A DNA stretch of 37,131 nt from Oscillatoria sp. HE19RPO (lineage in GTDB: Bacteria > Cyanobacteriota > Cyanobacteriia > Cyanobacteriales > Laspinemataceae), in assembly GCF_024220515.1 (NCBI RefSeq), contig NZ_JAMXOT010000171.1, forward strand, positions 1 through 37,131, read 5' to 3'. A program made the translations under genes and the position numbers. Below are positions 1-37,131 of this stretch, in pieces. The notes beneath the pieces were generated by a model, which was not told where the DNA came from, did no database searches, and saw nothing but the letters and a program-made list of their open reading frames with translations. Every line of letters starts with the position of its first letter. Position 1 is the first letter of the stretch.

Positions 1-55
1 TCCAACAAATAAATCATCCTTGCTTTGATGCGATCGCACCTAACAAGGCTCTTTT

Positions 56-112
56 AGCCCGCGCAGGCGGGCTTTGTCCGTGTAGCTCCAGGCTTGAGCC
101 TGCGGGTTTTTT
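56..112 (+). repeat. Structured dispersed repeat, copy 1 (two hairpins plus T-run)
   Basis: Hairpin I has arms AGCCCGC and GCGGGCT around the loop GCAG (56-73). Hairpin II is CAGGC-TTGA-GCCTG (89-102). It is followed by CGGG and a T-run at 107-112. The same architecture recurs at 17280-17335 and, on the other strand, at 15685-15753. The T-run makes it look like an intrinsic terminator for a plus-strand gene lying left of the window, but its dispersal marks it as a repeat family. Confidence 0.75.
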
Positions 113-248
113 GAAGGTTTTATTTTTTGGAGTTCCCTTATTAGGCTAGTGCCTGGTCTAATAAAGGGAGGATTCGCCTTTGGAATCGAAACAATGTAAA
201 GGCCAAATAACATCCTGTATCGTCCTGGACTTCAGCGAATTTTTCCGT

Positions 249-3200
249 TTACCAAGGACTACCAATCATGACAAAAGCCGCCCAATAATAGGGATGATCG
301 AGATTTTGATTCTCTAAATGTTTGAGTTCCGAAGGCAGAGAAATTTTCCGAGAGGGATTGTTGGCAATCCACTCACCATTTTCAATCCGCCACTCTCCGC
401 GAATCATCGCCATTTGAGCGCGGCGTAACGCTTCGGCTTTAATGTAAGGTCGAGTTGATGAAGCGGTGCCATCTTCATTAGTCCATCCCGAGCTAAATTG
501 ATTGTAAAATTCATTCATTAAGGCCACCGTTCCTTCATCGCTAATGTACCAGATACTGGCTAAAGCAGATTTAACCCCGGCCTGAACGGCTAACCCAGCA
601 AACCCCAACTCCGCATTGCGATCGCCGATCGCCGTCCGACAAGCGGATAACACTAATAATTCAACCGGGGGTTCATTCCATTTCAGTTGGCGCAGTTCAG
701 AAAGCGGGAGGGTCGTATCCCATAACTGAATAAAAGAATTACTGGGAGACCCGGGTCTAAAATCTGCATGAGTTGCCAAATGAATCATCTGGAAAGCTTC
801 TTTTTGACGCTGTGCTTGGAGATTCTTTAAGGTCAATTTTTCATTGAGAAAAGATTGACCGGGCCACTCCGTAAGAATGCTGGCAATTTCCACAGGGACC
901 GCCGGTAATGGATACAGTTCAGAAAATTCTGAAACTCCCATTGCCAAGAGTTGAGCATTGTTCAACGGGTTATAATTCATTTCCGTTAAATTCACACTGG
1001 GAATTAGGCCAATGGTGTATTGTTCAACGAGAAATTGCTCCCCATCGTATAAGGCAGAGACAGGAAGCGATCGCAACCCCTCATCCATTGAAAACATCAA
1101 TGTATCAATTTCCCGGTCTACCAGATCCTCTGATAAGGGTTGAATGAACCATTCATAGAGTTGTTGGGCGGGAACTTGGTAACTTTTGGTCGTTCGAGAC
1201 CGGGGGTCGGCAATGGCCTTCCGAAAGTCGTTGACCACTTCTATCAGCGTTTCGCGATCTGCCGCTTCAACTTTTTTGTAAATTGGATCACCTTTGCTTG
1301 GCACAAGAATCAAATCTAATTCTTGCTCTCTGGCAAAGGTATAAAGAATTGCTGGTTTAGTCCCAGTGGGTTCGGAATCATGGACGATTTTTTCTTGCAG
1401 TACGCTAAAAGTTCTGAGATTACGTCTGACATTTTGACCCAGATAAGTACCCAGTTCTTCCGTAAAATACATATCCAAAAGGCTAACCGCTTCCGTAACA
1501 TTTCCTTGATCTAGCTGTTGTTCGATTTCTACCCGACTGATGGTGCGAATCTCTGGCGCATTTTGTGCTTCAGACCACTGTGACATATTGGAGGTTTCAG
1601 CTAAATCTAAGCGTTCATAACCCCTCCCATCAACATCAGGAATCGGTGGCACTAGGGTATTCCCAATCTCGGTTTCCCCGAAATGCGGCGCAACTTCTAA
1701 TTGCAGCGATCGCAGGTTACGACCGATATCCTCAGATGTGAATTCCCCAGATGGTGTTGCCGGATCAATCGGAGGAGTCGGGACTATGGGTGCGATCGGG
1801 TCATTCTCTCCACCGTTATTACCGGGAAGAACTGGGTTGGATATATTGTCTCCAGGCGGATTACTCCCATCCGGTTCCGGTGAAATAACCAACGGTGGAG
1901 GCACTGGATTTGGCTGTATAGGAGGCGTGACAATGGGTTCGATTGGCGGATTATCTGACCCTATGGGTGGAGAAGTTGGATCGGGTTGAGTCGGAGTCTC
2001 TCCACCCGGTTGAGTCGGAGTCTCATTCCCCGGTTGAGTCGGAGTCTCTCCACCCGGTTGAGTCGGAGTCTCTCCACCCGGTTGAGTCGGAGTCTCTCCA
2101 CCCGGTTGAGTCGGAGTCTCTCCACCCGGTTGAATCGGAGTTTCTCCACCCGGTTGAGTTGGTGTTTCATTCCCCGGTTGAGTCGGAGTTTCGCCACCCG
2201 GTTGAGTTGGTGTTTCATTCCCAGGTTGAGTCGGAGTTTCTCCACCCGGTTGAGTTGGAGTTTCTCCACCCGGTTGAGTTGGAGTTTCTCCACCCGGTTG
2301 AGTTGGAGTCTCATTCCCAGGTTGAGTCGGAGTTTCTCCACCCGGTTGAGTCGGAGTTTCTCCACCCGGTTGAGTCGGAGTCTCATTCCCCGGTTGAGTC
2401 GGAGTTTCGTTTCCGGGTTCAGAGGGAGTTTCTCCACCGGGTTGAGTTGGTGTTTCGTTTCCGGGTTCAGAGGGAGTTTCGCCACCGGGTTGAGTTGGTG
2501 TTTCGTTTCCGGGTTCAGAAGGAGTTTCGCCACCGGGTTCAGAGGGAGTTCCATCGGGACTCTGAGTGACAATCGTAATATTGCCTTGGGTGTAGCGAGA
2601 TGGGGGAACAGGGACAGAGAAGGAGGGCGAAATCGTGGTAGAACCTGTGGTAATTGCACCAGCAGTCCCATTCACCGTGGCATCTCCGATAATAAATGGG
2701 GTGGTCGTGCCTCCGCTGTGTTCGATGCGAATATCTCCACCGCGATCGCCACTTTCTGCCGATGAAATACTGGCATTGACACCGTTCTGATTATTAAACG
2801 TATCCAGGACCCGCAGGAAATTGCCGGTGGTGATGTCGATGTCACCCCCTTGAGAATTGAGGGTTCCGGTGGCGGTGATATTGTCGTTAGCGGTGAGGCG
2901 AATCTCTCCCCCAGCAGTGGCGATCGCATCAAAAAATAATTCTCCTGCCGAGTTTAAAATCACCGGTCCTCCGGCAGTAGAGACCCTTCCCAGGGTAATA
3001 TTAGCGGGCGAACTCCGGGGTCTGGTGGTAATAAAGGTGTTACCTAGGGTGGTCGGGATATCCGTGGGGTTAACTAACGACTCAACCCCCGATCGCAAAA
3101 TTAAGGTTGCCGCATTCAGGAGGAGTTCGGCATCAGGGTCGTTCAGGTTTCCCAAGGTGGTATCGGGACCTGCGATCGTAATATCTTCCGCGACGATCGC

Positions 3201-4574
3201 CCCACCGGCTTCAATTTTTAAGGATACCCCCGTATAAGACCCAAAAATCACATCTCCACTGGCGCTAATAATTGGGTCATATAAACTCACGAACTGACCC
3301 CCACCCCCGACTCCATTCTCAATGGAGAAATTTCCTCCAGCGGAAAAGTTAGAATCCCCGGAAATACTGCCCGGACTGACTAAACTGAGATTTTCCCCCG
3401 CTTGAAACGCCGGTTGAATTCCGGTTAAGGCGAGGATATCAATGCCCTGATCCCCGAGAATGGCTAAATTGCCTCCGGCGATCGCCTGAAATCCAGTTTC
3501 TCCTTCGCGAACCCGGACCGTATTACCGCTTCGCAGGGTTAGGTCCCCCGTCGTCCGCAGTTGACCCCCCACAATCGTGAGGTTTTCAGGGGCCGAAAGG
3601 ATGGCATTTGCGCTATTAATTGTCGTTCTGTCCTCGGGGACTGGCGAGGATAAGGGGCGATCGCTCATCACCAGATCCCCTTGTTCCACCGGCAAACCCG
3701 AACCCGTCAACATCACCGTTCCCGCCTCCGTGATAGTAACTCCAGTGGCATGACCCACCCCAGTTTGAGTTAGTAATTCTGGTAAAGAAAGGGGATTCAC
3801 CGATACAGGAAGACTGCCGGAATTCCCCGGGTTCAAATCCTGGGGATTCACCTCAATACTTAGTAAATATCCCTCTTGAGCAATCCGAACCAAACTTTCT
3901 CCCGGGACGGCAGCTAGGGTAATGGTTCCTCCGGGGGCGCTGAGGGTTCCGGTATTGATCGCGGTTCCCCCAATTAAGTTTAAATTCTGGTTGGGGTTCA
4001 CACTTAGGTGAGCCGCATTAATAATATTTCCGACTGCTTGGGTGCTAAAAGAAAAAGCCAGGGGCTGGCCAATCAACTGGCTATAATTATTGAATTCTTC
4101 CCCATCAAACCACCCCGAATTGAACTCGACTCTCGTCGCCGTAGTTGCGGTAAAAGCAGCGGGGACATTCAAAGCAGCATCCGGCCCAAAAACCAGGCCA
4201 GCAGGATTGATTAAGAATAAATTAGACTGACCTCCGGTGACTTGAATTAAGCCATTAATATAAGACGCATCTACCCCGGTGACTCGTCCGAGAATATTGC
4301 GAATTTCCGGATTAGAGAGAAAGTTAGCCGTTTGACCGGCATTTAATCCAAATTGTTCAAACGTATGAAAAAGATTAGCCCCATCGCCGGAGACGGTTCC
4401 CCCCTGAATGTGAAACACTTCTCCCTCGGGATTGACCACTGTCCCAGTTCCATCCTCAGCCGGGAGAATGGGTTGGGTTGGCTGAGAAACTGCTGCGATT
4501 GGAGCTACAAAAAAGCAAAACATTCCCCAAGTAAGGGATAACAAAAAGCGGGTTTTATAAACCATTATATTCAT
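249..4574 (-). CDS. Secreted TPS-haemagglutinin protein with octapeptide repeats and C-terminal CHAT protease domain
   Basis: The 1441-residue protein starts with a signal peptide (hydrophobic residues about 10-30). A two-partner-secretion/filamentous-haemagglutinin N-terminal domain follows (about 40-180), with NLFHTFEQF and the conserved NPAGLVFG motif. Next comes a beta-helix-like Gly/Thr/Ile-rich region to about 670. Residues 681-864 are 23 tandem octapeptides of the type GGETPTQP/GNETPTQP, followed by more Pro-rich linker. The C-terminal third (about 1070-1441) is a CHAT domain (caspase HetF associated with TPRs), with the likely His/Cys dyad at H1269 (HLATHADF) and C1312 (LSACRT). TPS passengers are normally exported through an FhaC/ShlB-type TpsB pore; no tpsB gene lies in this window. 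FHA-CHAT fusions are known in filamentous cyanobacteria, but the substrate and role are unknown. The start could instead be the ATG at 4565. Domain calls are confident; function is not. Confidence 0.93.
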   Translation of the reverse strand: MNIMVYKTRFLLSLTWGMFCFFVAPIAAVSQPTQPILPAEDGTGTVVNPEGEVFHIQGGTVSGDGANLFHTFEQFGLNAGQTANFLSNPEIRNILGRVTGVDASYINGLIQVTGGQSNLFLINPAGLVFGPDAALNVPAAFTATTATRVEFNSGWFDGEEFNNYSQLIGQPLAFSFSTQAVGNIINAAHLSVNPNQNLNLIGGTAINTGTLSAPGGTITLAAVPGESLVRIAQEGYLLSIEVNPQDLNPGNSGSLPVSVNPLSLPELLTQTGVGHATGVTITEAGTVMLTGSGLPVEQGDLVMSDRPLSSPVPEDRTTINSANAILSAPENLTIVGGQLRTTGDLTLRSGNTVRVREGETGFQAIAGGNLAILGDQGIDILALTGIQPAFQAGENLSLVSPGSISGDSNFSAGGNFSIENGVGGGGQFVSLYDPIISASGDVIFGSYTGVSLKIEAGGAIVAEDITIAGPDTTLGNLNDPDAELLLNAATLILRSGVESLVNPTDIPTTLGNTFITTRPRSSPANITLGRVSTAGGPVILNSAGELFFDAIATAGGEIRLTANDNITATGTLNSQGGDIDITTGNFLRVLDTFNNQNGVNASISSAESGDRGGDIRIEHSGGTTTPFIIGDATVNGTAGAITTGSTTISPSFSVPVPPSRYTQGNITIVTQSPDGTPSEPGGETPSEPGNETPTQPGGETPSEPGNETPTQPGGETPSEPGNETPTQPGNETPTQPGGETPTQPGGETPTQPGNETPTQPGGETPTQPGGETPTQPGGETPTQPGNETPTQPGGETPTQPGNETPTQPGGETPIQPGGETPTQPGGETPTQPGGETPTQPGGETPTQPGNETPTQPGGETPTQPDPTSPPIGSDNPPIEPIVTPPIQPNPVPPPLVISPEPDGSNPPGDNISNPVLPGNNGGENDPIAPIVPTPPIDPATPSGEFTSEDIGRNLRSLQLEVAPHFGETEIGNTLVPPIPDVDGRGYERLDLAETSNMSQWSEAQNAPEIRTISRVEIEQQLDQGNVTEAVSLLDMYFTEELGTYLGQNVRRNLRTFSVLQEKIVHDSEPTGTKPAILYTFAREQELDLILVPSKGDPIYKKVEAADRETLIEVVNDFRKAIADPRSRTTKSYQVPAQQLYEWFIQPLSEDLVDREIDTLMFSMDEGLRSLPVSALYDGEQFLVEQYTIGLIPSVNLTEMNYNPLNNAQLLAMGVSEFSELYPLPAVPVEIASILTEWPGQSFLNEKLTLKNLQAQRQKEAFQMIHLATHADFRPGSPSNSFIQLWDTTLPLSELRQLKWNEPPVELLVLSACRTAIGDRNAELGFAGLAVQAGVKSALASIWYISDEGTVALMNEFYNQFSSGWTNEDGTASSTRPYIKAEALRRAQMAMIRGEWRIENGEWIANNPSRKISLPSELKHLENQNLDHPYYWAAFVMIGSPW
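1983..2534 (-). repeat. 24-bp minisatellite encoding 23 octapeptides
   Basis: There are 23 contiguous in-frame 24-bp units (552 bp) inside the CHAT exoprotein gene. They encode G-G/N-E-T-P-T/S/I-Q/E-P. Units with GG and GN are interspersed, and the SEP variants cluster at the N-terminal end. Because the unit length is a multiple of three, other frames on both strands also stay open here. The array is likely to vary in copy number by slippage or recombination (inference). Confidence 0.95.
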
Positions 4575-6028
4575 AATAAATTGGGTATTAATAGAAAATT
4601 CTTCATTGGAATAATGGCTGGAAATCCATTGTTGATTCCCAGAGGGGGGACTGGGAATGTTGATTATACAGGAAATTCAAGCATTCGAGTCGAGGTGGAC
4701 ACCCATCAGTTACGATGTGGCGATCGCCCGGGATTCAAAACATTCAAACCTAGACTCCCTCTCAAGGGAAATCTCTACTCCCAGGGACAAAAATTATCAA
4801 AGTTTTAGGGCTTCGGTAGAGTAGCGAGAAGAGAAGCGGGGTTTGTGACACCCTCTACTACTCCTGATTAATAAATTAGGGCTATAAACCTGGTAATAAT
4901 TGTCTCTATTAAATAGGGATTTGGACGGTATAGGGACTATCTCCTCCCCTCACACTCCCCAGTCGCCGTGCGAGATCTCCTCTAAGCTGTTATTCTGGAT
5001 TGACGAAGGGAATAGATTTCCCGCTTCTTCTTGATTTTGGGTGAAGCGATCGCGGACCAAGTAGCCGGAACCCTGTCCGGCTGAAAGCTGTAGTTTTAGC
5101 GGCCTATTATATTCAGCAGCATCGCGATCTCAGTCCCTAGGGTGAATAAAATCGACCCCTTCCCTGGAACAAATCACCCAGTTTGAGGGCGATCGGCTCT
5201 TTCGATAAAATTAGGACGACCCTCCCTGGCTCTTAATCGTTTGAGTCCACATTGAACTCTATAAACTTAGCGTTTTCCAGTATAGTCCATGTTTCGGAAA
5301 ATGACCTCACCTAAACGATGGAGTTTGACCCGGGGAAAATTGTCAGATTTTCGGGTTCTCATGAACCTAAAGGAAGAGGAAGATTTAACCGATTCCCACT
5401 AAGACTGTCCCCGGGTAGAGAACACCTCACTAAGGATCCTGCACCCCAAGCCGAACCCTTCACCTCAGCTTGAGGCCCCTCAAGCCAGCCCCCGATATTC
5501 TGACTCGCCTTTCGGTTTGAGAATCGCGATTTTTTATGTTCAAACTCATCCAACTTGAACAGGGGATGTCTGTCTCCTTAAATCGACCCCTCTACCCCAG
5601 AATGATTAAGTAAATTAACCAGGGTAGAAATACTCCCAATCTGATAGTTAATCAAAGACCTATTGAGAGCATTCTTGAAATGTTTAATGAACGGGATGCA
5701 CAGTCTAAATCAATATAAATTTGATAACTTTCCAAGGGATGAGCAGAATCTTGCTCCCAGGTAACAAGTAGCAGTGAAAAGCTGGCTCCCCGATCCTTGT
5801 GTTGATGTTTAGACTGATTTAATCGGGCCGGGGTGAAAGGGTTGACTGGAGAAAAGCTAATTTTTGGGGGAAATTCATTGATAAATTCGGTGTAAAATTT
5901 TAATCAAAACTAAAAAATTCCCCCTTGATTAGACAGAATGGAGGGAATCAAAATTATTTTTTGGACTATGATAAGTTAAATTAAGCCCTTCTACCCCAAC
6001 TTGATCAGTTGGCTGCGATCGCACGCTT
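4575..6028. other. Intergenic region, 1.45 kb, between divergent genes
   Basis: This gap separates the start of the CHAT exoprotein gene (-) from the antiporter start (+), so it must hold both promoters. I see no convincing protein gene. The most structured part is 5328-5535, listed separately. The rest shows only single HIP1 sites and AT-rich stretches. Confidence 0.6.
5328..5535 (+). other. Structured intergenic segment, possible small RNA
   Basis: The arms ACCCGGGG (5328-5335) and CCCCGGGT (5409-5416) can pair and enclose a GGTTC-TCAT-GAACC hairpin (5354-5367). Downstream is a perfect 8-bp hairpin, GCTTGAGG/CCTCAAGC (5468-5485), and then AATCGCGA running into a T6 tract (5530-5535). This arrangement would suit a small transcript ending in a U-run. 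I cannot match it to a known RNA family, and transcription is not shown. Confidence 0.25.
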
Positions 6029-8116
6029 ATGGAACAAATCATCAACTTAATTCCCGAAGGTCCAATCGTAGAATTTACCCTTCTACTCTTGGTCATCTTG
6101 ATCGTCCCTCCGATCTTTGAGAATCTGCGACTACCCGGATTAATCGGGTTGTTAGTCGCCGGAGTGGTTTTAGGTCCTGATGGGGCTAAACTGCTCAATC
6201 CCAGTACCGACACCATCAAACTGCTTTCAGACATTGGCAAAATTTACCTGATGTTCGTTGCGGGTTTAGAAATTGATCTCCAACAATTCCGCAAAACTAA
6301 AAATCGCTCCATCGGATTTGGTGCAGCCACCTTCTTTGTCCCCTTAATCGTTGGCACAATCGTTGGGCGAAGTTTTGGATTTGATTGGAATCCTTCCATT
6401 TTGATTGGTTCCCTCCTCGCCTCTCATACCCTCCTGGGTTATCCCATCGTTAACCGATTGGGAGTCGTCGGAAATGAAGCCGTGACGGTGACCATTGGGG
6501 CGACCATCTTTACCGATATTGCAGCCTTATTAGTGTTGGCAATTTGTGTTTCCTTCAATGCCGGAGAATTCACCGCCTTTTCTTTAATCCTCCAGTTAGT
6601 ATTACTGGGACTGTATGCTGCTGGCGTATTATTTGGAGTTGACTGGGCCGGAAAAGAATATTTTCGCCGCACGGGAGATGAGGAAGGAAATCAGTTTTTA
6701 TTCGTCCTACTTGCCCTGTTTCTGGCCGCTGTCGGCGCTCAATTGATTAATGTGGATCAAATTGTGGGAGCTTTTCTCGCCGGACTTGCGGTCAATGATG
6801 TGGTGGGGAACGGTCCGGTCAAGGAAAAAGTAGAATTTGTAGGCAGTGTTTTATTTATCCCATTCTTCTTTGTGGGGATGGGTTTATTGCTGGATATCAA
6901 TGGATTTATCGAAACCCTAACCACCTCCCTCGGATTAACCTTGGCGATCGTTTTTGGCTTACTCGGGAGTAAATTTCTCGCCGCCTTTGTTGCCAAACTG
7001 TTGTATCGCTATCAGTGGATTGAAACCTTAACCATGTGGTCACTTTCAGTGCCACAAGTTGCCGCAACCTTGGCGGCAGCCCTCGTAGGGGTTCAACAGG
7101 GGGTGATCACTCCAGAAGTCTTCAACACCGTGATTGTCTTGATGTTGGTGACGTCAGTGGTTGGACCCTTAATGACGGCAAGATTTGCCAGTAAACTGCC
7201 TGTACCCAAGGTCTACCTAGACCCAGATAATATGTCGATCTGGTGGGAAACCCACGAAGTACAGAGGAGGATAAATCCTCCCGTGGCGAAATCGGAGGAT
7301 TTGTTTACCGTAGTCGTGCCAATTTCTAATCCTCTAACTCAACGATATTTAATTCAAATGGCGGCGCTTTTAGCCCGTCATGAGTCTGGGCAAATTGTCC
7401 CCTTATCCGTGGCGATCGCTCATGTGCACATGGATGAACCCCAACTCGATATTGCCCTGAGGGAAAGTCGCCGATCGCTGACTCGCTCGGTCCAAATGTT
7501 AGAGGAATTTGAGGTCAAAGCCAAACCCGAACTGCGGATTGATGATGATGTTTCCCATGCCATCAGCCGAACCGCTAGGGAATGGGAATCTAACTTAATC
7601 GTGATGGGATGGAGTCCAACGATGGGCTTGCGATCGCGATTATTTGGCAACCTGATTAATGACGTCTTTTGGTCCTCCCACTGTCCAGTTGCCGTCATGC
7701 GCCTCATTGATGAACCCGTTAATATTCATCGTCTATTAGTCCCGGTCAAAAATTTATCCCCCCAGACCTTGCGAACCGTCCGATTTGCTCAATTATTTGC
7801 CGATGCGAATTCCGGGGAAATTACCTTACTGCACGTTTGTGCACGCCGGACTCCCGTGGAACAAATTCAGCGATTTGAATCCGATTTAGCCCGACTGGTC
7901 AAGCGGGATAACTCTTCGATAAAAATTGCCATTACCACCATTCCCGATGATGATGTAGTCAAGGTCATTATGAAGGCAGCGCAAGCGGTGGATCTGGTTA
8001 TCTTGCGGTCAATTCGTCGTCGGACTGCTGGGGGTTTAGCCATCAGCAATGTCACGACCAAAGTCATTGAAGAGTTGAAATGTTCTCTAATTTTGTTTGG
8101 GGAACCCCACTCTTAA
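6029..8116 (+). CDS. CPA2-family cation:proton antiporter with tandem universal-stress domains
   Basis: The 695-residue protein is of the KefB/Na+:H+ exchanger (CPA2) type and probably exchanges Na+ or K+ for protons across a membrane. Residues about 10-390 form a run of hydrophobic helices with the CPA2 signature AGLEIDLQQF near residue 79 and the helix motif VPQVAATLAAA. The cytoplasmic C-terminal half holds two universal-stress-protein folds (about 420-560 and 570-690), where many CPA2 proteins have a TrkA-N domain. USP domains often bind nucleotides, so they may regulate transport (inference). No strong ribosome binding site precedes the ATG. The gene stands alone on its strand and is convergent with mtnA. 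Ion specificity cannot be read from the sequence. Confidence 0.93.
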   Translation: MEQIINLIPEGPIVEFTLLLLVILIVPPIFENLRLPGLIGLLVAGVVLGPDGAKLLNPSTDTIKLLSDIGKIYLMFVAGLEIDLQQFRKTKNRSIGFGAATFFVPLIVGTIVGRSFGFDWNPSILIGSLLASHTLLGYPIVNRLGVVGNEAVTVTIGATIFTDIAALLVLAICVSFNAGEFTAFSLILQLVLLGLYAAGVLFGVDWAGKEYFRRTGDEEGNQFLFVLLALFLAAVGAQLINVDQIVGAFLAGLAVNDVVGNGPVKEKVEFVGSVLFIPFFFVGMGLLLDINGFIETLTTSLGLTLAIVFGLLGSKFLAAFVAKLLYRYQWIETLTMWSLSVPQVAATLAAALVGVQQGVITPEVFNTVIVLMLVTSVVGPLMTARFASKLPVPKVYLDPDNMSIWWETHEVQRRINPPVAKSEDLFTVVVPISNPLTQRYLIQMAALLARHESGQIVPLSVAIAHVHMDEPQLDIALRESRRSLTRSVQMLEEFEVKAKPELRIDDDVSHAISRTAREWESNLIVMGWSPTMGLRSRLFGNLINDVFWSSHCPVAVMRLIDEPVNIHRLLVPVKNLSPQTLRTVRFAQLFADANSGEITLLHVCARRTPVEQIQRFESDLARLVKRDNSSIKIAITTIPDDDVVKVIMKAAQAVDLVILRSIRRRTAGGLAISNVTTKVIEELKCSLILFGEPHS

Positions 8117-8159
8117 TATCCGTTTTAACCATTAAAACTTCTCCGGTTTTGGGATTCCC

Positions 8160-9224
8160 CTAAACCACCTGCTGAGTTTGCAATTGATGCAACTCAGACG
8201 GGGCGACTGCTCCATGTTCGGTGATAATAGCCGTAATCAATTCTGCCGGAGTGACATCAAAAGCGGGATTATAAAATTCCACGCCGAGGGGATAAATTCG
8301 GGTTGGACCAATTTGATAGAGTTCTTCGGCATCGCGAATTTCGATGGGAATGGCGCTGCCTTCAATTAAGGTAAAATCAATGGTGGATAAGGGGGCGGCG
8401 ACGAAAAAGGGAATCAGATGGGCTTTAGCAACAATGGCTAAATTATAAGTGCCGATTTTGTTGGCTGTATCTCCATTTGCCGCAATGCGATCGGCACCCA
8501 CCACTACGGCATCAATTAATCCTTGTTTCATGCAGTGTGCGGCCATATTATCGGCGATCGCCGTGACGGGAATTCCCTCTTGCACACATTCCCAAGTGGT
8601 GAGTTTCGCCCCTTGCAGACGCGGACGGGTTTCATCGGCATAGAGACGTTCCAGGCGATCGCCTCTCCAAGCCGATCGCACCACCCCCAATGCCGTGCCA
8701 TATCCTGCCGTCGCTAACGCCCCCGCATTACAATGGGTGAGAATTCTCAGCTTTTGCGGTGTACTTGGCAGCACCTCCAAACCGCGATCCCCGATCGCCT
8801 GACAGGTTTTTAAATCTTCTGCTTGAATCCCCTGGGCCGTTTCTAGCAAGACTTTCTTCAAATAACTCACGGGCCCCAAAGTCTGCCTTGCCACGGTTTG
8901 CATTCGGGCGATCGCCCAAAACAAATTCACCGCAGTCGGACGAGTCTGGCGTAACGTTTCCGCCACTGTTTCTAGGTGAGTCAAAAACTCCCCCCGTTCC
9001 TCCGTTGGGATGTCCCTCGCCCCCAAATACATTCCATAAGCTGCCGCCACTCCAATTGCCGGAGCACCGCGCACGATCATCGTTTGAATGGCCCTTGCCA
9101 TATCCTCATAGCGGCGAATTTCTACCACGGCATACTCCGTAGGTAGACGAGTTTGGTCAATGAGCGCTACATGGTCTTCTTTCCACACCACGGGATAAAC
9201 AGGAGGATTTCCAGACATAATCAA
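8160..9224 (-). CDS. mtnA: S-methyl-5-thioribose-1-phosphate isomerase
   Basis: The enzyme converts 5-methylthioribose-1-phosphate to 5-methylthioribulose-1-phosphate in the methionine salvage pathway. The 354-residue length is typical. The sequence shows RGAPAIG (residues 52-58), the catalytic Cys165 in [10 protein letters not shown] and the catalytic Asp245 in [17 protein letters not shown]; these match the known Cys/Asp pair of the MtnA family. It distinguishes MtnA from the related eIF2B-like proteins. The start lies 26 nt downstream of the flavoprotein gene on the same strand, so the two are probably cotranscribed, although no pathway link is obvious. Confidence 0.96.
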
Positions 9225-9250
9225 TCCGGTGAAAACTAGGTGAATTGGCT

Positions 9251-10489
9251 CTAACTTATTCTACTAGATCGGCCCAATTTTTGCCGAATTTCTTGCCAAA
9301 ATCCAGTTAGTTTGCGCCAGAGGATGCGCCGGAACCCTTTCGTAATCTTTTCAAAGCGATAGTAGAATAAAATGTCTATCACCTCCCTGAGCTCCAGGGT
9401 TCCTAAATAGGCCAGCCCTTGATCGATCCGGCGATCGCTATAGTCCAGATAAACCTTTTTAGCCACCTGCTCCGAAATATCCCAGGACCGCTTAAACTGC
9501 TGGTGGAGGTGGGTTTGATACCCGGCGAAATCCGCTCGGCGACTGGCCAGATACTCCTGGATATACTCGCTGGCAATTTGAGCCGAGGCCATGCCATGCC
9601 GAATCCCTTCTCCCCCCAAAAAATTCACCGCTGAAACCGCATCCCCGATCGCGATTAAATTATCTTGGTAGTAAATATCTTGCAGTCCTCTACTGTAATG
9701 CAGGTTTGAACCGTGGGTTTCTAAGCGGTGATAGTCATCAATCTTCAGATAGTCTTGAATCAGCAACTCAATCGACTGTTTAATCGGCGGATAGTTGTCC
9801 TGGAGAATTTGATGTTGACCCTCATAACGAGCTGCCCCTACTTTGAGAATATTGCGTTCCATCGGAAAAATCCAGGAATACCCTTGCGGCATCCAGTGAT
9901 GACCCAGGAAAAAAGTTAGAGACTCCGCACAAGATTGGTAAGTGGAATCATCGACTTGAATTAAATATTCGATGCCGGTCCCGGTAAAAAAATCAGGGCG
10001 CTGTTGGCGGCGAGGATAGATGAGCGATCGCGCCGCACCTGTGGCATCGACTAACACCCGCGTCCGAACTGCGATCGGCTCTTTTCCCTGGGGTTTGAGC
10101 ATCACCACCGTTTCGTCCTCCTGGGAATCATGACTCAGGTATCGATGACCCAACCACACCTCACCCCCCTGTTTCGTCACTTCCCCGGCCAAAAATTCCC
10201 GCAGTTTAGCAAAATTCAACACCGCACCTAAAGTGCTGGAAGACTGCCACTGTTTCCGAACCTGGGTACTGACAATCACAAGCTGATTCCAAAAACTTCC
10301 GACCACGGGTGCGGGTAAGTCAAATTGAGTCAAGGTTTCAAGGGGAGTAGCGGAACTCGAAAAATTATTCGCCTCAAAGGTTTGATGTTGTTCCACCAGT
10401 AAAACAGAGATGCCAGCACCCGCTAATTGCCTTGCACAATGCCCTCCAGCGGGGCCAGCACCCACAATAATTACATCAAAACTTTTCAT
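9251..10489 (-). CDS. FAD-dependent oxidoreductase, geranylgeranyl-reductase family
   Basis: A flavoprotein of about 412 residues. It opens with an FAD-binding Rossmann motif ([18 protein letters not shown]) right after the start, carries a second FAD signature late in the chain ([18 protein letters not shown]), and has the VDATGAARS strand between them. This places it in the geranylgeranyl-reductase/FixC-like flavoprotein group, which reduces prenyl chains or related substrates. I chose the Met immediately before [11 protein letters not shown]; an upstream in-frame start (10537) would add a Cys-rich tail overlapping the 10538-10575 hairpin and looks wrong. Its position between dxs and mtnA fits an isoprenoid-related role, but this is not the usual ChlP sequence and the substrate is unknown. 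Confidence 0.85.
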
Positions 10490-10537
10490 CATCTCACTGA
10501 ATTTAGTCCTGAAACAGCACCCTGAGCATTCAGACAA

Positions 10538-10575
10538 AGAGAACGCAGAGAAAACAAGGTTTCTCTGCGTTCTCT
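10538..10575 (-). terminator. 16-bp perfect stem-loop between dxs and the flavoprotein gene
   Basis: The arms at 10538-10553 and 10560-10575 are perfect reverse complements (core AGAACGCAGAG) around a six-base loop. The element lies about 50 nt after the dxs stop and just before the flavoprotein start. It has no clear T-run after it on the minus strand, so it may be an attenuating or RNA-stabilising hairpin as well as a terminator. Confidence 0.55.
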
Positions 10576-10626
10576 ATTCCTGAGTTCTAGGGATAATTTT
10601 AAAGGGAAAATTGCTCAGGTTGTGAA

Positions 10627-12534
10627 TTAGTGAGCAACAGAGACTGGCGATTTAAACGTTTGTAAAACGCGATCGGCCATTTGAGAAGGAGTTAAACCCA
10701 ACTCAGCGAAAGATTGGTCCGGGGTGGCATGATCTACCAACTGATCCGGCACACCTAGACGCAACATGGAGACTGGGATATTCTGATCCATGCAGGCTTC
10801 CGCCACTGCCGAACCAAAACCACCCATCAGGCAACCTTCTTCCATCGTCACCACTTTACCAATGCGTTGAGCCAGGGGCAAAATTAACTCGGTATCCAAG
10901 GGTTTGACAAATCGAGCATTCACCACCGTTGCCTCAATCCCATGTTCGTTGAGAATTTCCGCCGTTTGTAAGGCAGGATACACCATTGAACCATAGCCGA
11001 GGATTAACAAATCATCACCACTGCGGAGGATTTCCCCTTTGCCGATTTCCAGGGGTTCCCAACCTTCTTCCATCAGGGGGACACCGTAACCATTGCCTCG
11101 GGGATAGCGCATGGCGATCGCCCCATCGGTGTAGTCAATTCCCGTCACCAACATCCGTTGCAGTTCCGCTTCATCCTTCGGTGCCATCAGCACCAAATTG
11201 GGAACACAACGCAGATAGGCGATATCATATACCCCTTGGTGAGTCGGCCCATCTGCCCCCACAATTCCTGCCCGATCTAGACAGAAAAACACGGGTAATT
11301 TTTGAATGCAGATATCGTGAATGATTTGGTCATAAGCCCGTTGCAGGAAGGTCGAATAAATCGCGCAAACCGGGCGAACTCCTTCACAAGCTAAACCCGC
11401 TGCCAGAGTCGCGGCGTGTTGTTCAGCAATCCCCACATCAATGTATTGATCCGGCAGTTTGGCTTGGAGTTTATCTAACCCCGTTCCCGTGGCCATTGCG
11501 GCAGTAATGCCGACAATTTTCGGGTTTTCTTCCGCCAGTTTAATCAGAGTTTCGGCAAAAACTTTGGAATAGCTGGGGGGTTTGGGTTTATTGGAGGGAA
11601 TGGCTTTTCCTGTGGCCAGATTAAAGGGATTTTGGGCATGGTAACCCACTTGGTCTTTTTCGGCGATCGCATAGCCTTTACCCTTCACCGTAGCCACATG
11701 AACCAACACCGGACCGGGCATTTGATGCGCTTGATTGAAGGTGGCGATCAACTCTTCCAAATTATGACCATCGATGGGTCCAATATAGGTAAAGCCCAAC
11801 TCCTCAAAGACTGCCCCCACTTTGGGAACTGCCAAGCGCTTCATCCCTTCCTTGATGCGTTGCATTTCTGGGGTGAAGGTTTCCCCGACAAAGGGGAGAT
11901 GTTTGAACTGTTCCTCTAAATTGTCTTTGAGGAACTGAACCGGGGGACTCAGGCGCATTTTATTCAGATAACGAGGAATCGCCCCCACATTGGGAGAAAT
12001 GGACATTTCGTTATCATTGAGGACCACCATCAAATTGGTGTGAGGCAAATGACCGGCATGGTTAATCGCTTCCAATGCCATGCCGCCCGTGAGTGCACCA
12101 TCGCCAATCACCGAGACGACTTTGAATTTTTCCCCTTTCATATCCCGGGCTAAGGCCATGCCTAATCCCGCCGAAATGCTCGTGGAGGCGTGACCTGCGC
12201 CAAAATGGTCAAATTTGCTTTCGCTGCGTTTGAGGTATCCCGCAACGCCATTTTTTTGGCGCAGGGTGTGGAAATTGTTGTACCGTCCGGTAATCAGTTT
12301 ATGGGGGTAGGCTTGGTGACCGACATCCCAGATGACTTTATCGCGATCGAGGTCGAGGGTTTGGTAGAGGGCCAGGGTGAGTTCGACCACCCCCAAACCA
12401 GGGCCGAGATGACCGCCCGAGGCGGCGATGGTTTCCAGATGCTTTTCCCGAATTTGTCGAGCAATTTGCTCAAGTTGATGGATGGATAAACCGTGCAACT
12501 GGTTTGGGTGAGACAGTTCACTCAGATGCATCAT
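10627..12534 (-). CDS. dxs: 1-deoxy-D-xylulose-5-phosphate synthase
   Basis: This thiamine-diphosphate enzyme condenses pyruvate with glyceraldehyde-3-phosphate, the first step of the MEP isoprenoid pathway that feeds carotenoids, phytol and quinones. The length of 635 residues is normal. The ThDP/Mg motif runs from GDGALTGG (about 144) to NDNEMSIS (about 173). The pyrimidine-binding domain carries [15 protein letters not shown] and [15 protein letters not shown], and the C-terminal transketolase domain follows. The start is one of two adjacent ATG codons, without a clear ribosome binding site. The upstream 630 bp contain only repeats. Confidence 0.97.
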
Positions 12535-12941
12535 ATTTTTTATTGAATTCTGCGATCGTGCTTACAAAGGAAGTTACACAGGGTCAACTGGGGAGTTGAG
12601 GGTGGGTGTGCCGTCCCCCTCACCAGTGACGACCTATGGCCTATGCCCCATCGCGGCTTGGACTGCAAGGGGGATGAGCTTCAATAACTGCTGCTTAACG
12701 GATGAATAAGTCCCACTTAATTTACCATGAGAGGATGGGATTGGGATATTCCCCTTTTACTCTAGTCCAGGTACGGCCCTTCGGACCAACTGGTTTTGAG
12801 AAATTCATTCCGGACGGGTTCGGGATTGGGGTGAAAAACCAGGCCCCATACCCTCAAAGGTGGCGCTATCCGGACCGGGAGTGGCAGAGGTGGGGGTATT
12901 ATTTCAGCGATCGCATCTATAGCGGTTCCCACAGAGCAATT

Positions 12942-12990
12942 GTAGGGTGGGCATTGCCCACCAAATCTAGGTGGGCAATGCCCACCCTAC
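12942..12990 (+). repeat. Long hairpin repeat, 21-bp perfect stem
   Basis: The arms 12942-12962 and 12970-12990 are perfect reverse complements separated by AAATCTA. Each arm contains the near-palindrome TGGGCATTGCCCA. A T-run follows on the plus strand (CATTTTTAATG). This matches a dispersed cyanobacterial repeat type; it could also stop transcription. Confidence 0.85.
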
Positions 12991-13047
12991 CATTTTTAAT
13001 GCTTTTATCAACCGGATTTAGTATTAGGCAGATGTTGAGAATCCACC

Positions 13048-13087
13048 CTAAATGTAGAGGCGATTCGCGAATCGCCTCTACATTTAG
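13048..13087. repeat. 40-bp perfect palindrome, GGCGATTCGCGAATCGCC family
   Basis: The 40 bp are perfectly self-complementary, centred on GATTCGCGAATC. Related palindromes lie at 24535-24569, 26780-26821 and 33041-33068. Their outer arms differ but still pair. Confidence 0.92.
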
Positions 13088-13164
13088 AAAGCCCGCCTGG
13101 GCGGGCATCAAGAGTACAGTAGATTTTTAATCACTGAATTGGGTATAACCAGGAGTCGGCTGTT

Positions 13165-13560
13165 TTGGGAATCAACGTTGACTATCAAGCCGCCTTTGTG
13201 ACGTTGGCGGCTGCTAATTTTGAAGAAATTGTGGAATTTTATGGACAGCTATTGGCGATCGCCCCCAATCCCTATCGTCCAGAGGTCTATGCTGAGTTTT
13301 CTGCGTCCGGGTTGAAATTAGGGATTTTTAAGCCAAAAGCCAGTCATGAGGCGGAGTTTTTGCCCCAGGGTTCGGGCAACTTGAGTTTATGTTTTGAAGT
13401 GACCCATTTGGAGGAGGCGATCGCCCATCTGAGTCACTTAGGATATCCCCCTCCCGGAGAAATTATCACCGCCTCTCACGGACGGGAAATTTACGCCTAC
13501 GACCCATTAGGCAATCGCTTGATTTTTCATCAATCGGTTCAGCATTTCCCCACAAATTAG
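13165..13560 (+). CDS. VOC-superfamily (glyoxalase/bleomycin-resistance-like) protein
   Basis: A 131-residue protein with the beta-alpha-beta-beta-beta modules of the vicinal-oxygen-chelate fold: FVTLAAANFEEIVEFYGQLL at the start and EIYAYDPLGNRLIFHQ at the end, typical of glyoxalase-like members. The start is a TTG at 13165, supported by AGGAG nine bases upstream (13151-13155). Members bind metal and act on glyoxal adducts, antibiotics or aromatic diols; the substrate here is not predictable. Confidence 0.85.
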   Translation: MGINVDYQAAFVTLAAANFEEIVEFYGQLLAIAPNPYRPEVYAEFSASGLKLGIFKPKASHEAEFLPQGSGNLSLCFEVTHLEEAIAHLSHLGYPPPGEIITASHGREIYAYDPLGNRLIFHQSVQHFPTN

Positions 13561-13577
13561 ACCTCAGCCGGAGAACA

Positions 13578-13874
13578 TTATAAATAACCCAATAAATCAG
13601 CAAAACTAAAGAAGCTGACCACTAATAACAAAATTGCGGTTAATTGTGGGAGTCTAAAGGTGGGATAAGGGGCGATCGCACCCCGAACTAAACAGGAACA
13701 GGACGACCCAACCGCATAACTCAGACTCAGGACCAAATAAGGCCAGTCCAGAGTCACTCCCCAAAATCCCAGTAAAACAATGGCTGCCGACAGCATCACC
13801 AGTTCGATAAACAGGGGAGGATTCTGCTGAATATAATTAATCAGGGTATCCCCCCAAAATTGCATACGTCGCAT
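13578..13874 (-). CDS. Small hypothetical membrane protein
   Basis: A 98-residue protein with about three hydrophobic segments (residues about 22-42, 45-65 and 78-96), ending in FFSFADLLGYL. I do not recognise a family. It is convergent with the VOC gene and lies downstream of the phosphoribosyltransferase gene on the same strand, about 160 bp away. Its start is preceded by an 11-bp tandem repeat at 13906-13928. Confidence 0.65.
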   Translation of the reverse strand: MRRMQFWGDTLINYIQQNPPLFIELVMLSAAIVLLGFWGVTLDWPYLVLSLSYAVGSSCSCLVRGAIAPYPTFRLPQLTAILLLVVSFFSFADLLGYL

Positions 13875-13905
13875 TTAGATTAAAAATTTAAGACAGTGTT
13901 TTTAT

Positions 13906-13935
13906 CTTAATCTAAGATTAATCTAAGATTCACCC
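13906..13935. promoter_or_regulatory. 11-bp tandem direct repeat, possible response-regulator site
   Basis: TTAATCTAAGA is repeated exactly at 13907-13917 and 13918-13928, with a degenerate third copy after it. Read as 8-mers with 3-bp spacers it gives CTTAATCT, ATTAATCT and ATTCACCC. This resembles the spacing of the cyanobacterial Pho box. It lies 32 bp upstream of the small membrane protein start but points the other way. Confidence 0.3.
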
Positions 13936-14033
13936 AGCGATCGGCCCTCTGGGGATAGAGGATATCAGCCCAATGTCTATTCCTTCTGGAATAGCCAACC
14001 CTTAGGGACTGATTTTGGAGAGGAAACGGGCAA

Positions 14034-14690
14034 TTATTGGCAGGATAAATAGGCGATCGCCTCGGACATCTCCACCTGGGGAAACGCCTCGTAAAACCGG
14101 CTGACACTCATAAACGGATCGGGAGTTGCCAATACTATCAGGCGATCGCACCAGGGTCTCATCTGTTCCACCAACTCCCCAGGGGCCACCGGCACACAGA
14201 CCCAGATTTGGGCCAAATTTCGCTGTCGTAATGCCTGTACTGCCACCGCCATCGTCATCCCCGTAGCAATCCCATCATCCACCACCAGGGCCAAAGCCCC
14301 AGTCGGGTCCACCTGGGGACAAGCCGATGTCATCTGACTCAACTGCGCTTGAGCTTTCCCTTGAGCCTCCTGTTGAGCCGTTTGGCGGACCTGATGTCGC
14401 AATATCCGTTGCCTCCCCCAAAGAACCACTCCATCCGCCGTTACCGCACCCAGGGCCAATTCTGGGTTCTCTGGGCGCGTAATTTTTTTAGCCACAATGA
14501 TATCCAAGGGACAACCCAATTTCTGCGCCAGAGGGGCGGCGATCGGCAATCCCCCGCGCGGCAACGCATAGACAATCGGTTTCATGCGCCTCAAGTCTGC
14601 ATCGCTTTCAGTCAGTTGTCGAATCACCGCATCAGCCAGTTGTTCTCCCGCATCAGCGCGATCGCGAAATAATGGGGTAGGTATCATCAT
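14034..14690 (-). CDS. Phosphoribosyltransferase-domain protein
   Basis: A 218-residue member of the type I phosphoribosyltransferase fold. The PRPP-binding motif is VVDDGIATGMT, with the acidic pair at residues 138-139. ALPRGGLPIA (about 42-51) and VAKKITRPENPELALGAV are typical of the group often found fused to or next to alpha/beta hydrolases. These proteins are widespread in cyanobacteria and their substrate is generally unknown. GGAGGGG sits immediately before the paired ATG codons, so the second ATG may be the better start. Confidence 0.88.
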   Translation of the reverse strand: MMIPTPLFRDRADAGEQLADAVIRQLTESDADLRRMKPIVYALPRGGLPIAAPLAQKLGCPLDIIVAKKITRPENPELALGAVTADGVVLWGRQRILRHQVRQTAQQEAQGKAQAQLSQMTSACPQVDPTGALALVVDDGIATGMTMAVAVQALRQRNLAQIWVCVPVAPGELVEQMRPWCDRLIVLATPDPFMSVSRFYEAFPQVEMSEAIAYLSCQ

Positions 14691-14968
14691 CCCCTCCAGT
14701 CACATAGCACTTCAGTTGCCTCTATGATGGCTGATTTTTTCCGACCCTGATGCCTCATGGGTCACTTTATCCCTTTTTCTGTTAGCCTAAAATTAGCCTA
14801 AACCCGCTTAAACCGGGGTTTCAATCATTTAAACCCCTAACATAATTTAACCCTCGGGCTTCAAGTCTAAAACCCACAAGACCCAGGAATAAATCTTAAA
14901 TTATCCAAGGCTTTTAAGCCTTTTGGAACAGGGTTATAATTTTAAATTAACCAAACTAAGCATACAAA

Positions 14969-15670
14969 ATGACTAACGAAGACCAACTTAATTTGTTTGA
15001 CATCACCCCTTTTGATGCACCACCTGACCCCCCATCTTTTAATCCCGAACTGATTCCAACTCGTGCTGATATTCCCATTCCTCCCGGTACTTATACCAGC
15101 GTTGACGAACTGTCCATCCCCTGTAACCAATGCCACCGATGCGGATTAGGCGCGAATCGAACTCACGCCGTTATTGGCCGAGGAAATCCCCAGGCCCCGA
15201 TTATGATGATTGGAGAAGCCCCGGGTCAAACCGAAGATGAAACTGGATTACCCTTTGTCGGCAAAAGTGGGGAATTATTAGAAAAAATCCTCGCCTCTGT
15301 CAAACTGTCTACTGAAAAAGATGTTTACATCTGCAATATCAATAAATGCCGTCCCCCCGGAAATCGCACCCCCACCCCAGACGAAATGGAAGCCTGTAAA
15401 CCCTATCTTTTAGAACAAATTCGTCTAGTCAATCCGGCGATTATTTTATTAACAGGAGCAACAGCAGTTAAAGGAATACTCAAGGAAAAACGAGGAATTA
15501 CTAAAATTCGGGGTCAATGGTTTGAATGGGAAGGAAAACTCTGTATGCCCATCTTTCATCCCGCCTATCTACTCCGCAATCCATCCCGAGAAAAAGGGTC
15601 ACCTAAATGGTTAATGTGGCAAGATATTCAAACCGTGAGTGCCAAATTAGCAGAATTTGGACTGAAATAA
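14969..15670 (+). CDS. Family 4 uracil-DNA glycosylase (iron-sulfur type)
   Basis: A 233-residue enzyme that removes uracil from DNA, starting base-excision repair. The likely 4Fe-4S ligands are the C-x2-C pair at C55/C58 and C127 and C143. The active-site motif GEAPGQTEDETGLPFVGKSG lies at residues 82-101, and the second motif HPAYLLRNPS is near the C-terminus. These are diagnostic for the family 4 enzymes. The first 40 residues are a Pro-rich extension. No clear ribosome binding site precedes the ATG. Confidence 0.94.
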   Translation: MTNEDQLNLFDITPFDAPPDPPSFNPELIPTRADIPIPPGTYTSVDELSIPCNQCHRCGLGANRTHAVIGRGNPQAPIMMIGEAPGQTEDETGLPFVGKSGELLEKILASVKLSTEKDVYICNINKCRPPGNRTPTPDEMEACKPYLLEQIRLVNPAIILLTGATAVKGILKEKRGITKIRGQWFEWEGKLCMPIFHPAYLLRNPSREKGSPKWLMWQDIQTVSAKLAEFGLK

Positions 15671-15684
15671 TCAAAACCCGCACC

Positions 15685-15753
15685 CTGTTCGTGTAGCGTT
15701 CCGTAAGGAAAGGGTGGGGCACTTGCGGACAAAGCCCGCCTGCGCGGGCTAGG
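15685..15753 (-). repeat. Structured dispersed repeat, copy 3, with an insertion in hairpin II
   Basis: On the minus strand this reads hairpin I (AGCCCGC-GCAG-GCGGGCT), a spacer, then CACCC...GGGTG and CGGGTTTTG. The TTGA loop seen in copies 1 and 2 is replaced by about 24 bases that include CCTTACGGAACG. It sits between two convergent genes, oriented to terminate the minus-strand gene ending at 15777... only if the transcript runs past that stop. Confidence 0.7.
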
Positions 15754-15776
15754 CTATAAAAATGACTTTTCCCACC

Positions 15777-16514
15777 CTACTCTTCGGAAATAGTGTGGGG
15801 ACTAAAAAAACTAACCCTGTAGCGACAATCTCGTAACCATAAACGGATGGCTTGAGCCATTTCACTATCACTACTATCTCGCGGAGGAGTGGGAATTGCT
15901 GTTTCTGGATAGGCGGTGCGAGAAAACATTTGATTGACTCGCCACCCTTGATCGGTTTGGGATAAAAATAGCCAATGATATTGCTGATATTCGATAGATT
16001 GAGTAGCGGTATAATGACGTTCTAAAGTGGTGAAAAAGACTTGGGCGATCGCCGGATTTGACCCTTCGATTTCTAAATCTCCAGGTAACCGAGAAACCGG
16101 AGGATGATTCACCCCGGGACCTTGAGGCAAAGGCTGAAACTCCGGACGACCCGCGAGAATCACGAACCGAGGCACATAATCTTGACTACTGCGTTGAATC
16201 GTGCGATTGGCATAACCGGGCAAATCAGGCAGTAATTGACTCATTAATAGGTCTAAATCTGCCGGACAGACCCCTCGAACCCTGGGGACAGAGGGAGAAA
16301 CTTGGGCGATCGCCTCCGGTATCCCAACCCTAACCCCCACTGGCAAGAGAGACAGGGTGCAAACACACAGCAGAACCCGGGCAATTCTGGGAAGAACCCC
16401 CCCCAACCCCCCCTTAGTAAGGGGGGGCTTTTCAGAAATCCCTCCCTCCGGTCCCCGGACCTTGGCAAGGGGAGGGTTAGGGTGGGGTCCCTCTTTTACC
16501 CAGTCCTGCATCAT
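15777..16514 (-). CDS. Exported hypothetical protein with repeat-encoded N-terminal extension
   Basis: A 245-residue protein of unrecognised family. A signal-peptide-like hydrophobic stretch ([18 protein letters not shown], then AIAQVS) begins only at about residue 45. The first 42 residues include [15 protein letters not shown] and [11 protein letters not shown], which are translated forms of two common cyanobacterial dispersed palindromic repeats. The mature part carries four Cys or so and a C-terminal [15 protein letters not shown] motif. The first ATG overlaps the pyrF stop (ATGA), which suggests translational coupling. No internal ATG, GTG or TTG lies between the repeats and the signal peptide, so the repeat segment appears to be translated, or else the real start is non-standard. 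Confidence 0.75.
16397..16490. repeat. Two adjacent palindromic repeats inside an ORF 5' end
   Basis: One hairpin is CCCCCC-TTAGTAA-GGGGGG (about 16408-16427). A second G/C-rich unit carries CCTTGGCAAGG (about 16470-16480). Their minus-strand translations give [10 protein letters not shown] and PNPPLAK. Both are dispersed repeat types common in cyanobacterial intergenic regions. Confidence 0.7.
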
Positions 16515-17215
16515 CCCTCTATCTCTTCACAAATCCGCTGAAATGCCGCCCTCGGGTCCTCCGAGGCGGTGATGGGTCGCCCAATCACCAAATAATCAGC
16601 CCCTGCTTTAATCGCCTCTTTCGGAGTCATAGCGCGGCGTTGATCCCCCGCTTCTGACCAAGCTGGACGCACGCCGGGACAGACTAACAGAAACTCAGAC
16701 CCACAAACAGATCGCAATTGTGCCGCTTCGTGAGGAGAACAAACCGCCCCAGGCAAGCCACTCTCTTTCGCAAGTAATGCCATCTGCAAGGCATATTCAG
16801 GCAACTCCACGGGAATTTTGAGGTCAAACGCTAAATCCCGGGAATTGAGACTGGTTAACAGGGTAATCGCAATCAGTTTAGGCGCTTGCTCTCCAGCGGT
16901 TTCTACTAATGCCGTTTGAGCATCTTTGAGCCCCCTGCGTCCACAGGTGGCGTGAATGGTCAGCAAATCAACCTGATACTGGGCCGCAGACCGACAGGCC
17001 CCGGCCACGGTGTTGGGGATATCGTGAAATTTCAGGTCGAGAAAAATCCGTTTTTGCCGAGTTTTCAGTTCCGAGAGAATGCTAGGACCAGAACTGACAA
17101 ACAGTTCTAGTCCCACTTTCCAGAATGAGACCTCGGGAAGGGCATCAATCAGGGTGAGGGCCTCGGTTTGATTGGGGACATCCAAAGGGACGATAATGCG
17201 ATCGCGAACAGACAT
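16511..17215 (-). CDS. pyrF: Orotidine 5'-phosphate decarboxylase
   Basis: The enzyme decarboxylates OMP to UMP, the last step of de novo pyrimidine synthesis. From the ATG at 17215 it is 234 residues, the usual length. Near the N-terminus are [11 protein letters not shown] and the catalytic D-x-K-x2-D in [13 protein letters not shown]. Near the C-terminus are the phosphate-binding segments VCPGVRP and [12 protein letters not shown]. An upstream ATG at 17260 would add 15 atypical residues. The stop overlaps the start of the next gene by four bases. Confidence 0.96.
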
Positions 17216-17279
17216 AATTGCAGGGTAGAGGGGGACAAAGGTTATACCAAATCCAGGCATGAAACGTCCGTTTTTCTAT

Positions 17280-17335
17280 AGCCCGCGCAGGCGGGCTTTG
17301 TTAGTATAGCCCCACCCTTGAGGGTGCGGGTTTTT
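17280..17335 (+). repeat. Structured dispersed repeat, copy 2
   Basis: Hairpin I (17280-17297) is identical to copy 1. Hairpin II is CACCC-TTGA-GGGTG (17313-17326), so its arms differ from copy 1 (CAGGC/GCCTG) while the pairing and the TTGA loop are kept. CGGG and T5 follow. The T-run is on the plus strand while the flanking genes tyrS and pyrF are on the minus strand, so it is not a simple tyrS terminator. Confidence 0.78.
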
Positions 17336-17362
17336 ACAGACGTATCAATACCGGGTTCCGGA

Positions 17363-18721
17363 TCAAGACTGGACTAGGCGGACGAATTTCTTTTTACCGA
17401 CTTGTAAAACCTTGTGATTGAGGTCGGAGGCGGATGCAAAGGAGAGATTTTCATCAGCAATGCGATCGCCATCTAAACGCACTGCCCCCCCTTTAATCTG
17501 GCGACGCGCATCGGAACTACTGGCGCATAACCCACTCAGATTGAGGATATAAAACAGTTTGGCGGGAAATTCTACCCCCGCTAAGGAAAATTCTGGGACC
17601 GCTTCCGCTTGGGTGGCGTCGCCTTGGACCAGGGTTTCTGCGGCGCGTCGGGCCTCCCTTGCTGCCTCTTCCCCATGTTGATGGGCCACCACAGTGGTTG
17701 CCAGCAATTTTTGGCGATCGCGGGGGTTTTCCGGTAACTCGTCCAACGCTAAGGGCGTTAACAGTTCAAAATATTCCTCAATCAAAGAGTCGGGAATCTT
17801 CTCCAACTTGGAATACATGGATAAGGGTTCTTCTGCTAAACCCACATAATTATTCAGGGATTTAGACATCTTCTGAGTGCCATCGGTCCCCAGCAAAATC
17901 GGCATCAGGAGGCCAAACTGAGGCACTTGGCCGAAATAGCGCTGTAAATCCCGTCCCACAGCGATATTAAACTTTTGGTCCGTCCCGCCCAGTTCCACAT
18001 CGGACTGAACCGCCACTGAATCATACCCTTGCATCAGGGGATAGAGAAACTCATGGAGGTAGATGGGGTTGCCTTTCTCGTAGCGATCATTGAATCCCTC
18101 TTTTGCCAACATTTGTCCCACCGTCATGGTGGTTAAGAGTTCCTGAATTTTGGCTAAATTCAGCTTGGACAACCATTCCGAGTTGTAGCGAATTTCTAGC
18201 CGTCCGGGGGTATCGAAATCTAAAATAGAACGAACTTGGTCGAGATAGGTTTGGGCATTGCGCTGGACATCTTCTGCGGTGAGTTGGCGACGGACTTCTG
18301 ATTTGCCTGTGGGGTCGCCAATCTGGGCGGTAAAGTCCCCAATAATCAAAACGGCAGTATGACCGGCATCTTGAAACGCCCGCATTTTGCGGACCGGGAT
18401 GCTGTGACCCAGGTGGATATCGGCACCCGTGGGGTCGATGCCTAGCTTAACCCGTAAGGGTCGGTCTGCAAGGTGCAGACGGGCAACCAAGGACTCATTG
18501 GGGTCCTGGGATTCAGGTTGATTGGGAAAAATTTCGCTGACACCACGGTGCAGCCAAGCTAAACTTTGATTCAAGGGTTTTAATCTTCTAGTGCCAGGTT
18601 GTACAAATGCGTCAGTGGGTTGGAGACTTACAAGTTTACCTAAAAAATCAGGTAATCCTTGTGCTGCGAGATCGTCAACCGAACTGGGCCAGGGGTTAGG
18701 GGGTAAACCATAACCCTGCAC
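17363..18721 (-). CDS. tyrS: Tyrosyl-tRNA synthetase
   Basis: The enzyme charges tRNA-Tyr. The catalytic domain shows the HIGH-type motif [11 protein letters not shown] and the signature KMSKS ([10 protein letters not shown]). The C-terminal S4 RNA-binding domain has [15 protein letters not shown]. The reading frame opens at a GTG (18721), giving 452 residues. Most enzymes of this type begin close to the SLAWLHRG segment, so an in-frame TTG at 18574 (403 residues) is an alternative start. There is a stop codon just upstream of the GTG. The extra 49 residues are Pro/Leu rich with no recognised domain. Confidence 0.93.
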
Positions 18722-19147
18722 CCATCATAAATAACTTTGGTCCCTTATCTTGGAGTTCTTGGAGTGGTTGACGTAATCATGGGTTAAAGGGTTGAAGACT
18801 AGGAAGATGAGGCCAAATTGCCAGAATGAGTGAGTTAAGGTGGGTTAGACCGGGGAGAACCTGGGAGAAATCAAAGAGTCGAGTCCCCCACCGCGTCAAG
18901 ATTGCGATCGGGCCGTCCGGATTATTGGATTGGGAACTTGTCGATCTAATTTTGGGGAAGCCAGCGCGTGGGCGTTGCGGCAGGATTGGACTTGGGATGA
19001 TAAACTGCATCGATGAGATTGCTACCACCAATTGTTCTGCGATCGCGCTAAAATTGCTCCCAAATGACTTGACCTCACCTGTATCCCCAGTTGCCCGGTC
19101 CGCCTTTCATCCTATTGAGCTTTGATTAGAGAGGAAGTAAAATCGCC
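18722..19147. other. Intergenic region between divergent tyrS and PBP genes
   Basis: The 426 bp must hold the promoters of both genes. Short open frames cross it on both strands, but none has a recognisable protein, a ribosome binding site or a conserved motif. AGAGGAAG before the GTG at 19148 is the only clear signal. Confidence 0.5.
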
Positions 19148-21070
19148 GTGTCTACTAACACGATTAGACAAAATCCCCCTGGAGACTCCGCACCAATTTT
19201 CAGCTTTTTTCAGGGCGTCAGCAAAGTCACCGCAGGAACTCTGCTTGGAATGACCATGTTGCTCAGTTCGGTCGTGGCTGGTGGACTGGTCGGCTTGGCC
19301 TTGAGCTTCCGTAACCTTCCTGACGTCCGAGTGTTACGCACCTATGTTCCCACAGAAACGACGTACATTTACGATATTAATGGGACTCTTTTAACCCGGA
19401 TTCATGATGAAGCCAACCGGGAAGTGGTTCCTTTAGATAATATTTCCCCGAACCTCAAACGAGCAGTTCTAGCCATTGAAGATAGCCACTTTTACCTCCA
19501 CCACGGAATTAACCCGGGCGGGATAATGCGGGCCTTGGTCGCCAACATCGAGCAAGGGGAGACCGTCGAAGGGGGTTCGACCCTGACGATGCAGTTGGTT
19601 AAAAACCTGTTTTTGTCCCCGAATCGGTCCTTTAGCCGGAAAGCGGCTGAGGCGGTTCTGTCGATTCGGATGGAGCAAATTCTCGAAAAAAACGAGATTT
19701 TAGAACTCTATCTGAATCAGGTCTATTGGGGACATAACTTATATGGGATTGAAACGGCTTCCCAAAGCTATTTTAATAAGTCCTCCTCGGAGTTGACCCT
19801 GGCAGAGGGGGCGATGCTGGCCGGTATTATCCAGGCCCCGGAAGAATATAGCCCCTTTGTCAACTATCCCCTGGCGAAACAACGGCAGGCGGTGGTACTG
19901 GGCCGAATGCGGGACCTGAAGTGGATTACCGCAGAAGAGGAAGCCGAAGCTCGTAAGCAACCGCTGTTAGTGGGACGAGTCACCTCCTTTGGTCAAAGTA
20001 ATCTGCCTTATGTTACCGATGCGGTGATTCAGGAGTTGACTCGCCGTTTCGGTCGGGATGCCGTCCTCAAGGGAGGAATGCGGGTTCAAACCACGATTGA
20101 TATGAATTTCCAACGCATGGCGGAACAAACGGTTCGGCGTTGGCATGAGCGACTGTATTATCAGGGACTGTTCTATAGTCGATCCAATGGTCAAGTTGCG
20201 TTGGTGGCGGTGGATCCGCGCACTCACTTCGTGAAAGCGATGGTGGGGGGTGTCGATTTCCAAAGTAGCCAATATAACCGGGCGATTCAGGCGCGACGGC
20301 AAACGGGTTCGGCGTTTAAGCCGTTTGTTTATTATGCGGCCTTTGCGTCGGGTCGCTACGGCCCTAACTCGATTGTCCAGGATACGCCGGTGAGCTATCG
20401 GGACGGGAATGGGTATTACTCGCCGCAAAACTACGGTGGCGGTTTTTCCGGGGCGGTTTCGATTCGCAAGGCGTTGGAAGTCTCTTTGAACATTCCGGCG
20501 ATTAAGCTCGGACAAGCGGTGGGTTTAAATAAAGTTATTGAAATTTGCCGTTCTCTGGGAATTACGAGTCCGATGGAACCTGTGATTTCTATGCCGTTAG
20601 GGGCGATCGATATGACGCCGATGGAAATAGCTGGGGCTTTTGCCACGTTTGCCAGCAATGGTTGGCATTCGGATCCGACCTTTATTGTCCAGGTGACGGA
20701 TAGCATGGGGAATATTTTGCTGGACAATACCCCTAAACCCAAGCTGGTCCTCGATCCTTGGTCGGTTGCCTCTCTGACAAATGTCCTGCAAGGGGTGATT
20801 AGCCAGGGAACGGCAACCAGTGCCAGAATAGGCCGTCCAGCGGCTGGGAAGACGGGAACGACTTCTTCTCAACGGGATATCTGGTTTGTGGGTTATGTGC
20901 CTCAGTTGTCTACGGCTGTTTGGGTGGGCAATGATGATAACCGACCTTTGGCTTCTGGGGCCACGGGTGGCGGTTTTGTCGCTCCCATTTGGCGAGATTT
21001 CATGCATCAGGCGATGCAAGGAAAGCCGGTGGAAAACTTCCCCTCTCCCTGGGAATTTGACCCCCCGTAA
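19148..21070 (+). CDS. Class A penicillin-binding protein (PBP1A type)
   Basis: A bifunctional peptidoglycan synthase of 640 residues, anchored by one N-terminal membrane helix (about 29-53). The GT51 glycosyltransferase domain carries the catalytic Glu111 in EDSHFYLHHG and the GGSTLTMQL motif. The transpeptidase domain has the three penicillin-binding motifs: S388-A-F-K391, S446-L-N448 and K568-T-G570. The chain stops soon after the KTG block, with no long C-terminal tail. The start is a GTG with AGAGGAAG upstream. Cyanobacteria carry several class A PBPs; which paralogue this is cannot be told here. Confidence 0.95.
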   Translation: MSTNTIRQNPPGDSAPIFSFFQGVSKVTAGTLLGMTMLLSSVVAGGLVGLALSFRNLPDVRVLRTYVPTETTYIYDINGTLLTRIHDEANREVVPLDNISPNLKRAVLAIEDSHFYLHHGINPGGIMRALVANIEQGETVEGGSTLTMQLVKNLFLSPNRSFSRKAAEAVLSIRMEQILEKNEILELYLNQVYWGHNLYGIETASQSYFNKSSSELTLAEGAMLAGIIQAPEEYSPFVNYPLAKQRQAVVLGRMRDLKWITAEEEAEARKQPLLVGRVTSFGQSNLPYVTDAVIQELTRRFGRDAVLKGGMRVQTTIDMNFQRMAEQTVRRWHERLYYQGLFYSRSNGQVALVAVDPRTHFVKAMVGGVDFQSSQYNRAIQARRQTGSAFKPFVYYAAFASGRYGPNSIVQDTPVSYRDGNGYYSPQNYGGGFSGAVSIRKALEVSLNIPAIKLGQAVGLNKVIEICRSLGITSPMEPVISMPLGAIDMTPMEIAGAFATFASNGWHSDPTFIVQVTDSMGNILLDNTPKPKLVLDPWSVASLTNVLQGVISQGTATSARIGRPAAGKTGTTSSQRDIWFVGYVPQLSTAVWVGNDDNRPLASGATGGGFVAPIWRDFMHQAMQGKPVENFPSPWEFDPP

Positions 21071-21076
21071 TTAGTA

Positions 21077-21228
21077 GGGGAGATGGGGAGGATGGGGAGG
21101 ATGGGGAGGATGGGGGAGATGGGGAAGTTTGTAGTAACGACTTCAGTCGTTTCTTAAGTTCGTAGTAACGACTTCAGTCGTTTCCTCTCCCCAATCTCCC
21201 CAATCTCCCCAATCTCCCCAATCTCCCC
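21077..21228 (+). repeat. G-tract array, paired palindromes and complementary C-tract array
   Basis: GGGG tracts at 21077, 21085, 21094, 21103, 21112 and 21121 have an 8-9 bp period and form a G-quadruplex motif. CCCC tracts at 21189, 21198, 21207, 21216 and 21225 have the same period and are largely complementary. The two arrays enclose two copies of the AACGACTTCAGTCGTT repeat, so the whole segment could fold as one long hairpin. Confidence 0.8.
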
Positions 21229-21235
21229 AATGAAA

Positions 21236-21266
21236 AACCGGATGGGGTAAGACACTCCATCCGGTT
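21236..21266 (-). terminator. Likely intrinsic terminator
   Basis: The arms AACCGGATGG and CCATCCGGTT are perfect complements with an 11-base loop. Read on the minus strand the stem runs into a T-run, so it could end transcripts of the DUF1825 gene about 180 bp upstream. On the plus strand the tail is only weakly T-rich. Confidence 0.5.
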
Positions 21267-21445
21267 CTTCCAGTACAGTAGGCAGAAGAGAAACCGGGTT
21301 TCTTGGCAAAATTTGTAGCATTTCACAGCAAATCTAGGCCAGAAACCCGGTTTCTTGTCCCAACAAATCTGTGTGGGCGCTTATGTCCCTTTTCCTTGGT
21401 GGTAAAAGTGTCCCTTGGTAATAAAATTGACGCGATGGTGAGCTT

Positions 21446-21769
21446 TTAAGCCTCTTGTTCTAATTGCTTTTTCATCCGTTCTAAAGTTTGGTGCATCTGT
21501 TGAAACATCTGCTGCGGTGTCATGCCAAATTGACCCAGTTGGGTCTTAAGCTGTTCAACGGTCATTTGAGCCATGAAGTCTTCAGAGAGTTCAAAGCGTT
21601 TCATAAAAATGCTGTACCGATCCATCATGGCTTCCATGCGATCGATATAGAGCTTTTTCCCTTCTCTGTCAAATTTTCCGTAATTGCTGCCGAGTTGGAT
21701 CAATGCTCGATAATCTTCAAACAGCTCTTTGGCTTCTTGCTGAACGATTTCAGAATCAAAAAAACCCAT
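21446..21769 (-). CDS. DUF1825 family protein
   Basis: A 107-residue, highly charged, helical protein found across cyanobacteria. The opening MGFFDSEIVQQEAKELFEDY and the central YGKFDREGKKLYIDRME are recognisable for the family. The Gln/Met-rich C-terminus (TPQQMFQQMHQTLE) may form a coiled coil. Function is unknown. It is the last gene of a minus-strand cluster after lepB. Confidence 0.9.
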   Translation of the reverse strand: MGFFDSEIVQQEAKELFEDYRALIQLGSNYGKFDREGKKLYIDRMEAMMDRYSIFMKRFELSEDFMAQMTVEQLKTQLGQFGMTPQQMFQQMHQTLERMKKQLEQEA

Positions 21770-21907
21770 TGTTTTCCCAGTTTCTCTTATACTCGTTTCC
21801 CCGTTCGGTGGGAATTCCCACCGTCTATCTTATTATTTTAGTGCAGTGGTGGAAAATGGGTTTAGTCAAGAATAGATTTCTACCCGGTTTTTGAGGGAAA
21901 TTGGCGG

Positions 21908-22489
21908 TTAATTGTCGAGGAACCCGATCCGATTAATCGGCCAAAATCGCCCGACTGCGCGTCCAATGATGTTGGTTTTGGGTAAAAACCCCCAAACATG
22001 GGAATCATTGCTGTTATTACGGTTATCTCCCATGACAAATACGGTGTCGTTGGGGACTTGTTGGGGACCCCACTCATAGTCTGGGGGTTCGGCGATGTAT
22101 TCTTCTTGTAGGGGTTGGTCATTGAGGTAGAGTTGGCCGTTGTGAATGCGGACAAACTGACCTTCGGTGGCAATGACTCGTTTGATAAAGGCTTGGTTTT
22201 TGGTGTAACCGTACTGTTGAAGGGCTACTGGCGGGTCGAAGACGATGATATCTCCGGTGGTGGGCGATCGCCAGTTATAGGACAGTTTTTCGACGACGAT
22301 GCGATCGCCGACTTCTAGGGTCGGAACCATTGAAACGGAAGGAATAAATCGCGGTTCGGCGACAAATGCTCGAATCCCTAGGGCTAAAATCAAGGCCAGT
22401 GCCAAAATTTGCACGTTGTCTCGCCACTGCTTCCACCCGGTTGATTCAATGGGGTCTGTTGTTTTTAATTCCGTTTTCTCAGAGGTCAT
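21908..22489 (-). CDS. lepB: Signal peptidase I
   Basis: A membrane-bound serine protease that removes signal peptides from exported proteins. From the ATG at 22489 it has 193 residues. A single N-terminal membrane helix (about 26-45) is followed by the catalytic Ser53 (PSVSMVPTL) and the general base Lys103 (AFIKRVIA). The conserved box MGDNRNNSNDSHVWGF starts at about 153. GGAG six bases before this ATG supports the start; the upstream frame adds 41 unconvincing residues. Its substrates would include the exported proteins encoded in this window. Confidence 0.95.
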   Translation of the reverse strand: MTSEKTELKTTDPIESTGWKQWRDNVQILALALILALGIRAFVAEPRFIPSVSMVPTLEVGDRIVVEKLSYNWRSPTTGDIIVFDPPVALQQYGYTKNQAFIKRVIATEGQFVRIHNGQLYLNDQPLQEEYIAEPPDYEWGPQQVPNDTVFVMGDNRNNSNDSHVWGFLPKTNIIGRAVGRFWPINRIGFLDN

Positions 22490-22705
22490 CTCCAGTTCCC
22501 TTCTCCCATGAGGCCAGATCTGCTCGCTTGGCTTCTGGCATCTGTTCCAGATTATCGAGCATCTCAAGGTTTGCTTGTGTTTTTTTATCTTACAACCTCC
22601 GCGCCCTAGCATCTGCGGTGGAACTCAACTCTGACACCGGCTGGATTCCTCGGAGGGTCCGATTTCTTGGAGGTGGTTACAGTCCCGATTGATTGATGAA
22701 GAGAT

Positions 22706-23131
22706 TTAGAAGATGAAGGAGAGGCCCCAACCGAGGCTCAATCCCAGGGTCGCCACTACAAATAAAATTAAAAAATCCTGCCAGGGACGGAACGGACCCG
22801 TTTGCAGGTCCAGTCTGGCGATCGCGGCGGAGACGAATAAGGCTAATCCGTAAGCGGAAATATCCAACCAAGAAAGGAACACCACTAGGAAAAAAGCACC
22901 CAAGAGGACGGTAAAAAATGTCCGATAATCGGATTTCAACCACCGCACGGAAAAGGTGCGGATAATCGACCAAGGGGCCGCTAAAGCCTCCGCCATCAGA
23001 AATGTCAAAACAATCGATAAAACCCACACCCACAAGGGCGATTGGGCGGTGGCTAAGGTCCAGCCAAAGTTAAAATAAGTCATCCCAAGTAGCGTCAGAG
23101 ACAGCCGGGGAAGTGCTTTAATAAAAAACAT
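22706..23131 (-). CDS. Hypothetical integral membrane protein
   Basis: A 141-residue protein with about four hydrophobic segments (residues about 8-28, 33-53, 72-105 and 118-140). GAGGA upstream of the ATG supports the start. I do not recognise a characterised family; similar short membrane proteins are common in cyanobacteria. It lies between the NIL-ferredoxin gene and lepB on the same strand. Confidence 0.75.
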   Translation of the reverse strand: MFFIKALPRLSLTLLGMTYFNFGWTLATAQSPLWVWVLSIVLTFLMAEALAAPWSIIRTFSVRWLKSDYRTFFTVLLGAFFLVVFLSWLDISAYGLALFVSAAIARLDLQTGPFRPWQDFLILFVVATLGLSLGWGLSFIF

Positions 23132-23191
23132 GGGATCTCCTCTGGCATTCGTTAAAAATCCACGCCTTGATAGCTCAATATTTGGTGGACC

Positions 23192-23596
23192 CTAAAGATT
23201 TGTAGAAATGGCTTGGACGGGACAGGTGGGAATACATTGTTCACAAACGACACAACGCGATCGCGTGAAATTCAGTTGAAAACTCTCCCGGTTGAGATGC
23301 AGGGCTTCCGTTGGACAAACTCCGGTACAAAGTCCGCAGTGAACACAACTTTCTTCATCAATTGATATTTCCCGCGAGGCCAAGGAAATGGTAATATCAT
23401 GGGCGCGCATCCAATCCATTGCCGCATCTAGTTGATCAATATCCCCGGATAATTCAACCACTAGGGTCCCCACTTGGTTGGGGGCAACCTGTGCCCGAAT
23501 AATATTAGCAGCCACGTTAAAATCTTTCGCCAACCGATAAGTAATTGGCATTTGTACTGAACGTTTAGGAAAGGTTAGGGTAACTCGTTTTTTCAC
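23192..23596 (-). CDS. NIL-domain protein with two 4Fe-4S ferredoxin clusters
   Basis: A 134-residue protein. Residues 1-75 form a NIL domain (RVTLTFPKRSVQMPITYRLA), the ferredoxin-like fold first seen at the C-terminus of MetN methionine transporters. Residues about 78-134 hold two 4Fe-4S motifs, CVHCGLCTGVCP and CVVCEQCIPTCP. The GTG start at 23596 is needed to keep the first beta strand of the NIL domain. Stand-alone NIL-ferredoxins occur in cyanobacteria, methanogens and sulfate reducers and have been linked to sulfur-transfer or sulfide-related metabolism; the role here is unproven. A sulfite reductase gene lies about 5 kb away, which is suggestive only. Confidence 0.9.
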   Translation of the reverse strand: MKKRVTLTFPKRSVQMPITYRLAKDFNVAANIIRAQVAPNQVGTLVVELSGDIDQLDAAMDWMRAHDITISLASREISIDEESCVHCGLCTGVCPTEALHLNRESFQLNFTRSRCVVCEQCIPTCPVQAISTNL

Positions 23597-23841
23597 GGTT
23601 TACTGTGAATAAGTTGCAGGAATTAGCAAAGGGGTAAAACTCTCTGGGGATTTCTTGTCGAATTGTTATCGAAATTCCCGAGTCTTATTGTAGCGCAGCT
23701 TTTGAGAAAAAATGCTGTTCGCGCTGTACCCAATCACCCTGACCCTAACCCAGAATCCCATCCCCCGAGGCTCATCCCTCCCAATTGGCGATCGTTCGCT
23801 AAACTAGAAACAACTTGTAATAACTGGTAATCAAAGAGGCG

Positions 23842-24423
23842 ATGACTGCGAATTTACCTGAAAAACCCCCGGCTTCATTCCTGAATCAACTCAGAAATCT
23901 GATAATTGTCCTAACGGCTACAGTCCTAGCGGTGGGAATTTTCCTGGGATTGCGGACTGAATCGAGTACGGTTTCCTTGACGGATCTGGAGACGGATTCA
24001 ATTCCTTATGAGGTAGCACTGGAGAATGGCAAACCGACTCTGATGGAATTTTATGCAAATTGGTGCACGAGTTGTATGGCAATGGCACCGTTCATGAAAG
24101 AACTAGAAACTGAGTATGCAGAAAGCGTTAACTTTGTGATGTTGAATGTGGATAATACCAAGTGGTTACCGGAATTGACTAAATATCGGGTGGATGGCAT
24201 TCCTCATTTTGTATTTTTAGGCACAGAGGGAGAGGCAATTGCGGAGGCGATCGGCGAAATTCCTCGGGCAGTTATGGCGGAAAATATCGAAGCATTAATT
24301 GCCGGTAATCCCTTACCTTATGCTAAGGCAAAAGGTCAAAATTCAGCGTTGAATAGTGCGGCTTCCCCGAAAAATGCGAGTAAAACTGATCCCCGCAGTC
24401 ATAGCGTTCAAGTTGTAAATTAA
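23842..24423 (+). CDS. Membrane-anchored thioredoxin, TxlA/HCF164-like
   Basis: A 193-residue protein with one N-terminal membrane helix (about 18-37) and a thioredoxin fold from about residue 45. The redox-active pair is C75-T-S-C78 in YANWCTSCMAMAP. The cis-Pro loop is VDGIPHFVFL. Homologues (TxlA in cyanobacteria, HCF164 in chloroplasts) sit in the thylakoid membrane and supply reductant for cytochrome b6f and c-type cytochrome maturation. GAGG upstream supports the ATG. The last 30 residues are a Ser/Ala/Lys-rich tail. Confidence 0.9.
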   Translation: MTANLPEKPPASFLNQLRNLIIVLTATVLAVGIFLGLRTESSTVSLTDLETDSIPYEVALENGKPTLMEFYANWCTSCMAMAPFMKELETEYAESVNFVMLNVDNTKWLPELTKYRVDGIPHFVFLGTEGEAIAEAIGEIPRAVMAENIEALIAGNPLPYAKAKGQNSALNSAASPKNASKTDPRSHSVQVVN

Positions 24424-24534
24424 TCGGGTTTTAATTCGGCGAATGGGAGGATTTAAGATGGATTTTTAGGAGGCAAATACTTATTTTTTAGGTCAGATAG
24501 AAGTCCTAAATCATTTGTGGAAGACCCTCACCCT

Positions 24535-24569
24535 ATCTGTAGGGCGATTCTCGAATCGCCCCTACAGAT
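24535..24569. repeat. Palindrome of the CGATTC-CGAATCG family
   Basis: The left arm ATCTGTAGGGCGATTC and the right arm CGAATCGCCCCTACAGAT pair with a single one-base bulge. It lies between convergent txlA-like and murG genes and may serve as a shared terminator hairpin. Its outer arms (ATCTGTAG) differ from those of the copies at 13048 and 26780. Confidence 0.85.
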
Positions 24570-24590
24570 CAGATATCCGCGAATTACCTC

Positions 24591-25709
24591 TTACTTTTCT
24601 ACCCATTTGCGGACTAATTGAGCAAGCCGATCGCCACTATCTCGAACGGCTAACCCACCGGCTGCTTCTGCCATTTTCTGCAAGGATTCCGGTGACTCGA
24701 TCCAGTCTAAAACTTGCTGTTCCAACTGGTGCGCCGTTAGCTCGTTTTGCCGATAAACTACGGCAGCACCAGCATCAGCAAAGACCGATGCATTATAGGC
24801 TTGATGATCTTCTGCCGCAAAGGGATAAGGAATCAAAATAGAGGGCGTTTTCGTTACCGCTAATTCGGTTAAAGTTCCTGCACCCGCCCGACTAATGACG
24901 AGGGTAGCGCGATGCAATAATCCCGCCATATTGGGATAAAACGGCTTAGAAATGTAGTGTGGATGCTCAAAACTCTTAACTTCTGGGTCATTGTCTCCGG
25001 TTTGATGGAAAATCCAGGCACCGGCATCAATCCAAGATTGAGCGCATTCGCGCACCAATTTGTTAACAGCAACTGCGCCTTGGGAACCTCCGGCGATCGC
25101 AATTAAAGGGACATTTTCAGGAATGGGTAAATCCAATTGAGGGGTAGCGAGGAAGGGCGATCGCACCGGAGTTCCCACAACAGCAGTGTTTGCCTTGGGT
25201 AAATATTGCGCCGCCTTCTCAAACCCGACTGCCACCACGCTACAAAAGGGACTAAAGGTGCGGGTGACTTTCCCCGGCAAGGCGTTAGACTCATGAAGAA
25301 TCGCCGGTAATCCTAAAGAACGGGCTGCTAAAATGGCGGGAGCAGCAATATAACCCCCGGTGGTAAAGACGCCGTGAAATTCTCCAGTTTTGAGCAAGCG
25401 GCGCACTTGAAACACGGAACTGACGAGTCGGAAGGCGATTTTGAGGGTGCCGAGTCCGAGACGCTGTTGAAATCCTTCGACGGGAATGGTGTGCAACCGA
25501 TAGCGATCGCCAATCAGTTGAGTTTCCATGCGGTTGGGAACCCCCAACCATTCAATTTGATAGTCTGGGAGTTGTTCTGCGGTGGCGAGTGCGGGGAACA
25601 AATGCCCACCTGTGCCACTCGCAGCAATCAGTAGTCGAATCGGTTTATTTGCCAAGTCGGTAGCCTCTGTTTGCGTTTCCTGGGGATAGTTTTCGGTTGG
25701 ATGCAACAA
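24591..25709 (-). CDS. murG: UDP-GlcNAc:undecaprenyl-PP-MurNAc-pentapeptide GlcNAc transferase
   Basis: The enzyme adds GlcNAc to lipid I to give lipid II, the last cytoplasmic step of peptidoglycan precursor synthesis, at the inner face of the plasma membrane. The 372 residues show the N-terminal glycine loop SGTGGHLFPALATAEQL, HESNALPGKVTR, the second G-loop GGSQGAVAVN and the UDP-GlcNAc site SRAGAGTLTELAVTKTPSILI with EDHQAYNA. No ATG lies in the first 30 codons, so translation starts at one of two TTG codons (25709 or 25706). Its product feeds the PBP encoded at 19148. Confidence 0.95.
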   Translation of the reverse strand: MLHPTENYPQETQTEATDLANKPIRLLIAASGTGGHLFPALATAEQLPDYQIEWLGVPNRMETQLIGDRYRLHTIPVEGFQQRLGLGTLKIAFRLVSSVFQVRRLLKTGEFHGVFTTGGYIAAPAILAARSLGLPAILHESNALPGKVTRTFSPFCSVVAVGFEKAAQYLPKANTAVVGTPVRSPFLATPQLDLPIPENVPLIAIAGGSQGAVAVNKLVRECAQSWIDAGAWIFHQTGDNDPEVKSFEHPHYISKPFYPNMAGLLHRATLVISRAGAGTLTELAVTKTPSILIPYPFAAEDHQAYNASVFADAGAAVVYRQNELTAHQLEQQVLDWIESPESLQKMAEAAGGLAVRDSGDRLAQLVRKWVEK

Positions 25710-25868
25710 TCGCGATATCGCATCTAAACTATAAATTTAAACGGGTTGATCTCTGTTTTTCGAGCGCCTGTGCAATCCAATTCACTTCATCCCTGCGGAA
25801 ATCCCGGGTTCTCTGCGGAAGACTATTGTTAGGATCTGTTCTATCGTGTCGTGTTGAAGCCCTCCCCA

Positions 25869-26717
25869 ATGACTAATCCCTTGAGCTTACTGCAATCCCG
25901 TTTGAGCCCTTCGCGGCAATCCACGGGGACCCCGAGTCGTGAACGTTCGGCGATCGCTGCAATTATGGTCAGTTTCAGCCTGTGGTGTGCTGGAGGGGCC
26001 ACACCCATGAGGGCCGCCGCAGCAACGGCTCAAACTGCACCCCCAGAACTTAACCAAATTCTCCAGGATATTGATGCCGCAGCCAATCGGCAAGATATTC
26101 AAGCCGTGATGCAGTTTTATAGTCCAACTTTTGTCCATTCTGATGGATTAGATTATCAGAGTTTAAGGGAAGGATTAACCCAACTGTGGGAGCGGTTTCC
26201 TAATCTGAGCTATCGCACGGAGATTGAGTCTTGGGAACGGGATGGGAATGGATTTAGGGTGGAAACGGTTACCGAAATTACTGGGGTTGAGACTCAAAAC
26301 GATCGCGATTTGAGGTTAACGGCAACGGTGCGATCGCAGCAGCATTATAGTAACCAGCAAATTGTTCGTCAAAATATTCTCGCCGAACGCAATCAAATCA
26401 CCACGGGGGACAATCCCCCCACTTTACAAATTAATTTACCGGAAGAAGTTCGCCCCTCCGAGCGTTATCACTTCGATGCGATCGTTGTTGAACCCCTGAG
26501 AAATGATTTAATCCTGGGCTATGCACTGGAAGAACCCGTTCGCACGACCCAATATTTAATCCCTTCTGATTTGAAATTAGAACCCCTCGCCGCTGGAGGT
26601 CTTTTTAAAGTCGGTCAAGCCCCATCCACGGAAGATAATCGCTGGATTTCAGCGATTATTGTTCGCAAAGATGGCATCACAATGGTTACCCATCGCCTCC
26701 GGATTGTCGCTCCTTAA
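25869..26717 (+). CDS. Exported NTF2/SnoaL-like domain protein
   Basis: The protein of about 282 residues has an N-terminal hydrophobic segment ending in Ala-rich sequence (MRAAAATAQTA), which reads as a signal peptide. An NTF2/SnoaL-like domain follows (LNQILQDIDAAANRQDIQAV to about residue 160), then a beta-rich C-terminal domain of about 110 residues. NTF2-like folds bind small ligands or act as enzymes, and the role here is unknown. I prefer the ATG at 25869; a GTG at 25851 or the adjacent TTG are alternatives, and no clear ribosome binding site decides between them. It is divergent from murG. Confidence 0.8.
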   Translation: MTNPLSLLQSRLSPSRQSTGTPSRERSAIAAIMVSFSLWCAGGATPMRAAAATAQTAPPELNQILQDIDAAANRQDIQAVMQFYSPTFVHSDGLDYQSLREGLTQLWERFPNLSYRTEIESWERDGNGFRVETVTEITGVETQNDRDLRLTATVRSQQHYSNQQIVRQNILAERNQITTGDNPPTLQINLPEEVRPSERYHFDAIVVEPLRNDLILGYALEEPVRTTQYLIPSDLKLEPLAAGGLFKVGQAPSTEDNRWISAIIVRKDGITMVTHRLRIVAP

Positions 26718-26779
26718 TTTTGAGTTGGATTCCTTCTTGCGATCGTTGTTCTCTTAGAAATAAAATAAGTCTGCTTCTG

Positions 26780-26821
26780 CACAAATGTAGAGGCGATTCG
26801 CGAATCGCCTCTACATTTGTG
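26780..26821. repeat. 42-bp perfect palindrome
   Basis: All 42 bases are self-complementary. The central 36 bp are identical to those of the palindrome at 13048-13087, but the outermost bases differ (CACAAAT here, CTAAAT there) and still pair. Confidence 0.92.
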
Positions 26822-26860
26822 GTTTAATATTAAAAATTGCGTAAGTCCTGTCATACCAAG

Positions 26861-26970
26861 TCCGGTTGCTAAAAGTCGGTTTTTGTTTTTAGCCCGCGCA
26901 GGCACCGATTCGTCCACTTTTTTCCCCACCATGCGCGGGTGCGGGCTAAAGCAGACCTTTAACAACCGGA
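26861..26970. repeat. Nested inverted repeat with diverged copy 4 of the AGCCCGC element
   Basis: The outer arms TCCGGTTG (26861-26868) and CAACCGGA (26963-26970) enclose inner arms TTTAGCCCGC (26888-26897) and GCGGGCTAAA (26941-26950). The inner part starts like the dispersed structured repeat (TAGCCCGCGCAGGC) but then diverges. Confidence 0.65.
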
Positions 26971-27055
26971 TTCTGTATCACCTCAACCCTAACGATAAAA
27001 ATCTAATTTATTAGCTTTAAATATCTTTAAATATTAAATAACTGGAAATAATATC

Positions 27056-27508
27056 CTATCTTTGTTTAGGATTTGCCTGGAAATTAGGTGAGTTTCGTTT
27101 TAAGGATTGACCTGGACCAAATACCATGTATTTGGTGCCGGGATAGACCCAGAAGAGGAAAACCGTATTTTTAGAAATTAACCAGGCTAATTCTTCCTGG
27201 GGAATAATAGAGTTAGCTAGGAGGGTGGTGGCGAGGGAATGTAAAATTAATGCTCCCCCAGATACGATGATATAACGACCGAGAGATTCGGGCAAACTGT
27301 GCTGCTTGCTATGACGAAATACCCACAGTCGGCAAATGGTAAAATGGAGCAGTGCTCCGGCTAGAGAACCGAGGGCGACTGCGGTGGAAATTTGGAGATT
27401 TACTCCTCGGTTGAACAGAGTAAAGACTACAAAATCAAGGGAGGTTGCCAGCCAAGAGGCAACACTCATTTTACTAATATCTCGAATATGTTCTATGAGC
27501 GCTTTCAT
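27056..27508 (-). CDS. GtrA family membrane protein
   Basis: About 150 residues from the ATG at 27508, with four hydrophobic helices in the GtrA pattern (SVASWLATSLDFVVFTLFNR, then AVALGSLAGALLHFTICRLWVF, and two more). GtrA-like proteins are thought to flip or help transfer polyprenyl-linked sugars for cell-surface polysaccharides. The basic end of helix 2 (CRLWVFRH) matches the family. The open frame continues upstream to 27664, but the added 52 residues look non-coding. Confidence 0.85.
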   Translation of the reverse strand: MKALIEHIRDISKMSVASWLATSLDFVVFTLFNRGVNLQISTAVALGSLAGALLHFTICRLWVFRHSKQHSLPESLGRYIIVSGGALILHSLATTLLANSIIPQEELAWLISKNTVFLFWVYPGTKYMVFGPGQSLKRNSPNFQANPKQR

Positions 27509-28735
27509 TACACGCTTAGGTCTTTGATGGCATAAATACAATACCGTTGAATCAGCAGACAGGTTAAAAAATTTCCCCAGTCCGGAAAAAAAAGGCATCA
27601 AGCTTCTAACCCTCCCAGAGGGGTGCGGGATCAGCATACAGTATCCTCGTCCCCCTGAGTACAATTAACCATCAGCAGGGAGGATTCGGGAAGCTGTCAC
27701 TGATAGTCCTAACCTACTATTTATTGTATTCTGGTAGAGAAAATGGAGAGGCTATGTGCCACTTGAGCAACTGGTTATGGGTTGGGGGGAAGCTGAAATC
27801 CGCTATGATTCGCTATAACCCGATGTGGGTTTGAACCCGATGATCTGTAGAGACGAGAGATTTGATGTCTTTACATTGCCTTCACCGGATATCTCCATGA
27901 TAGCGCTAGGGGGAAATGAGGGAGGGAAGGGGGAGAATGGGGATTGAGGGGGAATTCTTGACCTCTGCTGTATTTTTAGGAATTCTCGTCAGAATACAGC
28001 CCGGATTGAGGGGGAATTGCGGGGGGTTATCCAGGTTTGAAGCGGTGGAAAATTTTTGAGCGATGAGCGGTTGGCAGAAATTTGAGGAATCGATCGCTTT
28101 GTGTTCGTCTGTAGCGAGAACTTAAAATTTTAGGGCAATGGATATCGCCGGAGTATTGGGATGGATTATAGCAGATTCGGTAAAAAAATAGAGAAAATTT
28201 ACAGAAGATTTAGGAAAAATTTACAGAATAAAAGTAAAAGTTAATCAAATATTTCAGGATTTTGAGTTAAATTGCGATCGGGGAAAAGAGTACCGATTCA
28301 TAAATTGGGGAGGTAGAAACTGCTGGAATGGATTGGAGCGATCGCCAGAACGGAGGATGAGGAGTATCCGAAAGCCAGTAAGTAACTACACCTAATCAAC
28401 CGGGTTTGAGAAAATCTAGGGGAAACTGTTCCCCAGATTTTGCTCAGGATTGTCCATTCGGGAGGGCGATCTAGAAAAATCGCTAATTTAAGACTCACCG
28501 AAAACCGGGTCAAATCCTGCCAGGTCAATCGGTCTGACGCTCTCTTGAGGGAGGGGTTAACCCCTTCAGGGGAAACCCAAATTAACAAGACTTAACATTG
28601 TAAACTAAGGAATGGATCCTAATTTGCCAAATGATCCCTTAAATTAGGAAAGGCAGTGATAAGATCGAAAAACATCGCTATTCCGACCGGATTACCGGAG
28701 AGAAATAGCCTCTACCATTTTCACGAGATGTGCTC
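27509..28735. other. Intergenic region, 1.2 kb, before sir
   Basis: No convincing gene is seen. It holds a G-rich run (27909-27952), a 16-bp direct repeat GGATTGAGGGGGAATT (27941-27956 and 28003-28018) flanking a GCTGTATT/AATACAGC hairpin (27967-28000), and an inverted repeat before sir (28617-28649). The 96-residue open frame on the minus strand at 28298-28588 has no recognisable features. Confidence 0.55.
28617..28649. promoter_or_regulatory. Inverted repeat in the sir promoter region
   Basis: TCCTAATTT and AAATTAGGA are perfect 9-bp arms spaced by 15-16 bases, about 90 bp upstream of the sir start. GATAAGAT at about 28658 could be a -10-like element just downstream. The geometry suits a LysR- or Crp-type dimeric regulator; which one is not known. 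Confidence 0.35.
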
Positions 28736-30925
28736 ATGGTTCAATCCTTTACAACGACACCATCCATGACTCCTAGCAGTCAAAAAGTTTCTAAAGTCGA
28801 AGGCATCAAAGAACGCAGCAACTATTTGCGCGAACCGCTTGCCACCGAGCTTTTAGAAGATACGACTCATTTTTCCCATGATGCCTATCAGATTCTGAAA
28901 TTTCACGGTTCATATCAGCAAGATAACCGGGAAAATCGGGTCAAAGGGCAGGAAAAAGACTACCAAATGATGCTTCGCACGCGATCGCCGGGAGGATTCA
29001 TTCCACCGCAGCTGTATCTGACCTTAGAACGGCTGTCGGAAGAATATGGCAATCACACCCTGCGAGTCACGACCCGTCAAGGTTTCCAAATGCATGGAAT
29101 CTTGAAGAAAAACTTGAAAACGGCAATCCAGGAGATTGTCCAGAACATGGGTTCTACCTTGGGCGCTTGCGGAGACCTCAACCGCAACGTCATGGCACCC
29201 CCTGCCCCCTTTGCCAAACGCTTAGATTACGATTGTGCTCGCAGATATGCGAACCAGATTGCGGATTTGCTGACCCCTCAAAGTGGGGCCTATTACGAGA
29301 TTTGGCTGGATGGGGAAAAAGCCATCAGTGGGGAAGAACATCCCCAGGTGAAAGAAGCGCGGCAGCGCAATGGCAATGGGACTATCTTCCCAGATTCCCC
29401 AGACCCGATTTATGGAACCCAGTATCTCCCGCGCAAATTCAAAATTGCCATCACGGTCCCTGGGGACAATTCCATTGATATTTATTCCCAAGACCTGGGC
29501 CTGGTGGTCATTCTCGATGATGCGGGCCACCTGGAAGGATTTAACGTCCTTGCTGGGGGTGGATTGGGGCGCACCCATAACAAAGAGGAAACCTTCCCCC
29601 GTCTAGCGGATCCCATCGGGTTTGTTAGAAAAGACGACATTTACGATGTGGTTAAGGCGATCGTCGCGACTCAACGCGATTATGGCAATCGCGTCGAACG
29701 CCGTCTTTCCCGGATGAAATACCTGATCGAGGATTGGGGAGTCGAAAAATTCCGGGAAACCGTCGAAGGCTATTTAGGGAAACCATTTGAACCCTTCAGA
29801 CCCTTACCGGAGTTTAAATACCACGACTTCCTCGGTTGGCACGATCAGGGGGATGGCAAGCTGTTCTACGGGATTTCCGTGGAAAATGGTCGGATTCACG
29901 ATCGCGGTTCGTTGCAGCTTAAGACAGCTTTGCGGCGAATTGTGGAGTCCTTCAACCTGCCGATGCTACTGACCCCACATCAAAATGTGCTACTGTACGA
30001 TATTGCACCGGCACAACAACGGGAAATCGAGCAAATTCTGCAAGAATGCGGGATTAAACGGGAAACCGAAATCGACCCGTTGGTTCGCTATTCAATGGCT
30101 TGTCCTGCTTTACCCACCTGCGGTTTAGCCATTGCCGAAGCGGAACGCGGGATCCCCGGGGTCCTGGCTCGCATTCGCGCGCTGTTAAATCAAGTCGGTT
30201 TACCCGAAGAACACTTTGTGGTGCGGATGACGGGTTGTCCGAATGGTTGTGCTCGTCCCTACTTAGCTGAACTCGGCTTTGTGGGCAGATCTCCGGGTGC
30301 GTATCAAGTCTGGTTAGGTGGGAATCCCCATCAAACTAGGTTGGCTGAAACTTACATTGAGAGTTTGGCGATCGAAAATTTGGAAGCTACCCTAGAACCC
30401 TTGTTTGTGTATTTCAAACAAGAACAGCTTCATCGGGTTGAACCTGAGAGCTTTGGTGATTTTTGCCATCGGGTCGGGTTTGAAGCCCTGCGTCGCTTTG
30501 CTGCTACATATTCTGCTAATCCAAACGCTTCAATTCAAGAAATGGTTAATCAATTCTCTTCTCCCGTTAATTCTGAAAATGTCACGACTTCGGGTGCCGA
30601 ACCCATTGCGGCCTCGACCAGTTCTGAATCCTCTGCGCCGGTCACTTCCGGCAGCGATTCTCCCACGGGTGAGACTCCTGCTGCTGCGGATTCCGGTGTC
30701 CCTCCCACTCCTCCGACTCCCCCAAGTGGCGGTGGCGGTGGCGGTGATGATAGTGAAGGGGAAGATGCCTCCGGTTCTTCTCGTCCTCCCCGTCGCCGGA
30801 TTAATGTCAGCAATGAGATTTATCTCCAGCTTAAGACGGAAGCAGAGCGTCAGGGTAAGCCAATGAGTCAATTGGCTGGAGATGCGATCGATGCTTTCTT
30901 GAAAAGCTTGAGCGAACAAGCCTGA
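28736..30925 (+). CDS. sir: Ferredoxin-sulfite reductase with C-terminal ribbon-helix-helix-like domain
   Basis: The enzyme reduces sulfite to sulfide with six electrons from ferredoxin, using a coupled sirohaem and 4Fe-4S cluster. The N-terminal [20 protein letters not shown] is typical of cyanobacterial and plant SiR. The cluster/sirohaem ligands are C456 and C462 (CPALPTC), and C501 and C505 (CPNGC). The catalytic core ends at about residue 600. It is followed by a Ser/Pro/Gly-rich linker (about 605-680, including six consecutive Gly and an acidic patch), and then by residues 686-729 that read as a ribbon-helix-helix DNA-binding domain: RRRINVS strand, [15 protein letters not shown] helix, [15 protein letters not shown] helix. 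The total of 729 residues is about 90 longer than usual SiR. The reading frame also has a GTG two codons upstream. Confidence 0.95.
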
Positions 30926-31075
30926 ACTTCTGGGTAATGGTCTCGGTTTAATCTACCTTTAGAGCAAGAAAAATCTGTCAGGAGTTTGATAAATTAAGGT
31001 ATTATCATAACGAGCGTTATGGCTTGGGTGATGACGACTCGGGTTCCTAATTGAAATTCCTGGCAGGTTTTAACG

Positions 31076-32194
31076 GTGAGCTTTAAGTTCAAGCGACTGG
31101 GACTTTTAGGGTATTTGCGAACCATTCGGTTGTTTAAAAACTGGTGGCACAGTAATAGCGGAGACTGGAAATGGCTGTCGGAAAAACCGATCTCAATAGA
31201 AGGGTTGAACCGGCAAGTCTGGCGCTCATCGGTCCCTTCCCAAAGCTTTTATGTTTTGCTGGGATTGTCCGCCATTATTTCTACCCTAGGACTGCTGGCT
31301 AATAGTGCCGCTACGATTATTGGAGCGATGATTATCGCTCCTTTAATGGGTCCGATTCTGGGCATTGCTTATGGCATGGTGATGGGCAATCGCCGCTTGT
31401 TGAAGCGATCGGCTTTAACCCTGGCAAGTGGTGTATTGTTAACGATTTTTACCTCGTTTGTCATCTGTCATTTGATTGGCTTACGAGTGGTTCAAGGGGA
31501 AATTATGGCCCGATCGCAGCCGACGTTACTGGACCTCGGGGTAGCCTTAGGTGCCGGGACTGCAGGCGCTTTTGCCAAATCTCGCCGCCATGTTGCTGAT
31601 GCCTTACCGGGAGTGGCGATCGCGGTGGCCTTAGTTCCTCCCTTAAGCGTCATTGGTATCGGAATTGCTTTAGCCTCTCATGAAATTTTCATCGGCAGTT
31701 CTTTACTGTTTTTAACCAACTTAATCGGAATTATTTTTAGTGGCGGCCTAGTTTTTATTACCCAAGAATACGGCTCCATAAAACGGGCAAAAGAAGGCTT
31801 TCTTATCTCTTTAGTTGCCTTAACTATTTTAGGTATTCCTTTGGGATTTTCCCTCAATAACTTAGTCTTACGAGATAATGTCCGTCGCAGTATTATCTCC
31901 TTAATTAGGCAACAAACCCTGACTTTTTCTGACACCGATATCCGCCAGGTACAGGTTCAACCTCAAGGAGAGGGACTGATTGTCAACCTAGAAGTTGCCG
32001 CAGCAGCCAACTCAATTTCAGAAAAACAAGTGAGGCTCGTTCGCGATTTTTTAGAAGACAAGCTGCAAAAACCTATCTCGTTAAATGTTCAGATCATTCC
32101 TCTGACCCAATTTATAGTACCCTCTGACGCTATAGACCGGAATTTAGAACCCGATGTGGGAGAGGATTTTATCCATCAAGAACCCGAGGATTAA
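31076..32194 (+). CDS. DUF389 (TIGR00341-type) membrane protein
   Basis: A 372-residue protein. The conserved DUF389 core starts at about residue 55 (SQSFYVLLGLSAIISTLG) and includes NSAATIIGAMIIAPLMGPI and the AVALVPPLSVIGIG helix. It has about six membrane helices to residue 265, then a soluble C-terminal domain of about 100 residues. The start is a GTG with a CAGG-type ribosome binding site. Function is unknown for the family. The rsmE start follows after 20 nt, so the two are probably cotranscribed. Confidence 0.88.
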   Translation: MSFKFKRLGLLGYLRTIRLFKNWWHSNSGDWKWLSEKPISIEGLNRQVWRSSVPSQSFYVLLGLSAIISTLGLLANSAATIIGAMIIAPLMGPILGIAYGMVMGNRRLLKRSALTLASGVLLTIFTSFVICHLIGLRVVQGEIMARSQPTLLDLGVALGAGTAGAFAKSRRHVADALPGVAIAVALVPPLSVIGIGIALASHEIFIGSSLLFLTNLIGIIFSGGLVFITQEYGSIKRAKEGFLISLVALTILGIPLGFSLNNLVLRDNVRRSIISLIRQQTLTFSDTDIRQVQVQPQGEGLIVNLEVAAAANSISEKQVRLVRDFLEDKLQKPISLNVQIIPLTQFIVPSDAIDRNLEPDVGEDFIHQEPED

Positions 32195-32214
32195 TTTTTT
32201 AAAAAGGTTGTTTT

Positions 32215-33015
32215 GTGAACGCAGCTAAAACCGGGAATTTTCAACAGTTAGGCCAACTGCAACGAGTGGCGATCGCACCCACACAACTTCAATCCGAGGG
32301 AATTCTGCTCGATCGTCCTCAACAGCATTATCTCAGTCGCGTCTTGCGCTTAAAAGCAGGCGACTGCTTTATTGCAATGGATGGACAGGGACAATGGTGG
32401 TTGGCTCAATTGTCACCCAATCCTGAATTGGCCACAATTTTAGAATCAATCCCGGTGCAGACTGAATTGCCAGTTCCCGTCACCTTAATCCTGGCACTGC
32501 CTAAAAATGGCTGGGATGAAGTCGTCAGGCAAACCACCGAACTCGGTGTCACCACCCTCGTCCCGGTTTTGAGCGATCGCACCGTCCTCAAACCCAGTCC
32601 CAACAAGCTCGATCGCTGGCGTCGCATTGCACGAGAAGCGGCAGAACAGTCAGAACGTCAAATTGTCCCGACTATTTTGGATCCAGTCACCTTTCGAGAC
32701 TATCTCCCTCTGCCGGAAACACCCCAGAACCGCTATATTTGCGTCACTCGCACCGAGGCCCCCCATTTACTAGGGCAGGTTTTAGCCAGTCAACAGTCCC
32801 CAGGGGGATTACAACCAGGTCCTCTGGAAATTGCAGTCGGACCCGAGGGGGGATGGACCCCAGGGGAAGTGGAAATTGCGATCGCCTCCAACTTTCAACC
32901 CGTTTCTCTCGGCAGTCGCATCCTCAGAGCCGTGACTGCACCCGCAGTTGCCTTATCCTTGATAGCTGCCGCCTTAGAAATTAACCCGACCCCCAATTTT
33001 GAGGTTTTACCCTAA
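32215..33015 (+). CDS. rsmE: 16S rRNA (uracil-1498-N3)-methyltransferase
   Basis: The enzyme methylates U1498 of 16S rRNA in the 30S subunit. Its 266 residues have a PUA-like N-terminal domain (HYLSRVLRLKAGDCFIAMDG) and a SPOUT knot with the diagnostic IAVGPEGGWTPGEVEIA and LGSRILRAVTAPAVALSL. ALPKNGWDEVVRQTTELGV is also conserved in the family. The start is a GTG, preceded by AAGG. It is the second gene after the DUF389 protein. Confidence 0.95.
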   Translation: MNAAKTGNFQQLGQLQRVAIAPTQLQSEGILLDRPQQHYLSRVLRLKAGDCFIAMDGQGQWWLAQLSPNPELATILESIPVQTELPVPVTLILALPKNGWDEVVRQTTELGVTTLVPVLSDRTVLKPSPNKLDRWRRIAREAAEQSERQIVPTILDPVTFRDYLPLPETPQNRYICVTRTEAPHLLGQVLASQQSPGGLQPGPLEIAVGPEGGWTPGEVEIAIASNFQPVSLGSRILRAVTAPAVALSLIAAALEINPTPNFEVLP

Positions 33016-33040
33016 CAGGACTTACCCCTCTCGTTTCAAC

Positions 33041-33068
33041 GTAGGGTTGATTCGCGAATCAACCCTAC
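33041..33068. repeat. 28-bp perfect palindrome, variant arms
   Basis: Core GATTCGCGAATC as in the copies at 13048 and 26780, but the flanking arms read GTAGGGTT/AACCCTAC in place of GTAGAGGC/GCCTCTAC. Every change in one arm has a matching change in the other. Confidence 0.88.
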
Positions 33069-33118
33069 ATTTAGATATTGCCCTCAAATATTGCGGAAAT
33101 TCTGCCTAAAAATCAAAA

Positions 33119-33141
33119 AGAGACGCAAAAATTGCGTCTCT
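33119..33141 (-). terminator. Intrinsic terminator of the amphipathic-protein gene
   Basis: AGAGACGCAA and TTGCGTCTCT form a perfect 10-bp stem with a three-base loop. On the minus strand it is followed by TTTTT, 12 nt beyond the stop codon of the gene at 33153-33557. It may also act weakly on the plus strand, after rsmE. Confidence 0.85.
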
Positions 33142-33152
33142 CCCTGGGACTT

Positions 33153-33557
33153 CTAGCGGGTGGAAGTTTGCATATTCCGCGCCATATCCAGATAAGAAGT
33201 CATATTCGCACCGGGACGACGACGGGGGGTCACCATCACTGGGGTGGCTTCCGGTTTAGGAGCGGGAGCGGGTTTCGCCGGTTCTGAAGAGGCGATCGCC
33301 GCAGGCGCAGGCGCAGGCGCTGCTGGCTTCGGTTCCGCCTTTTTCTTAGTGGTTGTAGATTTGCTCACCTTTGCCGGTTCTGACTTCTCTGTAGGCAGGG
33401 GTTCTCGTTTCTGAACTGGAGCCGCTTCGGGTTTAGTTGCCGGAGTAGACCCTTTCGACTCTTCGAGTTCCATGTAGTATCCAGATTTTTTGGCTCCAAA
33501 TAAGCCCCCGAAGAAGCTGAAAATGCCGCCAAATAATTTTTTGATAAAACCAAACAT
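33153..33557 (-). CDS. Small protein with amphipathic N-terminus and Pro/Ala/Lys-rich tail
   Basis: A 134-residue protein of a cyanobacterial family I recognise only by its opening, MFGFIKKLFGG followed by two more Phe/Gly-rich turns (FSFFGGLFG). This looks like an amphipathic or re-entrant membrane-binding helix. KSGYYMELEES follows at about 23-33. The middle (about 35-105) is a low-complexity Pro/Ala/Lys linker, and the C-terminus (MVTPRRRPGANMTSYLDMARNMQ) looks like a conserved short motif. GGAG upstream of the ATG is a strong ribosome binding site. Function is unknown. Confidence 0.85.
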   Translation of the reverse strand: MFGFIKKLFGGIFSFFGGLFGAKKSGYYMELEESKGSTPATKPEAAPVQKREPLPTEKSEPAKVSKSTTTKKKAEPKPAAPAPAPAAIASSEPAKPAPAPKPEATPVMVTPRRRPGANMTSYLDMARNMQTSTR

Positions 33558-33822
33558 GGTCCTTACTCCTAAAATGTTTACTCTCAATGGGCAAGGGTTC
33601 AAGCCTTAACAGCGTATTGCCGCCTCGGTTAACGGATCCGGACAAGCAGTTTCTGTTCAAGGCCCCCCAAAAACTGAAAACTGTTTGGTTTAATTATGAA
33701 GTTCTGATAAGCCAACTCCCCCTTTTTCGAGAAAAATCTTAATAAAAATTTACAAATTTGCCTCAAATGGCTGTTTTGGCTGAGAGATGCTTTACAGAAC
33801 TACAAACATTTTCAGGATTAAA

Positions 33823-33864
33823 TGGTCATTGGTCATTGGTCATTGGTCATTGGTCATTGGTCAT
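33823..33864. repeat. Six tandem TGGTCAT heptamers
   Basis: Six exact copies of the 7-mer TGGTCAT run without interruption, followed by TGGG. This is a short tandemly repeated repetitive (STRR) type sequence as known from cyanobacteria. Confidence 0.95.
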
Positions 33865-33882
33865 TGGGTGATGGGGAAGCTG

Positions 33883-34109
33883 TTCGTAGTAACGACTTCA
33901 GTCGTTCTCTTGTCCTAGTTCGTAGTAACGACTTCAGTCGTTCTCTTCAGTTCGTAGTAACGACTTCAGTCGTTCTCTTCAGTTCGTAGTAACGACTTCA
34001 GTCGTTCTCTTGTCCTAGTTCAACGTCCCGACTTCAGTCGTTCTCTTCAGTTCGTAGTAACGACTTCAGTCGTTCTCTTCAGTTCGTAGTAACGACTTCA
34101 GTCGTTTCC
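33883..34109 (+). repeat. Seven tandem copies of a palindrome-bearing repeat
   Basis: Each unit of 32 or 36 bp contains GTAGTAACGACTTCAGTCGT or a near match and TCTCTT. The core AACGACTTCAGTCGTT is a 7-bp palindrome around TC. Spacer parts alternate between CAG and GTCCTAG. Unit five has a changed left arm (AACGTCCCGACT). Two further copies lie at 21131-21184. Confidence 0.93.
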
Positions 34110-34134
34110 GGCTAAAGCTGTGACAAGCACTCTT

Positions 34135-34380
34135 TCCGACTTAAGCACCTGTGCAGGAACTGGAGGATCCGGACAGGGTTGCGTGACTTGGCATCCGCCA
34201 ACTCACGCGGTAACGACTGAAGTCGTTACTACAAACATTTGCTGTGTAACGTTCCGACTGAAGCACCATGAGCGACTTAAGCGCCTGTGAAGGAACTGGA
34301 AGCTCCATCTAGGGATGCGTGACTTGGCTGATGCCACGTCACGCGGAAACGACTGAAGTCGTTACTACGAACATTTTTTT
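34135..34380 (+). repeat. Pair of about 106-bp structured direct repeats ending in inverted palindrome copies
   Basis: Copy A (about 34135-34240) and copy B (about 34272-34377) each run: GACTTAAGC, CCTGTG, AGGAACTGGA, then GCGTGACTTGG, CACGCGG and AACGACTGAAGTCGTT. The last is the tandem repeat core in reverse orientation. Each contains hairpins whose loops differ while the stems are kept. Copy B ends in a T7 run (34374-34380), as a transcript terminator would. Confidence 0.8.
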
Positions 34381-34425
34381 ATGCCGGGTCTTTTACAATA
34401 ATTAATGACCTAAACCACTAAAGTT

Positions 34426-35049
34426 ATGAATAAACATAATCCAAAAAACCCCGTGATGTTAGTTCATGGAATTTGGGATACCCGTGATATTTTCAATAAA
34501 ATTTATCCAACTTTAACCGAACTCGGATGGTCAGTTTATAGCTTAAATTTAATTCCGAATGATAGTTCTGTTGGATTAGACCGTTTAGCGGAACAACTGA
34601 GGGACTTTATTGAGCAAACATTAGGAGGCGATCGCCCCTTTGATTTAATCGGATTCAGTATGGGGGGAATTGTCAGCCGGTACTATCTCCAGCGACTCGG
34701 TGGAATTGAGCGGGTAGAGCGATTTATTTCCATCTCAGCACCCAATCAAGGGACCGTAACCGCTTACGCATTACCCCTGCCGGGATGTTTGCAAATGCGT
34801 CCAAAAAGCCCGTTTTTGGAAGATTTGAATCGGGATGCAGTGGAGATGCTGGGACGGGTGAATTATACCTCGATTTGGACGCCTTATGATAGTATGATTA
34901 TCCCGGCCAAAAGCTCGCAACTGCCCGTAGGGAAAGAAGTGATATTGCCGGTTTTGGTTCATCGATGGATGGTGAGCGATCGCCGATGTTTGCAGGTAAT
35001 AGCCGAAACCCTGTCGGAACCCCTCCGTGTTAACCCTGAAGTCTCTTAA
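34426..35049 (+). CDS. Lipase-like alpha/beta hydrolase
   Basis: A 207-residue hydrolase of the small bacterial triacylglycerol lipase/esterase type. LVHGIWDTRDIF is the oxyanion-hole strand, and the nucleophile elbow is GFSMGG with Ser78. Asp155 (TPYDSMIIP) and His179 (VLVHRWMVSD) complete the likely triad. There is no signal peptide, so it is probably cytoplasmic. Many cyanobacteria carry this protein next to unrelated genes; the substrate is unknown. It has no clear ribosome binding site. Confidence 0.9.
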   Translation: MNKHNPKNPVMLVHGIWDTRDIFNKIYPTLTELGWSVYSLNLIPNDSSVGLDRLAEQLRDFIEQTLGGDRPFDLIGFSMGGIVSRYYLQRLGGIERVERFISISAPNQGTVTAYALPLPGCLQMRPKSPFLEDLNRDAVEMLGRVNYTSIWTPYDSMIIPAKSSQLPVGKEVILPVLVHRWMVSDRRCLQVIAETLSEPLRVNPEVS

Positions 35050-35482
35050 GCCATCATTTCTACTGGCTATATATTGGACGCGCTCATGCTGTCTGGATAG
35101 AGATTTTTCATTAAGAATTATGACAAATTGGGTTGAGTTTGCCCTAACCTAGTTTATGATTAGCTTAGAGCATTAGTATAGGCGTCACATAGATAGGACC
35201 AGTAACCGGGTTTCTGTCCCTCAATTTTTGCGGATTAGGCAAATTTTTCTAAAGAAATCCGGTTTATCTCCCCGCTTTGGAACGGGAATTTTAGAATATC
35301 AAGACCGGATGAAATCAATCGACCTGTTAACGGGAATAGACTCTTGATTCGGGGGACCAATCCGCTTGATATTGTGTCAAGAAAGCCGGTTATTTCTCCG
35401 GGATTTAACTGACGCACTACTCTCTCATCACAGCAGAAATATCCCTGTTTTTGAAAGCAGGATAATCAGTTGAGGCGGCGCT
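35050..35482. other. Intergenic region before the IS-split gene
   Basis: No gene is seen. It includes a single ACCGGGTTTCT repeat fragment (about 35203), also found as an inverted pair at 21289-21355. Its right end must contain the original promoter of the SH3b gene. Confidence 0.5.
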
Positions 35483-35501
35483 ATGATCAGGAGAACAATA
35501 G
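35483..35501 (+). pseudogene. 5' fragment of the SH3b-domain gene, cut by the IS
   Basis: ATG at 35483 with GAGG (35472-35475) seven bases upstream encodes MIRRTI and one base of the next codon before the IS begins. Joining this to the bases after the IS (36534 onward, allowing a one-base overlap) restores an uninterrupted frame, MIRRTIVLATLLTLGFSATP, which is a textbook signal peptide ending in TLAQS. In the present sequence the frame runs into the IS and stops within about 10 codons. Confidence 0.85.
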
Positions 35502-36533
35502 TAGACCTCTTGCAAAATAATTTTATGCTATAATAAAAAGTTTTGCTTAATCTTAGCAAATGGCCAGTTATAGCTAATTTTCCGAATCTTTTGCTAAAAA
35601 CCACATAAAATGCTAAAACAGTATTTTGCAGTTCCACAATAAATGAATCATGGAAAATCTATTTTATCTAAATTTGAAACCCCAGCAATTTAAACGGAGA
35701 TTTGGTGTCCAGATTCAAACCTTTAAAGAAATGTTAAAGAGTTTAGAAGAATATCGGTTAGCAAATCCTAAAGACAAACGAGGATCTAAAAACAAATTAA
35801 CTCTTGAACAACAAATCTTAGTAGCATTAGAATATTGGCGAGAATATCGAACTTATTTCCATGTGGGGACAAATTGGGGAATATCTGAATCAACAACTTG
35901 GCGAATTGTTCATTATGTTGAATCAACCTTAATGAAAACTGGAAAATTTGGTATTCCTGGAAAGAAAGCCTTACTCAAAGGTTTTGGGCATCCAGAAGTT
36001 GTAGTAATGGATGTCACCGAAACAGCTGTCGAGCGTCCCAAAAAAAAGCAAAAAAAATACTACTCAGGAAAGAAAAAATGCCACACACTAAAAATGCAAG
36101 TGGTCATAAATCAAGAAACTAAAGAGATTATTTGCCTAAATTTTGGACCGGGACATTGCCATGATTTCAACTTGTTTAAAAAAAGTCAGGTCCATTTCAA
36201 TCCAGAAACCGATAGTTTACAAGATAGTGGATATCAAGGGATAAAAGATTATCATTCTAATAGCTATACTCCTAAAAAGAAACCTAAAAATGGGAGTCTG
36301 TCTGCTTTAGAAAAAGACTACAATCGGGCTTTAGCTAAAGACAGAATTGTGATTGAACATATTAATAGGAGTCTAAAAATTTTCAAAATTTTGTCAAGTC
36401 GTTATCGAAATCGTCGCCGTCGTTATGGTCTCCGGTGTAATTTGTTGGCAGCACTTTACAATTATGAGTTGGCTCTGGGGTCTAAAATTCAAAATCTCTC
36501 ATTATAGCATAGATTTTTTTTGCAAGAGGTCTA
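35502..36533 (+). mobile_element. IS5-family insertion sequence, 1032 bp
   Basis: The terminal inverted repeats are 33 bp (35502-35534 and 36501-36533) and match at 30 of 33 positions, beginning TAGACCTCTTGCAAAA. The element carries one transposase gene. The target duplication is short and ambiguous: either a single G or TAG/TA, because the flanks and ends share TAG. The element appears intact and the ends are little diverged, so the insertion is probably recent. Confidence 0.93.
35650..36507 (+). CDS. IS5-family transposase
   Basis: A full-length 285-residue transposase. An N-terminal helix-turn-helix part (WGISESTTWRIVHYVE) precedes the DDE_Tnp_4-type catalytic core with D121 (VVVMDVTET), D192 (LQDSGYQG) and E236 (IVIEHINRSLK). 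The YSGKKKCHTLKMQVV and GPGHCHDFNLFK motifs are typical of the IS5 group. No frameshift or missing catalytic residue is seen, so it could be active. It is AT-richer than its neighbours, as expected for a mobile gene. Confidence 0.95.
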   Translation: MENLFYLNLKPQQFKRRFGVQIQTFKEMLKSLEEYRLANPKDKRGSKNKLTLEQQILVALEYWREYRTYFHVGTNWGISESTTWRIVHYVESTLMKTGKFGIPGKKALLKGFGHPEVVVMDVTETAVERPKKKQKKYYSGKKKCHTLKMQVVINQETKEIICLNFGPGHCHDFNLFKKSQVHFNPETDSLQDSGYQGIKDYHSNSYTPKKKPKNGSLSALEKDYNRALAKDRIVIEHINRSLKIFKILSSRYRNRRRRYGLRCNLLAALYNYELALGSKIQNLSL

Positions 36534-36545
36534 GTTTTAGCAACG

Positions 36546-36992
36546 TTGCTGACCCTAGGCTTTTCAGCAACACCAACTCTGGCTCAATCCCTAACTTGTG
36601 CGCGGGTTCGCGACCCGGATGGCTGGGTCAATGTGCGAGATTTGTCCAGTGGGCAAGTGGTCGGACGATTGAATAATAACACTCATTTGGCCTATCGATC
36701 GGTGACTTCTGATGGGTTTGCGATTTTAGTTTCTGCGCTGAACCGGGGCGTTCATCAGAGTCGTTTGGAAACGGTACCTAATCGGTACTGTAACGTTTTC
36801 TGGACCGTTCAAGACCCCGATGGTTGGTCAAATCTTCGGAGATCTCCTGGGGGAGATATTATTGGCCGGGTTACCAGTGGAGGGCGAGTTTTGAGAATTG
36901 GAGGGGGAGAAGATTGGGCGCAGGTGATTACCTCCGATGGGACTTTTGGTTATATCCACAATTCGCGCTTACAGGGAATGAGTACCTGGTAA
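36546..36992 (+). CDS. SH3b-domain protein, 3' part left after IS insertion
   Basis: The remaining frame encodes two bacterial SH3 repeats (about VRDPDGWVNVRDLSSGQVVG and VQDPDGWSNLRRSPGGDIIG), a type common in exported cell-wall-associated proteins. The end of a signal peptide (LTLGFSATPTLAQS) precedes them. The only nearby start is a TTG at 36546. This would lack the basic region and half of the hydrophobic core, so export is probably lost. The frame is open back into the IS end to 36513, but no standard start lies there. It is best regarded as a disrupted gene. Confidence 0.85.
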   Translation: MLTLGFSATPTLAQSLTCARVRDPDGWVNVRDLSSGQVVGRLNNNTHLAYRSVTSDGFAILVSALNRGVHQSRLETVPNRYCNVFWTVQDPDGWSNLRRSPGGDIIGRVTSGGRVLRIGGGEDWAQVITSDGTFGYIHNSRLQGMSTW

Positions 36993-37065
36993 GGGATTTC
37001 CAGAAAATAAATTCTGCAAAGCCGTGATAAAATAAGCATTAACCCCGTGACGGAGGAGAACGCAG

Positions 37066-37131
37066 ATGGAATTAACGGATTCGGTGAAAACTTTATTAAT
37101 TGAGACAGCAAAGCAATTGAAAGGAGCCGCG
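37066..37131 (+). CDS. Partial CDS, N-terminus of a possible ISAzo13-like transposase
   Basis: An ATG at 37066 with GGAGGAG nearby (from 37052) opens a frame that is still open at the window end. The 22 residues, MELTDSVKTLLIETAKQL and KGAA, resemble the start of ISAzo13-family transposases as I recall them. The match rests on too few residues to be sure. Confidence 0.4.
   Translation, partial: MELTDSVKTLLIETAKQLKGAA

Follow-up and report, generated by a model that had tools for sequence, protein, structure and literature searches.

Does a cyanobacterial sulfite reductase carry a DNA-binding domain of its own, and if so, what would such a domain do on a metabolic enzyme? The question is raised by the sir gene of Oscillatoria sp. 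HE19RPO, which lies in the window analyzed here, a stretch of 37,131 nucleotides (contig NZ_JAMXOT010000171.1, positions 1 to 37,131 of the forward strand). The first-pass annotation of this gene proposed a complete catalytic core followed by a ribbon-helix-helix (RHH) tail, and drew a parallel with the DNA-compacting sulfite reductase of chloroplasts. The gene and the parts of its product are as follows:

28736..30925, + strand: sir gene (open reading frame), encoding a ferredoxin-dependent sulfite reductase (Sir) of 729 amino acids with a C-terminal RHH tail
28775..30511, + strand: catalytic core, residues 14-592 (TIGR02042; Pfam NIR_SIR and NIR_SIR_ferr)
30557..30784, + strand: disordered linker rich in Gly, Ser, Pro and Glu, residues 608-683 (pLDDT below 50 in the full-length model; length variable between genera)
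30785..30922, + strand: RHH tail, residues 684-729 (Pfam RHH_5/RHH_1 over 74 homologues, PDB profile matches, AF2 prediction and fold matches)
30791..30808, + strand: predicted DNA-facing strand R686-R687-R688-I689-N690-V691, with R688 invariant (alignment columns; register from the aligned ranges of CopG and PutA)

Architecture of the enzyme and fold of its tail

The open reading frame begins with an ATG, and an alternative GTG start is possible 6 bases upstream. The whole protein matches TIGR02042 with 999.9 bits, against a curated cut-off of 731.5, which makes it a member of the ferredoxin sulfite reductases; the match spans residues 14-592 and bears out the complete core of the annotation. 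The full-length AlphaFold model (709 residues, beginning at residue 21) is confident over most of the core, drops to a pLDDT below 50 across the linker (residues 608-683; 588-663 in the numbering of the model), and returns to a pLDDT of 91-94 at residues 691-729. In 140 non-redundant proteins (out of 177 tail-bearing proteins, after removal of duplicates and of 21 in which the core-end anchor is unreadable), the invariant Arg688 lies 24 to 279 residues (median 33) beyond the end of the core, whereas the stop follows Arg688 within a narrow range of 35-55 residues (median 39). The Trichodesmium/Okeania-type sulfite reductases (L186, L188, L195, and L237) measure 847-908 a.a. between stops and keep the tail, so that their linkers must be very long.

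A profile search against the RHH families, suggested with the annotation as a check, succeeds for the family of tails, while the lone tail of the window stays below threshold. The window tail alone scores 19.6 bits (E-value 7.7e-4) against Pfam RHH_5, and the whole protein 13.9 bits; both lie below the curated (gathering) cut-off of 26. When 74 diverse tails are compared with Pfam, RHH_5 is matched by 41 and RHH_1 by 33 (E-value up to 0.1; best 7.6e-6 and 1.2e-5), and the remaining top families are mostly RHH as well. A profile of the tails retrieves 18 PDB sequences at an E-value up to 1. Sixteen of these (AvtR, ParG, ORF56, Omega, ParD, PutA, Mnt, and others) are RHH proteins, judged by their names; the other two are 8fje (E8) and AmbE.

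Structure prediction points in the same direction. AF2 modeling of residues 677-729 alone, using the alignment of 74 tails, gives a mean pLDDT of 87.8 and two helices (693-706 and 710-728) in which most residues exceed 90. The basic segment ahead of the helices is extended and of high confidence; DSSP assigns no strand to it in this prediction of a lone monomer. In fold alignments, the tail model superimposes on the PutA DNA-binding domain (2gpe, Z 6.7, 2.2 A over 47 residues; operator complex 2rbf, Z 6.5) and on CopG (Z 6.1), and NikR and many RHH antitoxins also align, with Z values of 6-7 falling in the middling range by the tool's own scale. A Foldseek search with the tail model returns nothing at an E-value up to 0.001 (best 0.08, probability 0.99). 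Though the fold search is not decisive on its own, its combination with the sequence profile makes the predicted RHH assignment firm, and the strand-helix-helix pattern with a basic strand that was first read from the letters is confirmed by the Pfam profiles of the 74 tails, the PDB matches and AlphaFold. The CopG, Arc, ParG, and Omega repressors and the antitoxins have the same fold and strand pattern; these proteins are mostly small and free-standing, whereas the RHH domain of Sir is the tail of an enzyme.

Residue 688 is an arginine in 163 of 163 aligned rows, and residue 686 is Arg in 127 of these rows, Gln or Glu in 30, and another residue in 6. Among the 74 tails, a basic residue occupies position 686 in 77% and position 687 in 72%, residues 689 and 691 are hydrophobic in all 74, and the hydrophobic core is conserved as well as the basic strand. 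In the register read from the fold alignments, positions 4, 6, and 8 of CopG and 5, 7, and 9 of PutA, at which those strands contact DNA bases, are taken in the tail by residues 686, 688, and 690. The residue pattern looks like that of a DNA-binding RHH strand, and contact with DNA is predicted.

Distribution of the tail and selection on it

The tail is not a peculiarity of one genome. In a first search, a Sir match was found in all 39 genomes (the window's own and 38 relatives), with the tail present in 30 of the 30 loci fetched; in a second, a Sir match at an E-value up to 1e-60 was found in 138 of 292 sampled genomes of the phylum. Both searches together give 162 genomes with a Sir match, of which 133 distinct genomes were extracted (24 of the 35 f37 genomes and G264, G022, G028, G030, and G035 were left out), and the tail is present in 113 of the 133. 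The 20 tail-less genomes comprise all those extracted from f37 (11/11), f50 (3/3), f35 (2/2), and f39 (1/1), as well as 2 of 3 from f34 and 1 of 30 from f27. An HMM built from 22 related tails recovers the tail in further genomes. Five genomes (G089, G112, and G236, which belong to f28, together with G081 and G109) are of the same order and have no Sir match at an E-value up to 1e-60.

Among 80 named loci, 57 have the tail, including those of Nostoc, Microcoleus, Planktothrix, Trichodesmium, and Pseudanabaena; the 23 without it include L244 and L248, which run off their contigs, and L246, which is broken. Loci named Prochlorococcus or Synechococcus sp. are without the tail, while two diatom endosymbionts with genomes of 3.0 and 2.8 Mb (L212 and L222) have kept it. 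On a FastTree phylogeny with its long branches flagged, tail presence changes 6 times. With 20 of the 133 genomes lacking it and 6 changes on the tree, the tail is not essential everywhere. Two single assemblies (L405 of G022, and L246) have a sir that does not read through, and a contig labeled Tatlockia (L194) carries a cyanobacterial-type sir with the tail and is probably mis-binned.

Where it is present, the tail appears to be strongly constrained. Within the genus, dN/dS is 0.017 for the tail, 0.103 for the core, and 0.179 for the linker, and by these estimates the tail is under stronger purifying selection than the core. The conservation of the tail, the lengths of tail and linker, and the dN/dS values together indicate a domain of old origin that is maintained by selection, held on a tether of variable length, and widespread in cyanobacteria. 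Its presence in 113 of 133 genomes makes it possible to test when sulfite reductase and DNA came together.

The upstream region of sir and the R1 element

Two features are found ahead of the gene:

28609..28735, + strand: 127-bp block ahead of sir, almost without variation among 8 congeneric genomes; it holds the inverted repeat 28617-28649 (genome comparison)
28675..28703, + strand: R1 element (TCGCTATTCCGACCGGATTACCGGAGAGA), common to sir upstream regions across genera and to other sulfur genes; probable operator (matrix scans)

The inverted repeat had been put forward as a site to which the enzyme might bind at its own promoter. It exists as described, and its 9-bp arms (28617-28625 and 28641-28649) are confirmed in the letters, but its role as an operator is not supported. 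The 127 bp before the sir start are 98-100% identical in 8 congeners, for a synonymous divergence of about 0.2 in the core, and conservation of the repeat among these congeners is not specific because it lies inside this block. Outside the genus, only its right half is matched, at a single locus (L009) among the best 60 rows. The repeat was rejected as the cross-genus element, which is instead the one at 28675-28703. The identity of the block far exceeds the need of one binding site. An Rfam search of the leader gives a single match (E-value 0.88) far below the gathering score, and the fold of the leader RNA (z -1.06) is not notable.

The R1 matrix scores above the 99th percentile of shuffles at 122 of 167 loci not known to be tail-less (a set that includes L244, L246, and L248, whose tails are unreadable, and 8 congeners), vs. 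10 of 39 tail-less loci. Presence was called from a score of 11, a threshold set once the shuffles were known (maximum 7.0), and the upstream regions scored are also those that trained the matrix; after scrambling of its columns, it finds 0.26 out of 205 on average and at most 6, vs. 130 out of 205 with the true matrix. In 20 of 24 genomes, the best genome-wide site is the one at sir, judged by its place, and 93 of 148 genomes of the order have a match at an E-value up to 0.1.

Sixty-eight R1 loci were inspected (60 hand-picked as not evidently known sir plus 8 fetched, with close relatives such as L348-L350 counted apart). The element precedes sir at 6 of these, a sulfate-binding protein gene (sbp) at 17, cysE at 4 (two of them divergent to cysA), and cysH at 1; it also precedes gamma-glutamylcyclotransferase-like genes (7), genes for a small membrane protein (2; the one at L275 adjoins TauE/SafE), a peroxiredoxin gene (1), and genes for TPR-like proteins (4). 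At the other 26, another gene or none was recognized. Family searches were run on ten proteins from 8 loci, and the remaining genes were named by reading the sequence. The representatives match the families of sulfate-binding protein, cysE, sulfate ABC ATPase, PAPS reductase, gamma-glutamylcyclotransferase, TauE/SafE, and peroxiredoxin, while the small membrane protein has no family match. The TPR-like protein, of 445 a.a. or more, is found repeatedly just behind R1 (L301, L313, L337, and L343).

Since R1 sites precede several sulfur genes even though the model was built from sir upstream regions only, the element is a good candidate for the operator of a cyanobacterial sulfur regulon, and it provides a handle on sulfur control in these organisms. 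A 2008 study of sulfur starvation in Synechocystis names candidate regulators only (PMC2491639), and no mention of slr0963 was found in the open-licence literature.

Possible roles of the tail

Two known systems bear on what an RHH tail could do for Sir. The first is PutA (proline utilization A) of E. coli, a trifunctional enzyme that carries an RHH domain and acts as the repressor of its own regulon (PMC5293562). Like Sir, PutA joins a redox metabolic enzyme and an RHH domain in the same chain, and the two RHH domains align. On the other hand, PutA has the domain at its N-terminus, with measured binding to DNA, whereas that of Sir is C-terminal, lies behind a disordered linker and is predicted to bind DNA; Sir is a siroheme/4Fe-4S enzyme unrelated to PutA, and no membrane switch is known for it. 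PutA is the closest working precedent for the Sir-RHH architecture, and Sir adds a second enzyme to this type of fusion. A sulfite reductase with an RHH domain was not found in the open-licence literature, and may be in print elsewhere. The tail is real, widespread and strongly selected.

The second system is the chloroplast sulfite reductase (DCP68/SiR), which is reported to bind and compact plastid nucleoid DNA without losing its activity, though SiR went undetected in a maize nucleoid proteome (PMC4154389). The parallel drawn in the annotation is supported to this extent, and an enzyme working on DNA is feasible because chloroplast SiR keeps its activity there while compacting it. The chloroplast enzyme belongs to the same family as the Sir of the window (phmmer E-value 7e-218 to maize 5h8v). 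The maize chain aligns only up to residue 598 and is without the RHH tail; judging from this comparison, DNA binding by the maize enzyme must use a surface other than an RHH tail, and in maize the parallel is not one by descent of that tail.

Against this background, the tail probably dimerises and tethers sulfite reductase to DNA, as a PutA-like fusion of an enzyme with an RHH domain; the dimer, the DNA contact and the purpose are inferred. A true RHH domain would be joined to the reductase by a flexible linker. Two tails would pair into a two-stranded RHH sheet, which would make a tethered dimer of Sir; plant sulfite reductase is a monomer. The sheet would sit in the major groove with R686, R688, and N690 facing out, and the reductase would be held on the DNA with its catalytic heads free to take ferredoxin and sulfite. 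Such an arrangement might serve to tether the enzyme to the nucleoid, to control sulfur promoters, or both. Direct support exists for the fold class (by profile and prediction), the conservation of the tail, its strong purifying selection and its near-restriction to Sir in the genomes searched.

The RHH fold may also serve for dimerisation alone. Known proteins of this fold are dimers, and the hydrophobic core of the tail is conserved as much as the basic strand, both of which would suit a module used only for dimerisation or for docking a partner protein, with no DNA contact. However, an invariant arginine with basic neighbors at the predicted DNA-facing strand answers no obvious need of dimerisation, and a linker varying from 24 to 279 residues (core end to Arg688) fits tethering better than a rigid assembly. 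A role limited to protein contacts is considered unlikely.

A more specific proposal accepts DNA contact and makes Sir a trigger enzyme of the PutA type, in which the tail would be a sequence-specific reader of R1 and would link transcription of the sulfur genes as a regulon to the reduction of sulfite. Of the traits of PutA, Sir has the enzyme and the RHH domain in one chain; R1 is conserved at sir, yet it is kept in tail-less genomes. Of 158 rows with the tail, 113 have R1 ahead of sir, and 62 non-sir R1 loci include 17 sulfate-binding protein, 4 cysE, 1 cysH, and 7 gamma-glutamylcyclotransferase-like genes. It also follows residue 686 at first sight, being present in 114 of 127 Arg rows, 0 of 30 Gln/Glu rows, and 4 of 6 others; when counted on the tree, however, this correlation comes down to 4 changes, with a single independent pair where the branches are well supported, and is not significant. 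Moreover, 10 of the 36 rows without the tail keep R1 at sir, six of these scoring 28.5-39.7, and the best R1 match is at sir in 7 of 10 tail-less genomes scanned (three of these sites being part of the model). Weaker matches in tail-less genomes lie at peroxiredoxin genes (G203, E-value 0.014; G120, 0.14; G211, 0.19) and at a gene whose sequence reads as that of a sulfate-binding protein (G265, E-value 0.06). The tail and R1 mostly change independently on the tree, and pairs that differ in the tail are mostly alike in R1.

The reading of R1 by the tail is weakened by this retention and by the lack of joint change, and the trigger-enzyme proposal is an improbable one. Since several tail-less lineages keep R1 at sir, some other protein most likely reads the element, at least there, and the tail is unlikely to be the only protein that does so. 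Part of the Gln/Glu-686 group has a different element upstream of sir, R2 (of the type TGTCACATTTTTTAAAGAATTA; L085:2837-2866, L112:2836-2865, L225:2835-2864, and others), whose best match is at sir in 8 of 8 genomes searched, their own sites having built the model; none of 22 weaker R2 loci read (E-value 0.019 or more) was recognized as another sulfur gene. In its boldest form, the proposal would make Sir a master sulfur regulator across cyanobacteria: the tail would read a CCGACCGG-type operator at sir, sulfate-uptake and cysteine-synthesis genes, its specificity would shift with residue 686, lineages losing the tail would have passed the operator to another regulator, and the nucleoid role of plant SiR would be an echo of an older habit. 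This wider scheme is very doubtful.

A search of 59 genomes finds the tail on Sir, and other matches at an E-value up to 0.001 only in frames of 45-153 a.a., which resemble antitoxins and other small RHH proteins; the tail is thus nearly restricted to sulfite reductase in the genomes searched. Such short frames would be the source if sir had fused by chance with a gene for an antitoxin-like RHH protein and the tail now had no function. Retention in 113 of 133 genomes, a dN/dS of 0.017, and a narrow tail length behind a variable linker speak against this reading, which has next to no probability. The slr0373 family and other stand-alone cyanobacterial RHH proteins show weak profile similarity to 33 of the 74 tails (E-value up to 0.1); unlike the tail of Sir, they carry no sulfite reductase and have other residues at the strand.

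Stand-alone relatives were also sought in genomes whose sir is tail-less. A free-standing copy of the tail has no significant match within up to about 3 kb on each side of sir at 40 loci (best E-value 0.75). Among 8 tail-less genomes searched for a stand-alone RHH replacement, 6 have matches at an E-value up to 0.01, of which the best (2.3e-5) is not as strong as a Sir tail. The genome of the window itself also encodes an RHH protein of 136 a.a. (open frame; L063) that is weakly similar to the tail. In addition, a 201-a.a. frame in G010 (L404:609-1211) has no Pfam match, and its C-terminal end closely resembles the RHH tail of Sir.
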